Origin: a bacterium
GTDB lineage: Bacteria; Cyanobacteriota; Vampirovibrionia; Gastranaerophilales; Gastranaerophilaceae
Assembly (NCBI GenBank): GCA_017470815.1
Contig: JAFUXT010000007.1
Location: forward strand, 1-64,000
Direction: 5' to 3'
Length of the DNA: 64,000 nucleotides
Shown: piece after piece, positions 1 through 64,000 of the stretch
Numbering within the stretch: the first letter of the stretch is position 1
Layout of the letters: each line of letters starts with the position of its first letter
Notes under the pieces: generated by a model
Told to the model about the DNA's origin: nothing
The model's input: the letters and a program-made list of their open reading frames with translations, nothing else
The model's database searches: none
Made by a program: the position numbers and the translations under genes

Positions 1-408
1 TGAAAAGAATAAATAATTTGCGGGGTTTAATGTTTTTGTCGTTACTGCATAAGGTGTTTCAAGATTTGCGCCTTTTACATTTCCGTATTTACCCAAATAT
101 GTTTGCGCTGAAAGTGTATTATTAAATAACCCGCACAAAGAATATTTACCGCCTGATAAAGTATCGCTTTTACAAGAGGCATCCTCACTTATTGTCGTCA
201 AAGTTGAATAGTCCATATCATATTGAGCCTGCGCTCCTATTGCAGCCTGATTTAATGTCGATAATGATTTTTTAAACTGAGTTGTAAACTTTTTTGAATT
301 AGAATTTTGCATCAATACAGGAATTGTAAGAGCGGCAACTACACCGATTATACCGATTGTAATAAGAATTTCCGCTAACGTGAAACCCGCTTTATTTAAT
401 ATTCTCAT
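1..408 (-). CDS. Type IV prepilin-like protein, 3' end cut off by the window edge
   Basis: Reading the minus strand from ATG at 408 gives 136 codons without a stop, running off position 1. The N-terminus MRILNKAGFTLAEILITIGI is a class III (prepilin) signal: cleavage is expected after G8, F9 becomes the methylated first residue, and E13 is the conserved E5 of the mature pilin. A hydrophobic helix follows to about residue 33, then a soluble part with cysteines in ASCKSD and YSLCGLF. A good Shine-Dalgarno (TGAGGC) lies six bases before ATG. It would be processed by PilD and assembled by the pilus genes at 13-20 kb and 56-58 kb. Major pilin, minor pilin and pseudopilin cannot be told apart. It lies 63 bp beyond hpt and may be a separate unit. 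Confidence 0.9.
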   Translation of the reverse strand, partial: MRILNKAGFTLAEILITIGIIGVVAALTIPVLMQNSNSKKFTTQFKKSLSTLNQAAIGAQAQYDMDYSTLTTISEDASCKSDTLSGGKYSLCGLFNNTLSAQTYLGKYGNVKGANLETPYAVTTKTLNPANYLFFS

Positions 409-471
409 AAATGCCTCACAACCTATTACTTATGATAATACCACGTTTGACACACTTTTGTAAAGTTTATT

Positions 472-1002
472 TCACTCTTTGTAGCCTATATAAGGTAAAT
501 TGCGGTACAATCCGTCATAATCAAGACCATAGCCGACTACAAACTTGTCATCAACTTCAAAACAATAATAATCAGGTTCAATATCAACTTTTCTTGTAAT
601 TTTTTTATCTAAAAGCGAACAAAATTTTAAAGTTTTTACATGAAAATTCATATTTATAAAATCAACCAAAAATTTTGCAGTCAAGCCTGTATCAACAATA
701 TCTTCTATAATGAGAACATTTTTCCCGTTCAAATCCGGAAGTTTTATATCTACCGCATTAACTTTGCCTGATGTCGTTGTGGATGAGCCGTAACTTGATA
801 AACGAATAAATTCCATTTTTAACGGCATATCTAAATGTCGTACCAAATCAACCGCAAAAACAACCGCACCCTTTAATACACATATCGCAATTACTTCTTC
901 TCCTTTATAAAAGTTGTTTAATTCCTGTCCGAGTTCTTTTATTCTTGTTTGCAATTGTTCTTCACTATATAAAACTTTCAAATCTTCTAATTTAATTTCC
1001 AT
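472..1002 (-). CDS. hpt: Hypoxanthine phosphoribosyltransferase
   Basis: Cytoplasmic purine salvage enzyme that converts hypoxanthine or guanine plus PRPP to IMP or GMP. The 176-residue length is usual for bacterial Hpt. The PRPP-binding loop IEDIVDTG is at residues 99-106, the FIRLSSYGSST segment at 65-75 matches the flexible catalytic loop, and the C-terminal VGYGLDYDGLYRNLPYIG is the typical Hpt tail. The start overlaps the end of tilS by 11 bases and has a GAGGT Shine-Dalgarno inside tilS, so translation is probably coupled. The tilS-hpt order is widespread in bacteria; the ftsH that often follows is absent here. Confidence 0.95.
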   Translation of the reverse strand: MEIKLEDLKVLYSEEQLQTRIKELGQELNNFYKGEEVIAICVLKGAVVFAVDLVRHLDMPLKMEFIRLSSYGSSTTTSGKVNAVDIKLPDLNGKNVLIIEDIVDTGLTAKFLVDFINMNFHVKTLKFCSLLDKKITRKVDIEPDYYCFEVDDKFVVGYGLDYDGLYRNLPYIGYKE

Positions 1003-2332
1003 TTATTTTTACCTCAATTTTGTGTGTCGGTTTTGTTGTAACCTTGATTTTATCACTTAATCCCAAATCAACTGCCCAAAGAATTTCATTACCCTGCGCA
1101 AGAAAAAGAAGTTCATCTTTTTTGTGATTAGGGATTTTTTTGGAATTAAGATATTTTTTAAGTTTTTGATGACCACTCATACCAAACGGCTGAATAATAT
1201 CACCATCTTTTCTGTTTCGTAATTCAAAATCAAAATCTACGGCGGACAAATCCACGAAAACAACCCTGCCAAAAGGCTTATAAGTTTTGTCAGAAATGCC
1301 GTCACATTCCCGAATATCGACAGTAATTCTTCCATTTTTATACTCTCCGGTTTTATTTATTTTTATCAAAATGTTTTCTGATTTTTTTTCTTTTATAAGT
1401 TCAAAATATTTTTCGCAGACATAAAGATTGTATCCTGTTGTCACAGAACAGATTTTGCCTGATTTTGAATTACAATTTCTACGTATAAAATCTAAAAGCG
1501 TTAAAATTCTTTGTCTGTCGTAATCCTGCGGAACAAGCGGTGTAACAAGATTGTAAACAAGACGCATTTGCAACGGTTTGGATAGATTTAAAAACTCTTT
1601 TGTATTAAATTTATCCTCGTAACAAATTTTATTTTCAATTAATTCAATATATTCATCAACAATTTGTTCTTCTTCTTTTGCACTTTGGCTCAAAGCGTTC
1701 AAACTACCTGCTATATCAGGATTAATTTCGGATAATAAGGGTAAAATATCACATCTTATAAGATTCCTTTTGTGAATTTTATCAATATTAGAACTGTCGT
1801 TATTAGGGTTTAATTCATTATCCTTGCAGTATTTTTCTATTTCGCATCTTTGAATTTCAATCAAAGGTCTGTAATAAATATCCCTTTTGCTTGCGATTCC
1901 CTGTAATCCGTTGATACCCGTACCTTTTGCGATACGATAAATTAGAGTTTCCGCATTATCATTTTTATTATGAGCAGTAAAAATTATTTTTGAGCCAAAT
2001 TTTTTTGCGCATTTTACAAAGAAATCATAACGGACATTTCGTGCTTCGGTTTCTGTTGCGGGGGTATTATCAGGAAGTTTTTCACTATAAAATTCTACTC
2101 CGATTTTTTTACAGAAATCTTTGCAGTTTTGTTCTTCTTTGTCACTTTCTTCTCCACGCCAATTGTGATTTAGATGTATTGCAATAATTTTATTTGTGCA
2201 TATTTTACGCAGACAATCAAGCAAGCACATTGAGTCAAAACCACCCGAAAACGCGACAAGATAGATATTTTCAGATTTATCTATACTAAAATTTTTTAAA
2301 AAATTTTTGACAGTTTTTTCAATTTTATTCAT
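992..2332 (-). CDS. tilS: tRNA(Ile)-lysidine synthetase
   Basis: TilS converts cytidine 34 of the CAU-anticodon tRNA-Ile to lysidine with ATP and lysine, so that it reads AUA. The PP-loop motif SGGFDS is at residues 29-34. The N-terminal ATPase has further family motifs (AIHLNHNWRGEES, FTAHNKNDNAETL, IYRIAKGTGINGL). The C-terminal TilS domain contains RNRKDGDIIQPFGMSGHQKL. At 446 residues it is full length. The ATG overlaps the stop of the upstream Clp-N gene as TAATG, and the end overlaps hpt, so it is translated from a multi-gene mRNA. Confidence 0.95.
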   Translation of the reverse strand: MNKIEKTVKNFLKNFSIDKSENIYLVAFSGGFDSMCLLDCLRKICTNKIIAIHLNHNWRGEESDKEEQNCKDFCKKIGVEFYSEKLPDNTPATETEARNVRYDFFVKCAKKFGSKIIFTAHNKNDNAETLIYRIAKGTGINGLQGIASKRDIYYRPLIEIQRCEIEKYCKDNELNPNNDSSNIDKIHKRNLIRCDILPLLSEINPDIAGSLNALSQSAKEEEQIVDEYIELIENKICYEDKFNTKEFLNLSKPLQMRLVYNLVTPLVPQDYDRQRILTLLDFIRRNCNSKSGKICSVTTGYNLYVCEKYFELIKEKKSENILIKINKTGEYKNGRITVDIRECDGISDKTYKPFGRVVFVDLSAVDFDFELRNRKDGDIIQPFGMSGHQKLKKYLNSKKIPNHKKDELLFLAQGNEILWAVDLGLSDKIKVTTKPTHKIEVKINGN

Positions 2333-3693
2333 TATTGCTTAACCAGATGTTTTTTTATTCCTTCACGAATTTCCAAAACATCTGTTCCAAGTTGTTCCAA
2401 AACCTGCATAGCGGTTGATTCCGGTTCAGTCGTAATAGCCCATAACAAATCGCAGGATTCAATTTTTGTTTTATTTGATTTTTTTGCAATTTCCCACGCT
2501 GTTTCAAGCACACGCTTTGCCCGCTTTGTAAAAGATATTTCTTTATCAAAATAATTACTGTCAGATCCGACCATTTGACCGACAACTATTCTTGCATCTT
2601 TTATGTTGATTTCAAGTTCATTGAGTACAACCGCACCGATTCCTGTTGCTTCGCCAATTATCCCAAGCAAAAACATTTCAGTTCCCACAATACTTTTGCC
2701 CATTGTTCTTGCTTCCTGCTTTGCAAGACGCAAAATAGTAAGGGTTTCAGGCATTTCTTTTTCAATAGGTTTAATAATTGTATGTGCCAAATCATCATCA
2801 TTTACCCTAAATTCTTTTAAGATATTATATGCAACACCTTTTTTAGATTTTAAAAGACCTAAAATCATGTGTTCGGGCAATACTTCAGAAGAACCGAGTT
2901 CTTTTGCTGTTTGTTGTGCCAATGTCATTGCTATAAATGCATTTGGAGTAAATACTATTTGCCTGCCCTCATATTCGGCACTTCTTGATTGAATTTTAGA
3001 TAATTTATCCTCAAAAGCACTATTAGTTATACCAAATTGGGCAAGGATTTTTGACAAATTCGAGTCCTTATCCTCAAGAATTGAACTGATTATTTGTTCG
3101 GTTCCCAATATTTCGTAACCTGATGCCGAAAGTTTTGACACAGCCCGCTCAAGAACTTTTGAAGATTCCTTATTGTCAAACAAAGTATCGGTTTCTTTTG
3201 TAAGGTCAATTTCAGGTTCTTTATTTTCTTCAACTTCGGGGTGAAAATCTTTTTTGACCTTTCTCTGAACGAGTTTTTCAATTAAAGGTCTTGATTTATC
3301 AATATCAAACCCCAAAGTTTCAAGATACGATGAAATTTTTGAATGTTTGTCATTTATTACCGCAAGCACAAGATGCTCATAGTGAACAGTCGCATTCCCC
3401 GATTCATTTACAAGTTCCATTGTTCTCAACAATATGCGTTTAAAATCATCACTGAAAGGTATAGAGGAATTCATATCAGATTCTTCAATATTCAGGCTGA
3501 GATAAATTTCCTGTGCAAGTCTTTCGTAAGTAATATCATAAGAATTAAAAATTCTTGCACAAAAACCTTTTGCCTCTTTTACAACAGCAAGAAGCAAATG
3601 TTCTGATAAAACTTTGGCTGAATGATCATATATAGCAATATTTTGCGCTTCTGCGATTACATTTAGTGCTTTTTCGGTAAATTTTTCAAACAT
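2332..3693 (-). CDS. Stand-alone Clp N-terminal repeat protein (no AAA+ domain)
   Basis: 453 residues made almost entirely of Clp-N type helical repeats. I count six (roughly residues 2-60, 78-140, 180-235, 250-310, 318-375 and 390-450), equal to three ClpA/B/C N-domains. Typical pieces are KFTEKALNVIAEAQ, YEHLVLAVI, LPEHMILGLL and GTEMFLLGII. There is no Walker A or B motif, so it cannot unfold proteins itself. In ClpA/C/B these N-domains bind adaptors or substrates, and the plastid ClpT proteins are stand-alone Clp-N proteins that bind the protease core. I infer an adaptor or decoy role. The ATG follows the DUF1292 stop by two bases. A ClpX-type zinc-finger protein lies in the same operon. 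Confidence 0.8.
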   Translation of the reverse strand: MFEKFTEKALNVIAEAQNIAIYDHSAKVLSEHLLLAVVKEAKGFCARIFNSYDITYERLAQEIYLSLNIEESDMNSSIPFSDDFKRILLRTMELVNESGNATVHYEHLVLAVINDKHSKISSYLETLGFDIDKSRPLIEKLVQRKVKKDFHPEVEENKEPEIDLTKETDTLFDNKESSKVLERAVSKLSASGYEILGTEQIISSILEDKDSNLSKILAQFGITNSAFEDKLSKIQSRSAEYEGRQIVFTPNAFIAMTLAQQTAKELGSSEVLPEHMILGLLKSKKGVAYNILKEFRVNDDDLAHTIIKPIEKEMPETLTILRLAKQEARTMGKSIVGTEMFLLGIIGEATGIGAVVLNELEINIKDARIVVGQMVGSDSNYFDKEISFTKRAKRVLETAWEIAKKSNKTKIESCDLLWAITTEPESTAMQVLEQLGTDVLEIREGIKKHLVKQ

Positions 3694-3695
3694 AA

Positions 3696-3983
3696 TTATT
3701 CTTCGTCTTCGTCGTCTTCGTATTCTTCTTCTAATATTTTGTCAACATAATCGGATACTCTGTCAAATTCATCATCATCTTCTATAGTTTCAAAATAACT
3801 CATACCGTCTTCTTCTTTGTAAGTAACAATTATTGTATCATATTCTTCATCTTCAGTATGTGACATATCAGCAAGGATTGCATACTGCTTGTCCTCAAAT
3901 TCAATAATATCATACAAAGCACATTTGATAACATTTCCTTCGTCATCTGTCAGTTCAATCAAGTTGTTTTCTTCTTCAGTCAT
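3696..3983 (-). CDS. DUF1292 family acidic protein
   Basis: A 95-residue, very acidic protein of the DUF1292 (YrzB-like) family, with IELTDDEGNVIKCALYDIIE at the start and a tail ending DDEDEE. Function is unknown. In Firmicutes the family sits next to ruvX/yqgF, and it directly follows ruvX here (14 bp gap), which supports the call. A strong GGAG Shine-Dalgarno precedes ATG. Two bases separate its stop from the start of the Clp-N gene. Confidence 0.8.
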   Translation of the reverse strand: MTEEENNLIELTDDEGNVIKCALYDIIEFEDKQYAILADMSHTEDEEYDTIIVTYKEEDGMSYFETIEDDDEFDRVSDYVDKILEEEYEDDEDEE

Positions 3984-3997
3984 TTTTCACTCCTTTG

Positions 3998-4402
3998 TTA
4001 GTTTACTCTCGATAAATACTGTTCAAGTATTATGCAAGCACTTTCTACATCAACAAGACCTTTATCTTTTCTGAAATCAATTTTTCTATGACGCAAATTT
4101 TCTTCGGCGGTATCTGAAGTTAGCCTTTCGTCTTCAAAAATGATTTCATATCCTTTGATTTTTGAAACAAATTCTTCACAATTCTGCGCCTGAAAACCCT
4201 TTGTCCCGTCCATATTTATAGGTATTCCCGCAACGATTTTTTCAACATGATTTTCTTGAGCAATTTTTGTGATTGTTTCAATGGCTTTGTCTTCGGGCTC
4301 CCTTAAAATATAAGAATGTCCCGTTGCCGTAACCAAAAGAAAATCGCTCAATGCTATTCCGATTCGTTTTGTTCCTATGTCAAGAGCCATTACTTTATAC
4401 AT
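3998..4402 (-). CDS. ruvX: RuvX/YqgF family pre-16S rRNA nuclease
   Basis: RNase H-fold nuclease of the YqgF family, known for 16S rRNA 5'-end maturation and earlier called a Holliday junction resolvase. From ATG at 4402 the protein is 134 residues: MYKVMALDIGTKRIGIALSD carries the first catalytic Asp, FEDERLTSDTAEENL the middle acidic motif, and VDVESACIILEQYL the last motif. A TTG at 4417 would add five residues, but the ATG has GGGTGA upstream and overlaps the previous stop as TGATG, so I use the ATG. Confidence 0.93.
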   Translation of the reverse strand: MYKVMALDIGTKRIGIALSDFLLVTATGHSYILREPEDKAIETITKIAQENHVEKIVAGIPINMDGTKGFQAQNCEEFVSKIKGYEIIFEDERLTSDTAEENLRHRKIDFRKDKGLVDVESACIILEQYLSRVN

Positions 4403-5994
4403 CAGGATTTCACCCAATTCTTTTCTATGTATTCTATTTTAGCCGAAATATTTTCATCTGTAAACATTTCAACATTCAAATCTTTATTGTATTTTATCAG
4501 TATAAGATATTCATAGATACTTCGTTTTAAAAGTTCTTTTAAAAACTTATCAAAAAGTTCATCACTGAAAGTTAAGCCGTAAATCTCACCGGCTTCATCA
4601 TCTTTGCCTATTACATATTTAATATAAGCACAAAAAATAAGTTTATTTTTCCATGATTGCTTTTCTTCTTCATAAAAAATTTTGTCTTTATAATCTGCAA
4701 CCAATATATCTAAATCTTTTGCATCTTTCAAATCCGATAAAAGTTCATCAAATTCATCACTATAATCAGCATCTAAAAACCAATGAGAAGAAACTTTCAT
4801 TTCATCAAGTTTTTTTAGGATACCTGCATCAACTTTTGAAGGTAAAATCTGATTTTTTACGGCAGATTGAATTTCTTCTTCCTCACAGTCAATATCAACA
4901 AGTAAATTTCGCCAGCAAATATATTCATAAGGAAGTTCCCAATCCGATTTTGAATATTCAATAGTTTTAATTTCTGCATTATACAGAATATTCTTGAAAT
5001 ACTCAGGTGCAACAGACACAACCTTTTCATCTTTCAAAAATTTTTCAAGAATTTTATCACATTCAAATTTTGAAATATCATAAAATCCAAAGCAATCCCT
5101 TATACCGGTATCAATATTTATAACTATTGAAATAAAGCGCAATCTTTCATCTTGGGTAATTCTTGTGCAAATCATAGCGCAATCGCCACGTCCATCAGGG
5201 TAAGTTAGATAAAACTTATCAGGTTTTGTTTCAGATAATATTTTTTTATAAAACTCTTTAGAATTATCTGTTCTCATGCCTGACATCTTCAGTGTTGCAA
5301 GACTTTTTCTGATTTTTTGATTAAGTTCACCTGTGGTATGCCTATTCATCCTTTCAAGAAGATTGAGCGCAAGTTGTGACTTTGTATTACCTAATAAATC
5401 CAGAGCCTCACGCCCTTCGGGGCTGTTTGGTTTAGACTCAAAAACAGGAATAAGAATATTTGCAAGAGCATCTGATTCAAAATCTTTTTCAAATGAATTT
5501 AGCAGGGTAATTTTATCTTCGGTATTGATAGTTGCAAGAAAATCCATAAAATCTATCTGAATTTCAGGATTTATTATTGCGCTTTTGAGCATCTGTTTTG
5601 TGTTTTCATCAAGAATTTGGTCGGCATCATCAATATAATCCGAACAATCGGCATAAGACCAATCTGCATCAAGTTCTCTCAACATATTTAAAATCATTAC
5701 ACGAATATCAGCGTTGAGATTTTTATTTTTCATCAATTCCCACAAGCCTGCAACAAGTTCTTCTTTTGGGGCAAAATGTTCTAACAGAAAACATGTAATC
5801 GGGATTTTTTCTTTTTGGGAATTAGATAGTTCCTTAAACAAAAGTTTTGTTATAAGCGGTTTATCTTCCTGTGCATCAAGCAATTCAATATCATCAAGAC
5901 AGTCTTTTATATCATTGACTGAATTTATTTTGGCAAGTAATTTCGTCAATGCAGTTTTTAATTCAAACGGATTAAGTTGCCTCAAACTACTCAA
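4402..5994 (-). CDS. Large helical-repeat (HEAT-like) protein of unknown function
   Basis: 530 residues and no family recognised. The first 230 or so residues are short amphipathic helices (KPLITKLLFKELS, REALDLLGNTKSQLALNLLE) that look like HEAT/adaptin-type repeats. A mixed alpha/beta part follows (KFYLTYPDGRGDCAMICTR, RFISIVINIDTGIRD), then another helical, acidic C-terminus. No signal peptide or membrane segment is seen, so it is probably a cytoplasmic scaffold. No ATG is near; a TTG at 5994, three bases after the zinc-finger gene's stop and preceded by GGGGAAAGG, is the likely start. It lies between the ClpX-type zinc protein and ruvX in the same operon. Confidence 0.7.
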   Translation of the reverse strand: MSSLRQLNPFELKTALTKLLAKINSVNDIKDCLDDIELLDAQEDKPLITKLLFKELSNSQKEKIPITCFLLEHFAPKEELVAGLWELMKNKNLNADIRVMILNMLRELDADWSYADCSDYIDDADQILDENTKQMLKSAIINPEIQIDFMDFLATINTEDKITLLNSFEKDFESDALANILIPVFESKPNSPEGREALDLLGNTKSQLALNLLERMNRHTTGELNQKIRKSLATLKMSGMRTDNSKEFYKKILSETKPDKFYLTYPDGRGDCAMICTRITQDERLRFISIVINIDTGIRDCFGFYDISKFECDKILEKFLKDEKVVSVAPEYFKNILYNAEIKTIEYSKSDWELPYEYICWRNLLVDIDCEEEEIQSAVKNQILPSKVDAGILKKLDEMKVSSHWFLDADYSDEFDELLSDLKDAKDLDILVADYKDKIFYEEEKQSWKNKLIFCAYIKYVIGKDDEAGEIYGLTFSDELFDKFLKELLKRSIYEYLILIKYNKDLNVEMFTDENISAKIEYIEKNWVKS

Positions 5995-5996
5995 AT

Positions 5997-6260
5997 CTAT
6001 TTAGCCTTTCCCCAAAATGCTTTCAGAATTTGCTGTGCTTCTTTGCATGGTATTCTGTCTTCAAGCACAAAATACTGCAGAGCAATCATGGTACACTCGG
6101 AACAAATATTGACCCCAGGGCCCTCAATCATTTTTATAACCTGTGTATTTGGGCGTCCGCAAAAACTGCAATATACAAGTTCCTGCTTTTGTTCTTCTTC
6201 TTTATGTTCCTTTGCTTTGCTCTTTTTTGAACCAAGACTTACTACTTTATCGTCTGACAT
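5997..6260 (-). CDS. Small ClpX-type C4 zinc-binding domain protein
   Basis: 87 residues: a charged Lys/Glu-rich N-terminus followed by CSFCGRPNTQVIKMIEGPGV and then ICSEC. This reproduces the C4 zinc finger of ClpX (CxxC, IxGP, ICxxC), but the protein ends where ClpX would enter its AAA+ module. In ClpX this domain dimerises and binds adaptors such as SspB. It has a GGAG Shine-Dalgarno and heads the seven-gene minus-strand operon that also encodes an ATPase-free Clp-N protein. The Zn-domain call is firm; a link to Clp proteolysis is inference. Confidence 0.82.
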   Translation of the reverse strand: MSDDKVVSLGSKKSKAKEHKEEEQKQELVYCSFCGRPNTQVIKMIEGPGVNICSECTMIALQYFVLEDRIPCKEAQQILKAFWGKAK

Positions 6261-6278
6261 TTTAAACTCCTTTAATAA

Positions 6279-6384
6279 GTGAATCGTGAGTTGTGAGAAG
6301 TAAATAATCTTTTAAGTTAATATTGAACGGTTACATATACAATAATGATTTTGTAAAGAACTATTCACTATTCACAATTCACAC
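6279..6384. repeat. Dispersed inverted repeat (GTGAATnGTGA family), copy 1
   Basis: The left arm GTGAATCGTGAGTTGTGA and right arm ACTATTCACTATTCACAATT can fold on each other across about 60 bases. Similar elements lie at 34910-34980 and 38381-38490. This copy sits between the divergent zinc-finger operon and the TPR lipoprotein gene, so it could influence either promoter or form a structured leader. Confidence 0.75.
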
Positions 6385-6411
6385 ACTTATTGTAACTTAA
6401 ATTAATTAAAT

Positions 6412-6440
6412 TTGCCATAAATTCATAATTAAATTATAAT
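6412..6440 (+). promoter_or_regulatory. Predicted sigma-70 promoter of the TPR lipoprotein-lgt operon
   Basis: TTGCCA at 6412-6417, a 17-base spacer and a perfect TATAAT at 6435-6440 lie 36 bases before the ATG at 6477, which has its own GAGGGA Shine-Dalgarno. This is the best conventional promoter match in the window. Confidence 0.65.
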
Positions 6441-6476
6441 AAATTAACAACCTTATTATTTTTTAAGAGGGAATTT

Positions 6477-7058
6477 ATGAAAAAGACACTACTAATTGTA
6501 AGCGTATTACTTGTAGCCGTAATTTCAACGGCTTGTATTAATAATTTTGCGGTAAGAGATTTGAATAACAAAGCACTGTCATATATGCAAAAAGGGGATT
6601 ATTCTCAGGCAATTGAGCGTTTAAAATCAAGTCTTGATTTAGACCCGACAGTATTTGAAACACACTACAATCTTGCTATTGCATATACAAAAGCGGAAGA
6701 TTATCTAAATGCATCCGATGAGTATGAAAAGGCTCTTGAAATTAAACCGAATGAACCTGATGTGTTTTATTCACTTGCGACAGCGCAAAATAATCTTGCA
6801 TCAGATATTGAACAGGGCAGAGTAAGATTGAATGTTGACGGAAATCTTTATAAGCCAAAAGCAGATGAGGTTGATTTCAGTGAAAAATATGAAATGAACG
6901 ATAAAGAACAGGAATTTGTTGCCGAATATAAAAAAGCCGCAGTTATAAACTATGAAAAATATCTGGAACTTAACCCCAATGCAAACGATAAAGACGAAGT
7001 TGAAAAACAGATAGAATATTTATCAGGCACAAAAGAAGACACTCAAACTCAGGAGTAA
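6477..7058 (+). CDS. TPR-repeat lipoprotein
   Basis: 193 residues. The first 20 form a signal peptide ending in ISTAC, a near-lipobox with Cys-20 as the lipidation site (Ser rather than Leu at -3 is a slight departure). Two clear tetratricopeptide repeats follow at about residues 30-95 (ALSYMQKGDYSQAIERLKSS, THYNLAIAYTKAEDYLNASD), then a charged segment and a third helical pair. TPR lipoproteins usually act as scaffolds at the envelope, as PilW/PilF does for secretin assembly. Such a role fits the pilus genes in the window but is unproven. The gene is 4 bp upstream of lgt, the enzyme that would lipidate it. Confidence 0.8.
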   Translation: MKKTLLIVSVLLVAVISTACINNFAVRDLNNKALSYMQKGDYSQAIERLKSSLDLDPTVFETHYNLAIAYTKAEDYLNASDEYEKALEIKPNEPDVFYSLATAQNNLASDIEQGRVRLNVDGNLYKPKADEVDFSEKYEMNDKEQEFVAEYKKAAVINYEKYLELNPNANDKDEVEKQIEYLSGTKEDTQTQE

Positions 7059-7062
7059 AAGC

Positions 7063-7869
7063 GTGATTATACCTGCACAACACGATATTGCATTTAATTT
7101 ATTCGGCATATCGGTTTATTGGTACGGTATAATTATGGCTATCGGTATGTTTTTTGCCCTTGTTTGCGCAAACAGACTTTTTAATAATAAACATCCGGAG
7201 TTGAAAAAAGATATTATTCTTGAATTCGCACCGCTTATAATTATTTGCGGAATTGTATGCGCAAGATTATATTTTTGTATTTTAAATTCTCAATACTATT
7301 TTGCACACCCTTTTGAAATTCTTGATATAAGAGAAGGCGGATTATCTATTCACGGCGGTATTATAGGCGGAATGTTGAGTATGCTTTTTATTGTAAAAAA
7401 ATATCGACTGAATTTTTTTAGCGTAATAGACCCTGTTGCGTGTTCGACATTTTTAGGTCAGGCAATCGGCAGATGGGGTAATTATTTTAACTCCGAAGCA
7501 TACGGATTTCCCGTTGCAAATCAAAATTGGGGGCTATATATCCCGCAGGGAAAACGAATTGCGCAATTTTCGCAATACGAACTGTTCCATCCTGCTTTTT
7601 TATATGAAAGTATTTTAGATTTTTTTGCATTTATTATTCTTGTAATTTTATATAAAAAAATAAACAAAGAGTACAAAGGACTTGTATTTTTCGGATATTT
7701 GGCAATCTATGCGGTAATAAGATTTTTTATAGAAAAAATAAGAATTGACAGCGCATTAAATATCGGTTCTGTTCCTGTTGCACAGGTGGTATCTGTTATC
7801 CTTTTTGTAATCGGAATCTTCGGGATAATTTTTGTCATAAAATCTAATACTAAAAATCCATCTGCATAA
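7063..7869 (+). CDS. lgt: Prolipoprotein diacylglyceryl transferase
   Basis: Inner-membrane enzyme that transfers diacylglycerol from phosphatidylglycerol to the lipobox cysteine of prolipoproteins. 268 residues with about seven membrane segments. Family signatures are LSIHGGIIGGM and GRWGNYFNSEAYG, the latter containing the essential Arg and Asn region, with FHPAFLYES after it. Translation starts at GTG 7063, preceded by AGGAG eight bases upstream. It is cotranscribed with the TPR lipoprotein gene. Its last 20 bases overlap the convergent gene on the other strand. Confidence 0.95.
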   Translation: MIIPAQHDIAFNLFGISVYWYGIIMAIGMFFALVCANRLFNNKHPELKKDIILEFAPLIIICGIVCARLYFCILNSQYYFAHPFEILDIREGGLSIHGGIIGGMLSMLFIVKKYRLNFFSVIDPVACSTFLGQAIGRWGNYFNSEAYGFPVANQNWGLYIPQGKRIAQFSQYELFHPAFLYESILDFFAFIILVILYKKINKEYKGLVFFGYLAIYAVIRFFIEKIRIDSALNIGSVPVAQVVSVILFVIGIFGIIFVIKSNTKNPSA

Positions 7870-9013
7870 AATCGTCTTCTTTTTTATAATTCTTTTTGGC
7901 TTTTGAATTGCGAACTCTTTCATTTTTCTTTTTTGTGCGTTTTGAAACTTTTTTGTAGGCATTATCAACCGATATTTTTGTAATCGGGTTACCTGTTCTG
8001 CGATCAAAAAATACAAGCCAAAAATCTCTGTTTAAATTATCAACAGAAAAAGAAACATCTGCAATAACCCTGTCACCAGGTTTTATTTGTCTGAACATCA
8101 ATTTGGTATTACCAAAAATTGACGGACTGAATTTTACACCGTAATCATTTTCAAGTGCCATATCAAAGCCTGACAAAGTCTTGTCTGTTGACATATTTGA
8201 AATCAGCAAAGACAAAGTTATTGTATTCGCATTGCCAAAGGGGTCTTTTTCATGCTTTACATTGTTTATATTTATATTTATACCCTTATAAATAATTTCT
8301 TCTTTTTTCAGGGCTTCTTCTTTATATACAGGCAAATCAACAGAGGTATTTATTTTGACTTTTATCTGGTCACCAGGAGCAATTAAAACTTCTCCGCCTT
8401 TTCTTATTAACGCGGCACCAAGCCCAACCGCACCGCCTATCGCCGCTCCTCCTGCAATTGTATAACCCTGAGAAGCAATAGCAGCCTCTAAACCAAGCCA
8501 TTGCAAAGCAAGCATACTGCCTACTGCACCGCCTGCAACAGTATAACCAACATCCTGCGCAACAATTTTTCCTGCTTCCGCAATCGGGTGAAGTTTTGTG
8601 CTCATTTTACCTTCTATCTCAATTTCACGTCCGTCAGGAGTAATAAGATAATCAAACGACAAATCCAAAGATGCCATTCTGCCAAGACGTTTGTTACCTT
8701 TTATCAAATCTATTTTCCCATGTGCTTTTGTCCCTTTGGGAATAATAATACCCTTATCACCGTAAACATCTGATGTTACTTCGGCAAAAAATTCATCCCC
8801 CTCCATTGAAACTGAAGAATCAAGTACCTGCGAAACCGTCATATTTATAACATCATGGCGGTCAAGTGTCTCGATTTTGCCTGTAAATAATTTTGAATAA
8901 TCTTCCTGATAATTCCCTGTCTCACTGACTGAACCCTTTAATGGCTCTTGTGCTAATGCGGTATTAAAGCCCAATATCGAAACTATTAAAATTGCGCTCA
9001 AAAATCTTCTCAT
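7850..9013 (-). CDS. Secreted protein with a TrbI/VirB10-like stretch
   Basis: 387 residues with a signal peptide (MRRFLSAILIVSILGFNTAL, probable cleavage after LAQ). Residues 70-220 recall the VirB10/TrbI C-terminal domain: IIIPKGTKAHGKID, a basic segment, YLITPDGREIEI, then a Gly/Ala-rich hairpin (VAGGAVGSMLALQWLG and GGAAIGGAVGLGAALI) and a proline/valine strand. The second half looks like a beta-sandwich (residues 240-345), and the tail is very basic. No other conjugation or T4SS gene is near, so an envelope protein with this fold is more likely than a true VirB10. The start has no Shine-Dalgarno and lies six bases after a perfect TATAAT. Confidence 0.55.
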   Translation of the reverse strand: MRRFLSAILIVSILGFNTALAQEPLKGSVSETGNYQEDYSKLFTGKIETLDRHDVINMTVSQVLDSSVSMEGDEFFAEVTSDVYGDKGIIIPKGTKAHGKIDLIKGNKRLGRMASLDLSFDYLITPDGREIEIEGKMSTKLHPIAEAGKIVAQDVGYTVAGGAVGSMLALQWLGLEAAIASQGYTIAGGAAIGGAVGLGAALIRKGGEVLIAPGDQIKVKINTSVDLPVYKEEALKKEEIIYKGINININNVKHEKDPFGNANTITLSLLISNMSTDKTLSGFDMALENDYGVKFSPSIFGNTKLMFRQIKPGDRVIADVSFSVDNLNRDFWLVFFDRRTGNPITKISVDNAYKKVSKRTKKKNERVRNSKAKKNYKKEDDFMQMDF

Positions 9014-9019
9014 ACAGCG

Positions 9020-9048
9020 ATTATATCCTATAAATTAACTTCGGGCAA
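9020..9048 (-). promoter_or_regulatory. Promoter placing transcription start at the ATG (leaderless)
   Basis: On the minus strand TTGCCC (9048-9043), a 17-base spacer and TATAAT (9025-9020) are followed by six bases (CGCTGT) and ATG at 9013. A start 6-7 bases after the -10 box falls on or beside the A of ATG, and there is no Shine-Dalgarno. It fits entirely in the 38-base gap after the GT2 gene. Confidence 0.65.
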
Positions 9049-9051
9049 ATA

Positions 9052-10623
9052 TCAGTTTTGCTCCTGATTTTCAGCGACTTCCTGTGCAAGTTGCTCAATA
9101 AAACTATTAATCTGTGCCGGCTCAAAACAGTTACAGGTGTTCCAAATAAGCGTTGTCGGGGGCTCGGACATCAACGGACTCGGATATTCATTGTGGCATT
9201 TACCTTTTAACATATTTGCAGAACCGTCAACCTGAGAACGAAATTTTGCACAACAACTGCAGATTTTTAATGTTAAACCATAATCATCCATCTTTGATTT
9301 GAGTTGCTGAAGCGCATAAATCATTCCCAAATGCGAGTCCGTTGTATATTTTTTGTTTTTATATATAAATCTGATTTTTGCAAGTCCTGATTCAGTTGAA
9401 ATAAATTCGAGTTTACATGGTCTTTCGCCAAGTTTTGTTATAACCGCAACATCTATCGTCAATTTATCCGCGTCTTTATCTGAACCTGACCAAATCTTTT
9501 TAAGAACATATCTCACCGGCGGGAAATTCTTTATGATATGACAAATTGAATACAAAGGATGAAATATCAGCATAACAATTTCTTTTTTAGTCATTTTGGC
9601 GTTTACAAGACTTAAAATGAAAACGCCCAATAAAACCACGGCAGAAATTATTACCGCATTCAGACTTATAATAAACTTATGATGAACGGCAAACAGAATT
9701 ATTGCAAGATAGGATAAGGTTATAAGCCAAAAATTCGGATTAAGTAAGGAACAAACTTGTTCAATAAACGGGAAATTCGGACTTAGAAGCCTTTTGTAAT
9801 TATCTTTGATAAGCGCAAATTTCTTTGTAAGACGAGGATTTTTAAATGTGCAGTCCTGACCGTAAACATAGGACTGAATATTCGGGTTATATACGCATTT
9901 GTGACCTGTTTCGGTAAGTTTAAGACTAAATTCAAGTTCACTGTTTATATCTTTAAAATTGAGTTGTTCAAATTCATCAATAACTTCTTTTTTCACTACA
10001 AACAACCCTGAATCAACAATCGTTGCAAGCCCGCACAAAGTTCTTGCCTGTTTGAAAAAGTTTGCTATATATTTTTTATAAACCGCTTTTATTTTATCAA
10101 CAATATCAAGATTTACCCTGCTTATATTGACTTCGCCTGTTACCGCATCATTTTTGTTTATGGCAACATTTGCAAGTGTTAGAAAATTAGAATCTACACG
10201 CCTTATTGCATCAATAAAAACATAAGCATCTATATCAGGATCATCTTTAATACTGTTTATAAGCATGGTTATTGCCTGAGATTTCCCCAAAGTTCCGACA
10301 TCCTGAATATTTAAAACATGAACAAATCTGTCATTTTCAAACATTTTTTCCGAGCCGTCATTACAATTATCAAGAACGGCATATACTTTAAAACTTCCCA
10401 AAGGGTAATCCTGCATCTTTAATTCGCTTATTAATTCTTCCAATCCTGCCTTGCTGTTATGTGCATAAATAATAACCGCAAGATTGTTCTTTACCGAATC
10501 ATAAAGAGAATATTTTTTCTCAAGTGCAAACAGTTTATCTTTAAGATTTCTGCAGGCAAGAATAAACATGTAAAAAGTATAAATTATTAAATATATGTAT
10601 AGAACGAATAAAATATATTTCAT
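9052..10623 (-). CDS. Membrane glycosyltransferase family 2 protein with Cys-rich tail
   Basis: 523 residues from ATG 10623, chosen because GAGAGGA precedes it; an upstream start at 10659 would add a 12-residue leader. One N-terminal membrane helix is followed by a GT-A glycosyltransferase domain (LAVIIYAHNSKAGLEELISE, VYAVLDNCNDGS, YVFIDAIRRV, ELEFSLKLTETGHKCVYNP). Two membrane helices follow at roughly residues 280-335. The expected DxD metal motif reads IDAIRR, so metal binding may be altered. The last 120 residues hold a cysteine-rich domain (ICSCCAKF, GKCHNEYPS, NTCNCF) not typical of GT2 enzymes. The substrate is unknown; envelope polysaccharide is likely. Confidence 0.75.
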   Translation of the reverse strand: MKYILFVLYIYLIIYTFYMFILACRNLKDKLFALEKKYSLYDSVKNNLAVIIYAHNSKAGLEELISELKMQDYPLGSFKVYAVLDNCNDGSEKMFENDRFVHVLNIQDVGTLGKSQAITMLINSIKDDPDIDAYVFIDAIRRVDSNFLTLANVAINKNDAVTGEVNISRVNLDIVDKIKAVYKKYIANFFKQARTLCGLATIVDSGLFVVKKEVIDEFEQLNFKDINSELEFSLKLTETGHKCVYNPNIQSYVYGQDCTFKNPRLTKKFALIKDNYKRLLSPNFPFIEQVCSLLNPNFWLITLSYLAIILFAVHHKFIISLNAVIISAVVLLGVFILSLVNAKMTKKEIVMLIFHPLYSICHIIKNFPPVRYVLKKIWSGSDKDADKLTIDVAVITKLGERPCKLEFISTESGLAKIRFIYKNKKYTTDSHLGMIYALQQLKSKMDDYGLTLKICSCCAKFRSQVDGSANMLKGKCHNEYPSPLMSEPPTTLIWNTCNCFEPAQINSFIEQLAQEVAENQEQN

Positions 10624-10701
10624 AATATCCTCTCTATCAATAAATTTTAATAAAAACACAACAAAATTTCAAATAGAGCAATTTTATAACTTCTCGTAAT
10701 G

Positions 10702-11442
10702 TTATTTATGGTTCACGCCGTAACCAAACATTGCAAAATCATATTTTACGGGATCATCAGGACAGAATTCTCTCAATTTATCCGTTAATTCTTCAACTGC
10801 CTTAAAATCATTAGCCTTACGGGTCAAAAGTCCCATTTGTCGTGAAATTCTGCCCACATGGACATCTAACGGAATATAAAGTTCCGACGGTTTCATAAAC
10901 TTCCATATACCGACATCAACACTTGATTTTCTGACCATCCACCTTAAATACATACACATTCGTTTCATTGCACCGTTATTACGGGGGTTTGGTATCATGT
11001 GATAAAATCCTTGTCCGACAGATTTATCCGCTCTTGCATAAAAATAATCAACAACAGTTTCAAACATTTTACCCTGTTGGTGCCCGTAGTTAAAAAGTTC
11101 TTCAAGACCATCTGTCGTGCGGTATAATTCTTTTAAAATTTTAAATATGGAAATAAAATCGACAGGTTTCCCAAAACGATAATTAAAATCACCTATCAAC
11201 TCCGGTTCAAAATTTAATATAAAATTCAGCGGTTCATTGTGGGCAATATTGATAAACAAATCATCAAGTTTTTTTATAAACTGAACTCTGCTCCCATAGG
11301 CAAGTAATGATGCTATAAAACCTGCAAGTTCCACATCTTTTTTATTTTTAAATCTGTGAATAAACTGAACAGGATCATCTTTTATAAAATCTTTGTTTTC
11401 ATATTTTAAAACAAGACTGTCAAGTTCTGATTTTGTAATCAT
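10702..11442 (-). CDS. TIGR02757 family protein (DUF2400)
   Basis: 246 residues matching the TIGR02757 family throughout: DPVQFIHRFKNKKDVELAGF near the start, ALAYGSR-like LLAYGSRVQF, MRWMVRK-like RWMVRKSSVDVGIW, and the end LDVHVGRISRQMGLL and DPVKYDFAMFGYGV. The family is widespread, cytoplasmic and uncharacterised. Its C-terminal half resembles helix-hairpin-helix DNA glycosylases, so a nucleic-acid role is possible but unproven. The ATG comes two bases after the stop of the upstream TPR gene, so they form an operon. Confidence 0.88.
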   Translation of the reverse strand: MITKSELDSLVLKYENKDFIKDDPVQFIHRFKNKKDVELAGFIASLLAYGSRVQFIKKLDDLFINIAHNEPLNFILNFEPELIGDFNYRFGKPVDFISIFKILKELYRTTDGLEELFNYGHQQGKMFETVVDYFYARADKSVGQGFYHMIPNPRNNGAMKRMCMYLRWMVRKSSVDVGIWKFMKPSELYIPLDVHVGRISRQMGLLTRKANDFKAVEELTDKLREFCPDDPVKYDFAMFGYGVNHK

Positions 11443-11444
11443 AT

Positions 11445-13217
11445 TTAAGAAATCTCTCTTATAAGTTCCTGTGCTTCTTCACATTCAGGGAAAGTATCCA
11501 CAATTTTGTCAAGATATTCAAGTGCATTATCAATTTCTTTCAACTCAATACAACATTTTGCAATATTTAACAGAGTATTGATATTGAGCGGCGATTTTTC
11601 AAGCATATTATTAAAAATAGTTTTTGCCTGTTTAAAATCTTTCAGATTAAAATAACAAAGAGCGAGCAAATTTTGTGTTTCAGGCATTTGTTCCATCTCA
11701 AAAGACTTGATAAGATAATCCTTAGCGCGTTCAAAATCATCAGAAAGAAAATAAATTCTGCCTGCAATAAAAAATAAAAATGCTGATGCAGGAGATTTTT
11801 TAATGGCACTGACAATTTGTTCTAATGCTGTATCAATTTGTTTTAAATGAGTTTTATTTAATGCGGAAAATGCAAGAGCATTTGCATCTTCAGGTCTCAA
11901 TTCGAGAGCTTTTTGATACATTTCATCCGCTTTTTCAAAATCAGAAGTTGCATGAAAATAATTTGCATATTCAATAACTATTGAGAAATCATCACTTGCT
12001 ATATCATAAGCCTTTTCAAATTCGTCTTTTGCATAATCAAAAAGCCTTTTATTCAGGTAAATTACGGCTAAATCCTTATGCGCTTTTGCAAAATCAGGTT
12101 TAAGTTTGCATACTTTTTTGAGCATATTTTCTGCCCTGTCCGTATCTCCTGTTTTTATGCAAAGCATTGCAAGTTCATAATACGGCATATAATCCGTACC
12201 GCCGTGCTTAATAATTCTTTCATAAATTTCTTTGGCTTTAGAAATTTGTCCTGTCAAAATATAAATTGAGGCAAGTTTTTTCAGAATATTAACGGATTTT
12301 GGGCTCATCATACTTAACTGAATAAGTATAGATATTGATGCTTCATACTCTCCGATAATCTGCAGACAACTTGCAAGATTGAATTTGTAAGTCGTTTTTT
12401 GCGGATACACGGCAGAAAGATATTTATAGTGTTCAATCGCTTCGTGTATTCTATTTGCTTTAACCTCAGATATTGCCCACGCTATAATATAACTGTCATC
12501 ATCAGGTTCAAGTTCGTGTGCTTTTTGGAAATATTCACATGCTTTTTCGTGTTCATCCTGCATTTGTAAAATTGATGCAATATTAAAATATGCAAGAGAA
12601 TCTGTCGGTTCAAGTTCAATTGATTTTTCGTAAGTTTCTTTGGCAAGGTCAAGTTTACCTGTTGTAAGATATGCCGTACCCAAATTGTTATATAACTGGA
12701 CATTCCCAGAGTCCAATTCAATTGCTTTTTCAATATATTTTATACTTCCGTCAAAATCCTGTGCCGCCATACAGGCAGTTCCTGCTATATAATAAAATGC
12801 ATAATCATCTTTATCGGCATATTTAAGTCCTTGTTCAACATATTCTAACGCTTTTTTAGGTTCTTGCGCTTTAATCTGAACTATTGCCATACTTTTATAT
12901 ACATCCACATATTCGGGGCGAAGTTTTATTACGGTATTATACGCATGTTTTGCCTCTATAAGTTGTCCCAAATTATCATAACAGCAACCTAAATAATACC
13001 AGCATATTGCATCATCCTGTTTATACTTGATAATATCTTCAAGTATTTTTCTTGCGTCTTCATAATTTTCTACATTAACTTCACACAACGCAACCAATTT
13101 TAAAGCATCTACATCCTTTTCATTTTCGGTAATTATACCAGACAAAAGTTCTTTTGCTTTTGCATATTCACCTTTTTCTATAAGGTTGTATATTTTATCA
13201 ATTTCTTTTTCTTCCAT
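11445..13217 (-). CDS. Large tetratricopeptide-repeat protein
   Basis: 590 residues consisting of about 16 TPR units from end to end (for example ALKLVALCEVNVENYEDARK, AICWYYLGCCYDNLGQLIEA, AYLTTGKLDLAKETYEKSIE). There is no signal peptide or membrane segment and no other domain, so it is a cytoplasmic superhelical scaffold with unknown partners. A perfect TATAAT lies nine bases before ATG and there is no obvious Shine-Dalgarno, implying a leader of only two or three bases. It is 16 bp downstream of the SDR gene, so it may also be read from the pilus operon. Confidence 0.85.
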   Translation of the reverse strand: MEEKEIDKIYNLIEKGEYAKAKELLSGIITENEKDVDALKLVALCEVNVENYEDARKILEDIIKYKQDDAICWYYLGCCYDNLGQLIEAKHAYNTVIKLRPEYVDVYKSMAIVQIKAQEPKKALEYVEQGLKYADKDDYAFYYIAGTACMAAQDFDGSIKYIEKAIELDSGNVQLYNNLGTAYLTTGKLDLAKETYEKSIELEPTDSLAYFNIASILQMQDEHEKACEYFQKAHELEPDDDSYIIAWAISEVKANRIHEAIEHYKYLSAVYPQKTTYKFNLASCLQIIGEYEASISILIQLSMMSPKSVNILKKLASIYILTGQISKAKEIYERIIKHGGTDYMPYYELAMLCIKTGDTDRAENMLKKVCKLKPDFAKAHKDLAVIYLNKRLFDYAKDEFEKAYDIASDDFSIVIEYANYFHATSDFEKADEMYQKALELRPEDANALAFSALNKTHLKQIDTALEQIVSAIKKSPASAFLFFIAGRIYFLSDDFERAKDYLIKSFEMEQMPETQNLLALCYFNLKDFKQAKTIFNNMLEKSPLNINTLLNIAKCCIELKEIDNALEYLDKIVDTFPECEEAQELIREIS

Positions 13218-13232
13218 AACAAAAATATTATA

Positions 13233-14051
13233 TCACAAGTCCATTCGGTATTTCATTCCGAATTTTATAATTTTATTAATTACTCCCTGAGGTAAAAGCG
13301 ACATAACCTTAGCAAATTTTGCATCATTTCCGACTATATAGGAAGATTTCGGATTTTTTAAACCGTCAATTTTAACAATTAAATCCGCAACTTTTGAAAC
13401 AGGCAAACCTTTCTTAGTATTTTTCAGCGCATTATTTTTTACAAAATCAAGTTCTTTTTCATACCCCACACAATTTTCAAGATATTCAAGATTGGCATTA
13501 ACAGATTTTTCCCAGATAGGAGTTGCGATAACACCTGGCTTTACGGAAACAACCTTTATATTTTTATGATTTTCAAGTTCAAGAGCGTTAAAAAATATGT
13601 CTAATGCTCGTTTTGATGCACAATAAGGGCTTATAAACGGAAAATTCCCAAAACTTGACATTGAACTTACATTTATGATTTTAGAGTTTTGTAAAATATT
13701 CATAAGATTTTGAGTTAACTCAATATGGGAAAAGGTATTAACATCAAATTGTTCTCTGAGCCTGTCTGTATCTATTTTTTCTATCGGACCTGCAACTACG
13801 CTTCCTGCAACATTTACCACAGTATCAATATGATTAGTCCGCTCCTTTATACTATTACAAGCATTAATAATAGATTTTTTATCTGTCATATCAATATAAA
13901 AATATTTCACATTTGCAGGAATTTCAGAAGGTAATTTTTTATCGTTGCGATATCCGGCAAAAATAAAATTCTCACTATTTAAGGACAACTTTTCCAAAAC
14001 AGCTTTGCCTATCCCTGATGTTGAGCCTGTAATAACGTAAGTTTTTGCCAT
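13233..14051 (-). CDS. Short-chain dehydrogenase/reductase
   Basis: NAD(P)-dependent oxidoreductase of the classical SDR family. From ATG 14051 it is 272 residues: nucleotide-binding TGSTSGIG at residues 8-15, NVAGS for the NNAG motif, active-site serine in INVSSMSSFG, and catalytic YCASK. The C-terminus is hydrophobic and basic, as in SDR300-type enzymes acting on lipids or sterol-like substrates; the substrate cannot be read from sequence. A longer frame starting at 14123 is rejected because it would lie inside pilC and lack a natural SDR start. The ATG follows the pilC stop by one base, so it is the last gene of the pilus operon. Confidence 0.87.
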   Translation of the reverse strand: MAKTYVITGSTSGIGKAVLEKLSLNSENFIFAGYRNDKKLPSEIPANVKYFYIDMTDKKSIINACNSIKERTNHIDTVVNVAGSVVAGPIEKIDTDRLREQFDVNTFSHIELTQNLMNILQNSKIINVSSMSSFGNFPFISPYCASKRALDIFFNALELENHKNIKVVSVKPGVIATPIWEKSVNANLEYLENCVGYEKELDFVKNNALKNTKKGLPVSKVADLIVKIDGLKNPKSSYIVGNDAKFAKVMSLLPQGVINKIIKFGMKYRMDL

Positions 14052-14052
14052 A

Positions 14053-15276
14053 TTACATACCCATGTAAGAAGCAAACAACGGCAAATATAAAGCAGATGC
14101 CAAAATAAGTACAATAGTACCAATTACAACAAGCATTATCGGTTCAATCATTTTTGTCATCATATCAATAATATTATCAAGAGCCTTATCAATATAACTT
14201 ACTGCCTGCCCAAGCATATCACCTAAACGTCCTGATTGCTCCCCTGTTGCAATCATAAACAAAATCATCTTAGGCATTGTTCTTGTTGCTCTTAATGCCG
14301 CAGACAAATGCTGACCTTGTTGAATTTTAACCGTGGCTTCTTCAACTCTTTTTTCCAATGTATGATTTGTTAACGTCATATTCGCAAGATACAAACATTC
14401 TAAAATCGGAACACCTGCATCATAAGCAACCTGCATGACTGCCATAAAATTTGCGAAATTTGAGAACTGAATAAGTTTTGACAAAACAGGTATTTTTAGG
14501 ACATATTCGTCAATTTTCCACTTACTCGGTTTCCACTTGAAAAGGAAATTTATCCCAAAAATTGCGGCAGCAAAACCAATAGGAATAAAATACCAATTTT
14601 TCTTCAATGCAATACCCATTTCCATTAGCACTCTGGTAATCCAAGGAAGTTGCATACCCATTTGATCAAACATATCTTTAAATACAGGGAATACAAATAC
14701 AAGCATGACTATAACAATAAATACTGCCAAAAAAATGACAAACGCAGGATACATAAGTGTTCCTATAACTTTTGTTCTGATATTTGCCTGTTTATTTAAA
14801 AGTTCAAGCAAACGATCAAGAGTTTTTTCAAGTTCACCGGCATCTTCCCCAGTTTTTACAAGACCGATATAAACATGACCAAACTGCTCGGGATATTTTG
14901 CAATGGTTCCTGCAAAAGTACCACCGTTCATAATTTGTTTTCTTAATTCCGCTGCGACCTGACGCATCTTTAATTTTGCCGCATCATTTTCAATAAACAA
15001 AAGAGATTCAATAATCGGAATACCTGCAGCAGCAAGAATTTGCAGTGTAGAAGTAAAATCTATCTGTTCTGACAAACCCATTTTTGGCATTTTTACAAGT
15101 GCTTTTTTAGCACCTTTAGCCTTTTTTACCGGAGCATTATCTTCTATAATTGAGGTTGGCGTATAACCCATAGAACGAATCTCGGTACGTGCTTCACGCA
15201 AATTAGATGCTTCAACTTGCCCTTTGACAATATCGCTTGTTCCATTTTTATATGCGGTATAATTATATCTTGTCAT
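14053..15276 (-). CDS. pilC: Type IV pilus/type II secretion inner-membrane platform protein
   Basis: 407 residues of the GspF/PilC family. An N-terminal segment (YKNGTSDIVKGQVEASNLRE) is followed by two cytoplasmic GspF domains (starting LSEQIDFTSTLQILAAAGIP and FSNFANFMAVMQVAYDAGVP), with membrane helices near residues 170-230 and a last one at the C-terminus. It anchors the assembly ATPase to the membrane and helps polymerise pilins. The start lies one base after the pilB stop (TAGTATG), so the two are translationally coupled. Confidence 0.93.
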   Translation of the reverse strand: MTRYNYTAYKNGTSDIVKGQVEASNLREARTEIRSMGYTPTSIIEDNAPVKKAKGAKKALVKMPKMGLSEQIDFTSTLQILAAAGIPIIESLLFIENDAAKLKMRQVAAELRKQIMNGGTFAGTIAKYPEQFGHVYIGLVKTGEDAGELEKTLDRLLELLNKQANIRTKVIGTLMYPAFVIFLAVFIVIVMLVFVFPVFKDMFDQMGMQLPWITRVLMEMGIALKKNWYFIPIGFAAAIFGINFLFKWKPSKWKIDEYVLKIPVLSKLIQFSNFANFMAVMQVAYDAGVPILECLYLANMTLTNHTLEKRVEEATVKIQQGQHLSAALRATRTMPKMILFMIATGEQSGRLGDMLGQAVSYIDKALDNIIDMMTKMIEPIMLVVIGTIVLILASALYLPLFASYMGM

Positions 15277-15277
15277 A

Positions 15278-17326
15278 CTATTCGCCTGCCAAACCTAAAA
15301 CTCTGACAAATTCACTTATCGTTGTGTGCCCCTGAAGAATATGAGACAAACAAGAATTGTTTAAGGTATTCATACCATGATCCACCGCACATTCCTCAAT
15401 TTCCAAATCGTGGGCTCCCTGTGCAATAAGTTTTTTAATTTCCTTGGTTATCGGCATAATTTCATAAATACCCAAACGCCCTCTATATCCCGTAAAATTG
15501 CAATGATTACAACCGGTTGCTCTATAAATCGGTGTTTTCATTAATTTATCAATTTCATCCTCATCAAGAGTGACCTTCATTGCTTCTTCTCTTGAACAAT
15601 GGTATTCCGTTTTGCAGTCATCACACAATCTTCTTACAAGACGCTGTGCTATTACGCCTGATAATGTTGAGGATACCAAATAATCTTTTGCACCCATTTC
15701 AATCAGACGAGTAACGGTTGCTGCAGCGGAATTTGTGTGAACCGTACTTAATACAAGGTGACCTGTCAAAGCGGCGGAAATCGCCGTTTCTAATGTTTCA
15801 TAGTCACGAATTTCACCGATTAATATAATATCAGGGTCCTGACGCAAAATAGCCCTCATACAAGAAGCAAAGGTTATTCCTGCCTTTACATTAACCTGAG
15901 ATTGGTTTATTCCGTCAAGTTTAATTTCTATCGGATCCTCAATTGTAGTAATATTAACGGATTCATCATTCAAACTTTTTAGAATAGAGTATAGTGTCGT
16001 CGTTTTACCTGAACCTGTAGGACCTGATGTTAAAATAATACCGTTCGGACAAGATACCATTTTTGTAATTTCATCCAGGTCATTTGAATTCGCACCGACA
16101 AGTTTGATTTGCTTATCTTCCGATTTCAAACTGACTGCAGGGGCTAAAATACGGATTACAACCTTTTCTTTTCCGGAAACCGGTAAGGTATTGATACGAA
16201 AATCGTAATTCATATCTTTATACGGAATAGTAAAAGTACCATCCTGAGGTCGTCTTTGTTCTGCGATGTTCATTCTTGACATAACTTTAAAACGGGTAAT
16301 AACAGAAGATTCTGCCTTATCCGGAATATCAAGAGTTTTCTGAAGAATACCATCTTTTCTGTAACGCACAATATATCCGTTCATTCTTGGCTCTATATGA
16401 ATATCGGAAACTTTGTTATCAATAGCGTTTGTAATAATCTGATTAACAAATTTAGCAACTGTACCTGTTGAATCAAGAAGTTCTGCATCAAGTTGATCAG
16501 ATAAACTTGCTTCCGTCTCTGATTCAATTGTTTCAGTCTTAATTTGTTCAAGTATTCTTTCAGTCTGCTTCTTTCTTTTTGAGAAAAACACTTCTAATGA
16601 GTTGTTAAACTCATAATGAGTCATCAAAAGTTGGCGGGGATTTTGTCCTGTTATATAAATAATTGCCTTTAAAATATCTTGTTTTAGCGGCTTTAATACT
16701 CCAACGGTCAAAACCCTTCCGTCTGATGATATAGGTATAACGGAATTTGTACGGATAAAATCCTCAGGGAGAATATTGATAAAATTCTTTTGTTCCTGCA
16801 ATTGCTCTGAAGATACAAGTTTATAACCTGTCTGTTCACCTAATGTTGCTTTTAAATCAGAAAGGGTAATATATCCCATTTCATACAAGGTAGAACCGAT
16901 AGGCGCATTTGAGCGTTTTGATTCAGCAAGAGCGTCGTCTAATTGTTCCTTAGTAATCAATCCCTTTTTAACAAACAATTCACCTAACATACCACCGACA
17001 GGTTCAGATACCATTACAGGAGCATCTTTCTTTTGAGGAACTTTTGGTAAATCTTCTTCTATCTTTTTTTCTTCAACAAAACCACTTAATAATTCGTGTA
17101 AATCATCATCTCCGCCAACGGGCATAAACCTTATAGGATTAGGATAATATCTCTTTAATAACTGACTTATCCTATCCATATTAGATTTTTTTGAAACAGC
17201 AACGAACAACTGACCCTGACGAATACTGACGGGCACAAATTTCATTTTGTTCATCGCATTTTTGTCAACTTTGTCAATTATGGTTTTATCTATACTGTTT
17301 TTTATTCTTGAAATAACTTCGTTCAT
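15278..17326 (-). CDS. pilB: Type IV pilus assembly ATPase PilB/GspE
   Basis: 682 residues. N-terminal MshEN-type domains (GGMLGELFVKKGLITKEQLD, SSEQLQEQ) can bind c-di-GMP in relatives. The C-terminal ATPase carries Walker A GPTGSGKTTTLYS, the Asp box IEDPIE, Walker B DPDIILIGEIRD and the His box TGHLVLSTVHTNSA. A tetracysteine zinc site is formed by CDDC and CNHC on either side of a helical hairpin. It powers pilin polymerisation at the inner membrane. No retraction ATPase pilT is in the window. No Shine-Dalgarno is obvious at ATG 17326, which follows the secretin gene by 22 bp. Confidence 0.95.
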   Translation of the reverse strand: MNEVISRIKNSIDKTIIDKVDKNAMNKMKFVPVSIRQGQLFVAVSKKSNMDRISQLLKRYYPNPIRFMPVGGDDDLHELLSGFVEEKKIEEDLPKVPQKKDAPVMVSEPVGGMLGELFVKKGLITKEQLDDALAESKRSNAPIGSTLYEMGYITLSDLKATLGEQTGYKLVSSEQLQEQKNFINILPEDFIRTNSVIPISSDGRVLTVGVLKPLKQDILKAIIYITGQNPRQLLMTHYEFNNSLEVFFSKRKKQTERILEQIKTETIESETEASLSDQLDAELLDSTGTVAKFVNQIITNAIDNKVSDIHIEPRMNGYIVRYRKDGILQKTLDIPDKAESSVITRFKVMSRMNIAEQRRPQDGTFTIPYKDMNYDFRINTLPVSGKEKVVIRILAPAVSLKSEDKQIKLVGANSNDLDEITKMVSCPNGIILTSGPTGSGKTTTLYSILKSLNDESVNITTIEDPIEIKLDGINQSQVNVKAGITFASCMRAILRQDPDIILIGEIRDYETLETAISAALTGHLVLSTVHTNSAAATVTRLIEMGAKDYLVSSTLSGVIAQRLVRRLCDDCKTEYHCSREEAMKVTLDEDEIDKLMKTPIYRATGCNHCNFTGYRGRLGIYEIMPITKEIKKLIAQGAHDLEIEECAVDHGMNTLNNSCLSHILQGHTTISEFVRVLGLAGE

Positions 17327-17348
17327 TGATTTTTATATGGCTGAACAA

Positions 17349-19214
17349 TTACAAATCCAAATCAGTGATTTCGGTTGCATCCTCAGTATCAACAATAATT
17401 TGAGGAGTAATCATTATAACCATTTCTTCCTTAGATTTTTCTGTACCCGTACTTCTGAAAAACATACCTATAAACGGTAAATCCCCGAGGAACGGAATTT
17501 TGCTGACATTTTTGGTCTCAACTTCCTGTATCATACCACCAATAATTAAAGTTTCACCATCTTTTATTCTTATACCTTTTAAGGTCAAATTTCTTCTTTG
17601 AAGCAAAGTAGCCGCAAGGTCACGCTGCCCTTCCACTTCACCATCAGTATATAATTGACCTGCAATAGTACTGTAGTCAGGATTAATATCCAAAGTTACA
17701 TAACCATCAGGGCTGATAAACGGAGTAATCGTAACTTTGATACCGTTATCACTTTGGATATCATAATCTTTTTGAACCTGAGAAGAACCGGTACCTGTTG
17801 AATCCAAATATTGAGAAGTAACTTTTGCGACATAATCCGATGTCAGGTCGATAATCGACTGCTGACCGTTTGTTATGAGAATACGAGGATTAGCAAGGAC
17901 TCTGCCCTTATTATTTTCGACTAAATAGTTAATAGTCCAAATTAACTGTGGAGAACCTGACCACTGCCCATAAGATATATCACCGGTATCATCTTTTGAG
18001 GTTGAAGAACCGGAAGAACCTTTGGCCTGTTCACTAAAGCCATGACCTGCAAAGAAAATCGGATAATATTTTCCCCCTCCTGAACTTGCGGTTCTTATAC
18101 CGTTTGAAGCATTAAAGGAAATATTTTTGCTCATATATTGCCAAGTGTTATCAAAAGACTTACTGCCGCTTTCAGACAATGAAATAATCTGAACTTCAAG
18201 ATATGCCTGAGGTGCTTTCAAATCATTTGCAGCGATATAATCCTTAATCATTTCAAGTTGTGTCGGAGAACCACCTATAACCTGCACCATACCAATAGAC
18301 GGGAAATATGAAACAGTCATATTTTTAAACGGCAAAGAAGCCATATCTTCGGTATCAGCTTTTTGTTCAACCGAACATAATAATTTTCCGCCGCCAATTG
18401 AAAGACCGCCGGATTCACCACCCCCGCCAAAGGAATCTGATGCAAATCCTGTCGGAACTCCGGCAGCACCACCTGTTGAACCTTCTCCGTTACTCATAAA
18501 TGACGGAATTAATGTAGAACAAATTAATCCTGCCATTTCTGCAGGAGTAACATGGTTTACCTTATAATTGGTTATCGGAGGTTTTTTATCAAATTGGTCA
18601 ATAATTTTTTGCGCCATCAAGGCATCTTCTCGTGTGCCCATGACAATTAATTCATTATTTGCAGGGTTTGTTGTTACAACAGGTTTAGAAGATACTCCCG
18701 GACTTATACTCTTTTTGGTAAAAATACTTTTATTCAAAAAGTCTGCAATCGATGCCGCACTCACATATTTGACAGGAACTATAATAATATCTTTTGAACC
18801 TGCACCCATATCGACATCTTCATCATCACCACTTGTGATAATCATTGTATTACCCTGAATACCATATTTAAGTTTTTGAGTTGTTACAACAAGACTCAAA
18901 GCCTTTTGCAAAGTCACATTAACCAAATCCATAGTAACCTTGCCGCTGACATCCTGAGCGAATATTATATTCATACCCGCCTGATCGGCAAACATTCTCA
19001 AAACCTGCATAACATCTGCATCACGAAGACTGAGATTTACAAGTGAATCCGCATTTTGAATTTGCGTATCAGAATTGATATCCATTGATGTAATAGGCTG
19101 TTGAGAACGAATTACAGGTGAATCTTGTGCAAAAGCAACAGGTGATACCCCCATAACCGCGAATGACAACATCATTACACTTACAATAAATTTTTCTCTG
19201 ATTTTATTTTTCAT
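17349..19214 (-). CDS. pilQ: Type IV pilus/type II secretin
   Basis: 621 residues with a signal peptide (ending SPVAFAQ). It has an STN/N0-like domain (LSLRDADVMQVLRMFADQAG), secretin N domains (VPVKYVSAASIADFL, NPANNELIVMGTREDA), a Gly/Ser-rich loop, and the secretin pore core (VLANPRILITNGQQSIIDL, IKDGETLIIGGMIQEVE, PFLGDLPFIGMFFRS). It forms the outer-membrane channel for the pilus. The GGAGC Shine-Dalgarno is good. There is no AMIN domain, so it is closer to GspD or short PilQ forms; pilus versus type II secretion use cannot be settled. Confidence 0.93.
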   Translation of the reverse strand: MKNKIREKFIVSVMMLSFAVMGVSPVAFAQDSPVIRSQQPITSMDINSDTQIQNADSLVNLSLRDADVMQVLRMFADQAGMNIIFAQDVSGKVTMDLVNVTLQKALSLVVTTQKLKYGIQGNTMIITSGDDEDVDMGAGSKDIIIVPVKYVSAASIADFLNKSIFTKKSISPGVSSKPVVTTNPANNELIVMGTREDALMAQKIIDQFDKKPPITNYKVNHVTPAEMAGLICSTLIPSFMSNGEGSTGGAAGVPTGFASDSFGGGGESGGLSIGGGKLLCSVEQKADTEDMASLPFKNMTVSYFPSIGMVQVIGGSPTQLEMIKDYIAANDLKAPQAYLEVQIISLSESGSKSFDNTWQYMSKNISFNASNGIRTASSGGGKYYPIFFAGHGFSEQAKGSSGSSTSKDDTGDISYGQWSGSPQLIWTINYLVENNKGRVLANPRILITNGQQSIIDLTSDYVAKVTSQYLDSTGTGSSQVQKDYDIQSDNGIKVTITPFISPDGYVTLDINPDYSTIAGQLYTDGEVEGQRDLAATLLQRRNLTLKGIRIKDGETLIIGGMIQEVETKNVSKIPFLGDLPFIGMFFRSTGTEKSKEEMVIMITPQIIVDTEDATEITDLDL

Positions 19215-19237
19215 ATCTGCTCCTGATTGATTATTAT

Positions 19238-19963
19238 TTAAATTTTTCTTCCGCCAAATCTTTCTTTCAAATTATATATATCTGTCTGATTGGTTTCTAT
19301 ACCGTCTTTTGTAAACAATTCCCCGATTGCCGCAGAGTAAACATTTGAACCCATTGCAGCAGTTACCCAAGTCGGAGTAATTTTTACAACTTTATATTCC
19401 TGACCGATAATTTTATCTCCCGGTCTTACAAGATAATCTTTATTATCCACATTTATAATTGCTGACGGACTCTTTGTATTAAACATAATTCCAACGACTT
19501 TAGTTCTTGTAATTTTTGCCGCAACCGAACCCGTATCAAGCGCCGTAGGCGGAACAGGAAGATTAAAACTATACGGACTTATATCGTCTTGCTCTCTCAC
19601 TCTGTAATTCTGAAGATTTTTCAGTTTAAGAATTTTTGCATTTTTTGCGTTTGCCTCAGCAATTGCAGAATTGCGGGCTTTTTCATACTCAATCATCTCG
19701 TTATACGGCATAAACGGGTTACTGCGACCAATTGTCGTAACATCATAAGATATCATATTGTCAGGCAAATCGTCATCCTCAACATCAATATTTACGGACT
19801 TATGCGGTTCAGGATTTGTATTATTTACCTTTGGTACGGGCGGTAACGGATTTTGCGGTTCTTCCTTTTGAGGAACACAACCGCTTATACAAAACGATAA
19901 CATAATTACCGCAACGACAAGCCCTAATATGTTTCCTATTTTATTGTTAAATAATCTTCTCAT
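19238..19963 (-). CDS. PilP-like pilus assembly lipoprotein
   Basis: 241 residues from ATG 19963; a TTG at 19975 would add four residues. An N-terminal hydrophobic stretch ends in the lipobox-like CISGC, followed by a Pro/Asn-rich linker. The C-terminal half (VVGIMFNTKSPSAIINVDNK, YLVRPGDKIIGQEYKVVKIT) is the small beta-domain seen in PilP/GspC-type proteins that link the inner-membrane complex to the secretin. It is first in the operon and directly precedes the secretin gene, which supports the role. Overall similarity is low, so no symbol is given. Confidence 0.7.
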   Translation of the reverse strand: MRRLFNNKIGNILGLVVAVIMLSFCISGCVPQKEEPQNPLPPVPKVNNTNPEPHKSVNIDVEDDDLPDNMISYDVTTIGRSNPFMPYNEMIEYEKARNSAIAEANAKNAKILKLKNLQNYRVREQDDISPYSFNLPVPPTALDTGSVAAKITRTKVVGIMFNTKSPSAIINVDNKDYLVRPGDKIIGQEYKVVKITPTWVTAAMGSNVYSAAIGELFTKDGIETNQTDIYNLKERFGGRKI

Positions 19964-19975
19964 CTTACCCGTCAA

Positions 19976-20232
19976 GTCTTTATTTTGGGAATTATTTATC
20001 TACAATCCGACAAATAACCACTCTAACACTAATAATACCATAAGTGCAGACATAGGGCAAAATTACACACAATAATCATATATTTGATGTAGATTGGTCT
20101 TAAATTCAATTATAATAAGTGTTTTAAAAATTTATATTTTGTAACACTTTATAATTTATAAAAAATTTCAATCCACAGATTGAGCAAAACAATAATTAAT
20201 AAATCATTGTTATTTTTTTATCAGCGAATAAC
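19976..20232. other. Divergent intergenic region without a recognised element
   Basis: A 257-bp AT-rich spacer between the pilus operon (minus) and the unknown membrane protein (plus), so it must hold promoters for both. I see no strong consensus promoter, hairpin or member of the repeat families found elsewhere. Confidence 0.5.
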
Positions 20233-21585
20233 ATGTGTTTGATTATGGATTGTAAAAAAGTATCTGATACATTACCCTTTAAGGGACTGAATATATATAA
20301 TTCAACCGCCTATGTGCAAAATCATACCCTCATAAACAGAGGTATTACAACACTTGGCGGAAGCACTTTTCCGCAATGCGTGATGTCAAATAATAAATAT
20401 GAAGCACAGGAACGTGCATTGATGGGAGGAATATATTTTGTTGCATCATATCTTACTCCCGTTTTACTCATTCCGCTTTATAACAAACATTTTCTGAAAA
20501 ATAAGGGTATAATTAAGTCTTTGCAAGGGATTGAAAAGAAAATCATTCAGGTATCAAAAAAATACCTCACTCCTGACGCTGATTTAAAAGAAGGATTGGA
20601 AAAAACTGCAAAGATTTTTGACCAAAAAACAGGAACAAATGAACATCAAAAAGCATTTGAAGAAATTTACAAAAGATATAATAATCCTGAAAAATTAAAA
20701 AAAGATTTACTCTCAGTCCACGAAAAAGTCCTGATGACAGATTTTATCACAACAGGTGCGATGTGGTCTGCAATCCCCTGGATTGCGACAGAATATACTC
20801 AAATGCGAACCAAACGAAAAGATTTTTCTGCCGGCTTTGAACTTAAAAAAGACAATTCAAAATCGGATGCAGAAGTTAAAAAATCAAAACTCAAAAAACT
20901 TGCATGGAATATTGCTTTTTCGGTCATCCCCGGAATACTTTTTGCAAAAACGGTAACAAAAGGATTATCCTTTTCTTTAAAAAGTCCTCTCCTTGAGAAA
21001 GGACCGAAATCTTTGATTTCGGGGTGGGGATACAAAAAAATTGCAAAGAATCCGCAAAATTTTGACTATACTTCAGGAACAAATATGTCGAAAACAATTT
21101 ATGCAGCCATTTGGATTTTATCAAGTTTCCCTGCAAAACTCATATCTTCAAGAGATACAAATGAACGCAAAGACAGGGCATTAAGAGATATCGGTCTGTT
21201 TACGATGTTTTTTGGCGGAGATTTTCTAATCAATAATATTGCGGGAAGAATTGCGGATAAAATCTTCGGAACAAAAATTATGAATGACGACGGGAAAAAG
21301 TTGAATTTCTTACAAAAATTTAAAATGCCGTTAAGAAATTTCAAAACTTTAGACGAAGTAAAAGACATACCTCCTGAAATATTAAAGAAAACAAAAAATA
21401 TCGGAGCCGGTCTGTATTGGTTCTCTTTACTCACAAACACCGCACTAATCGGATTTGCATTACCAAAAGTTTTAAACAAGTTTCTGCGCCATAATATTGA
21501 AAAAGAAAAGGAGCAGGAGTTAAATAATCAAACACCTGCATTCAAAGGCAAAGTTACCATGGAGGAGTTTGTAAAAAGATTATAA
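20233..21585 (+). CDS. Multi-pass membrane protein of unknown function with F-K-G motifs
   Basis: 450 residues and no family recognised. About six hydrophobic segments are visible (GGIYFVASYLTPVLLIPLYN, FITTGAMWSAIPWIATE, LAWNIAFSVIPGILFA, IYAAIWILSSFPAKLI, LFTMFFGGDFLINNIAG, YWFSLLTNTALIGFALP), separated by Lys-rich loops. The motif F-K-G occurs near both ends (LPFKGLNIY and PAFKGKVTMEEF); similar F-x-G motifs recur in other unknown proteins of this window. The start is uncertain: ATG 20233 or ATG 20245, neither with a Shine-Dalgarno. It is monocistronic and follows the divergent pilus operon. Confidence 0.7.
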   Translation: MCLIMDCKKVSDTLPFKGLNIYNSTAYVQNHTLINRGITTLGGSTFPQCVMSNNKYEAQERALMGGIYFVASYLTPVLLIPLYNKHFLKNKGIIKSLQGIEKKIIQVSKKYLTPDADLKEGLEKTAKIFDQKTGTNEHQKAFEEIYKRYNNPEKLKKDLLSVHEKVLMTDFITTGAMWSAIPWIATEYTQMRTKRKDFSAGFELKKDNSKSDAEVKKSKLKKLAWNIAFSVIPGILFAKTVTKGLSFSLKSPLLEKGPKSLISGWGYKKIAKNPQNFDYTSGTNMSKTIYAAIWILSSFPAKLISSRDTNERKDRALRDIGLFTMFFGGDFLINNIAGRIADKIFGTKIMNDDGKKLNFLQKFKMPLRNFKTLDEVKDIPPEILKKTKNIGAGLYWFSLLTNTALIGFALPKVLNKFLRHNIEKEKEQELNNQTPAFKGKVTMEEFVKRL

Positions 21586-21659
21586 ATATTATTTTTAGGG
21601 ACTAACTCATTTTTAACAAATATACACAAACTGCTTGCAAATAAAATGTTTTCATACTA

Positions 21660-21800
21660 TTATAAATTTACACAGCCGAAATAGGCTTTGGTATGCCTAT
21701 GAAGCGAAGTTATCGTAGGTTTGGGTTTTAAATCCGAAAGTAAACTTTCCCTCTGCCATTGAAAGAGGGTGCCCACAGGGCGGGTGAGGGTTAAAAATCC
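21660..21800 (+). promoter_or_regulatory. Structured leader of rpmI-rplT containing a repeat
   Basis: Pairing segments are visible upstream of rpmI: GCCGAAATAGGC, CCTATGAAGCGAAGTTATCG with TAGG, and TTTGGGTTTTAAATCCGAAA. They are followed by a copy of the CCCTCTGCC...GGGTGAGGG repeat at about 21750-21793. In other bacteria this operon is repressed by L20 binding to an mRNA structure, so an autoregulatory leader is plausible, but I cannot identify the L20 site. Confidence 0.35.
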
Positions 21801-21824
21801 GACACAAAGAAAAGGAGAAACGAA

Positions 21825-22034
21825 ATGCCAAAATTAAAAACACACAGAGCCGCAGCAAAACGTTATAAAGTTACTGCAAGCGGTAAAATTATGAAAAGAC
21901 AAGCAGGCATCGGCCACTTGCTCCAACACAAGTCAGCATCAAGAAAACGCAGAATTTTCAAGATGGTTGACGTTTCTGAGTCACATGTAGCACTGGTATC
22001 TAAAGAGTTACCATACAAGAAGTATTCAAGATAG
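21825..22034 (+). CDS. rpmI: 50S ribosomal protein L35
   Basis: 69 residues, highly basic, matching bL35 over its length (MPKLKTHRAAAKRYKVTASG, RQAGIGHLLQHKSASRKRR). It binds 23S rRNA in the large subunit. GGAG lies eight bases before ATG. It is followed after 10 bp by rplT, as in most bacteria. infC, which usually precedes it, is absent: the next gene upstream is an unrelated membrane protein. Confidence 0.97.
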   Translation: MPKLKTHRAAAKRYKVTASGKIMKRQAGIGHLLQHKSASRKRRIFKMVDVSESHVALVSKELPYKKYSR

Positions 22035-22044
22035 GAGCATAAAA

Positions 22045-22389
22045 ATGAGAATTAGACGTAGTAGTGCCGGTGTTAGAAGACACAAAAAAATATTAAAACT
22101 TGCTAAAGGGTTTATCGGAGCAAGATCAAGAATTTTCAAAGTTGCAAATATCGCTGTAATGAAAGCACTTAAATATGCTTACAGAGACAGACGTACCACA
22201 AAACGCAACATGAGAAGATTATGGATTGTAAGAATCAATGCTGCTGTAAGACAACGTGGTATGAGTTATTCAAAATTCGTAAACGCTTGCAAAAAAGCAA
22301 ATGTTGTTGTAAACAGAAAAATGCTTGCTGATATGGCTGTAAGAGATTCTGAAGCATTTGATGTAATTTTTGAAACAGTTTCAAAATAA
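22045..22389 (+). CDS. rplT: 50S ribosomal protein L20
   Basis: 114 residues matching bL20: a basic N-terminal helix, then KILKLAKGFIGARSRIFKVA, RDRRTTKRNMRRLWIVRINA and RQRGMSYSKFVNACKKANVV. It is needed early in large-subunit assembly and in other bacteria represses its own operon. GGAG precedes ATG. A strong intrinsic terminator follows 35 bases after the stop. Confidence 0.97.
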   Translation: MRIRRSSAGVRRHKKILKLAKGFIGARSRIFKVANIAVMKALKYAYRDRRTTKRNMRRLWIVRINAAVRQRGMSYSKFVNACKKANVVVNRKMLADMAVRDSEAFDVIFETVSK

Positions 22390-22424
22390 TTGCGTTAAAG
22401 AAATATTATAAAAACAGAAAATTA

Positions 22425-22463
22425 AAAGCGGGAATTTTGTTAAAAACAAAATTCCCGCTTTTT
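22425..22463 (+). terminator. Intrinsic terminator of rpmI-rplT
   Basis: The arms AAGCGGGAATTTTGT and ACAAAATTCCCGCTT form a perfect stem with a short A-rich loop and a following T run. Nearly the same hairpin recurs at 28958-28993 after the acyl-CoA synthetase gene, so this terminator is itself part of a dispersed repeat. Confidence 0.85.
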
Positions 22464-22469
22464 AAGTGT

Positions 22470-22692
22470 TATGCAATTGCCTGACACACAAATTGAACAC
22501 TAATAAATTTGTTTTATAAAAAGATGCTGAATCAATCCGGGCGCTTTGCACCTGCGCATACAGGGTCACACGACTCGTTCCTCGTCGGTTCCCTTTGTAA
22601 AGTTCAGGGTGACAAACACAAGGATAAGACTTATTTCGACAATATATTACCCATTCCCCCTGATAGAACAGAAAATTTTTATGTATTTTTAT
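22470..22692. repeat. Intergenic repeat block between rplT and the MATE gene
   Basis: This block holds a degenerate GCAATTGCCTGAC palindrome (about 22471-22485) and a 44-bp segment at 22555-22598. The reverse complement of that segment recurs at 28832-28875 with only a few differences (GAGGAACGAGT core). A TTCAGGGTGACA end piece typical of the CTGAAC palindromes follows. Open frames across it are repeat translations, not genes. Confidence 0.75.
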
Positions 22693-22700
22693 GCTAAAAT
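22693..22700 (+). promoter_or_regulatory. Extended -10 promoter six bases before the MATE start codon
   Basis: TG-C-TAAAAT at 22692-22700 is an extended -10 element. Six bases (TTTATT) separate it from ATG at 22707 and there is no Shine-Dalgarno, so the transcript probably begins at the start codon. No good -35 is seen, which is acceptable for extended -10 promoters. Confidence 0.5.
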
Positions 22701-22706
22701 TTTATT

Positions 22707-24002
22707 ATGCAAAAGCCGATTTTTTATATTAAAGAACTTTTAAAAATCGCATCCCCAATTATACTCGGCAATGTAGGATTTATCCTTATAGGTATCGGGG
22801 ATATTATTGTCGCAGGGCGTCATTCAACAGATACCTTTGCTGCGATAAGTATTGCAGCGGCAATAGTAAATTGTATTATGACTATCGCTATCGGTTTAAC
22901 TTCAAGTATTTCCCCGTTATTGTCAAATTACAGGGGAGAAGGCAAGCCGATAAAAAGATATTTTTACCCGTCAATCAGATTTGCTCTGTTTTGGGCATTA
23001 TTATCCTGCATTATAATACTAATTTTTATCCCAATTATCCCCAAAATGGGTTTTGAATACAAACTGATAAAACCGATTCAGGATTATATGTTAATCAGCG
23101 CATTTTCAACTTTTGGTGGAGGGTTGCATCATAGTCTGAAAGAATTTTTGCAAGCATTTGAAATTGTTTTATTCCCGAATTTGCTCACAATTTTCAGCGT
23201 ATTTTTAAATTTAATACTCAATATAATTTTTGTATTCGGCTGGGGAATTATTCCTTCTATGGGTGTTATCGGGCTTGCGGTTTCAAGTTTTATCGTAAGA
23301 TATTTTATGGGATTTGTCCTTTTGTGGTATTGCCACAGACTTATGGAACTGCGAAACTATCACGAAAAAGGTTATTATAAAAATCTTGTCAAAATCGGTT
23401 TGCCTATCGCTCTTGCGATACTTGTAGAATTTGTTGCATTTAACAGTGTTGCAATAATAATGGGCAGAATTGCGGGAATTTACGCAGCAGCACAAAATTT
23501 ACTCTGTACATTAATAAATCTGACATTTATGGTTCCTTTTGCGATTTCAAACGGAATTGCGGTAAAAGTCGGTTTTGCAAACGGTGCAGGTAATTTTGAA
23601 GATATGAAAAAATATTCGTTTACCGGTGTTGGGATGTCTGTTGGGTTTATGACCTTATGCACAACAATTTATTTATTATTCCCCAAATTTATTGTATCAA
23701 TTTTCACCCCTGACATAAAATTATATAAAATAGTTCTGCAAATAATGATAATATTAGGTTTTTATCAAATCTTTGACGGATTACAGATTTCATTGTCAGG
23801 TATCTGTAAAGGCATTAAGCAGACAAAAATCATTCTGCTTGCAAATTTTTTGGCTTATTGGTGCGTTTCAATACCTTTGGGATGTTATCTGGGGCTGCAT
23901 TTGAAAATGAATTTAACAGGATTTTGGATAGGACTTTTGAGTTCGTCAGTAATGTTGTGTATCATAATGATTACCCAACTGCGAAAATATTATGTCAAAT
24001 AA
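22707..24002 (+). CDS. MATE family multidrug/toxin exporter
   Basis: 431 residues with about 12 membrane helices in two homologous halves. The first half begins ELLKIASPIILGNVGFILIG and the second LVKIGLPIALAILVEFVAFN, the usual MATE arrangement, followed by GRIAGIYAAAQNL and VPFAISNGIAVKVGFANGAG. These inner-membrane antiporters expel organic cations or drugs with Na+ or H+. The substrate cannot be inferred. The gene stands alone between repeat blocks and a terminator and appears to be leaderless. Confidence 0.92.
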   Translation: MQKPIFYIKELLKIASPIILGNVGFILIGIGDIIVAGRHSTDTFAAISIAAAIVNCIMTIAIGLTSSISPLLSNYRGEGKPIKRYFYPSIRFALFWALLSCIIILIFIPIIPKMGFEYKLIKPIQDYMLISAFSTFGGGLHHSLKEFLQAFEIVLFPNLLTIFSVFLNLILNIIFVFGWGIIPSMGVIGLAVSSFIVRYFMGFVLLWYCHRLMELRNYHEKGYYKNLVKIGLPIALAILVEFVAFNSVAIIMGRIAGIYAAAQNLLCTLINLTFMVPFAISNGIAVKVGFANGAGNFEDMKKYSFTGVGMSVGFMTLCTTIYLLFPKFIVSIFTPDIKLYKIVLQIMIILGFYQIFDGLQISLSGICKGIKQTKIILLANFLAYWCVSIPLGCYLGLHLKMNLTGFWIGLLSSSVMLCIIMITQLRKYYVK

Positions 24003-24015
24003 AATAGCAAAAAAA

Positions 24016-24042
24016 TAATACCCTCATCAGGTATTACTTTTC
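24016..24042 (+). terminator. Probable terminator after the MATE gene
   Basis: TAATACC (24016-24022) and GGTATTA (24030-24036) form a seven-pair stem with a seven-base loop, followed by CTTTTCTT. It is short and AT-rich but correctly placed 14 bases after the stop. Confidence 0.5.
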
Positions 24043-24067
24043 TTGTTGAGTTTTAATCTTTACTGAA

Positions 24068-24382
24068 CTATTTTTCAATATCAAGATTAGATTCATCGGC
24101 TTGAAGTTGTTTTTTCATGATGTTGTTCATTACAGCATCTACAAGCAACTCATAGGATTTCTTGTTTTCAATACCCGGAAATTCCTCTTTGAGTTGATTT
24201 CTGACCATCACTTCCAGCTCATTTTTGTCAGAAAACATATTAACACCGCTGACGGATTCCAAATAATCCACAGTGCTTTTGTCCAATTGTGTTTTGTCGG
24301 CATATTCCTGTAGTCTTGACTTCGGACTAACCGTTTCTTTAATCTTTTGTACGAGTTTTAAATTTTTTATTCGTTCAAACAT
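24068..24382 (-). CDS. Small hypothetical cytoplasmic protein
   Basis: 104 residues from ATG 24382, which has GAGG seven bases upstream; a GTG five codons earlier is less likely. The sequence is charged and helical (FERIKNLKLVQKIKETVSPK, NELEVMVRNQLKEEFPGIEN, ELLVDAVMNNIMKKQLQ) with no signal peptide, membrane segment or known motif. It is transcribed on its own, 100 bp beyond glyS on the same strand. The good ribosome site and coding-like composition argue that it is real. Confidence 0.6.
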   Translation of the reverse strand: MFERIKNLKLVQKIKETVSPKSRLQEYADKTQLDKSTVDYLESVSGVNMFSDKNELEVMVRNQLKEEFPGIENKKSYELLVDAVMNNIMKKQLQADESNLDIEK

Positions 24383-24482
24383 GATTGCCTCACACACTAA
24401 CTTCTTGTATTATTTTAAAGTACCGTAAAATAATTAATTGACTACTTTTCATATTATATTTACAAATATTTACAATTCAATC

Positions 24483-26471
24483 CTACAATTTGCTGAAATC
24501 TGCCAAATAATCGTATTTTTCTTTTAATAATGTCAACAAAGAAATTCTGTTATTTTTAACATTTTCATCTTTGTCCATTACCAAAACATCTTCAAAGAAT
24601 TTTGTAACGGTCGGATTAAGTTTTTCAAGTTTTTCAAGATACAATTTGTAATCACTATCAGGCTCAACCGTTTTGATTTCGCTATAAAGAACTTTTTCTA
24701 TATCTTCGGTAAAGTAATTTTCGTTTATTGTACCTGAAGTTTGGTCCTTTATAATTCTGATTACTCTGTTTGCATTTTCTAAAAGTTGAGGAGCATCAAG
24801 CGTTGAAACAATTTCAACTCTCTTTACATAATCTGCAATATCAGAAAGCGGATTATTATTTGCACACGCTTCAAGAATATTTTTATTATATTTTTCTGAC
24901 AAGAAAATTATCATTCTTTGAACGAAAAATTCTCTAACCTCATCTGCACAATCCTTTTGAACAGGCAAACCTTTTAATGCTTCAATTATATATTTATCAA
25001 TATCAATTTTTAAATCAGCATCTAATATGGTTTTTATAACGCCCAAAGCAGCGCGTCTTACACCGAGCGGATCAGAAGAACCTGTCGGTTTTTTGCCCCC
25101 TGCAAATACCGCACAGACAGTATCAATTTTATCGGCAATCCCGACAATCTGACCTTCAAGCCCTTTTGCCGTTTCACTTTCCGCATTAATAGGAAAATAG
25201 TGTTCTTTGATACCCTCAACAACTTTATCATTTTCACCGGATACTCTTGCATAATCAGAGCCAATATATCCCTGCAATTCAGTAAACTCAAATACAAGGT
25301 GGGTTGTTAAATCTGCTTTACACAACAATGCAGTGCGTTCAATATCAGAAGAATTTACACCCAAATCTGATGCAATATTTTTAGATAATGCAATAAGCCT
25401 TTGTGTCTTATCATACATTGAACCCATACCTTTTTGGAATGTAACACCCTTAAGGCTTTCGACATAATCAGATAGAGGCTTTTTGGTATCTTCTCTAAAG
25501 AAAAATACAGCATCATCTAATCTTGCTTTGATTACACGAACATTACCTTCTTTGATATTTTTAAATTCACTGCCGACATAATTTGCCATCGTTATAAATT
25601 TGTTAATAAGTTTACCATCTTTATGCAACGCAAAATATCTTTGGTGAGAACTCATAACGGTAACAGTGACTTCTTCCGGGATAGTCAAAAATTCTTCATC
25701 AAATTCGCAAATTACAGGAACAGGATATTCGGTAATAAATGTTACTTCTTCCAACAAATCATCCGTATAATACGGAACAGCGCCAATTTTTGCTGCTTCT
25801 TCCTTTGCTTTTTGAATAATAAGTTCTCTGCGTTCGTTTTGGTCAACTATTACGCAGGCATTTCTCATTGTTTCAATATAATCTTCAGGTTTGCCGATTG
25901 GGAAATTCTGCATAGCAAATCTGTGACCTCTTGTATATATTGAAGATTCTTTGTCTATAATTTTAATCTTAACTTCATCGTTATCAAGAATTGACACAAT
26001 CCACTTTATCGGACGGGAAAATTTTTCGTCATTATAACCCCAGCGCATAAAATGAGCGCCCTGAAGTTTCATAAATATCGACGGCACATTTTGTGCCAAA
26101 AGTTCTTTTATATCTTTGCCTTTGATGATAATTTTTGCATGAACATAATTATTTTCGACATATAAAGACTCCGGAGAAAGATTATTTTTCTTTGCAAAAC
26201 CTTCGCCGGCTTTAGTTAAATTCCCGTTTTCGTCAAACGCAATATTTGCAATAGGACCTTTTACAATTTTTTCTTCATCAGTTGTTGCATTTTCAAGTCC
26301 GTAAACCAAAACTGCCAATCGTCTTGGGGTTGCATAAACTTTTATATCATCAAATTTTACTTTATTTTCGTTTAAAAATTTTGTAAATCCGTCATTTAGT
26401 TGCTCAATTGCCTGCGGAATAAATTTGTAAGGCAATTCTTCAGTTCCGACTTCCAATAAATATGTACTCAT
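24483..26471 (-). CDS. glyS: Glycyl-tRNA synthetase beta subunit
   Basis: 662 residues of the bacterial alpha2beta2 GlyRS beta chain. The N-terminus MSTYLLEVGTEELPYKFIPQ is diagnostic, as are ATPRRLAVLV, MRWGYNDEKFSRPIKWIVSI and SSHQRYFAL. An HD-like domain lies near YARVSGENDKVVEGIKEHYF and DPLGVRRAALGVIKTI, and a C-terminal anticodon-binding domain follows. With the alpha subunit GlyQ it charges tRNA-Gly. glyQ is not adjacent and is not in the window, although the two are often neighbours. AAGGATGAG precedes the ATG. Confidence 0.96.
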   Translation of the reverse strand: MSTYLLEVGTEELPYKFIPQAIEQLNDGFTKFLNENKVKFDDIKVYATPRRLAVLVYGLENATTDEEKIVKGPIANIAFDENGNLTKAGEGFAKKNNLSPESLYVENNYVHAKIIIKGKDIKELLAQNVPSIFMKLQGAHFMRWGYNDEKFSRPIKWIVSILDNDEVKIKIIDKESSIYTRGHRFAMQNFPIGKPEDYIETMRNACVIVDQNERRELIIQKAKEEAAKIGAVPYYTDDLLEEVTFITEYPVPVICEFDEEFLTIPEEVTVTVMSSHQRYFALHKDGKLINKFITMANYVGSEFKNIKEGNVRVIKARLDDAVFFFREDTKKPLSDYVESLKGVTFQKGMGSMYDKTQRLIALSKNIASDLGVNSSDIERTALLCKADLTTHLVFEFTELQGYIGSDYARVSGENDKVVEGIKEHYFPINAESETAKGLEGQIVGIADKIDTVCAVFAGGKKPTGSSDPLGVRRAALGVIKTILDADLKIDIDKYIIEALKGLPVQKDCADEVREFFVQRMIIFLSEKYNKNILEACANNNPLSDIADYVKRVEIVSTLDAPQLLENANRVIRIIKDQTSGTINENYFTEDIEKVLYSEIKTVEPDSDYKLYLEKLEKLNPTVTKFFEDVLVMDKDENVKNNRISLLTLLKEKYDYLADFSKL

Positions 26472-26598
26472 TTCTCATCCTTATTTTATGTGTTCTTACG
26501 ATAATTATAGTAAAAGCAAGGCAGAATGTAAAATTAATTTTTAGAAAAATTTTTTAATAATGACAAATCATGTTGTACATATTTGCGGATGTTTATTA

Positions 26599-26604
26599 TA
26601 TAAT
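26599..26604 (+). promoter_or_regulatory. Candidate -10 box of the acyl-CoA synthetase gene
   Basis: A perfect TATAAT lies 30 bases before the ATG at 26635, leaving room for the GAAAGGA Shine-Dalgarno. The nearest -35-like TTGTAC is 20 bases upstream, longer than ideal. Confidence 0.4.
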
Positions 26605-26634
26605 TGTGTTATCAAAACAAGAAAGGATAAGAAC

Positions 26635-28794
26635 ATGACAGCAAATTTAGACAAAATTATGAAACCAAAGTCAATTGCGGTTGTTGGTGCTTCTACAAAA
26701 GAACACACAATCGGTTCTGACATCATGAAAAGACTTCAGGAATACAAGTTCAAAGGGCAAATTTATCCGATTAACCCAAAAGGCGGTATTATTGAAGGTT
26801 TACAGGCATATACTTCCGTTTTGGAAGTTCCGGGTGAAATCGATTTGGCAATTATCGTTGTAAACGCAAAATTCGTTTTGGACACAATTGACCAATGTCA
26901 CCAAAAAGGTATCAAAGGTCTTTGTATCATCACTGCAGGATTTAAAGAAACAGGCAAAGAAGGTGCCGAAGCAGAAAAGGCATTACTTGCAAAAGTTCAA
27001 GAATACGGTATGAGATGCGTTGGTCCTAACTGTTTGGGTGTTGTAAACACATTACCTGAAATTTCTATGGACGGATGTTTTGCTGAATCTCTCCCTGAAA
27101 GAGGACATATCGGATTTGTTTCTCAATCAGGTGCTTTGGGTGGCGGTATTTTGAACATCTTAAAAGACCTTAACCTTGGTTTTGCACAGTTCATTTCTAT
27201 TGGTAATCAGGCAGATGTAAACGCTGAAACCGCATTAGAATATTGGGAAAACGAAGATGATGTTGAACAAATTCTTTTATATATGGAATCAATCCAAAAC
27301 CCTGCTAATTTCAGAAAATTAGCAACAAGAATTTCTAAAAAGAAACCTATTTTAGCATTGAAAGCAGGTCGTAGTGCAGCAGGTGCTTCTGCAGCATCTT
27401 CTCACACAGGTTCACTTGCAGGTGCAGATAAAGCCGCTAACGCTTTATTAAATCAATCAGGTGTAATCAGAGAATATTCTTTGAAAAACTTATTCTCAAC
27501 CGCTAAAGTTTTTGCAAACTGCCCGATTCCAAAGGGTGACAGAGTTGCAATTATCACAAACTCAGGCGGTCCGGGGATTATGGCAACTGACGCTGTTTGC
27601 GAATACGGTATGCAAATTGCTAAAATTACCGATGCTACAAAAGAAAAATTAAGAAGTTTCTTACCATCAGCAGCATCAGTTAAGAACCCTATCGATATGA
27701 TTGCATCAGCCCCTATCGAACACTATAAGCAAACACTTGAAACAGTTATCGCAGATGAAAATGTTGATATGATTATTTGTATCTACTTACCGTTCTTGGG
27801 CTTGAAAGATATTGATGTTGCTAAAGCATTGATGGAAATTAAGGCTAAAAATCCGCAAAAACCTGTTATCGGTGTATTTATGACAAAATCTGAATTCTTT
27901 ACTGCATTATCAGATATGGATGTTAATATTCCGTTCTTTATGTACGCTGAAGAAGCCGCTGAAGGTTTACACAGATTAAATCAGCAAAGATTATGGATTG
28001 AAAGACCGGAAGGCAAAATTCCGTCTTACAATGTAGATAAAGCAAAAGCAGAATCTATCATTAAACAATCTATCGCTGACGGCAGAGAACAATTAACAAC
28101 AAGAGAATCAATTGATGTATTAGATGCTTACGGAATCAGAGTTTGCAAATCAGGTTTTGCAACAACTGAAGACCAAGCCGTTTCTATCGCTGATTCAATC
28201 GGTTACCCTGTTGTTATGAAGATGACTTCAAAAACAACTTCTCACAAAACAGATGTAGGCGGTGTAAGAGTAAACATTCAGTCCGCTGAACAACTGAGAG
28301 CAGAATACCAAGACCTTATTTCTAAATTGGAAGCAAAAGGATTGCTTGACGGTTTGGAAGGGGTAATCATTCAGGAAATGGTTAAAGGCAACCGTGAAAT
28401 GGTTTGTGGTGTCGCTACAGATCCCCAATACGGACATATGATGATGTTTGGTTTAGGCGGTGTATTTATCGAAGTTATGAAAGATGTAACTTTCAGAATT
28501 GCTCCTTTGACTGATGTTGATGCTAAAGAAATGATTAAATCAGTAAAAGCATACAAATTGCTTGAAGGCGCAAGAGGTACAACTCCTGCTCAGATGGAAC
28601 AAATTGAAGAAACAATTTTGAGATTATCTCAATTGGTTTCAGACTTTAGTTTCATCACCGAATTGGATATTAACCCATTGTTAATTTCTGAAAAAACAGG
28701 TGAAGGTATCGCAGTTGACGGCAGAATCAAAGTTAATATGACTGCTGCAAAAGAACAATTCGGCTGCGGAACAACCTGCACTTGCTGCCACTAA
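26635..28794 (+). CDS. ADP-forming acetate/acyl-CoA synthetase
   Basis: 719 residues of the NDP-forming acyl-CoA synthetase (ACD) family, both subunits fused. The CoA-binding domain begins MKPKSIAVVGASTKEHTIGS. The ligase CoA domains include CVGPNCLGVVNT, IGFVSQSGALGGGI and the phosphohistidine region ASAASSHTGSLAG. The C-terminal ATP-grasp part has GYPVVMKMTSKTTSHKTDVG and ELDINPLLI. It would make acetate (or another acid) and ATP from the CoA thioester, ADP and phosphate, a fermentative energy-conserving step. An upstream in-frame ATG at 26560 is rejected because ATG 26635 has GAAAGGA. The tail GCGTTCTCCH is unusually cysteine-rich. Confidence 0.9.
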   Translation: MTANLDKIMKPKSIAVVGASTKEHTIGSDIMKRLQEYKFKGQIYPINPKGGIIEGLQAYTSVLEVPGEIDLAIIVVNAKFVLDTIDQCHQKGIKGLCIITAGFKETGKEGAEAEKALLAKVQEYGMRCVGPNCLGVVNTLPEISMDGCFAESLPERGHIGFVSQSGALGGGILNILKDLNLGFAQFISIGNQADVNAETALEYWENEDDVEQILLYMESIQNPANFRKLATRISKKKPILALKAGRSAAGASAASSHTGSLAGADKAANALLNQSGVIREYSLKNLFSTAKVFANCPIPKGDRVAIITNSGGPGIMATDAVCEYGMQIAKITDATKEKLRSFLPSAASVKNPIDMIASAPIEHYKQTLETVIADENVDMIICIYLPFLGLKDIDVAKALMEIKAKNPQKPVIGVFMTKSEFFTALSDMDVNIPFFMYAEEAAEGLHRLNQQRLWIERPEGKIPSYNVDKAKAESIIKQSIADGREQLTTRESIDVLDAYGIRVCKSGFATTEDQAVSIADSIGYPVVMKMTSKTTSHKTDVGGVRVNIQSAEQLRAEYQDLISKLEAKGLLDGLEGVIIQEMVKGNREMVCGVATDPQYGHMMMFGLGGVFIEVMKDVTFRIAPLTDVDAKEMIKSVKAYKLLEGARGTTPAQMEQIEETILRLSQLVSDFSFITELDINPLLISEKTGEGIAVDGRIKVNMTAAKEQFGCGTTCTCCH

Positions 28795-29177
28795 GGGGGT
28801 AAATAAAACCTTACCCCTCTACCTTTGGGATACAAAGCGAACCAACGAGGAACGAGTTGTGCGAGCCTGTATGCGTAACGAAGTGAAGCTGAGGGTAGAA
28901 TTTCTTAATGAGCAAAGGCGAATTTAGAAATTCGGGTGAGGGTACAATATAACAACAAAGCGGGAATTTTGTTAATAACAAAATTCCCGCTTGTTTTGTG
29001 TCAGGCAATTGCCTGACCTACAACTCTTATTGTGTCATTCCGAATTTATTTCGGAATCTCCTACTGAACACTCTTAAATTTGATTAGCAAGGAGATGCTG
29101 AAACAAGTTCAGCATGACAAACAGTTCAGAATAATATGTAAGTTGGGCTTTCAGCCCAACAATCCGCTACATATAAT
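28795..29177. repeat. Intergenic repeat array between the acyl-CoA synthetase gene and rpoC2
   Basis: About 380 bp with no gene. In order: a CCCCTCTACC...GGGTGAGGG element (28814-28944) split by the 44-bp piece 28832-28875 that is inverted at 22555-22598; the CGGGAATTTTGTT hairpin (28958-28993); the palindrome TGTCAGGCAATTGCCTGACC (28999-29018); GTCATTCCGAATTTATTTCG (29034 on); GATGCTGAAACAAGTTCAGC (29093 on); and AGTTGGGCTTTCAGCCCAAC (29141-29160). All recur elsewhere in the window. Confidence 0.85.
28958..28993 (+). terminator. Hairpin terminator copy after the acyl-CoA synthetase gene
   Basis: A perfect inverted repeat CGGGAATTTTGTTA / TAACAAAATTCCCG around one base, nearly identical to the rplT terminator. 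The following TTGTTTTG is T-rich. It is 160 bases after the stop codon, so some repeat RNA would be transcribed first. Confidence 0.5.
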
Positions 29178-29212
29178 AAAAAAGGAAGATACTTTATACG
29201 CACCTTCCTTTT
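29178..29212 (-). terminator. Intrinsic terminator of the rpoB-rpoC1-rpoC2 cluster
   Basis: On the minus strand AAAAGGAAG pairs with CTTCCTTTT across a 15-base loop, followed by TTTTTTATTAT. It lies 28 bases beyond the rpoC2 stop. Confidence 0.75.
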
Positions 29213-29239
29213 AAATTATCATATTATATTGAATTTTAA

Positions 29240-32200
29240 TTATTCAATAATATCATCATCACCTGCAAAATCAGGAGAACCGAACATTCCTTCGATTTCT
29301 TCCAAGATAGCAGATGGTTTTCTTGCCTGATTTCTTTGAGCAACGGCTTGTTTTCTTTCAGCCTTTTCTCTTTCTTCATTTGCATTAATCAAATGATGGA
29401 AACCTGTACCTGCAGGTATCAAACGACCGATGATAACGTTTTCTTTCAAACCTCTCAACATGTCTTTTTTACCTTCTACGGCTGCTTCAGTCAGAATTCT
29501 TGTTGTTTCCTGGAATGAAGCCGCTGAAATGAACGATTCGGTGTTCAATGAAGCCTTTGTAATACCAAGCAACATGTGTTCACAAGTTGCAGGTGCTTTT
29601 CCTGCTTCTTCTGCCTCTTTGTTTTCTTTTTCAAAGATTTGAACTTCGATAAGTTCACCCGGTAACAAGTTTGTATCACCGGCATCAACAACCTTAACTT
29701 TCTTGGTCATCTGACGAACGATAACTTCAATGTGTTTGTCGGAAATTTCAACACCTTGAGAACGATATACTCTTTGTACTTCATCAACAAGATATTGTTG
29801 AGCCGCTTCAGGTCCTCTTAGGCGCATAACATCATGCGGATCAGGGGAACCGGATGTCAATGCCTGACCTTTAACAACTTTTTGGTTGTTTCCGACAATT
29901 ACATTAGCATCAATTGAGTATTTAATTTCAGTTGAAGAACCGTTTTCATCTTCAAGATATAATCTTGGGAATCCGCTTTCATCAACTTCAATCTTTGTTG
30001 TTCCGTCAAATTCTGCCAAAATAGCACAATCTTTCGGACGACGACCTTCAAGCAATTCTTCGACTTTCGGCAAACCTTGAACGATATCGCCTGTTTTTTC
30101 TCTTTCGTAAGTCAAAGATACAATCAAGTCACCTCTTAATACCAAAGAGCCTGCGTTTACAAGTAACATTGTACCAGGGCTGATTAAGTACGGACGACCG
30201 ACTCTTATTGAAACACTGCCTTTACCTGTTGCGGTAACAATACCCGAAATCGGAGCAGTTTCACCACTATCAGCAATTTCATTGTCAGTCTTGACTAAAT
30301 CACCTTTTTTAACTGTCGCCTTGCCTTTAATTTTTACATCTGTTGAAGAACTTTCAGAGATTAACAATAATCTTCTTGCTTCTTCTTCTTCGTTTTTAAT
30401 AGATGCAACAGCATCATGCAATGCCAATACCTGAGTTTTAGCAACAGGTGTTTTAGGTTCAATTACCTGACCGTCTTTTACCAAAAGTTCAGTCTGTAAC
30501 GAATTATTTGCAGAACCTTCAAGTTCACGACGAACAATTAAGTTTTCAAGAACAACAATTCTTAATTCACCATGAGAATCAAGTTCTACAATACCTTTAA
30601 GGTGAGATAAGTATCCGCCCATCTGGAGAACTAAACTTGTTCTTGTAATTGTAGCACCGTCAATATTTCTTACTCTTGCACCATCTTTGTACTGCAACTG
30701 GGTAACAGGAACAACATCTATTAATTCATCGGAAGAATTGAATTTGATAGATACATCTTTTTGTTCAATATCAAGAACCTGAACAGGTCTGACCAAAATT
30801 TGAACAGGCTGATTTGCAATAGCATCTTCATCAAGCCCCATTGAAGAATCCATATCTTCGTCCAAATCATCAATAGCCAAATCTTCACCTGTAGAATCCA
30901 TAATTGTAACAACAGAAGTTGTTTTAGCCTTGATACCGTCTGCAATAACAGTACCTTTCTTGATAACTTCACCTTCGTCAACTTTCAGTTCCTGATAACT
31001 TGACAATGTGTGGACTTCACCAGGTCTGATTGTAATTTCGTGAATAACATCATTGTATTCTTTAAATTCAACAACACCGTCAATATGGCAATAAACATCT
31101 TTAACAACTTCCGTACCGGCGGTAACTGTTGTGCCGTTTTCAACCATCTTGAGTGTTGCGTCTTTATTAATTTGATGAACTTCTTCAGGAATAAATACAA
31201 CCTTACCAGGTTTTGTAATAATCTGATTTTCGTCAACTTCAACATCGACATATCTGATTTCACCTGAAGATGGAACCGAACAATCAGAATCAATAAGTTC
31301 ACCGATAATCATACCGTTTTCAACAGGAGTATCAACAACTGCTTTAACAATATATTTTTCGCCTGTCTTATCAACTGTCCAAATTTGTTCTTTTTTAGTT
31401 TGTTCAAAAGATGCGTTTTCAGGACTCAAAGAAGCGATAACAATAGTTAATTCTTTACCTGAAACAATCTTTTTGATTTTCTTACCGTCAAATTTAGCAT
31501 CTTCAACAACCAAATCATTTCCGACTCTGACTTCACCGCCGTGTTCGCAGATTGTAAGAGTTTCGGCAAGTTTTTCGCCTTCAGATACTTTCTGACCGTC
31601 TTTAACAAGAACTTTCGAACCTCCCGGTAATGTGTAAACATCCCCGCCTAAAACCCAAACAATACCTTGTTTGTTTGTTGTTCTTAAAATGTTACCTTGT
31701 CTGTCTTTCTTTTCATCAGCCTTAAAACCTTCAAAAAGAACTTCACCACTGATATCAGAAATAATATCTTTTTGTGCTTTTTCTGTCAAACGGCTTGAAT
31801 CACTGCTTGATGACGGAGCATGTTCTGCCATCTTGAAGCCTTTTGTAACCTTATCGCCGTCTTTAACAAATACTGTTGCACCAGCAGGAATATGGTATTT
31901 AGAAGTTCTTTTTTCACCTTTAACTTCCAAATCCGCTTCATACATCGCAACCTGAACAACATCACCATGGCGGGTTCTTAATTCTCTTGTCTTAATTTTA
32001 GAAACAACCGTACCTGCTTCGTAAGATTTGATTTCTTTCATCGCTTCTTTAACGCCGACAGCACCACCGGTGTGGAATGTTCTCATTGTTAACTGTGTAC
32101 CCGGTTCACCGATTGACTGAGCGGCGATAATACCGATTGATTCACCAACATCAACAAGTTTTTGAGATGTTAATGCCCAGCCGTAACATTTTTGGCATAC

Positions 32201-33100
32201 ACCGTATTCCAAACCGCAAGTCAACGCTGAACGCACTCTTAAATTCTGCAGGTCTAAGCCTGAAATTTTCTTAATATCATCTCTATTTAATGTTGTACCG
32301 TTTGTGATAATTACGTTACCGTCTTTATCAGTAATATCTTGTGCAACCGTTCTGCCTAACAATCTGTCGATTAAAGGAACGATAACAGCATCTCCGTCCA
32401 TAATCGGTTTTAAATCAATATATTTATCAGTATGGCAATCTTCATCCCTTACGATAACATCCTGAGCAACGTCAACTAAACGTCTGGTCAAATAACCGGA
32501 GTCCGCTGTTTTCAACGCCGTATCTACAAGACCTTTTCTCGCACCGTAAGATGAAATGATGTATTCGGTAACTGATAAGCCTTCTTTAAAGTTTGATTTA
32601 ATAGGCAAGTCGATAATCTGACCTTGCGTATCTGCCATCAAACCTCTCATACCGACTAACTGTGATACCTGTGATAAGTTACCTCTCGCACCGGAGAATG
32701 CCATCATATATACAGGATTTAATCTGTCAAAGTTTTCAACAACCTGTTCTGTCAATTTTGCAGTTGTTTCAGCCCAGGTATCGATAACCTTTGTATATCT
32801 TTCGACTTCGGTAATTTCACCTTTCAAGTATCTGTTTTGTGATACTTCAATTTCCTTTTCCGCTGATTTCAACAAATCTTTTTTTGATTCAGGAACTGAT
32901 AAGTCAGCAATTGAAATAGTTGTACCGGACACAGTTGCATACCTGTAACCCAATGTTTTTAAAGCATCGGCAAGATTTGCTTCTTTTGCTCCACCGTATT
33001 CCAAATACATTTGACCTAACAATTTCTTCAATGAACCTTTATCCATTTGTTTGTTAATGAAATCAGGATCTTTTTTTGCATGTGTATATGTCATTTCCAT
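29240..33100 (-). CDS. rpoC2: RNA polymerase beta-prime C-terminal subunit
   Basis: 1286 residues, the C-terminal portion of beta-prime as a separate protein, which is a cyanobacterial-lineage arrangement. The N-terminal part has GARGNLSQVSQLVGMRGLM and the second zinc site around CGLEYGVCQKCYG. The bridge-helix/trigger-loop region shows AAQSIGEPGTQLTMRTFHTG. After this, at about residue 340, comes an insertion of roughly 650 residues made of repeated beta-barrel-like modules. The normal sequence resumes at about residue 1000 with GDIVQGLPKVEELLEGRRPK. This matches the giant SI3 insertion of cyanobacterial RpoC2. The C-terminus has FISAASFQETTRILTEAAVE. It starts 78 bp after rpoC1. Confidence 0.97.
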   Translation of the reverse strand: MEMTYTHAKKDPDFINKQMDKGSLKKLLGQMYLEYGGAKEANLADALKTLGYRYATVSGTTISIADLSVPESKKDLLKSAEKEIEVSQNRYLKGEITEVERYTKVIDTWAETTAKLTEQVVENFDRLNPVYMMAFSGARGNLSQVSQLVGMRGLMADTQGQIIDLPIKSNFKEGLSVTEYIISSYGARKGLVDTALKTADSGYLTRRLVDVAQDVIVRDEDCHTDKYIDLKPIMDGDAVIVPLIDRLLGRTVAQDITDKDGNVIITNGTTLNRDDIKKISGLDLQNLRVRSALTCGLEYGVCQKCYGWALTSQKLVDVGESIGIIAAQSIGEPGTQLTMRTFHTGGAVGVKEAMKEIKSYEAGTVVSKIKTRELRTRHGDVVQVAMYEADLEVKGEKRTSKYHIPAGATVFVKDGDKVTKGFKMAEHAPSSSSDSSRLTEKAQKDIISDISGEVLFEGFKADEKKDRQGNILRTTNKQGIVWVLGGDVYTLPGGSKVLVKDGQKVSEGEKLAETLTICEHGGEVRVGNDLVVEDAKFDGKKIKKIVSGKELTIVIASLSPENASFEQTKKEQIWTVDKTGEKYIVKAVVDTPVENGMIIGELIDSDCSVPSSGEIRYVDVEVDENQIITKPGKVVFIPEEVHQINKDATLKMVENGTTVTAGTEVVKDVYCHIDGVVEFKEYNDVIHEITIRPGEVHTLSSYQELKVDEGEVIKKGTVIADGIKAKTTSVVTIMDSTGEDLAIDDLDEDMDSSMGLDEDAIANQPVQILVRPVQVLDIEQKDVSIKFNSSDELIDVVPVTQLQYKDGARVRNIDGATITRTSLVLQMGGYLSHLKGIVELDSHGELRIVVLENLIVRRELEGSANNSLQTELLVKDGQVIEPKTPVAKTQVLALHDAVASIKNEEEEARRLLLISESSSTDVKIKGKATVKKGDLVKTDNEIADSGETAPISGIVTATGKGSVSIRVGRPYLISPGTMLLVNAGSLVLRGDLIVSLTYEREKTGDIVQGLPKVEELLEGRRPKDCAILAEFDGTTKIEVDESGFPRLYLEDENGSSTEIKYSIDANVIVGNNQKVVKGQALTSGSPDPHDVMRLRGPEAAQQYLVDEVQRVYRSQGVEISDKHIEVIVRQMTKKVKVVDAGDTNLLPGELIEVQIFEKENKEAEEAGKAPATCEHMLLGITKASLNTESFISAASFQETTRILTEAAVEGKKDMLRGLKENVIIGRLIPAGTGFHHLINANEEREKAERKQAVAQRNQARKPSAILEEIEGMFGSPDFAGDDDIIE

Positions 33101-33178
33101 TTGTTTTTCCTTTTATTTCGGCGGGATATAATCCCACCCTACTACTTTATATTGTTGGGCAAGTATGCCCAACCTACA
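33101..33178. repeat. Palindromic repeats in the rpoC1-rpoC2 gap
   Basis: The 78-bp gap holds GGCGGGATATAATCCCACC and TTGTTGGGCAAGTATGCCCA, both palindromic and similar to the GTTGGG...CCCAAC repeats elsewhere. AAAAGGAAAAAC before ATG 33100 is the Shine-Dalgarno of rpoC2. Confidence 0.65.
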
Positions 33179-34885
33179 TTAAACTAATGCTTTTCTTATT
33201 TCTTCGTTGAAGATAATTCTTCCGACTGTTGTTTCTATTCTTTCGCCTTTTCTGTCACGAACAACAATCTTGTCGTGAAGTTTGATTACCTTAACTTCAA
33301 ATGCTGAAATTGCATCTTCAAAACTGTAGAAGTAACCTTGTACTTCCTGATTAGGATCTTTCATAGTCGTCAAGTAATACATACCCAAGACCATATCCTG
33401 TGAAGGAGATACGATAGGTTTACCGTTTGCAGGTGCAAGCAGGTTGTTTGTTGCTAACATCAACATTCTTGCTTCTGCCTGAGCCTCAATTGACAAAGGT
33501 ACGTGAACAGCCATTTGGTCACCGTCGAAGTCAGCGTTGAACGCTGTACATGCAAGCGGATGAAGTTGAATAGCACGACCCTCTACAAGTTTCGGTTCAA
33601 ATGCCTGAATACCTAATCGGTGAAGCGTTGGAGCACGGTTTAACAATACCGGATGTCCGTCAATAACTTCTTCCAAGATATCCCAAATAACAGGATCAGA
33701 ACGTTCAATCTTTTTCTTCGCAGATTTTATATTTTGAACATATCCTCTTTCTATTAATTTATTAATAACGAACGGTTTAAACAATTCAATCGCCATTTCT
33801 TTTGGCAAACCGCATTGATTCAATCTCAATGACGGACCTACAACGATAACTGAACGACCTGAGTAGTCAACACGTTTACCTAACAAGTTTTGACGAAAAC
33901 GACCTTGTTTACCCTCAATAATATTAGATAAAGATTTTAACGCTCTGTTATTCGGACCTACAACCGTTCTGCCTCTTCTACCGTTATCAATCAATGCATC
34001 AACTGCTTCCTGAAGCATACGCTTTTCGTTACGAACGATAATTTCAGGTGCGCCCATTTCGTTTAATCTTTTTAAACGGTTATTTCTGTTAATTACTCGT
34101 CTGTACAAATCATTCAAATCTGATGTTGCAAAACGACCACCGTCCAACTGAACCATAGGTCTTAAATCCGGAGGAGTGACAGGAATTACATTCATTATCA
34201 TCCAAGTCGGATTTGTACCTGACTGAATTAAGTTATCTAATAATCTTAATCTCTTAATTAATTTTGATTTTTTCTGAACAGAAACACTACCTTCAAGTTC
34301 GGTTCTGATTTCTTCTGCCAAAGCGTTAATATCGATTTCGCCAAGCAACTGCTGAATTGCTTCTGCACCGATACCGACTTTCAATGTAGATTCTTCATTT
34401 TCAGCCATATAATCTTCGTATTCTTCTTCAGATAACAACTGAAGTTTTTTGAAATCAGAATCACCGCCGTCTAAAACAACATAACTGTTGAAATAGATGA
34501 CCTGTTCAAGATTTTTCAAAGTCATATCCAAAAGCAAACCTAAGTATGAAGGAATACCTTTCAAAAACCAAATATGAGATACAGGAGCGGCAAGTTCAAT
34601 ATGCCCCATTCTGTGTCGTCTTACTTTTGAATCGGTAACTTCAACACCGCAGCGTTCGCAGATAATACCTTTGTGTCTTACTCTTTTATATTTTCCGCAA
34701 TAACATTCCCAGTCCTTTGTCGGCCCGAAGATTCTTTCGCAGAACAAACCGTCTCTTTCCGGTTTTAAAGTACGATAGTTAATTGTTTCCGGTTTTGTTA
34801 CTTCGCCGTGTGACCATTGAAGTATTCTTTCCGGAGAAGCAATACTGATTCGTATATAGTCAAAATAATCTATGCTTGTTGACAT
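33179..34885 (-). CDS. rpoC1: RNA polymerase beta-prime N-terminal subunit (gamma)
   Basis: 568 residues, the N-terminal part of beta-prime. It has the zinc-binding cysteines in [20 protein letters not shown], the lid/rudder region, [20 protein letters not shown], and the catalytic Mg-binding motif NADFDGDQM. It stops at residue 568, where rpoC2 takes over, so both chains are needed for one beta-prime. The start has AAGGAG. It lies 98 bp downstream of rpoB with a repeat in the gap. Confidence 0.97.
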
Positions 34886-34909
34886 TTGTCATTTTCTCCT
34901 TTTCCTTGC

Positions 34910-34980
34910 GTGAACCGTGAGATGTGAATTGTGAATTAACCGATTTGGCTATTTCACTATTCACGATTCACTTTTCACGA
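34910..34980. repeat. Dispersed inverted repeat (GTGAATnGTGA family), copy 2
   Basis: GTGAACCGTGAGATGTGAAT pairs imperfectly with ATTTCACTATTCACGATTCA. It fills the rpoB-rpoC1 gap and ends directly at the rpoB stop codon. Related copies are at 6279-6384 and 38381-38490. Confidence 0.75.
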
Positions 34981-34982
34981 TT

Positions 34983-37900
34983 TTATAGTTCTCCGAAACC
35001 TGATGTTGATTCAAAGAAATTAATATTTAATAATTCTGAATCGACATCTGACAGAGTTCTTTTCGGAGCGGCTTTTCTCAAGTCGTCCATATCTGTCATT
35101 AAATCTACTTCAGTTCCGTCTTTTTTAGATACTGTTATATCCAAACCGATACTTTGCAATTCCCTTACAAGTACCTTAAATGATTCAGGAATACCTGGTC
35201 TTGGGATATTATCGCCTTTAACGATAGCTTCGTATGCTCTGTTTCTTCCGTTAACATCATCAGATTTGATTGTCAACATTTCCTGCAGAGTATAAGCCGC
35301 ACCGTAAGCCTCTAATGCCCATACTTCCATTTCACCGAATCTTTGACCGCCAAACTGTGCTTTACCACCAAGCGGCTGCTGAGTAACGAGTGAATAAGGA
35401 CCGGTACTTCTTGCGTGAATTTTATCATCGACCAAGTGAACTAATTTCAGGAAGTATGTCAAACCAACAGCAACAGGTCTGTCAAACGGTTCACCGGTTC
35501 TACCGTCAATAAGTGTAACCTTACCGTCTTCACCAACCCAAGTTGCGCCTGATTTTTTGATACCTTCTAACAATTCACCTTTAGTAACGATTTCTGATTC
35601 GTTTTCGCCATACATTTCGTCAAATGCAGGAGCCTCATAGTGTTTACCTGTCAAATATGCTGCCAAACCAAGCAATAATTCGTAAGTTTGACCAACATTC
35701 ATACGAGAAGGTACACCAAGAGGGTTCAAAACGATATCAACAGGAGTTCCGTCAGGTAAGAACGGCATATCTTCTTTTGGTAATATACGAGATACAATAC
35801 CTTTGTTACCGTGACGACCTGAAAGTTTATCACCGACAGAAACCTTACGCTTTTGTGCAATGTAAACTCTGATTACTGTATTTGCACCCGGCGGTAACTC
35901 ATCGCCTTTTTCTCTGTCAAATACCTTAACGTCGAGAACTCTGCCGCCGCCGCCATGCGGAACTCTTAATGAATTATCTTTTACATCTCTTGCTTTTTCG
36001 GCAAAGATTGCTCTTAAAAGTTTTTCTTCAGGCGGATGCTCTGATTCACCTTTTGGAGTAACTTTACCAACAAGAATATCGTCAGGGTAAACTCTTGCAC
36101 CTATACGAACAATACCTCTTTCATCCAAATGACGAAGTGCATCTTCTGATACATTCGGAATTTCACGGGTAATTTCTTCAGGCCCGAGTTTTGTCTGACG
36201 CGCTTCAATTTCTAATTTTTCAATGTGTAATGAAGTAAAGATGTCATCGTGTACGCATCTTTCAGAAAGCAAAATAGCATCTTCATAGTTATAACCTTCC
36301 CAAGGCATATAAGCAACGAGAATATTTTTACCTAATGAAAGTTCGCCTCCGCATGTTGATGCACCATCTGCGATAACATCGCCTGCTTTAACTTTATCTC
36401 CCTCATGAACGATAGGTCTTTGGTTAATACAAGTATCCTGGTTACTTCTTACATATTTCATTAATGTATATATATGAGATTTTCCGTGTTGATCTCTGAT
36501 TACGATTTCTTCACCGACAACTCTTTCAACAGTACCGTCAACATCAGCGACAACAACCATCCCTGAGTCTTTTGCAACACGAGATTCAAGACCTGTACCA
36601 ACTCTTGGTCTTTGAGTAATCAAAAGAGGTACTGCCTGACGCTGCATGTTAGAACCCATCAATGCACGGTTAGCATCATCGTGTTCTATAAACGGAATCA
36701 TTGAAGTTGCAACTGAAATAATCTGAATAGGACATACACCGACAAAGTCAACTTTTGATGCCGGTTCCATAACGAATTCGGAACGGTATCTTACAGGAAC
36801 TATATCGTCTTTAAATGTTCTGTCTTTATTCAGTTTAACATCCGCCGGAGCGCAACGGTAATTTTCATCGGCATCTGCTGTCATATAAACAACTTCATCA
36901 GTTACAACACCATCTTTTACAACAAAGAACGGAGATTCAATAAAGCCATAATCGTTTACTCTTGCGTGAGTAGCCAATGAACCAATCAAACCTGCGTTCG
37001 GACCTTCCGGAGTTTCAATAGGACAAATACGTCCGTAGTGAGAAGGGTGAATATCACGAACAGGGAAACCTGCTCTTTCTCTTTGCAAACCACCCGGCCC
37101 TAATGCGGAAATTCTTCTTTTATGAGTTAATTCTGCAAGCGGATTGGTTTGATCCATAAATTGTGATAACTGAGAACTTCCGAAGAACTCTTTTAATGAA
37201 GCAACCAAAGGTTTGGTGTTCAATAAGTTCAACGGAGTCAATGTTTCTGAATCCTGCAGAGTCATTCTTTCTTTAACAATTCTTTCAATTCTTGAAAGAC
37301 CTACTCTGAATTGGTTTTGTAATAATTCACCAACAGAACGGATTCTTCTGTTACCCAAATGGTCGATATCGTCTAATGTTCCTTCATCATAAGTTAAGTT
37401 GATTAAGTATTCGATTGTTGAAACGATATCTTCAACAGTTAATGTTCTTTGGTTCTTTGGAATATTTAAGTTTAATTTTTTATTTAATTTATAACGACCT
37501 ACACGACCGATATCATATTTCTTGGCATCAAAGAATCTTGATTCCAAAATCTGACGACCGCCCTGAGGAGATGCAGGATCTCCCGGTCTTAGTTTTTTGT
37601 ATAAATCAATTAATGCATCATCTGTTGTTTCTGCGGTATCTTTATCCAAAGTTTTCTTTAAGAAATCAAAATGAGTGAATTTTGATTCCATTTCCGCAAC
37701 AGTAATACCCATTGCTTTAAGTAATGTTGTAGCAAGGATTTTTCTGTTTTTGTCAATCTTGACATGGATGATATCATTAGCATCAGTTTCAAATTTAACC
37801 CATGCACCTCTGTTCGGAATCATTGTAGCATTGTATAAACGCTTTCCGTTTGGAGAAATGGTTTTGTCGAAGTAAACGCCAGGTGAACGAACGATTTGAG

Positions 37901-38300
37901 AAACGATTACACGCTCTGCACCGTTTACAATGAATGTACCTTTGTCAGTCATTGTCGGAATATCACCGATATAAACTTCCTGTTCTTTAATTTCACCGCT
38001 GTCACGGTTTACTAATCTAATCATGACTCTTAACTGTTTTGCATAAGTAGCGTCATGAATTCTTGCCTCTTCAACTGTATACTTTGCGTTGTCAAAAGTA
38101 TAATTCGGCAAAAAGTGCAATTCTAATCTTCCCGTATAGTCTTTAATAGGTGAGAAAGCAAGCAATTCTTCTTTCAAACCTTCAGTTAAAAACCATTCAA
38201 ACGATTTTTTCTGCACTTCAATAAGGTCCGGTAAATCATCCAAACGAGTATGCGGGATACCCATCGGTGTTACCCTTTTTTCGTATTTTGTCTCAGACAT
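34983..38300 (-). CDS. rpoB: RNA polymerase beta subunit
   Basis: 1105 residues, a length typical of cyanobacterial beta. Signatures include [16 protein letters not shown], the rifampicin-region [20 protein letters not shown] and [62 protein letters not shown] and the C-terminal [20 protein letters not shown]. In the rifampicin cluster the H, R and S positions are wild type. It has a GAGGTGA Shine-Dalgarno. The ribosomal rplL/rplJ genes that precede rpoB in many bacteria are absent, which also fits the cyanobacterial lineage. Confidence 0.98.
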
Positions 38301-39085
38301 TAAATCACCTCATAAAATAAATGGTGTACTACTACAAAAAATTTTTCTAACTTATGGCTGTTAACCCTCTGCCATCTTTAGTGAATAGTGAGTTGTGAAT
38401 AATGAATAGGTATTATCTGTATCAACAGATATTTTACAATTTCTAAAACCGTAAAGGGCTATTCACTTTTCACTAATTTCTATTCACTCTTAAAGCAAAT
38501 AATGCAATTTTCATGGGTTCGTAAAGTTGGTAAAATCCGCTTGTAATCAAACTTACGCTCATACAGACATAGTTCGCCTTACTTTACATTTTGCATGTTC
38601 TCTAATCGTATTACATAAATATTAATAGTCAAGAAATTTAGCGTAAAAAATACAATAATTTTATTATTTTTTGTAATATAAATTTACAATAAATTTTAAC
38701 AAGTCTGAAAGTTTGATTATTATTGAGTTTTGCTGTCAACCCCAATTAAGCATAAAAGTTGAAAATTGCACAACTAAAGGGTTTTGGCAAATTCGCCAAA
38801 ACCCTTGGGAGAGAAAAGGTTTAGACATTACAAAAGTCCCCTCTGCCTTTGGGAGAGGGTAGAAAATCAAGTTGAGTTTACGAAACTTTGATTTTCGGGT
38901 GAGGGTAAATATGTAAGTTGGGCTTTCAGCCCACAAATAAAATGTTGGGGTAGAAACCCCAACTTACTTATTTTATTTTGTGTCAGGCAATTACCTGACC
39001 TACACCCTGAAACATGTCATTGCGAACGGAGTGAAGCAATCCAGCCGTTTTAATTTGGTGCAAATAATTGCACCCTACTCTCTCA
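38301..39085. repeat. Repeat-rich intergenic region upstream of rpoB
   Basis: A gap of nearly 900 bp with no credible gene. In order: the third GTGAATnGTGA inverted repeat (38381-38490); an AT-rich stretch (38600-38740) that may carry the rpoB promoter; a CCCCTCTGCC...GGGTGAGGG element with an inner AATCAAGTT/AACTTTGATT hairpin (38840-38908); AGTTGGGCTTTCAGCCCA and GTTGGGGTAGAAACCCCAAC (38914-38964); TGTCAGGCAATTACCTGACC (38981-39000); and a segment from 39001 to 39080 (ACATGTCATTGCGAACGGAG core) that recurs at 46488-46605. Confidence 0.85.
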
Positions 39086-39142
39086 AAAAACGAGAATTTT
39101 GTCATTCTGAATTTATTTCAGAATCTTAAAATTCTCGTTTTT
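39086..39142 (-). terminator. Terminator hairpin with a palindromic repeat in its loop
   Basis: The outer arms AAAAACGAGAATTTT (39086-39100) and AAAATTCTCGTTTTT (39128-39142) pair perfectly over 15 bp and give a T run on either strand. The loop contains the dispersed palindrome ATTCTGAATTTATTTCAGAA (from 39104). It lies 45 bases beyond the stop of the 152-residue gene on the minus strand. Confidence 0.7.
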
Positions 39143-39186
39143 ATATTTTTGGTTGGGTTTCACCCAACCTACAGGCTTACTTATTA

Positions 39187-39645
39187 TTACTTATCACCAT
39201 TAATTTTACCTGCATTATAAATACTAATTAAAAGTGGTGGTAACATAGCAAGCATTGCGAACAAGCCCATTGCTCCTACTGCTTTATATTTTTTAATAAT
39301 TGCTGCAATTTGGTCAGGTTTTGTTAATCTGCCACCCGAAGGCATTTCGCCTGTTACAAAGCGCTTAATCGCTTTACCTATCACAGTTTTATCATTAAAT
39401 AATTTTTCTCCGGCTCTTTCAAAGTGTCTATAAAGTGAACCTGCTTTGGAAAATACTTTGCTACCATTAGATATAGCAATTCTATCTCCACAAACACCAT
39501 TTGCAATTGTTATACCTTTTGCCAATAACAAACCTGTTACACCTGCACCTACGCCAACATTTGCCACATTCAAAACATGGCGTAATGTGCGATTTTTAGA
39601 CTGATATTGTTGCTGACCTTCAAAATTTACACCACCGATACTCAT
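39187..39645 (-). CDS. Small membrane protein of unknown function with N-terminal F-x-G
   Basis: 152 residues; family not recognised. MSIGGVNFEGQQQ is followed by a basic stretch and a hydrophobic segment (VANVGVGAGVTGLLLAKGIT, residues 27-46), a soluble middle part and a C-terminal membrane helix (GAMGLFAMLAMLPPLLISIY). The F-E-G at residues 8-10 resembles motifs in other unknown proteins here. AAAGGAG precedes ATG. It is flanked by repeats whose partners occur in the same order at 46.5-46.95 kb without this gene, so it may be a mobile or recently lost cassette. Confidence 0.65.
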   Translation of the reverse strand: MSIGGVNFEGQQQYQSKNRTLRHVLNVANVGVGAGVTGLLLAKGITIANGVCGDRIAISNGSKVFSKAGSLYRHFERAGEKLFNDKTVIGKAIKRFVTGEMPSGGRLTKPDQIAAIIKKYKAVGAMGLFAMLAMLPPLLISIYNAGKINGDK

Positions 39646-39716
39646 ATTTTTCTCCTTTACACATTTTTAAATTTTCTACCTACATATTTGTAAAAACGCA
39701 TTAGAGAATATTATTG

Positions 39717-39809
39717 CCCCACCACATCATATCATATCATATCATATAGCAGATTATAACAGGGTTTGAGGCATTTTAAATCCGACTTTACAATTCGTAA
39801 TATTTGTAT
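39717..39809 (+). repeat. ATATC-tandem repeat element, copy 1 (upstream of pgeF)
   Basis: CCCCACCACATCATATCATA continues through several ATATC units, then AGCAGATTATAACAGGGTTT and GCATTTTAAAT. It matches 46856-46948 with the first 46 bases identical and the rest similar. Both copies lie a short way upstream of plus-strand genes (pgeF, hydC). Confidence 0.85.
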
Positions 39810-39832
39810 ATTTTTGATAAATTCCATATAAT
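39804..39832 (+). promoter_or_regulatory. Promoter of pgeF with -10 six bases before ATG
   Basis: TTGTAT (39804-39809), a 17-base spacer, and a perfect TATAAT (39827-39832) followed by six T and then ATG at 39839. No Shine-Dalgarno is present, so a leaderless mRNA is predicted. The -35 lies in the end of the dispersed ATATC element, so that repeat may have supplied the promoter. Confidence 0.55.
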
Positions 39833-39838
39833 TTTTTT

Positions 39839-40684
39839 ATGTTTTATTTTGATAAAATTGATGGCAAAAAAATTTTAAAATCGGACTTAATAACGAAAGC
39901 AAATGCTTTTTTTACAACAAAAGAAATTTGTATTTGTGATAAAACTCAATTTGATGAAAGCAAAAATTATAAGATTCAAAAATCCCCTGTTAAAATTCCC
40001 ATATCATGTGATCGGGATGAGATCCTGAAACAAGTTCAGGATGACAGTAAAACTGTCGTTCAGAATGACAAAATTTTTGCAATTGAATATAACAAAAAAC
40101 TTATTGCAAATTATTTAAAAATTGAACCTGAAAATCTTATTTTCCCAACCCAAACTCATAGCGCAAATGTAGATATAGCAATAGAAAACAAATTTGAATA
40201 CCCCGATACTGACGGATTAATTTTGACAAAAAATAACTTTGCAATTTTTTTAAATTTTGCCGATTGCACTCCATTAATTTTTTATGATGAAAAACAAAAT
40301 ATCGGTGCTGTTTCACATGCCGGCTGGAGAGGAACAGCACAAAAAATTGCACAAATTACCGCCCAAAAATTGATAAGTGAATTTGGTTCAAGCCCTCAAG
40401 ATATTTGTGTTTTAATAGGTCCTGCAATTTGCGGAAAATGTTATGAAGTTGGAGAAGAAGTGTATAATAATTTTTCCCCCTCACCCCTGCCCCCTCTCCC
40501 CAAAGGGGCGAGGGAATGTAAGATAGACCTCAAAGAAATTAATAGAAAACAGTTAGCCGACATTGGCATAGAAAAAATTGACATTTGCCCGTATTGTACA
40601 TGTTGTAACAACGAACTTTTCTTCTCATACAGAAAAGAAAACGGTACAACTTTAAGACACAGCGCAGTGTTAAAATTAAACTAA
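39839..40684 (+). CDS. pgeF: PgeF/YfiH-type peptidoglycan editing factor (laccase-fold) with repeat insertions
   Basis: 281 residues of the YfiH/PgeF polyphenol-oxidase family, which hydrolyses mis-incorporated muropeptides. Metal-site motifs are present: TQTHSANVDI, NFADCTPLIF, AVSHAGWRGTAQKIA, IGPAICGKCYEVGEEV and the C-terminal CPYCTCC and FFSYRKENGTTLRHSAVL. Two stretches are translated intergenic repeats: EILKQVQDDS at residues 61-70 and SPSPLPPLPKGARE near residues 213-226. Both lie between conserved blocks and keep the frame, so the protein is probably still functional. It starts without a Shine-Dalgarno. Confidence 0.88.
   Translation: MFYFDKIDGKKILKSDLITKANAFFTTKEICICDKTQFDESKNYKIQKSPVKIPISCDRDEILKQVQDDSKTVVQNDKIFAIEYNKKLIANYLKIEPENLIFPTQTHSANVDIAIENKFEYPDTDGLILTKNNFAIFLNFADCTPLIFYDEKQNIGAVSHAGWRGTAQKIAQITAQKLISEFGSSPQDICVLIGPAICGKCYEVGEEVYNNFSPSPLPPLPKGARECKIDLKEINRKQLADIGIEKIDICPYCTCCNNELFFSYRKENGTTLRHSAVLKLN
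40019..40048 (+). repeat. CTGAAC palindrome inserted in frame within pgeF
   Basis: The 30 bases here are identical to 42591-42620 in the U32 peptidase gene. The core ATCCTGAA / TTCAGGAT is palindromic, and the element is read in the same phase in both genes, as EILKQVQDDS. Related intergenic copies include 29093-29115. Confidence 0.92.
40476..40515 (+). repeat. CCCTC...GAGGG repeat inserted in frame within pgeF
   Basis: CCCCTCACCCCTGCCCCCTC followed by TCCCCAAAGGGGCGAGGG is the reverse-oriented form of the intergenic CCCTCTGCC...GGGTGAGGG family (21750, 28814, 38840). It encodes a proline-rich loop and does not break the frame. Confidence 0.8.
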
Positions 40685-40780
40685 ACATTAAAATATGTAA
40701 AAATATTGCTATAAATGTAGCAAAAAATCATTATACATGCTATTTATAATATATAGTAAGGTCAGAAGGTGGGTAAATTT

Positions 40781-41155
40781 ATGAAAAAATTTTTACTTTT
40801 TTTATTTATCTTTTTATTTACAGCAACAACTGCAAATGCAGGAACTGCTTATGTTCGTTACAATAATGCCGGTTCACCGATGACCGTCACAAGAGGATAT
40901 AGCAGACCTTTAAGAATTTCAGAAGTAAACCAATACAATTATGCACGCAGAGCAAGACCATCAATGCCATCTCGTCCTGCAATGCCATACGGATACAGAA
41001 CAAGACACGCTCATATTCCGCGGGCACTGACAAATTACAATTTCCCGTCACCTGTTCAATCTGCAACAATTCCGCAATCAAGACTTGACAGAAACTTCAA
41101 TGCGGTTATTCCGACAAAAAGTTACACTATGAACGGGGTCACATACTATAACTAA
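40781..41155 (+). CDS. Small secreted Arg/Tyr/Pro-rich protein
   Basis: 124 residues from ATG 40781, which has AGAAGGTGGG upstream; an in-frame GTG at 40769 is less likely. The signal peptide is clear (MKKFLLFLFIFLFTATTANA, cleavage after ANA). The mature part is basic and rich in Arg, Tyr, Pro and Asn (PRALTNYNFPSP, RARPSMPSRPAMPYGYRTRH) with no cysteine. No family is recognised; an envelope or cell-wall-associated structural role is possible. It is monocistronic with its own terminator. Confidence 0.7.
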   Translation: MKKFLLFLFIFLFTATTANAGTAYVRYNNAGSPMTVTRGYSRPLRISEVNQYNYARRARPSMPSRPAMPYGYRTRHAHIPRALTNYNFPSPVQSATIPQSRLDRNFNAVIPTKSYTMNGVTYYN

Positions 41156-41185
41156 AATTTGACAAATACAACAAGTTTCATAACA

Positions 41186-41216
41186 AAAGCAGTCTTCGAC
41201 TGAAGACTGCTTTAAA
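41186..41216 (+). terminator. Intrinsic terminator after the small secreted protein gene
   Basis: AAAGCAGTCTTC (41186-41197) and GAAGACTGCTTT (41202-41213) form a perfect 12-bp stem with loop GACT and a T-rich 3' side. It can also serve the short minus-strand gene ending at 41245. Confidence 0.88.
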
Positions 41217-41244
41217 TTTGGGGGTTGCGAATATATTTATAAAC

Positions 41245-41379
41245 TTAAAATGCTAAAAACAACACCGTAAACATACAACCCAAAGAAACAGCACTGAATA
41301 AAAACCAAGTGTGCATAACAGGGTGCTGATAAGACCAGATTTCTTTGATAGTTGCGGTTGCGTTGGTAATTGTTCTCAT
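41245..41379 (-). CDS. 44-residue single-pass membrane protein
   Basis: ATG at 41379 is preceded by AGAAAGAGAGAATAAAAT, a reasonable Shine-Dalgarno, and opens a 44-residue frame ending TAA at 41245. The first 20 residues are polar (MRTITNATATIKEIWSYQHP) and the rest is one hydrophobic helix (WFLFSAVSLGCMFTVLFLAF). The bidirectional hairpin at 41186-41213 ends it. It is the only coding content of the 41.2-41.5 kb gap. No family is recognised; small membrane proteins often regulate larger partners, but none can be named. Confidence 0.55.
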   Translation of the reverse strand: MRTITNATATIKEIWSYQHPVMHTWFLFSAVSLGCMFTVLFLAF

Positions 41380-41493
41380 ATTTTATTCTCTCTTTCTAAA
41401 AAATGACATTGCGAGGCAAAGCCCGAAGCAATCCATAAAACTCTTTATATAACTATTTTGCATTTTTAGAAAAAAAGGTCATCACCTATTTGG

Positions 41494-41522
41494 TTGATTA
41501 TTTAATTATTTTTTATTATTAT
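41494..41522 (+). promoter_or_regulatory. Promoter of the U32 peptidase gene with -10 six bases before ATG
   Basis: TTGATT (41494-41499), a 17-base spacer, and TATTAT (41517-41522), then six bases (TAAGTC) and ATG 41529. No Shine-Dalgarno is present, again predicting a leaderless mRNA. Confidence 0.55.
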
Positions 41523-41528
41523 TAAGTC

Positions 41529-42842
41529 ATGAAAAAGGTAGAATTACTTTTGCCTGCGGGCAATTTGGAAAAGTTGGAATATGCCGTAAATTACGGGGCA
41601 GACGCAGTATATTTAGGGGTTGTGGATTTCAGCCTCAGAGCAATGAGAAAAGGGGAACTTATAACCTTTGATAACCTCAAAACCGCAATAGATTTGGCGC
41701 ATAAATACGGCAAAAAAGCGTATATGACGCTCAATATTTTTGCGTTTAACAAAGATATAAAACACCTTGAAGAATGTATTGAAATAATTAAAGATGCAAA
41801 TCCGGATGCAATTTTATTCAGCGATTTCGGAATAATGAATTTGTTAAAAAAATACATGCCTGATACCCCTTTACATGTGAGCACACAGACAAATATTTTG
41901 AATTATGAATCCGTAAAATTCTGGCAGGATATGGGCGCAACAAGAGTTGTACTTGCAAGAGAACTTTCAATTCCTGAAATTGCAGAAATAAAAAACAAAG
42001 TTCCTGATATGGAAATTGAATGTTTTATTCATGGTGCGCAATGCGTTTCTTATTCGGGCAGATGTTTGTTAAGCGACTATTTTACAAAAGGCGAAAGAAT
42101 TTCAAATCAGGGAAACTGCTGTCAGCCTTGCAGATGGAGTTACAAACTTGTTGAAGAAACAAGACCGAATGAATATTATGAAATAAATGAAGACGCACAC
42201 GGCACACATATTTTAAGCCCTAATGATTTATGCCTTGTTCACCATTTAAAAGAAATGATTGATGCGGGAGTAGATTCCTTCAAAGTTGAGGGAAGAACAA
42301 AGAGCCTTTATTATGTTTCAGCAGTAGCCAAAACATACAGACAAGCAATAGATGAACTTTACCAAAACCCTGATGCCGATATGGAAAAATATTTTTACGA
42401 ACTCAAAAAAGTCGGCAACAGAGGTTATACAACAGGTTTTGCACTTGGCAACGGTTCGGGCGGTTACAGTTACAACCTGTCAAAAGGACTTGCCGGTGCA
42501 GACTTCTTGTTCGAATTTCATGGTAAAGAAAAAGAAAGAAATTTTTGTCATTCTGAATTTATTTCAGAATCTCCAAAAATTTCTGATAATGAGATCCTGA
42601 AACAAGTTCAGGATGACAGTTATTTATATTTCGTAAAAATAAAAAATAAAATTTTACCAAATGATGAAGTGGAAATCATTACACCAACAGAGCAATTTGT
42701 TACAAAAATTCTTGGAATATATGACGAAAACGGTCTTGAACTCGATGTTGGCAATACAAATGCAGAAGTGTATATAAAATTTGAAAAAGAACCGCAAAAT
42801 TACAAATATGCAATGGCAAGAACTGTCGGGATTAAGGAATAA
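41529..42842 (+). CDS. U32 family peptidase (TrhP/YegQ type) with in-frame repeat insertion
   Basis: 437 residues. The N-terminal TIM-barrel-like part (ELLLPAGNLEKLEYAVNYGA, DAVYLGVVDFSLRA, HVSTQTNILN) and the cysteine signature (ECFIHGAQCVSYSGRC, GNCCQPCRWSY) define the U32 family. Members TrhP/RlhA-type act in RNA hydroxylation, possibly with an Fe-S cluster on these cysteines; others are called collagenases. Residues about 339-364 (CHSEFISES through EILKQVQDDS) are translation of intergenic palindromes inserted before the C-terminal beta-domain. The start is apparently leaderless. yqeG follows 3 bp later. Confidence 0.88.
   Translation: MKKVELLLPAGNLEKLEYAVNYGADAVYLGVVDFSLRAMRKGELITFDNLKTAIDLAHKYGKKAYMTLNIFAFNKDIKHLEECIEIIKDANPDAILFSDFGIMNLLKKYMPDTPLHVSTQTNILNYESVKFWQDMGATRVVLARELSIPEIAEIKNKVPDMEIECFIHGAQCVSYSGRCLLSDYFTKGERISNQGNCCQPCRWSYKLVEETRPNEYYEINEDAHGTHILSPNDLCLVHHLKEMIDAGVDSFKVEGRTKSLYYVSAVAKTYRQAIDELYQNPDADMEKYFYELKKVGNRGYTTGFALGNGSGGYSYNLSKGLAGADFLFEFHGKEKERNFCHSEFISESPKISDNEILKQVQDDSYLYFVKIKNKILPNDEVEIITPTEQFVTKILGIYDENGLELDVGNTNAEVYIKFEKEPQNYKYAMARTVGIKE
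42544..42620 (+). repeat. Pair of palindromic elements inserted in frame within the U32 peptidase gene
   Basis: GTCATTCTGAATTTATTTCA (from 42547) is the ATTCTGAA/TTCAGAAT palindrome also seen at 39101 and 46701. It is followed by the 30 bases at 42591-42620 that are identical to 40019-40048 in pgeF. Together they add about 25 codons without a stop. Confidence 0.92.
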
Positions 42843-42845
42843 GAT

Positions 42846-43325
42846 ATGTTTATAAAACCTGATTACAATTTAAAAAATATTTATGAAATTGACTTAGACG
42901 AACTGCAAAAGCAGGGAATTAAGGCTATGCTGTTTGATTTGGATTCAACGCTTATGGCATCAAAATCAGGGACTTATACCGACGAAACATACAGTTTTAT
43001 CCGCAGCGTTCAGGAAAAATTCTTTATGGCTGTTGTTTCAAATAACACGAACAAAAAATATATGGAAAAAGTCAGAAAAGTAACAGATTTCCCTATACTT
43101 TTTGAAGCCTGCAAACCAAGAACCGGAGTAGTGAGAAAATTTTTATCAGAGCATAACATTGAGCCAAAAGACTGCGTGCTTGTGGGTGACAGACCGCTGA
43201 CAGATATTTTGTGCGGGAAATTTTTAGGTTGCAAAACTATTCTTGTAGATTCAATTACCGCAGATAAAGAGAACAAAATTGTCCGATTTGTCAGGGCTTT
43301 GGAAAGATTGAGCATTAAAAAATAG
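42846..43325 (+). CDS. YqeG family HAD IIIA-type phosphatase
   Basis: 159 residues of the YqeG family. HAD motif I is FDLDSTL (nucleophile and acid Asp), motif II is VVSNN, and motif III/IV is KPRTGV with LVGDRPLTDILCG. A related protein acts as phosphatidylglycerophosphate phosphatase in yeast and plastids (GEP4), and cyanobacterial members are thought to do the same, so a role in phosphatidylglycerol synthesis is plausible. AAGGA precedes ATG. It is cotranscribed with the U32 gene and overlaps the convergent GT8 gene by 11 bp. Confidence 0.88.
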   Translation: MFIKPDYNLKNIYEIDLDELQKQGIKAMLFDLDSTLMASKSGTYTDETYSFIRSVQEKFFMAVVSNNTNKKYMEKVRKVTDFPILFEACKPRTGVVRKFLSEHNIEPKDCVLVGDRPLTDILCGKFLGCKTILVDSITADKENKIVRFVRALERLSIKK

Positions 43326-44211
43326 TTTTAAATACTGCTTCCCAAAATTTGGGTCTAAACATAAATAACGGTTTATCTTTTACAAAATGCGCAAATGAAC
43401 AAATATTATTCCATATTCCCCATTTAATTTTATCATCCTGAGGAATTGCCCAAGGAGTATGGTCAATAACTTTAAAATATTCATTTTTAAAATGGTTATA
43501 TGATGCAAAAAGCCACGGCTTTTGTCTTGCTATATAATGAATAATATATGGGTCTTTTGTAAAACTGCTGCGGCTCAAAAAACTTGAAACCTGAACATTC
43601 CATCTGTCATCAACAATTTTTATTTTACCGTCAAGAGTAAAATTGATAATATCCTGATCTCCTGCTTTTATATTTTCAATATTATTTTGAGTAAATTCAA
43701 CAAACTTATCTTCAATTCTATCCTGCCTTATTTTGTTCAAATCCATCAATAAAACACCGGCATTAACATATTTTGTATTTTTCCATTTAGGTTTATATTT
43801 TACTCTTGCATCAATAATGCCAGCCATATAGTTATCTTCTAAATCAGTATTAAAAAATTCATTTAGAGATTTTCTTACAATAACATCACAGTCAAGATAT
43901 ATAATTCTATCAACTTTTGGCAATAATTGAGAAAGTTTTAACCTGTAAAAAGTAGCAATAGAAATGTATTTGTGAGTAAGTATATTTTTATATACATCAA
44001 ATTGTGACGGATCAATTTGAACATAACAGATATTAAAATCTCTTATCTGTTTTAACCTTTCAATTTTTATTTTTGCTTTATCACTAATACCGCCGTCCAA
44101 AATATAAAAATTTAAATCATCATCTTCCTGAGCATTTAAAAGTATTGATGCAATAACGACACCTGCATATTTAGCATAGTTATCATCACATGAAATACAA
44201 ACATTAATCAT
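43315..44211 (-). CDS. Glycosyltransferase family 8 protein
   Basis: 298 residues. GT8 features are present: MINVCISCDDNYAKYAGVVI, IATFYRLKLSQLLPKVDRII, the metal-binding DCD in IIYLDCDVIV, VNAGVLLMDL and GDQDIINFTLDGKI. Such enzymes add glucose or galactose to lipopolysaccharide or capsule cores from UDP-sugars, so an envelope glycan role is likely. The C-terminal part (HYIARQKPWLF, residues 225-245) matches the family. It is monocistronic, with AAGGAG before ATG. Confidence 0.9.
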   Translation of the reverse strand: MINVCISCDDNYAKYAGVVIASILLNAQEDDDLNFYILDGGISDKAKIKIERLKQIRDFNICYVQIDPSQFDVYKNILTHKYISIATFYRLKLSQLLPKVDRIIYLDCDVIVRKSLNEFFNTDLEDNYMAGIIDARVKYKPKWKNTKYVNAGVLLMDLNKIRQDRIEDKFVEFTQNNIENIKAGDQDIINFTLDGKIKIVDDRWNVQVSSFLSRSSFTKDPYIIHYIARQKPWLFASYNHFKNEYFKVIDHTPWAIPQDDKIKWGIWNNICSFAHFVKDKPLFMFRPKFWEAVFKTIF

Positions 44212-44303
44212 AATAACTCCTTATTGAATAAATTTTATTATAAAAAACATAATCTTGCAAAGAAATACATATAAATATATAATCCAAATAAAAGGAGAAA
44301 AAA

Positions 44304-44897
44304 ATGCTAAATATTAATAATAAAAGAAACGGAGTTGCAAATTCAAAGGCACCGTTGCTGATTACAATAGCGGTAGTTCTGTTTGTTGCACTTTTTTTGG
44401 GTGCGGTAAATCATTATAAAAACAAAACCTTAAATCTTTCTTATGAAAATAACATAATAAGATTACAGGATGCAATTACCGCAATGGATGCAACCTGGTC
44501 AGATTATTTTCATTCTCCGTTATTTTCAGAAACAAAACTGACTGATTACTCTTTAAGACCGGGGAAATTTTTACAGGAAATTGTCGGAGTATCACAATAT
44601 TGCGGAAACTCTAACGGTGATTGTTTTGCAAAAAAATATAAATACGAAAACGGTCAGCCATATACTCCGAAATTTGAAGGTGCTTGCGCAAAACTCAAAA
44701 ATGGTCCGTCAATTTGCATGATTCCTCAGATTAAAAATGAAAATATAAAAGGCATTATTGATGTTACCGGAACAGACGGTCCGAATGTTTACGGTAAAGA
44801 TTTAAGAACATTCGAAATCAGAGCAAGAATCAGAAATTATGCTCCCGAAGATGATGAAGAAGTTCAGTCTGTAAATTTTGTAAGTCAGCCATACTAA
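44304..44897 (+). CDS. Membrane-anchored pilin-like protein lacking a normal prepilin signal
   Basis: 197 residues. A polar start (MLNINNKRNGVANSKA) is followed by one hydrophobic helix (PLLITIAVVLFVALFLGAVN) and a soluble domain with four or five cysteines (VSQYCGNSNGDCFAKKY, GACAKLKNGPSICMIPQ). The end, GIIDVTGTDGPNVYGKDLRT, resembles the C-terminal domain of the large prepilin families of this lineage. There is no GFTLxE site, so PilD would not process it; it may be a fixed membrane paralog. GGAG precedes ATG. The pilin resemblance is my recognition, not a search result. Confidence 0.55.
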   Translation: MLNINNKRNGVANSKAPLLITIAVVLFVALFLGAVNHYKNKTLNLSYENNIIRLQDAITAMDATWSDYFHSPLFSETKLTDYSLRPGKFLQEIVGVSQYCGNSNGDCFAKKYKYENGQPYTPKFEGACAKLKNGPSICMIPQIKNENIKGIIDVTGTDGPNVYGKDLRTFEIRARIRNYAPEDDEEVQSVNFVSQPY

Positions 44898-45352
44898 CCT
44901 TTTTTAATATATTTTGAACCGTTGTTTTTAAACTTTGAACGAGAAGAAATATCAGAATTTGCACCGATTTTTCTCGGTATAATTTCTTTATGTTTAAATT
45001 TTTCCTGCAAAGGTATTTCTTCTGATATTTTAGGAGTAATAGATTTTTCCATAAATTCTTTTACTTCGTCTAACAACATCTTATCTTTTACGGATTTTAT
45101 AGCATCATAAAGCATATATAGAAAAAATACATCGGGTTCTTTTTCTTTGTCCCTGTATTTAATTCCAACTGCAACTTTATCTCCTGCTTTTTTGCTTTTT
45201 ACATAAATATCAAACGGCTTATCTTCTATTAATTTTGATATTCTTTCATGAGCGTAGCCTTTAAATTTTTCAATTTCGGGCGTCATAAAATCAGGATAAA
45301 TAATTTTACCCGTAAAATTTTTATCATACGAATTAACCTTGAAAACCTGCAT
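44894..45352 (-). CDS. Small unknown protein with N-terminal F-T-G motif
   Basis: 152 residues from ATG 45352; an upstream TTG would overlap the previous gene. N-terminus MQVFKVNSYDKNFTGKIIYP, then a charged, mostly helical body with a beta-like stretch (DIYVKSKKAGDKVAVGIKYR) and a Lys/Arg-rich tail. There is no signal peptide or cysteine. It is the third gene of a minus-strand operon behind a radical SAM gene and another F-x-G protein, starting two bases after the latter's stop. Function unknown. Confidence 0.65.
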   Translation of the reverse strand: MQVFKVNSYDKNFTGKIIYPDFMTPEIEKFKGYAHERISKLIEDKPFDIYVKSKKAGDKVAVGIKYRDKEKEPDVFFLYMLYDAIKSVKDKMLLDEVKEFMEKSITPKISEEIPLQEKFKHKEIIPRKIGANSDISSRSKFKNNGSKYIKKG

Positions 45353-45354
45353 TA

Positions 45355-45753
45355 TCAACTCCAAACTATATCATATAAAACATTATTTAAAAAATCGAAA
45401 AATTTTTGTTTGAAAGTTCTGTTCTTTTTATATTCAGAATAAATATAATCGTCTTTTGCTTTTTTGTAATCTTTTACGGTCTTTTCAGATACCTTTAAAT
45501 AGTCACTATACTTTGCCGTTGCAGGTACAAAATTTGTCACCTGAAAATTTGAATCTGAAAATGTTGTCGCCGTAATACTAATATTGTTATTAGAGTAATT
45601 TTGCTTAAAAAATAAATCAAAATTTTCTTTTTTTATTAGTGCAATAATATTTGATTTTTCTTTTTCAATACATTGAGCAGGTTTTTTACTCAATTTATTT
45701 ACAACAAAAATTCCACCGTTAAAACTTTGCACAGAAACATTTTGAGTTTTCAT
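45355..45753 (-). CDS. Small unknown protein with N-terminal F-N-G motif
   Basis: 132 residues beginning MKTQNVSVQSFNGGIFVVNK, a layout close to its downstream neighbour (polar start, F-x-G, beta strand). The rest is charged and Lys/Asn-rich (KDYKKAKDDYIYSEYKKNR) with a hydrophobic C-terminus. AAGGA precedes ATG. It lies 10 bp after the radical SAM gene and 2 bp before the next gene, so the three form one operon. Function unknown. Confidence 0.65.
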   Translation of the reverse strand: MKTQNVSVQSFNGGIFVVNKLSKKPAQCIEKEKSNIIALIKKENFDLFFKQNYSNNNISITATTFSDSNFQVTNFVPATAKYSDYLKVSEKTVKDYKKAKDDYIYSEYKKNRTFKQKFFDFLNNVLYDIVWS

Positions 45754-45763
45754 ATTTTATTCC

Positions 45764-46402
45764 TTAATATCCGTTTTTAATCCATTCACGCACTCTGAAT
45801 TTTGCACCCAAATCTGTTGCAATCTGTTCGCATTTATTTAAGTTAAGATGTCTGCCTTTGTAGCCTTCCACAACACTTGCGACAGTTTCAAAACCATTAT
45901 CGGCACAGGATTTTATAAACTTTTTAACCTCATCATAAGCACCCTCAAAAACCGGCTGAGACAATTCGTCATATTCTGATGATGATTCACCGTTAAGACT
46001 AACGGAAATTGTATCTATAAGACCTTTTAATTCCGGCACAATATCTCTTTTATAAACGTAATTAGCGTGACCGTTTGTATTAATTCTGATTTTTGTTTGA
46101 GGATATTTTTCTTTAATATACTTTGCAACCTCTTTCAAAACATCAAGTTTTAATAACGGTTCACCATATCCGCAAAAAATGACTTCACTGTTGTCATTGT
46201 CAGGCTTTTGCCGAAGTATCTCCTCAAATTGTGCTATTACATCCTGAGCCGTACAATTTTCATCATCAAGCCAAAGTGTCTGACCTTTGACATCATCTTT
46301 ATCTTTGCGCAGACAAAAAATACAGTCATTTGTGCATTTGTTTGTAAGATTTATATAAATTTTTCCGTCTAACTCGTAAACCAATACATTTGCCATTTTC
46401 AT
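45764..46402 (-). CDS. TatD-linked type radical SAM protein
   Basis: 212 residues. The radical SAM cluster motif CTNDCIFC (Cx3Cx2C) follows YINLTNK; GYGEPLL is the GGE-like SAM motif, and KIRINTNGHANYVYKRDIV continues the barrel. The protein matches the short family annotated as TatD family-associated radical SAM, whose substrate is unknown. It has the partial barrel and no extra C-terminal cluster. No tatD gene is in the window. ATG 46402 or ATG 46396 could start it; AAAAGGGAT suits both. It leads an operon with two F-x-G proteins. Confidence 0.82.
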   Translation of the reverse strand: MKMANVLVYELDGKIYINLTNKCTNDCIFCLRKDKDDVKGQTLWLDDENCTAQDVIAQFEEILRQKPDNDNSEVIFCGYGEPLLKLDVLKEVAKYIKEKYPQTKIRINTNGHANYVYKRDIVPELKGLIDTISVSLNGESSSEYDELSQPVFEGAYDEVKKFIKSCADNGFETVASVVEGYKGRHLNLNKCEQIATDLGAKFRVREWIKNGY

Positions 46403-46685
46403 ATCCCTTTTTCAATATATTAGCATAAATAAAATTATCAAGATAAATTTGTAAAACAAAATAAGTTCTCACAAGCATTTGCCGACCTACACCCTGAAAC
46501 ATGTCATTGCGAACGAAGTACTCTGCCGAGAAAAACAATTAAGTATTGTTTTTCGAAAGGACAATCCAGCCGTTTTAATTTGGTGCAAATAATTGCACCC
46601 TACTCACTATTTAATAATATGTAAGTTGGGCTTTCAGCCCAACAAATAAAATGTTGGGGTAGAAACCCCAACTTACTTATTACTC
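46403..46685. repeat. Repeat array upstream of the hydrogenase operon
   Basis: A degenerate GCATTTGCCGACC piece, then the 39001-39080 segment again (46488-46605), interrupted at about 46520-46561 by a 42-bp hairpin insert (AAAAACAAT / ATTGTTTTT arms). After that come AGTTGGGCTTTCAGCCCAAC (46623-46642) and GTTGGGGTAGAAACCCCAAC (46653-46672). No gene is seen. Confidence 0.85.
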
Positions 46686-46743
46686 AAAAAACGAGGCTTT
46701 TGTCATTCTGAACTCGTTTCAGAATCTTAAAAGCCTCATTTTT
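46686..46743. terminator. Orphan terminator-like hairpin with a palindrome in its loop
   Basis: GAGGCTTTT (46693-46701) pairs with AAAAGCCTC (46729-46737), flanked by A and T runs. The loop holds ATTCTGAACTCGTTTCAGAA, a copy of the same palindrome as at 39104. No gene on either strand ends next to it; the 39086-39142 hairpin has the same design with a different outer stem. Confidence 0.55.
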
Positions 46744-46775
46744 ATATTTTGTTGGGTTAAAACCCCAACTTACAA

Positions 46776-46829
46776 TTTTATAAATGTACTTTACCTCTGA
46801 AAAACGTTTTCCCCTGTACATTTATAAAA
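46776..46829. repeat. Perfect 14-bp inverted repeat
   Basis: TTTTATAAATGTAC (46776-46789) and GTACATTTATAAAA (46816-46829) are exact reverse complements around a 26-base centre that itself contains GAAAAACGTTTTCC. It could form a cruciform or RNA hairpin upstream of hydC; only one copy is in the window. Confidence 0.7.
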
Positions 46830-46855
46830 ACTTTTCAGCCAAAAGGATTGCCCCG

Positions 46856-46948
46856 CCCCACCACATCATATCATATCATATCATATAGCAGATTATAACA
46901 GAGTTTGAAGCATTTTAAATTTGGCTTTACATTTCTTAATATAAATAT
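46856..46948 (+). repeat. ATATC-tandem repeat element, copy 2 (upstream of hydC)
   Basis: Same element as 39717-39809: CCCCACCACATCATATCATA, tandem ATATC units, then AGCAGATTATAACAGAGTTT and GCATTTTAAAT. It ends about 110 bases before the hydC start codon. Confidence 0.85.
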
Positions 46949-46965
46949 ATCAATCCAAAATTAAT

Positions 46966-46994
46966 TTGATTTTTTAGTATTTTTCACTTACATT
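46966..46994 (+). promoter_or_regulatory. Candidate promoter of hydCBA
   Basis: TTGATT (46966-46971), a 17-base spacer and TACATT (46989-46994) lie 65 bases before ATG 47060. The -10 matches the consensus at four of six positions. Confidence 0.4.
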
Positions 46995-47059
46995 AATATT
47001 AATTGTTGTTAAAAACAGCAGTTGTGGGTTTAATGAGACAAAAAGGAATAGGAGCGAGA

Positions 47060-47557
47060 ATGATGGAAGACAATTCTCGTAAAATCGACACAAAGAAATT
47101 GGACTCAATTATTGAAGCCTGCGGCGGAGATAAGTCCCATTTAATTGCGATTTTACAAAAGGTACAGGAAGAATACAAATATCTCCCTGAAGATGCACTA
47201 ATTTACATTGGTACAAAGATAGAAGGCTTATCACCTGCAACCGTTTACGGGGTTGCAACGTTTTATGCTCAATTTTCTTTGGATCCGAAAGGGAAATACG
47301 AAATTAAAGTATGTGACGGAACAGCATGCCATGTTCGTGGTTCAATGCCTGTTTTGAACGCAATTAAAGCACATTTAAAACTCGAAGACGGCAAAATGAC
47401 AACAAATGACGGTTTATTCTCTTTGGAAACAGTCAGTTGCTTAGGTGCTTGCGGTCTTGCACCGGTTTGCGTTATAAACGGTAAGGTTTATCCTCAGATG
47501 ACATCTGATGCCGTTAAAATAGTTTTAGACACTCTTTTAAAACAGGAAAGAGGTTAA
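47060..47557 (+). CDS. hydC: [FeFe] hydrogenase subunit, NuoE-like (2Fe-2S thioredoxin fold)
   Basis: 165 residues from ATG 47060, selected because AGGAG precedes it; ATG 47063 is equally possible and upstream frames lack a ribosome site. The NuoE-like chain has an N-terminal helical part (LIAILQKVQEEYKYLPEDAL) and the [2Fe-2S] ligands in CDGTACHVRGS and CLGACGLAPVCV. It is the small electron-transfer subunit of trimeric NAD-dependent, probably bifurcating hydrogenases (HydC/HndA). hydB starts 4 bp later and hydA follows, which fixes the assignment. Confidence 0.9.
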   Translation: MMEDNSRKIDTKKLDSIIEACGGDKSHLIAILQKVQEEYKYLPEDALIYIGTKIEGLSPATVYGVATFYAQFSLDPKGKYEIKVCDGTACHVRGSMPVLNAIKAHLKLEDGKMTTNDGLFSLETVSCLGACGLAPVCVINGKVYPQMTSDAVKIVLDTLLKQERG

Positions 47558-47561
47558 TGAT

Positions 47562-49415
47562 ATGGCAAATTTAAACATTGATATTACAAAAGAGCAGGAA
47601 AATGCTCGTAACGAAATAAAAAAACAGGGCTTCCGAGTTCTTGTTTGCGCAGGTACAGGATGTGTTGCAAACGGTTCTTTGCAAATTATTGAAAAATTTA
47701 AAGAACTTGGTGCAGATGTATCTGTTATGTCTGATTATGACAAAGTTACCATTGTACCGACAGGATGCCACGGTTTCTGCGAACAGGGTGTTTTGGTTGT
47801 ATTCCCTGATTTGGATTTAACTTATGTAAAAGTAAGACTTGATGATGTTGAAGAAATATATGAAGCACTCAAAAATAATCAGGTTGTAGAAAGACTTTTA
47901 TATACCGATCCTCACACAAACGAAAAAGTTCGCAAAAATGAGGATATTAACTTCTATGCAAAACAAACAAGAACCGCTCTTGCAAACTGCGGTGAAATGA
48001 ACGCAGAAAGCATTGACGAAGCAATCGCTTTGCGCGCATATGAAGCATTATCAAAAGTTTTAACCGAAGGTAATCCTGATGCGGTTATTGATGAAATTAT
48101 CAAATCAGGCTTGCGTGGTCGTGGCGGCGGCGGTTTCCCGACAGGTCAAAAATGGAAGTTTACTGCAGCAAACAAAGGCGGAAAATCTTATGTAGTATGT
48201 AACGGTGACGAAGGCGACCCCGGTGCGTTTATGGATCGTTCCGTTATGGAAGGCGACCCTCATAAACTACTTGAAGGTATTGCTATCGCTGCTTATGCGG
48301 TTGGCGCAGACGAAGCATATATTTATGTTCGTGCAGAATATCCGCTTGCAATTAAACGATTGAGAAAGGCTATTGCACAGGCAGAAGAAAGACATTTCTT
48401 AGGCGAAAACATTATGGGTTCAGGGTTTAACCTGACTATTCATATCAAAGAAGGTGCAGGAGCATTTGTTTGCGGTGAAGAAACAGCACTTATTGCCTCA
48501 ATAGAAGGCGAAAGAGGTATGCCAAGACCGAAACCTCCATTCCCGGCGAATAAAGGTTTATTTGGCAGACCGACATTGATTAATAATGTTGAAACACTTG
48601 CAAATGTACCTGTTATCATTTTAAAAGGTGCCGACTGGTTCAATTCAATGGGAACTGAAACCTCAAAAGGCACAAAAACATTTGCTCTGACAGGTGAGGT
48701 TAATAATACCGGCTTAATCGAAGTTCCGATGGGAACAACATTAAGAGAAATAGTATTTGATATCGGCGGCGGTATCAGAGGTGGAAAGAAGTTCAAAGCC
48801 GTACAGATAGGCGGTCCGTCAGGCGGATGTTTGACAGAAGAACATCTTGATATCCCAATGGATTACGATAACCTTATCAAAGCAGGTGCAATGGTCGGTT
48901 CAGGCGGTTTGGTTGTAATGGCTGAAGATACCTGTATCGTAGAAGTTGCAAGATTCTTTATGAACTTTACCCAAAACGAATCCTGCGGCAAGTGCGTTCC
49001 TTGCAGAGAAGGTACAAAAAATATGCTGAAAATCCTGCAAAAAATCGTTGCAGGTAAGGCTACAATGAAGGATTTGGATTTGCTGGAAGAAATTGCACAC
49101 ACAATCAAAGACGGTTCGTTGTGCGGTTTAGGTAAAACTGCTCCAAACCCTGTACTTTCAACACTAAAATATTTCAGAGATGAATATATTGCACACATCA
49201 AAGATCACAAATGTCCGGCAGGTGTTTGTACCGCAATGAAAAAGATTGTCATTCAGGAAGATCTTTGTAAGGGTTGTACAAAATGTGCAAGAAATTGTCC
49301 GGTCGAAGCAATTTCAGGTGAAATTAAACAACCGCATCACATTGACCAGTCTAAATGTATTAAATGTGAAGCGTGTCTGAAAAATTGTCCGTTCAAGGCA
49401 ATCGTTTTGGAATAA
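47562..49415 (+). CDS. hydB: [FeFe] hydrogenase flavin subunit, NuoF-like
   Basis: 617 residues. The N-terminal thioredoxin-like [2Fe-2S] domain has VCAGTGCVANGS and PTGCHGFCEQG. The NuoF core has the FMN/NADH site (GLRGRGGGGFPTGQKW, CNGDEGDPGAFMDR, GAGAFVCGEETALI) and the N3-type cluster ESCGKCVPCREG. The C-terminal 2[4Fe-4S] ferredoxin domain has CKGCTKCARNCPVEA and CIKCEACLKNCPFKA. It is the NAD(H)-binding, FMN-containing subunit that in HydABC enzymes couples NADH and reduced ferredoxin oxidation to H2 production. It is central in the operon. Confidence 0.94.
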   Translation: MANLNIDITKEQENARNEIKKQGFRVLVCAGTGCVANGSLQIIEKFKELGADVSVMSDYDKVTIVPTGCHGFCEQGVLVVFPDLDLTYVKVRLDDVEEIYEALKNNQVVERLLYTDPHTNEKVRKNEDINFYAKQTRTALANCGEMNAESIDEAIALRAYEALSKVLTEGNPDAVIDEIIKSGLRGRGGGGFPTGQKWKFTAANKGGKSYVVCNGDEGDPGAFMDRSVMEGDPHKLLEGIAIAAYAVGADEAYIYVRAEYPLAIKRLRKAIAQAEERHFLGENIMGSGFNLTIHIKEGAGAFVCGEETALIASIEGERGMPRPKPPFPANKGLFGRPTLINNVETLANVPVIILKGADWFNSMGTETSKGTKTFALTGEVNNTGLIEVPMGTTLREIVFDIGGGIRGGKKFKAVQIGGPSGGCLTEEHLDIPMDYDNLIKAGAMVGSGGLVVMAEDTCIVEVARFFMNFTQNESCGKCVPCREGTKNMLKILQKIVAGKATMKDLDLLEEIAHTIKDGSLCGLGKTAPNPVLSTLKYFRDEYIAHIKDHKCPAGVCTAMKKIVIQEDLCKGCTKCARNCPVEAISGEIKQPHHIDQSKCIKCEACLKNCPFKAIVLE

Positions 49416-49431
49416 ATAAAGGAATAAAAAA

Positions 49432-51201
49432 ATGACAGAAGAAAATAAGAAAACATTAATAATAGAAGGTAAAGAAGTTGAGTTTACGGACGAACCGAAT
49501 TTGCTTGAAGTTATCAGAAAAGCAGGAATGAATGTTCCTACATTCTGTTACAGACCTGATTTGACTTCTTTCGGTGCCTGCAGAATGTGTGTTGTGGAAG
49601 TTGAATATCCAAACGGAAGAAAAATTATCAATTCATCCTGCACAATGCCTCCGGAAGCAAATATTAAAGTATATTTAAATACTGAAAAAGTTCGCCGTAT
49701 CAGAAAAACTGTTCTTGAATTGCTTCTTGCAAATCACGACAGAAAATGCTTAACCTGTGACAAATCAGGCGACTGCGAACTTCAAAAATATGCAGAAGAA
49801 TACAATATCAGAGATATTCGTTTCCCTGACAAAGCGGAAAAAGAATATTTACCTATAGACGATTCAAGCCCGTCATTTGTTCGTGACCCGAATAAATGTA
49901 TTCTTTGCGGTGCGTGTGTTCGTGCCTGCTCTGAATTTCAGGGACATTCAGTTTTAGGCTTTGCAAACAGAGGTTCTAAAACAAAAGTTCAGCCTCTAAA
50001 CGGCAGACCAATCGGTCAGGTTGATTGTATCAACTGTGGTCAATGCGTGGCAGTTTGCCCGACAGGTGCCTTGACAATCAAAAACGAAGTCGATTTGGTT
50101 TGGGATGAAATCAACAATCCTGAAAAAACTGTTGTTGTCCAGATGGCTCCGTCTGTTCGCGTAGCGTTAGGCGAAATGTTCGGACTTGAACCGGGTGAAA
50201 ATACTATCGGAAAAATCAATGCCGCATTAAGAAGATTAGGTTTCAAATATGTATTTGACACAAACTTCTCTGCAGACTTGACTATTGTTGAAGAAGCAAC
50301 AGAATTTTTGGAAAGATTAAAATCAGGACAAAACTTGCCGATATTTACTTCTTGCTGTCCTGCTTGGGTAAAATATTTGGAAATGCTGCATCCTGATATG
50401 CTGCACCATTTATCATCCTGTAAATCACCAATGAGTATGATGTCATCAACATTGATTGATTTGATGCCTAAATATTTTAATATTGAAAGAAAAGACCTTA
50501 CAATCGTTGCTATTATGCCTTGTACCGCTAAAAAGTACGAAGCAAAACGCGAACAATTATATACAAATGGCAGACCTGATACAGATATAGTCCTTACAAC
50601 AAAAGAACTCGGTGCAATGATTAAAGGTGCAGGTATTGACTTTAAAAATATTGAACCGGAGCAACCTGATTCACCGTTTGGAGAATATTCAGGCGCAGGT
50701 ACAATCTTTGGGGCATCAGGCGGGGTAGCAGAAGCCGCAGTCAGAACCGCTTACGAATATGCAACAGGCGAAGTTTTGAATGATGTTGATATCAAAGAAA
50801 TCAGAGGAACTTCTAATCGTTCAAAAAGTGTTGAACTTGATATCAAAGGAACAAAAGTTGTTGTTCGTGTAGTTTCAACAATGGTTGAAGCAGAAAAAGC
50901 GATTAAAGAAATCAAAGACGGCACTGCTAACTTCCAGATGTTAGAAGTTATGGCTTGTCCGGGCGGTTGTATCAACGGCGGCGGTCAGCCAAACAGCCAC
51001 AATGATTCGTCAATCAAAGGTAAACGTGCCTGCGGTTTATATAAGGAAGATAAAGAACTTCCGATTAGAAAGTCGCACATGAATCCGTCAATTCAAAAAC
51101 TTTATTCTCAGGATTTTGAACATCCTGGTTCACATAAAGCACACGAATTGTTGCACACAACCTACCGTAACAAATACAACGGTTCATATAGAGATATTTA
51201 A
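49432..51201 (+). CDS. hydA: [FeFe] hydrogenase catalytic subunit
   Basis: 589 residues. The N-terminal [2Fe-2S] domain (FCYRPDLTSFGACRMCVVEV) is followed by a His-ligated [4Fe-4S] region (NHDRKCLTCDKSGDCELQKY) and two [4Fe-4S] clusters (CILCGACVRAC, CINCGQCVAVCPTG). The H-cluster has all three signatures: TSCCPAWVKYLE, MPCTAKKYEA and EVMACPGGCINGGGQP. The C-terminus, ending NKYNGSYRDI, is the small-subunit-like tail. This is the group A HydABC/HndD type. Maturases HydE, HydF and HydG are not in the window. A terminator follows 25 bases after the stop. Confidence 0.96.
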   Translation: MTEENKKTLIIEGKEVEFTDEPNLLEVIRKAGMNVPTFCYRPDLTSFGACRMCVVEVEYPNGRKIINSSCTMPPEANIKVYLNTEKVRRIRKTVLELLLANHDRKCLTCDKSGDCELQKYAEEYNIRDIRFPDKAEKEYLPIDDSSPSFVRDPNKCILCGACVRACSEFQGHSVLGFANRGSKTKVQPLNGRPIGQVDCINCGQCVAVCPTGALTIKNEVDLVWDEINNPEKTVVVQMAPSVRVALGEMFGLEPGENTIGKINAALRRLGFKYVFDTNFSADLTIVEEATEFLERLKSGQNLPIFTSCCPAWVKYLEMLHPDMLHHLSSCKSPMSMMSSTLIDLMPKYFNIERKDLTIVAIMPCTAKKYEAKREQLYTNGRPDTDIVLTTKELGAMIKGAGIDFKNIEPEQPDSPFGEYSGAGTIFGASGGVAEAAVRTAYEYATGEVLNDVDIKEIRGTSNRSKSVELDIKGTKVVVRVVSTMVEAEKAIKEIKDGTANFQMLEVMACPGGCINGGGQPNSHNDSSIKGKRACGLYKEDKELPIRKSHMNPSIQKLYSQDFEHPGSHKAHELLHTTYRNKYNGSYRDI

Positions 51202-51226
51202 TTTAATTTAACATTAAATATTAGTC

Positions 51227-51266
51227 AAAAAGCGTGAATTTAATTTTTATAAAATTCACGCTTTTT
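51227..51266 (+). terminator. Intrinsic terminator of hydCBA
   Basis: AAAAAGCGTGAATTT (51227-51241) and AAATTCACGCTTTTT (51252-51266) form a perfect 15-bp stem with a 10-base loop and T run. Confidence 0.9.
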
Positions 51267-51301
51267 GATTTTCATAGAAATATTTAAATACGTAGATATT
51301 T

Positions 51302-51637
51302 TTATTTGGATTTTTTCCCGACAGAATAATTCGCATGAATATAATCCGGAGAATTCGGATCATATATACTTGTTTCACGAATAAATTTTTCTTTTTCTTT
51401 TAAAGTTTTTTCATCTATACTTTTACTTCCGACTCTTTCAGTAAAGAAATCCTTTATACTCTTCATAATATTTTTGACTTTGCTAAACAATTTATCTGTT
51501 GTTGTCAATTGTGAATTAATGCTAATGGGCTTTTTTACTGACGAGAAACTGCTTTCTGTCTTTACGAAAAAAGTTGCTTTGCATTTATTTAACATAGCAT
51601 TTCCTTTAGGGAACGAACTCATTATTTTAGAAATCAT
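51302..51637 (-). CDS. Small hypothetical protein
   Basis: 111 residues with an AAAGG Shine-Dalgarno. It has a hydrophobic-polar start (MISKIMSSFPKGNAMLNKCK) that is not a clear signal peptide, a Ser/Lys-rich linker, a helical part (KLFSKVKNIMKSIKDFFTER) and a polar tail (ETSIYDPNSPDYIHANYSVG). No family is recognised. It is separated from the Skp-like gene by a terminator and from hydA by the hyd terminator, so it is monocistronic. Confidence 0.55.
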   Translation of the reverse strand: MISKIMSSFPKGNAMLNKCKATFFVKTESSFSSVKKPISINSQLTTTDKLFSKVKNIMKSIKDFFTERVGSKSIDEKTLKEKEKFIRETSIYDPNSPDYIHANYSVGKKSK

Positions 51638-51732
51638 TTTTCAACCTTTCAATTTTCTGCAACTCAGAAGATTATAAAATGTAAACATAAAAAATATTGC
51701 CAATACATAAAGATAACTTTACAATCAGTAAC

Positions 51733-51763
51733 AAAAGACCTTTCGCAAAACGAAAGGTCTTTT
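51733..51763 (-). terminator. Intrinsic terminator of the Skp-like gene
   Basis: AAAAGACCTTTCG (51733-51745) and CGAAAGGTCTTTT (51751-51763) form a perfect 13-bp stem with a five-base loop, 37 bases beyond the stop on the minus strand. It can act on both strands. Confidence 0.88.
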
Positions 51764-51799
51764 ATTATTAATGAGCCAAAAGCCCGCTACATACATCAA

Positions 51800-52255
51800 C
51801 TATTTGATAATTTTAGCAACTTCATCAGTTATATCTTTACCACCGTAAAGAACAATACCTTTGCTCAATACGACATTATAACCGTCTGCTTTTGCTTTTG
51901 CTGCAATTTGAGCAGAGATAGATTCATCAATTGCCTTCAATTTTGCAGCGTAATCAGTATCCATTTTTTCTTTCTTAGCCTGCAATTCTTTGTTGTACTT
52001 TTCTTCTGCAGCCTGTTTTTTCTTAGCATCAGAAATAGAAGCAACATCTTTTCTTGCTTTTTCAATAAATTTCACAATTTCCTGAGCCTTAGCCTGTTGG
52101 TCTTTTTTCAAAGCCTGAACCTGTGCTGAAGCATTTACAACAACAGGGACATCAACGACCGCAACTGAAAAATCAGCCGCTTTTACAGCAGAACCAAATG
52201 TTAATCCCCCCAATAATAATGCAGTAACTGCTAATGTTCTTAATGATTTTTTCAT
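51800..52255 (-). CDS. OmpH/Skp family periplasmic chaperone
   Basis: 151 residues with a signal peptide (ending GSAVKAAD). The mature N-terminus FSVAVVDVPVVVNASAQVQA matches the Skp start (VD...V...S), followed by a long coiled-coil region of charged helices (KDQQAKAQEIVKFIEKARKD, KYNKELQAKKEKMDTDYAAK) and the C-terminal strand GYNVVLSKGIVLYGGKDITD. Skp trimers hold unfolded outer-membrane proteins in the periplasm. Its presence, with a TpsB transporter next door, shows a true outer membrane. AAGGAGAG precedes ATG; monocistronic. Confidence 0.88.
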   Translation of the reverse strand: MKKSLRTLAVTALLLGGLTFGSAVKAADFSVAVVDVPVVVNASAQVQALKKDQQAKAQEIVKFIEKARKDVASISDAKKKQAAEEKYNKELQAKKEKMDTDYAAKLKAIDESISAQIAAKAKADGYNVVLSKGIVLYGGKDITDEVAKIIK

Positions 52256-52476
52256 AATTAACTCTCCTTATTGACTAATATATACTACCACAAATGTATA
52301 TTTTTATCCAGTCTTCATCCGTTTGATTGATATTTTTGTAACATTCTTTACATGGGTTGATAAATTTAATATAATTTCATTAGTGGCAAATAATATTTTT
52401 ACGGTTTTTTGTAAAAATGTTGTAATATAAAGTTCTTATTTATTTTATTTGTAAGACAATATACTTAAAGATATAC

Positions 52477-52490
52477 AACTGGATATATAA
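52477..52490 (+). repeat. Shared leader motif AACTGGATATATAA, copy 1
   Basis: The 14-base string is repeated exactly at 52822-52835, in each case 18-26 bases before a start codon followed by ATGAAAA. It may be a shared promoter or regulatory element, or the trace of a duplicated gene start. Confidence 0.7.
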
Positions 52491-52516
52491 TTTAATAGTA
52501 GAAAGTGAATAGGATA

Positions 52517-52813
52517 ATGAAAAAAGTTAACATTTTGAAAAGGTTACTCGGTATAGTTACACCTGTATTCGTTTGCACACTTTTAACATTGATGCCGGCA
52601 TCAGCGGATATGGTATCTAATGCAGGATTGATACCTGCCGGATTTGGTTACACTCACGGAAGAATACCCGTTGTTAAATCAACAGGCAGACCTGAAATCC
52701 ACGATGCTGCAATCATGAGATATGACAAAAACAGCCGTATTAAAGATAACGGTGATGAAGGCAACACAGGTAATCAGCAAGCCAACACTTACGAAAACAG
52801 ACAACAATTTTAA
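52517..52813 (+). CDS. Short secreted protein upstream of TpsB
   Basis: 98 residues from ATG 52517 (AGGA just upstream); a GTG at 52505 is less likely. The signal peptide ends PASA-D. The mature part is polar (NAGLIPAGFGYTHGRIPVVK, RYDKNSRIKDNGDEGNTGNQ) and ends in a Gln/Asn-rich tail. The RYDKNSR piece resembles NFDKSSR in the pre-POTRA region of the following TpsB gene, and both genes share an identical 14-base leader motif. It could be a truncated duplicate of the TpsB N-terminus. It is too short to be a TpsA exoprotein. Confidence 0.6.
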   Translation: MKKVNILKRLLGIVTPVFVCTLLTLMPASADMVSNAGLIPAGFGYTHGRIPVVKSTGRPEIHDAAIMRYDKNSRIKDNGDEGNTGNQQANTYENRQQF

Positions 52814-52821
52814 ATAAACAT

Positions 52822-52835
52822 AACTGGATATATAA
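52822..52835 (+). repeat. Shared leader motif AACTGGATATATAA, copy 2
   Basis: Second exact copy of the 14-base motif at 52477-52490, here in the 40-base gap between the short secreted protein gene and the TpsB gene. Confidence 0.7.
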
Positions 52836-52853
52836 AATAAAGGTGAAAAGATA

Positions 52854-54812
52854 ATGAAAAGATTAGGAAAATTAAAAACATTCTTTGGTGTGGCAATGGT
52901 TGCATCAGTTTGTTGTATTCTTTCATCCTTACCAACAAATGCGGCAGGAATGGATGTTTACAATCAGGCCAAATTTGAGCAGGGTGCATCAACGCAACAC
53001 GACAGGAATATGATAAATTTTGACAAAAGCAGTCGTGAAGAAGCAGTTGATTATAACAAATATAATCAAAGACGCTACGGAACAGGAGGAAGCGCAGTTA
53101 CAAACTCTGCGACGCCAAATAATGATTATATGAAAGCAACAATTGATGAAATCGGTACAAAAGGTGTTTACATCAATTCTATTGAGGTTTCTCCGTCTGA
53201 AATTTTATCAAGAGATGAAATTAATGGCGTTATCGGTCAATACGTTGGTAAAAACGTATTTATGAGTGATATTCAGGAAGCAATCAACGGGCTTAACAAA
53301 TTGTATGCCGAAAAAGGCTATGTTACAGCAAGGGCATACTTACCTGAACAAACGGTTTCTAACGGAAACATAAAAATTGAACTTATTGAAAGTAAAATTG
53401 GTAAAGTTACCGTTACAAATAACAGATATACTACAAGTAACTACATCTTAAAGCGTATGCCGGAAAAATCAGGTCAATTATTTGATATTGTTGATTTGGA
53501 AAAAGATGTTTTGGACTTCAACAGATACCACGATGGTGTAAACCTTAGTGCAAACCTTAAAGCAGGTGAAACTCCGGGAACAACGGATATTGAATTGACT
53601 GCACAGGAAACATTTCCATTACACATTATCGGTATGATGGACAACGCAGGTCGTAAATCAACAGGTGTTTTAAGAGGAGGTCCTGCTATCGTTGTAGATT
53701 CTTTGTTCCACCAAAGAGACCAAATGTCAATCGGTTCATACTTCTCAAGAGGTGCAACAAGCCCGTTCTTTGATTACAGTATTCCTGTTAACAAAAAAGA
53801 CGGTCGTGTAGGGTTTTCATTCTCCTCCACATTCTCAAGAGTTGTAAACGGTGGTGAAGTACTTAACAGATTAGGTTTGAGAAGTAACTCTTATGTTTAC
53901 AGTTTGTACTATGACCAACCAATCGTTAGAACAAGAGGCTTTGAATTCAAGACTTACGCAGCAATGAACTATAAGCGTTCAAGAACTTGGTCTAAATATG
54001 ATGATATTTTAGGACCGTACGGCTTTAATAAATTAACTCAGATTACAAGCCTTGATGCAGGTTTCAATTTGAGAAAAGATACAAAATACGGTATTTGGTA
54101 CTTAAACCAAATGGCAAGTATGGCATTTCCTATATTTGATAGTGAATCCTGCTACTTCAAATATTCCGGAAGTATGTTAAGATTACACGATTTCTCTCAC
54201 GGCTTTATCGGTCAATTGAGAGCAAATTACCAAATTATACCTAACAACAAACACATACCTTATATGGACTTGTTCCAAACAGGTGGTTTGGCAACAGTAA
54301 GAGGTTACTCTGAAGGTATAATGATGGGTAAAAACGGATATATGGTCAGTGGTGAATTGATGTTCCCGTTGTTACCAAGAACAATAACCACAAAAGACGG
54401 CAAAACTCATAACTTCATAGGTAATTATATCAAAGGTGCTGTCTTTGCGGATACCGCAGGTGTTTTCCCTGTTCACAGAGAAGATTATCTTGAAAGTTAC
54501 TTTGTTGCATCAATTGGTATGGGTTTAAGAGTTCAATTACCGGGCGATTTAAGTGCGAGATTATATTGGGGCTTCCCATTAGTTAACAACAAGTACGAAA
54601 CTGACAGAAAAATGGGAAGATTCCATTTTGAATTAACAGTAGAACCTGATTTGGACAGACTACTTGCTAAAAGACAGAAGGCTCCTGTTGTAGCACCTCC
54701 ACCAGCACCAGCTCCGGAACCGGAACCGGAACCACCAATGGAATTACCTAATAACTATGATGATGTCAGACACTATGACTACATGTTAGACGGAAGTGCA
54801 ACAGCACTATAA
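52854..54812 (+). CDS. TpsB/FhaC family outer-membrane transporter (two-partner secretion)
   Basis: 652 residues with a signal peptide (ending LPTNAA). A polar N-terminal segment is followed by two POTRA domains (about residues 95-250: YINSIEVSPSEILSRDEING, LYAEKGYVTARAYLPEQ, KIGKVTVTNNRY). The Omp85-type barrel includes the lid-lock signature TVRGYSEG at about residue 482. After the last strand (FHFELTVEP) comes an unusual extra tail: a basic LLAKRQK, a Pro/Glu-rich linker and an acidic-aromatic end (NYDDVRHYDYMLDG). Tails after the final strand are not normal in this family. No TpsA substrate is adjacent. The Shine-Dalgarno is AAAGGTG. Confidence 0.87.
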   Translation: MKRLGKLKTFFGVAMVASVCCILSSLPTNAAGMDVYNQAKFEQGASTQHDRNMINFDKSSREEAVDYNKYNQRRYGTGGSAVTNSATPNNDYMKATIDEIGTKGVYINSIEVSPSEILSRDEINGVIGQYVGKNVFMSDIQEAINGLNKLYAEKGYVTARAYLPEQTVSNGNIKIELIESKIGKVTVTNNRYTTSNYILKRMPEKSGQLFDIVDLEKDVLDFNRYHDGVNLSANLKAGETPGTTDIELTAQETFPLHIIGMMDNAGRKSTGVLRGGPAIVVDSLFHQRDQMSIGSYFSRGATSPFFDYSIPVNKKDGRVGFSFSSTFSRVVNGGEVLNRLGLRSNSYVYSLYYDQPIVRTRGFEFKTYAAMNYKRSRTWSKYDDILGPYGFNKLTQITSLDAGFNLRKDTKYGIWYLNQMASMAFPIFDSESCYFKYSGSMLRLHDFSHGFIGQLRANYQIIPNNKHIPYMDLFQTGGLATVRGYSEGIMMGKNGYMVSGELMFPLLPRTITTKDGKTHNFIGNYIKGAVFADTAGVFPVHREDYLESYFVASIGMGLRVQLPGDLSARLYWGFPLVNNKYETDRKMGRFHFELTVEPDLDRLLAKRQKAPVVAPPPAPAPEPEPEPPMELPNNYDDVRHYDYMLDGSATAL

Positions 54813-54841
54813 TAAAAATAATGTAATATAAAATGATAAAG

Positions 54842-54876
54842 CAAAAGTCGTGATTAAAAGTCACGGCTTTTGTTTT
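54842..54876 (+). terminator. Intrinsic terminator of the TpsB operon
   Basis: CAAAAGTCGTGA (54842-54853) pairs with TCACGGCTTTTG (54861-54872) with one G-T wobble and a short loop, followed by TTTTT. Confidence 0.8.
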
Positions 54877-54900
54877 TGTAAAAGAGATTAAATAAACATA

Positions 54901-54929
54901 TAGACTTTAATTACTTACACTGATACAAT
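54901..54929 (+). promoter_or_regulatory. Promoter of the receiver-domain gene with -10 six bases before ATG
   Basis: TAGACT (54901-54906), a 17-base spacer, and TGATACAAT with TACAAT at 54924-54929; then six bases (ATATTT) and ATG 54936. No Shine-Dalgarno is present, so the mRNA is predicted to be leaderless. Confidence 0.6.
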
Positions 54930-54935
54930 ATATTT

Positions 54936-55316
54936 ATGAAAATCTTAATTGTAGATGATGTTCCGGGATGGATAAGATTTCACCAAAACAATCTTGAATA
55001 TCTGAATATCGAAAATTTAGAAATTGATACTGCAATAAGCGCAAATGAAGCATTAAATAAAGTAGAAGTATCACTCGACGAACCGTATGATGCCATTTTT
55101 ACGGATTTACAAATGGAAAGCAACTATCTGCCAAAACTTGCCGGTGAATGGTTGATTGAACAATTAAAAATATTTGATGAATATAAAAATACTAAAATTA
55201 CTATTATATCAGCATCAGAAAATATTGAACAAATTGCAAAACGACACAAAGTAAATTATTTATCTAAATTCACGGCGAGAAATTCAGATGCCCAAATATA
55301 CAGGCAATTTATCTGA
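54936..55316 (+). CDS. Stand-alone response regulator receiver domain
   Basis: 126 residues, a CheY-like fold without output domain. The acidic pocket is MKILIVDDVPGW (D7, D8), and the phosphorylation site is D in AIFTDLQMES (about residue 53). The switch Thr/Ser lies in ITIISASEN and the conserved Lys in NYLSKF. No histidine kinase is near. A radical SAM gene follows 71 bp downstream on the same strand with its own Shine-Dalgarno; the two may be functionally linked, but this is only context. Confidence 0.85.
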   Translation: MKILIVDDVPGWIRFHQNNLEYLNIENLEIDTAISANEALNKVEVSLDEPYDAIFTDLQMESNYLPKLAGEWLIEQLKIFDEYKNTKITIISASENIEQIAKRHKVNYLSKFTARNSDAQIYRQFI

Positions 55317-55387
55317 CATGTACCTTATCGGGTAATTTATTTTTGACTTTACAGGTTTAATATAAATCTTGTAAAGGAGTATAAAAT

Positions 55388-56245
55388 ATGAATACAACTA
55401 TTCGCAGATCACAAATTGCCACATTAAAAAGTTTTGACAATTTATTTATTGAAATGAGTGCTAAATACTGCAACCAAAAATGCAAAAATTGTTATATAGA
55501 TTTTCCGGAATTTAAAAAAATTAAAGACTTTATAGAAAAAGAAGTAATAGAAAATGCTTTGTCAGAACTCCGAGATACAAATATAAAATATATTTATCTG
55601 ACGGGTGCAGAACCTATGACACATCCGGATTTCAATACAATATTGAGATTATGCTTAAAAAAAACAGATGTCTGCATTTGTACAAACGGCTCATTTATCA
55701 ACGAAAAAAAAGCAAGATTTTTAAAAAAAGTTGAAAATGAATCAAAAAACGAAATTTTTTTCAGAATAAGTCTTGACCACTATGACGAAATAAAAAATGA
55801 TGAAGTAAGATACAGAGGAGCATACAGGCAGGCTGTTTTTGCAATAAAACATCTGCTCAAGTATAATTTTACACCGTTTATAATCGTCACTAATTTTTAT
55901 AGAGAAAATATTGATATACTAAAAAATGAATTTTGCAGATTATTTAGTGAATATAATATTGAACCATCTCAAATAATAATCAACAATTTTTTTGATAAAA
56001 GTATAGCCATTAATGATGATGCCATTACAACAACAAGATGGAACAACCTTGACTGCGAACATGGGAGAACATTAACCTCAAAAGGTATATATGCCTGTCC
56101 GTTTTTATCAGGAGATTATAGAGGCAGGTGCGGGAAAGATTTCAAAGACTATGCGACAAAAATCCCCATTGAAACAAACTACTGCTCAACCTGCATAAAT
56201 AACTCTCATGAAATGTTTTCAGTTAATTTTGAAAATCAGAACTAA
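55388..56245 (+). CDS. Radical SAM protein with C-terminal auxiliary cysteines
   Basis: 285 residues. The radical SAM cluster motif CNQKCKNC (Cx3Cx2C) is at about residues 28-35 after FIEMSAKY. LTGAEPMTHP is the GGE-type SAM motif, and ICTNGSFINEKKARFLKKVE and ISLDHYDEI follow. The C-terminal part has further cysteines (NNLDCEHGRT, YACPFLSG, GRCGKDF, YCSTCINN), suggesting a SPASM or Twitch-like second Fe-S cluster, as in peptide-modifying enzymes. No precursor peptide is visible nearby. GGAG precedes ATG. It ends in a four-base overlap with the convergent PilO-like gene. Confidence 0.82.
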   Translation: MNTTIRRSQIATLKSFDNLFIEMSAKYCNQKCKNCYIDFPEFKKIKDFIEKEVIENALSELRDTNIKYIYLTGAEPMTHPDFNTILRLCLKKTDVCICTNGSFINEKKARFLKKVENESKNEIFFRISLDHYDEIKNDEVRYRGAYRQAVFAIKHLLKYNFTPFIIVTNFYRENIDILKNEFCRLFSEYNIEPSQIIINNFFDKSIAINDDAITTTRWNNLDCEHGRTLTSKGIYACPFLSGDYRGRCGKDFKDYATKIPIETNYCSTCINNSHEMFSVNFENQN

Positions 56246-56838
56246 TTTGCTGAATCTTGAGCATACAGTTTCAATTTAAAATTAATAAGTAATATCTGCT
56301 TATTCTTTTTGTAAGGAACAATTTCAACAGACTGAATATCAAGGAAATGATCATGCTTATATAATTCTTTGAGAAAATCATTATAACTTGTATAAGTTGC
56401 AATCATTTCCATATTCAGACGAGCAGCCTTATATTTACCGCCTGCACCTTTAACAAAAGCATCATCCTGGGGGTCATATTCATATTTAATCGTACGAACC
56501 TTAATTTTATTCGCTCTTATAAGTTGCAAAATTTCAGTAAATTCACCCTGAATAATTGCTTCGGTATTCATACCCGATGCGGCCGGCTTATAAAATGGTT
56601 TACTTTTTGATGCTTCTTCTGCAGTTTTCTTTGCTTCAGCAGCTTCTTCTTTGATATATTTGTCTAATTGAGCTTTTTTTTCGGCAAGCAATTGCTCTTT
56701 GGCTGCGATATCATTTTTGTAGCCAATTATATTCTGAATATTATTAGCAAGTTTCATTCCGATATATATCGTCATAATAAGAGCGACTACAACTATCAAA
56801 ATCGGGACTATAAATTGTTTTAATTTTTCATTATCCAT
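56242..56838 (-). CDS. PilO-like pilus assembly protein
   Basis: 198 residues. One N-terminal membrane helix (FIVPILIVVVALIMTIYIGM), an alanine-rich coiled coil (residues 40-75) and a ferredoxin-like periplasmic domain (EFTEILQLIRANKIKVRTIK, NMEMIATYTSYNDFLKELYK, LDIQSVEIVPYK) are the typical PilO/GspM plan. It follows the PilM-PilN fusion gene by 27 bp, matching pilMNO order. It would dimerise with PilN and link the platform to the PilP-like lipoprotein. Similarity is structural rather than strong, so no symbol is given. Confidence 0.78.
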   Translation of the reverse strand: MDNEKLKQFIVPILIVVVALIMTIYIGMKLANNIQNIIGYKNDIAAKEQLLAEKKAQLDKYIKEEAAEAKKTAEEASKSKPFYKPAASGMNTEAIIQGEFTEILQLIRANKIKVRTIKYEYDPQDDAFVKGAGGKYKAARLNMEMIATYTSYNDFLKELYKHDHFLDIQSVEIVPYKKNKQILLINFKLKLYAQDSAN

Positions 56839-56865
56839 AAAATTATTAAATCCTTTTCCTTATTT

Positions 56866-58533
56866 TTAATTTGTCGGCTGCCCCTGATTGTCAGGATTAT
56901 TCGGATCCTGATTATTATCCTGCCCCACATTTCTCAATGCATTCATAAATGATGATAATTGACCCTCATCCATATTTGTTATCTCAAATGCATAAGGAGC
57001 ACTGCTCAAATTAGATGGACTTTGTATTACTTCATCCAGAGAAGACGATTTCAAATCTAATTTACTTAAACGCAATTTTGATTCAACTAAGGAATCTTTC
57101 AGGTTTTGATAAAATACATAAACATCTTCAACAGTATTTGCATAGCCCTGAACATCAACATAACCGCTATCACCGGTCATAAAATAACTTAAATACAAAT
57201 TCTTTGGAATTGAATCCCCAAGTGCTGCATAAGCCATAATTTTTGTCCGGTTATTTTTTAATACTTTTTGAATTTCTCTATATGGATCAAATCCGGGACC
57301 GCTTTTATTTTGATAGTTCTTTAATTGTGCGGTAATATTGGCTATTTCAGCATCAAGTTCTTCAATCTGACTTTGATATTTTTGACTTATAAATGAAGTT
57401 GAAATCCAACCTAATGACAATGGAATAACAAGAGCGACAAGCATAATCAAACTGTAAAGCATAGCTTTTGGCCTTGTCAAAACAATCGTCTTATCAGCAC
57501 TTATCGGGATTTCTATAATATCATTCCTTGCATACCCCTCAATACAAGTCAAAAAGTTTACATTGACAGGATAAATTGACGGATCAGGAAACATTCCGAG
57601 CAGATGCAACGAAACCTCAGCCTGCTGTTCGGGAATTAGCGATTGTACAATATTTGGAGATAAAGGTTTTTTACGATATTTATTATCCTCTATTACGGTA
57701 ACTCTGTTTGAAAACTGCAAACGCTTTGACAACTCTCTGGCTGAAACTAAATCCGTTTCGGAAATAATAACCAAAGATTGAGCAGACGAACTCATTAATG
57801 CAATCTGTGCAGCATTGTCTATTGCAGAATATATTTCATCACCCTCAAAAGATTTTATAGGCAAAGGTTCTTCATAAAAATCCTGAAGCATTTTACCCTG
57901 AAAACCAAGAAGTTGAAACCCGCTATTATTAACTATCATTAAACTCCAATTTGAAACATCGGAATTCATTTCATTTTCAGCAAAACCGCAACTTATAAGT
58001 CCTTTTAAGTCAGTAAATAAAGAACAGGTTATTTCAATCAAATTTGAACCCATTTCTTTGAACATATTTCTTAAGTTATCCAAAACATCAGACTGAATTG
58101 CTGTATAAAAAATACTTTTTGTATCAGTATTCAAAGATATCGGGGCATCAAACCAATACGGAACAGGGTCGGTTCTTTTGAAAATATAAGTTTGATCGAG
58201 TTCACTAAATACAATATTTTTAATACTTTCATCATCACTTGTAAGAGGAATATTATCCTTATACCCAAACCATATTGTCGGCAAACTTAAGTGAACATTA
58301 CATTTTGACGGGGTAAGATTACATTCTTCAAAAAGTTTTTCAATTTTTGCGCTGAAAATGTCGTAATCTGCAATTTCCCTTATTGATTCATTGTATTCAA
58401 TTGAAGCATACGCATACGTTTTCATAAGTTTTGTATGCGGATCAACAACACCAAGTTCTATACGATTAGTAGCCGAAACGGCAATATAAACCTCTGTCGC
58501 CCCTCCCAATATATTATCTAAAAAATTTGCCAT
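56866..58533 (-). CDS. PilM-PilN fusion protein of the pilus alignment complex
   Basis: 555 residues. Residues 1-330 resemble the actin-like PilM/GspL cytoplasmic domain (LGVVDPHTKLMKTYAYASIE, CNVHLSLPTIWFGYKD, FSELDQTYIFKRT). A membrane helix lies near residues 350-375 (MLYSLIMLVALVIPLSLGWI). Then a coiled coil (QSQIEELDAEIANITAQLKN) and a PilN-like periplasmic domain (DSIPKNLYLSYF, VDVQGYANTVEDVYVFYQNL) follow, with an Asn/Pro/Gln-rich tail. Separate pilM and pilN genes are usual in cyanobacteria; the single-chain form recalls GspL. It probably recruits PilB (pilus operon, 37 kb away) to the secretin. The start has only a weak AGGT site. Confidence 0.78.
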   Translation of the reverse strand: MANFLDNILGGATEVYIAVSATNRIELGVVDPHTKLMKTYAYASIEYNESIREIADYDIFSAKIEKLFEECNLTPSKCNVHLSLPTIWFGYKDNIPLTSDDESIKNIVFSELDQTYIFKRTDPVPYWFDAPISLNTDTKSIFYTAIQSDVLDNLRNMFKEMGSNLIEITCSLFTDLKGLISCGFAENEMNSDVSNWSLMIVNNSGFQLLGFQGKMLQDFYEEPLPIKSFEGDEIYSAIDNAAQIALMSSSAQSLVIISETDLVSARELSKRLQFSNRVTVIEDNKYRKKPLSPNIVQSLIPEQQAEVSLHLLGMFPDPSIYPVNVNFLTCIEGYARNDIIEIPISADKTIVLTRPKAMLYSLIMLVALVIPLSLGWISTSFISQKYQSQIEELDAEIANITAQLKNYQNKSGPGFDPYREIQKVLKNNRTKIMAYAALGDSIPKNLYLSYFMTGDSGYVDVQGYANTVEDVYVFYQNLKDSLVESKLRLSKLDLKSSSLDEVIQSPSNLSSAPYAFEITNMDEGQLSSFMNALRNVGQDNNQDPNNPDNQGQPTN

Positions 58534-58646
58534 ATATAACCTGTAATTTTCTTTACTATAATCCTATTTTTATTATACAATATATTTTAGAAATAAAAAA
58601 ATCTTAACATAAATTTACACCCGGAAAGGATAATATTCTTAAGCAA

Positions 58647-59555
58647 ATGGCAAATATAATCGATAAAATCAAGGCATTAAAAACACAAAAAAATGCAATT
58701 GTATTAGCACACTGTTATCAGCCTGTCGAAGTTGATGAGGTTGCTGATTATGTCGGAGATTCCTTATATTTAAGTCAGGTTGCATCTAAAACTGATGCAG
58801 ACATAATAGTTTTTGCGGGAGTATATTTCATGGCTCAGACTGCAAAACTGTTATCCCCCGATAAAAAAGTTTTATTACCCCAAATCGAAGCAGGATGCCG
58901 AATGGCAGACATGTTAAGTCACAGACAATTAAAAGAATTTATGGCACAACATCCGTCACTTCCGACCGTATGCTATGTAAATTCAACCGCAGAAGTTAAA
59001 GCAGAATGTGACATTTGCTGCACAAGTTCAAATGCCGAAAAAATAGTAAAAAGTCTTGGGAAAAGTAAAGTTTTGTTTGTTCCCGATACTTATTTAGGTA
59101 AATGGGTTGAAAAACAACTTGGCAATGTTGAAGTAATTACATACCCCGGGTTTTGCCCGACTCACCTGCAAATCAGACCGCAAGATATTGAAAATGCGAG
59201 AAAAAAATACCCGGGAGCACTTGTTCTGGCACATCCTGAGTGTCACATGTCAGTATCTTCTATGGCAGATTTTGTCGGCGCAACATCAGGCATAATGAAT
59301 TATGTTTCAAAAAGCAAAAATAAAGAGTTTATTATTGCAACAGAACAGGGTGTTGTGGACAGATTGACAAGGGATTATCCCAACAAAAAAATCATCCCTA
59401 TAAAAAGCAATATAGTTTGTCCGAATATGAAAATGACATCATTAGAAGATATTTTATATGTCCTGGAAACAGAAGAAAATGAGATTTTTGTTGATAAAGA
59501 AACAGCAAAAAGGGCTGTACATTGTCTTAACAGAATGCTTGAGGTTTCAAAATAA
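58647..59555 (+). CDS. nadA: Quinolinate synthase
   Basis: 302 residues. NadA condenses iminoaspartate with dihydroxyacetone phosphate to quinolinate in NAD biosynthesis and needs a [4Fe-4S] cluster. The three cysteine contexts are visible: EAGCRMADM, CDICCTSSNA and HPECHMSV. Other signatures are VLAHCYQPVEVDEVADYVGD, FAGVYFMAQTAKLLSPDKKV and the C-terminal PIKSNIVCPNMKMTSLEDIL. nadB and nadC are not adjacent. It overlaps the next gene as TAATG. Confidence 0.95.
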   Translation: MANIIDKIKALKTQKNAIVLAHCYQPVEVDEVADYVGDSLYLSQVASKTDADIIVFAGVYFMAQTAKLLSPDKKVLLPQIEAGCRMADMLSHRQLKEFMAQHPSLPTVCYVNSTAEVKAECDICCTSSNAEKIVKSLGKSKVLFVPDTYLGKWVEKQLGNVEVITYPGFCPTHLQIRPQDIENARKKYPGALVLAHPECHMSVSSMADFVGATSGIMNYVSKSKNKEFIIATEQGVVDRLTRDYPNKKIIPIKSNIVCPNMKMTSLEDILYVLETEENEIFVDKETAKRAVHCLNRMLEVSK

Positions 59556-60307
59556 TGGGAGATAATTTTGATATAATCTATGGGAAAAATTCCGTTCTTG
59601 AAGCACTAAACGCAGGAAACAGAGAAATAAATAAAATCCTCATTTCAAAAAATATTCATACTGATATAAAAATTGCCAAAATTAAAGAACTTGCACAAAG
59701 TAAGGGTATAATTTTTCAGTTTGTAGGAAAAGAAAAATTTCAACCTTATGAAGAATTTAATCATCAGGGAATAATTGCACAAATTTCGCCGATAAAATAT
59801 ATGGAACTTAATGAATTTATTGAAGAATCAAGCAAAAAAGACGGTTTTGGTTCTCTTGTGATATTAGACGGTGTTGAAGATTCTCACAATTTGGGGGCAA
59901 TAATAAGAACATGTGTCTGTGCAGGAGTTGACGGATTAATTATTCCTTCACGCAGAAATGTTTTAGTCAATTCTGTGGTCGAAAAAATCAGCGCAGGAGC
60001 GATTAATTTTATCCCGATAATAAAAGTCAATAGCCTGATTAACGCAGTTCAAAGACTAAAAGAAAACAACTGGTGGATAATTGCAACTGATGCTTCAGCA
60101 AAAGATAATTACTATGATATAAAATATGATGATATGAATTTTGCAATCATAATGGGAGCAGAACACGCAGGAGTTTCAAAATCATTATTAAAGGCTTCTG
60201 ACTTTACTGTAAAAATCCCTATGCAAAATAACTTTAATTCTCTTAATGTGTCAAATGCTTTGAGTGCAGTAATTTTTGAGACATTAAGACAAAAATTAAA
60301 GAAATAA
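59555..60307 (+). CDS. rlmB: TrmH family rRNA 2'-O-methyltransferase (RlmB type)
   Basis: 250 residues. The N-terminal substrate-binding domain begins DIIYGKNSVLEALNAGNREI. The C-terminal SPOUT (knotted) methyltransferase has LDGVEDSHNLGAIIRTC, IIMGAEHAGVSKSLL and IPMQNNFNSLNVSNA. RlmB methylates G2251 of 23S rRNA; close paralogs act on tRNA, so the exact site is inferred from the best family match. It starts on the last base of the nadA stop and is translationally coupled to it. sigA follows after 40 bp. Confidence 0.88.
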   Translation: MGDNFDIIYGKNSVLEALNAGNREINKILISKNIHTDIKIAKIKELAQSKGIIFQFVGKEKFQPYEEFNHQGIIAQISPIKYMELNEFIEESSKKDGFGSLVILDGVEDSHNLGAIIRTCVCAGVDGLIIPSRRNVLVNSVVEKISAGAINFIPIIKVNSLINAVQRLKENNWWIIATDASAKDNYYDIKYDDMNFAIIMGAEHAGVSKSLLKASDFTVKIPMQNNFNSLNVSNALSAVIFETLRQKLKK

Positions 60308-60347
60308 AATCAATTTCATGCTATTATAGTAATGCAAGAGGAGAAAA

Positions 60348-61364
60348 ATGAGCAAAGAATTTGACAGTTTCGGAATAATTTCCGATGAAATATCGGATGA
60401 AAGCGTTGATTTTCACAAACTTCAACTTGAAAATGAAGATGAAGAACAAGACGGAGAAGATGTATTAAAATCTGTTGAAACACCAAAAGTTCAGGAAAGT
60501 TTGGGATCCGTAAACGCAGACGATAGCGTAAAAATATATTTACGACAAATCGGTAAAATTCCGCTTCTTACAACAGAAGAAGAACTTGAACTTGCAAAAA
60601 AAATTAAAGAGAATGATGATCGTTTTGCAAAAGACCTGCTTGTAAATGCAAATTTAAGACTTGTTGTCAGTATAGCCAAAAAATATATCGGCAGAGGTTT
60701 ATCTTTTTTGGATTTAATTCAGGAAGGTAATGTCGGTTTAATCAAAGCCGCAGGTCGTTTTGATTATAGTAAGGGTTATAAATTTTCAACTTATGCTACA
60801 TGGTGGATTCAGCAATCAATCACAAGAGCAATCGCTGATAAGGCACGAATCATAAGACTACCTATCCACATGATAGATTCAATAAGCAAAATAAGAAAAG
60901 CAACTCTTGATTTAACATCAGAACTCGGCAGAACACCTACAAAACAAGAAATCGCATACAGAATGGGGTTATCCGTTCAAAAATTAACTTCAATTATAAA
61001 ATCTGCGCAATCAACAATCAGCATGGACACTCCGGCAACAAATGACGAAGAATCCTCAAAAATTGCTGATTTTATCGTTGATAATTCAACAATTACACCT
61101 GACAGCCGTGTTTCTCAGGATAATTTGCTTGAAGATATAAGAACAATTCTAAACCAATTAAGCCAAAAAGAGCGTGATGTATTGATATTGCGTTACGGGC
61201 TTGATAATAACGGAGAGAAAAAGACCTTAGATGAAATAGGCTCAAGTTACGGAGTTTCAAGAGAAAGAATTCGTCAAATTGAAACAAGGGCAATTTCTAA
61301 ACTCAAAAAACTTTGTAAAAACGAAAAACTTCGTGACGGTTTAGTTAATTATTTTGCAACATAA
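60348..61364 (+). CDS. rpoD: Primary sigma factor RpoD/SigA
   Basis: 338 residues. An acidic N-terminal part (about 60 residues) precedes region 1.2 ([20 protein letters not shown]). Region 2 ([40 protein letters not shown]) recognises the -10, followed by region 3 ([15 protein letters not shown]) and region 4 with the helix-turn-helix ([20 protein letters not shown]). The short N-terminus without a large non-conserved region is like cyanobacterial SigA. A perfect region 2 sequence suggests a housekeeping factor recognising TATAAT boxes such as those found in this window. GAGGAG precedes ATG. Confidence 0.93.
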
Positions 61365-61368
61365 ATTT

Positions 61369-61800
61369 ATGAAAATAAATAGAATACAAAATTATAATAC
61401 AAATTTCGGAGCATTGATATATAAGCCAAAAGCCTCGCAGTATCTTGCGACTCTTGGTCAAAAAGCATTAGCCGAACTCAATGTTGTTGAGAAAAACTTA
61501 TCCGATACAAAATTTTATGATCTCGAAATCAGAGAAAAACCTGTAATCAGACAACCAAACGGGGACAAAATATATTCGCCGTTTAATATAAACAAGTCAG
61601 GCAATTACATGATTATCAGAGGCAAATGCGGTGGTCAATCAGTTTCGGCAAAAATAAAATTTGACAAAAAAAGTGATATGCTTGAAGTTTATAATGATAT
61701 AACTGAAAGCGAAACCCAAATTATGCGAACAGGCAAAATTGTAAAATATTTAGACCGATATGAAAAAGAAAATAAAGTGACCATATATAATTTACCATAA
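61369..61800 (+). CDS. Small unknown protein with N-terminal N-F-G-A motif
   Basis: 143 residues from ATG 61369, four bases after the rpoD stop; no Shine-Dalgarno, so translation is probably coupled. N-terminus MKINRIQNYNTNFGALIYKP, then a helical and a beta-rich part (KIYSPFNINKSGNYMIIRGK, DMLEVYNDITESETQIMRTG). There is no signal peptide, membrane segment or cysteine motif. The polar lead followed by N-F-G and a beta strand resembles the F-x-G proteins at 44.9-45.8 kb. Function unknown. Confidence 0.65.
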   Translation: MKINRIQNYNTNFGALIYKPKASQYLATLGQKALAELNVVEKNLSDTKFYDLEIREKPVIRQPNGDKIYSPFNINKSGNYMIIRGKCGGQSVSAKIKFDKKSDMLEVYNDITESETQIMRTGKIVKYLDRYEKENKVTIYNLP

Positions 61801-61824
61801 TAACATTTCGATTAAGATTTATAA

Positions 61825-61862
61825 AAAAAGAGCGCTAAATAAATATTTAACGCTCTTTTTAT
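61825..61862. terminator. Bidirectional terminator between the small unknown gene and groEL
   Basis: AAAAAGAGCG (61825-61834) pairs with CGCTCTTTTT (61851-61860), extended inwards by TAAAT/ATTTA. There is a T run on both strands, so it serves the convergent rpoD operon and groESL. Confidence 0.82.
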
Positions 61863-61880
61863 TTTATATTATGTACTTAA

Positions 61881-63542
<1,662 letters not shown>

Positions 63543-63545
63543 TTA

Positions 63546-63830
63546 TTATTCAATTATTGCTAATGCATCATTAATTGACAAAATTTTGTATTCTGCTCCG
63601 TCAACTTTTACATCTGTTCCTGCATATTTTGCATATAAAATTTTATCACCAACTTTTACATCCATTGGTTGTCTTTCATTTTTATCATTTAATTTACCTT
63701 CGCCTACTGCAACAACTTCACCTTTTTGAGGTTTTTCTTTTGCGCTGTCCGGAATGAATATTCCGCCTGAAGTCTGCTCAGTATCTTCAATAACTTTAAT
63801 AACAATTCTGTCACCTAAAGGTTTAATCAT
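63546..63830 (-). CDS. groS: Co-chaperonin GroES
   Basis: 94 residues from ATG 63830, which has AAGGAGAG seven bases upstream; a longer frame from 63869 lacks a ribosome site. [19 protein letters not shown] starts the Hsp10 fold, the mobile loop is [20 protein letters not shown], and [20 protein letters not shown] is the roof and core. It caps GroEL as a heptamer. Confidence 0.97.
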
Positions 63831-63848
63831 AATTTCTCTCCTTTCATA

Positions 63849-63866
63849 TTGACATGACAATGCCAA
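63849..63866 (-). promoter_or_regulatory. Candidate palindromic operator in the groESL leader
   Basis: Read on the minus strand, TTGGCATTGTCATGTCAA has arms TTGgCAT and ATGtCAA that match at six of seven positions. It lies just upstream of the groES Shine-Dalgarno. The CIRCE sequence bound by HrcA is not present, so a different repressor could act here. Confidence 0.35.
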
Positions 63867-63952
63867 CATATTTTTTACCTAATCTATAAAACATTTATAT
63901 AACAATTTTATTAAATAATTAAAATTTTTAAGGAAAAATTAATTATTCATTG

Positions 63953-63958
63953 TATAAT
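63953..63958 (+). promoter_or_regulatory. -10 box six bases before the last start codon
   Basis: A perfect TATAAT followed by six bases (TAATAC) and ATG 63965, with no Shine-Dalgarno and an in-frame stop (TAA at 63959) just upstream. No clear -35 is seen. This is the same spacing as the other predicted leaderless genes. Confidence 0.45.
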
Positions 63959-63964
63959 TAATAC

Positions 63965-64000
63965 ATGGATAAAAAATTATTTGTAATTTCAGGTTGCTCA
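63965..64000 (+). CDS. Start of a probable P-loop nucleotide kinase (cut by window edge)
   Basis: Only 12 codons are in the window: MDKKLFVISGCS. A beta strand followed by SGCS is how guanylate kinases and related P-loop kinases begin (FVISGPSG in most), so gmk or a relative is possible. There is too little sequence to decide. It diverges from groES. Confidence 0.4.
   Translation, partial: MDKKLFVISGCS

Follow-up and report, generated by a model that had tools for sequence, protein, structure and literature searches.

CGTC-Type REP Repeats Inserted in Frame in the U32 Peptidase and pgeF Genes of a Gastranaerophilaceae Bacterium

The Locus and Its Inserts

The window analyzed here is a stretch of 64,000 nucleotides (contig JAFUXT010000007.1, assembly GCA_017470815.1) from a genome of 2.24 Mb in 83 contigs that is 99% complete. 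The nearest homologs of its U32 peptidase were found in rumen and gut MAGs, and records of Candidatus Gastranaerophilales and Melainabacteria (Cyanobacteriota) were more distant. Two of its genes, pgeF and a peptidase family U32 gene, carry palindromic inserts, and related elements lie between genes, as follows (elements marked "no strand" were not given an orientation).

29033–29119, no strand: intergenic head-to-head REP dimer of 87 bp (units 29033–29060 and 29092–29119)
About 38839–38905, no strand: intergenic element of the CCCTC..GAGGG type
39100–39127, plus strand: intergenic single REP, an exact ATTCTGAA..TTCAGAAT unit, within a terminator-like hairpin's loop
39839–40684, plus strand: pgeF (peptidoglycan editing factor, YfiH/YlmD fold), 281 aa, with two inserts; Pfam PF02578, E 3e-56
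39957–40080, no strand: pgeF site 1, composite palindromic element of about 120 bp with outer inverted arms and a central REP unit
40019–40048, minus strand: REP unit in pgeF, peptide EILKQVQDDS; the TGTC tag is on the right
40478–40514, no strand: pgeF site 2, CCCTC..GAGGG palindrome, peptide SPSPLPPLPKGARE
41529–42842, plus strand: peptidase family U32 gene, 437 aa; PF01136, E 5e-92, and PF16325 (C-terminal domain), E 3e-10
42537–42620, no strand: whole U32 insert, a 73-bp head-to-head dimer with short flanks (437 versus 412 aa)
42546–42573, plus strand: left REP unit of the U32 dimer, ATTCTGAA..TTCAGAAT, peptide CHSEFISES
42591–42618, minus strand: right REP unit of the U32 dimer, peptide EILKQVQDD
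46701–46728, plus strand: intergenic single REP enclosed by a terminator-like hairpin

The PgeF domain is named Cu-oxidase_4 (PgeF/YfiH) in Pfam, and solved YfiH/YlmD/PgeF structures were the top Foldseek matches of the PgeF model. An identical stretch of 32 bp, ATGAGATCCTGAAACAAGTTCAGGATGACAGT, is shared by pgeF (40017–40048) and the U32 gene (42589–42620), and its 28-bp core had 0 matches in 100 dinucleotide-preserving shuffles. A sequence-only reading of this DNA had noticed 30 of these bases, read in both genes in the same phase as EILKQVQDDS, together with the palindrome in the U32 gene, the second insert of pgeF and the occurrence of these elements between genes; all of these observations were confirmed at the positions listed above. 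Two points were revised. The 30-mer in pgeF is exact but is really the core of the 120-bp repeat, and the three families described in that reading are two, as the ATTCTGAA palindrome forms one arm and the 30-mer the other arm of an inverted REP dimer (42546–42618). The CCCTC..GAGGG palindrome belongs to a family distinct from REP, with few copies in the genome.

The Repeat Family

About 37% of the genome was covered as sequence stretches and the remainder through a pattern search, in which the REP unit was described as TGTC + AT(N)C(Y)GAA + 5-nt loop + complementary stem + CTY and as many as 3 mismatches were allowed. This pattern gave 54 matches at 53 places, and the reversed pattern gave none in the same genome. 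The TGTC tag stands unpaired at one end of the unit in 38 of the 53 copies, most of the others having one-base variants of it. The stem is 8 bp long and begins with an A-T pair in 53/53 and a T-A pair in 49/53, a feature that the pattern itself prescribes for the most part; stem positions 3 (T-A 26, C-G 19, G-C 7) and 5 (T-A 40, C-G 12) covary. The 5-nt loop, mostly CTTGT, TTTAT or CTTGA, had the same length in a scan free to take 3–6 nt, and the 3-nt tail is CTC, CTT or CTA. Thirteen of the 14 close REP pairs in the genome are arranged head to head and span 73–88 bp, and the U32 dimer folds into a single long hairpin (−30.8 kcal/mol).

The family is mostly intergenic, with about five of the 53 units inside real-looking genes. 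Besides U32 and pgeF, these genes include a NIF3-family gene on the same contig, 23 kb away, and a fourth gene with a REP is a 731-aa open frame, truncated by the end of the locus and without a Pfam match. The flanks of single REPs were complementary to each other over a mean run of 4.2, against 2.3 in mispaired flanks (0/5000 permutations), because several singles occupy the loop of a terminator-like hairpin. Orthologous intergenic regions around single REPs were strongly rearranged.

Among 40 genomes (that of the window plus 39 relatives), REP was present in 34, with up to 132 copies, and matches also appeared beyond the window's own family, in other families of the order. A survey of 146 genomes of the phylum found REP in 51 of the 62 genomes of that family versus 0 of the 84 others. 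The Rfam scan of 28–48 kb of the window had zero matches. A phage collection searched with a consensus peptide, a weak query of 32 aa, was also blank, and phage carriage of REP thus left no sign there. Literature searches for the insert peptides returned none, and those for repeats in Gastranaerophilales or Melainabacteria gave no relevant result.

The CGTC REP superfamily is defined by a CGTC or TGTC tag, a stem of 8–9 bp starting with AT, a loop of 4–5 nt and a short unpaired tail; head-to-head dimers predominate, intragenic copies are occasional and a linked transposase is absent (PMC3733652). The present family shares the TGTC variant of the tag, the AT-starting stem of 8 bp, the 5-nt loop, the 3-nt tail, the head-to-head dimers, the mostly intergenic placement with some copies in genes and, by a PF01797 search, the lack of a linked transposase. 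It differs in its tail, CTC or CTT here and mostly CCA there, and in its host, which belongs to the Cyanobacteriota and lies outside the listed phyla, namely Proteobacteria, Chlorobi, Bacteroidetes, Spirochaetes and Thermotogae (PMC3733652). It is a known kind of element in a new host lineage.

The sequence-only reading had likened the inserts to the palindromic elements (RPEs) of Rickettsia. The comparison is apt because Di Nocera et al. (2013, PMC3733652) assigned RPE-4 and RPE-6 of R. conorii to this CGTC REP superfamily. Rickettsia RPEs are in-frame intragenic palindromes with an ATGAC motif, and different elements occur at nearby sites of one gene (PMC3767692). By published description, RPE-4, RPE-6 and RPE-7 resemble our elements in being in-frame intragenic palindromes, in the ATGAC motif and in that neighboring sites of one gene hold different elements, and both systems enter conserved genes in frame where empty homologs exist (here U32, pgeF and NIF3). 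In contrast to Rickettsia, where orthologs are reported to be filled at the same site, empty and filled forms alternate here in close relatives.

REPINs moved by a RAYT share the inverted pairs of REP hairpins and the non-autonomous state with our elements, which have neither the GTAG tag nor a RAYT gene linked to them. We consider it unlikely that a RAYT/Y1 tyrosine transposase moves these REPs, as is thought for GTAG REPINs. REP copy number was weakly correlated with the presence of Y1_Tnp across the 40 genomes (p 0.014, kinship ignored). However, the tag is TGTC instead of GTAG, the search of the window's 99% complete genome for Y1_Tnp (PF01797) found no match, while 16 of the 40 genomes searched have one, and a REP lay within 1.5 kb at 1 of 25 Y1_Tnp genes of relatives. 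Linkage to Y1/RAYT was rejected on these grounds.

Filled, Empty and Swapped Sites in Close Relatives

Empty sites in related genomes, which the sequence-only reading had proposed to look for, were present for both U32 and pgeF. The loop of U32 was empty in L060–L066 and L068, whose proteins have 412 aa and a conserved KEKINGxELY, and the empty homologs include relatives at 88–93% protein identity. The window-type dimer was found in the window, in its two closest relatives (L056 and L057) and in L058, all with 437 aa. Relative to the empty site the net gain is 25 codons; the insertion swapped out about five codons and was not a clean addition, and it had no defined target-site duplication. In L059 another element occupies this loop, L067 has just one unit there, and L069, a member of a distant clade, carries a separate dimer. 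In a U32 tree computed without the insert loop, the empty L060 grouped with the window, and the filled L058 grouped with the empty L062 with modest support (85/82). At least two independent insertions have thus entered this loop, the window type and that of L069, and the number is probably three or four; exchange of the insert between species is possible. Between the window and L058, dS was 0.07 in the U32 insert and 0.71 elsewhere in the gene, which fits recent spread or exchange, although the low value could alternatively stem from a constraint on the DNA of the hairpin or from conversion between copies.

Site 1 of pgeF was equally varied. The 120-bp element occupies it in the window and in L057 and is lacking in most relatives; the site was empty in L058, L060, L062 and L063. 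An unrelated element stood there in L056, while L184 and L188 had REP units and L186 had other sequence. Further copies of this element, at 78–83% identity, were found in the window's own genome and in two relatives (G000:C73, G000:C26 (partial), G015:C13, G015:C36 and G003:C35). Site 2 was likewise variable, with other versions or other sequence in relatives, and members of the genus had the NIF3-family gene filled with REP, empty or in a decayed-looking form. Taken together, the filled, empty and swapped states of U32 and of pgeF site 1 in close relatives favor recurrent insertion or exchange.

A rival explanation is that each gene received one ancient insertion, which later diverged into the present forms, by analogy with the common origin that has been considered for Rickettsia RPE-4/6/7. 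Such a history would agree with NIF3, where decayed-looking kin of CHSELVSES occupy this position in much of the genus, and with the CCCTC-like sequence at pgeF site 2 in several species. For U32, however, the empty form with KEKINGxELY is common around the filled rows, and exact deletion of the insert in several lineages is unlikely. The pgeF of L056 is close to that of the window and yet has unrelated sequence at site 1, and the low dS of the U32 insert relative to the rest of the gene also speaks against long divergence. We therefore regard a single old insertion per gene as improbable.

Outside the inserts, purifying selection acts on both host genes, with dN/dS of 0.005–0.044 in U32 and 0.15–0.21 in pgeF, and the frame is kept in filled orthologs; in 43 genomes, there was no stop within the main pgeF match. 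In the predicted structures, the inserts sit in loops of both proteins. Site 1 of PgeF falls in the low-confidence segment 36–75 ahead of a helix, most of it with pLDDT <50, and site 2 in a loop ahead of a strand with pLDDT of about 62–71. The U32 model, with a mean pLDDT of 78, was weaker; its top PDB hit, the U32 peptidase Mk0906, reached a TM of 0.38 by query length. This model placed the insert in the C-terminal part, between strands 328–335 and 365–371, in a segment mostly of pLDDT <50; segments 341–352 and 357–361, which have pLDDT <50, coincide with the insert. The refuting case named by the sequence-only reading, distant homologs that share the peptide as a conserved element of their fold, did not arise.

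Is an Open Frame Selected?

The sequence-only reading had proposed a mobile palindromic family that enters genes in frame, lengthens proteins and is selected for a stop-free frame. The in-frame entry and the lengthening were upheld and the selection found no support, as the shuffle test gave no excess of open frames. There were 3.02 open frames of six per REP unit, versus 3.4 in shuffles, and a fully open frame was present in 6 of 13 dimers versus 65% of shuffles, most dimers thus lacking one. Since the open frames are slightly below shuffles, survivorship is enough and selection on the frame is not needed: frames lacking stops, combined with the loss of disruptive insertions, lead to agreement of frame between genes.

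Two features could still speak for a REP family selected to live in genes and lengthen proteins. Two frames of the unit are nearly always open (51/53 and 53/53) and a third is often so (32/53), and the intragenic units in the scanned loci of relatives all read CHSELVSES or ILKQVQDD, none VILNLFQN, although the latter frame is always open. The reverse-orientation reading of intragenic units is mostly forced by stops. The avoidance of VILNLFQN comes from some four independent single insertions, falls short of significance and is equally explained by the hydrophobic nature of this peptide. Only about five of the 53 copies lie in genes, and selection for a stop-free frame is on the whole quite improbable. 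Least of all do we expect that translation bypasses the inserts, or that they are cut from the RNA, to leave the proteins unchanged, since for all the strength of the U32 hairpin, the kept frame and the absence of stops in filled orthologs would be needless.

Discussion

Considering the above results, the inserts are very probably non-autonomous CGTC/TGTC-tagged REP copies that rarely land in genes, where those in frame in surface loops survive and the same loops are hit again. In the proposed process, REP copies would spread in this Gastranaerophilales-related lineage chiefly between genes, often as head-to-head dimers, and landings in genes would be infrequent. Copies that preserve the frame in a surface loop would survive, and others would vanish with the damaged gene. 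A surviving insert would be translated as a floppy loop, and permissive loops would be hit again, or their element exchanged, repeatedly in different species. The insert peptides are presumably translated into protein, and the insert would be near-neutral for its host protein. Mobility may be provided by an enzyme acting in trans or by recombination between copies.

The genome with 132 REP units (G007) has at least 149 genes with a prepilin motif, versus 20 in the genome of the window. Among the 100 REPs listed for G007, 22 lay upstream of a prepilin motif at a distance of at most 500 bp and 0 lay equally close on the downstream side, where the expectation was about 3 for each side. In 13 of 15 sampled prepilin genes with an upstream REP, the repeat was within the open frame, and 9 of these 13 had no ATG, GTG or TTG from the REP to the cleavage motif. 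Translation would then have to pass through or begin in the repeat, if the gene is expressed. In known systems, the prepilin peptidase cleaves off the leaders, so that leaders would be a tolerant site for REP inserts.

A more speculative idea, which we hold to be doubtful at present, is that certain protein loops and the cleaved leaders of the much enlarged prepilin gene set of G007 are standing docking sites at which unrelated palindromic elements are repeatedly inserted or swapped, possibly through hairpin-directed recombination and transfer between species. If this were true, palindromic elements would be a regular supply of new coding sequence and not accidents.

For Rickettsia, published work did not decide whether the presence of different elements at a single site reflects hotspots or one old, diverged insertion (PMC3767692). 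The natural filled, empty and swapped sites described here bear on this question, which becomes testable. For annotators, peptides such as HSELVSES or ILNQVQND flag inserts and not domains. In this lineage, non-coding repeats join the coding sequence of conserved enzymes.

Distribution of REP units

Contig C6 of the window's own genome (104 kb, containing the window) carried 8 of the 53 REP units, the TGTC-tagged hairpin repeats, against 2.5 expected (Poisson p ~0.004, post hoc). Of the four insert-bearing genes in this genome, three also lay on C6. In the relative G007, several contigs (C3, C5, C44, C53, C61, C67 and C68) terminated inside or beside a REP dimer, indicating that assemblies were probably broken by these repeats, and REP copy counts may therefore be too low.

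Prepilin leaders in G007

At least 149 type IV prepilin-like genes were present in G007 vs. 20 in the window's genome. Exceptionally long leaders in G007 held in-frame REP dimers and other palindromes immediately preceding the FTLAEVLI cleavage motif (L217, L218, L225, L228, L229, L234, L245, L246, L249, L251, L255 and other loci), and the ATG start of some of these genes could be provided by REP itself.

Hairpin context

The intergenic DNA at window 38780-39190 and 46400-47000 was a patchwork in which several other palindromic repeats were combined, GTAAGTTGGGCTTTCAGCCCAACAAATAAAATGTTGGGG and GTCATTGCGAAC..GCAATCC among them, and such mosaics were not alike among close relatives. Several single REPs precisely occupied the loop of a terminator-like hairpin:

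Window, 39081-39141 and 46684-46745
Elsewhere in the same genome, C73:59555, C73:85952, C83:66481 and C26:61016

The stems of these hairpins varied in sequence from one site to another, and the complementarity of the REP flanks far exceeded that of mispaired controls.

Within the U32 peptidase gene, the stem flanking the left REP was compared with three relatives' loci carrying the same dimer (L056-L058):

Window, 42537-42584, flanking stem AGAAATTTTTG/CAAAAATTTCT

Both sides were changed in a matching way in L056 (AGGAATTTTTG/CAAAAATTCCT), and only one side of this change was present in L057 and L058. The matched two-sided substitution suggests that this hairpin is maintained as such.
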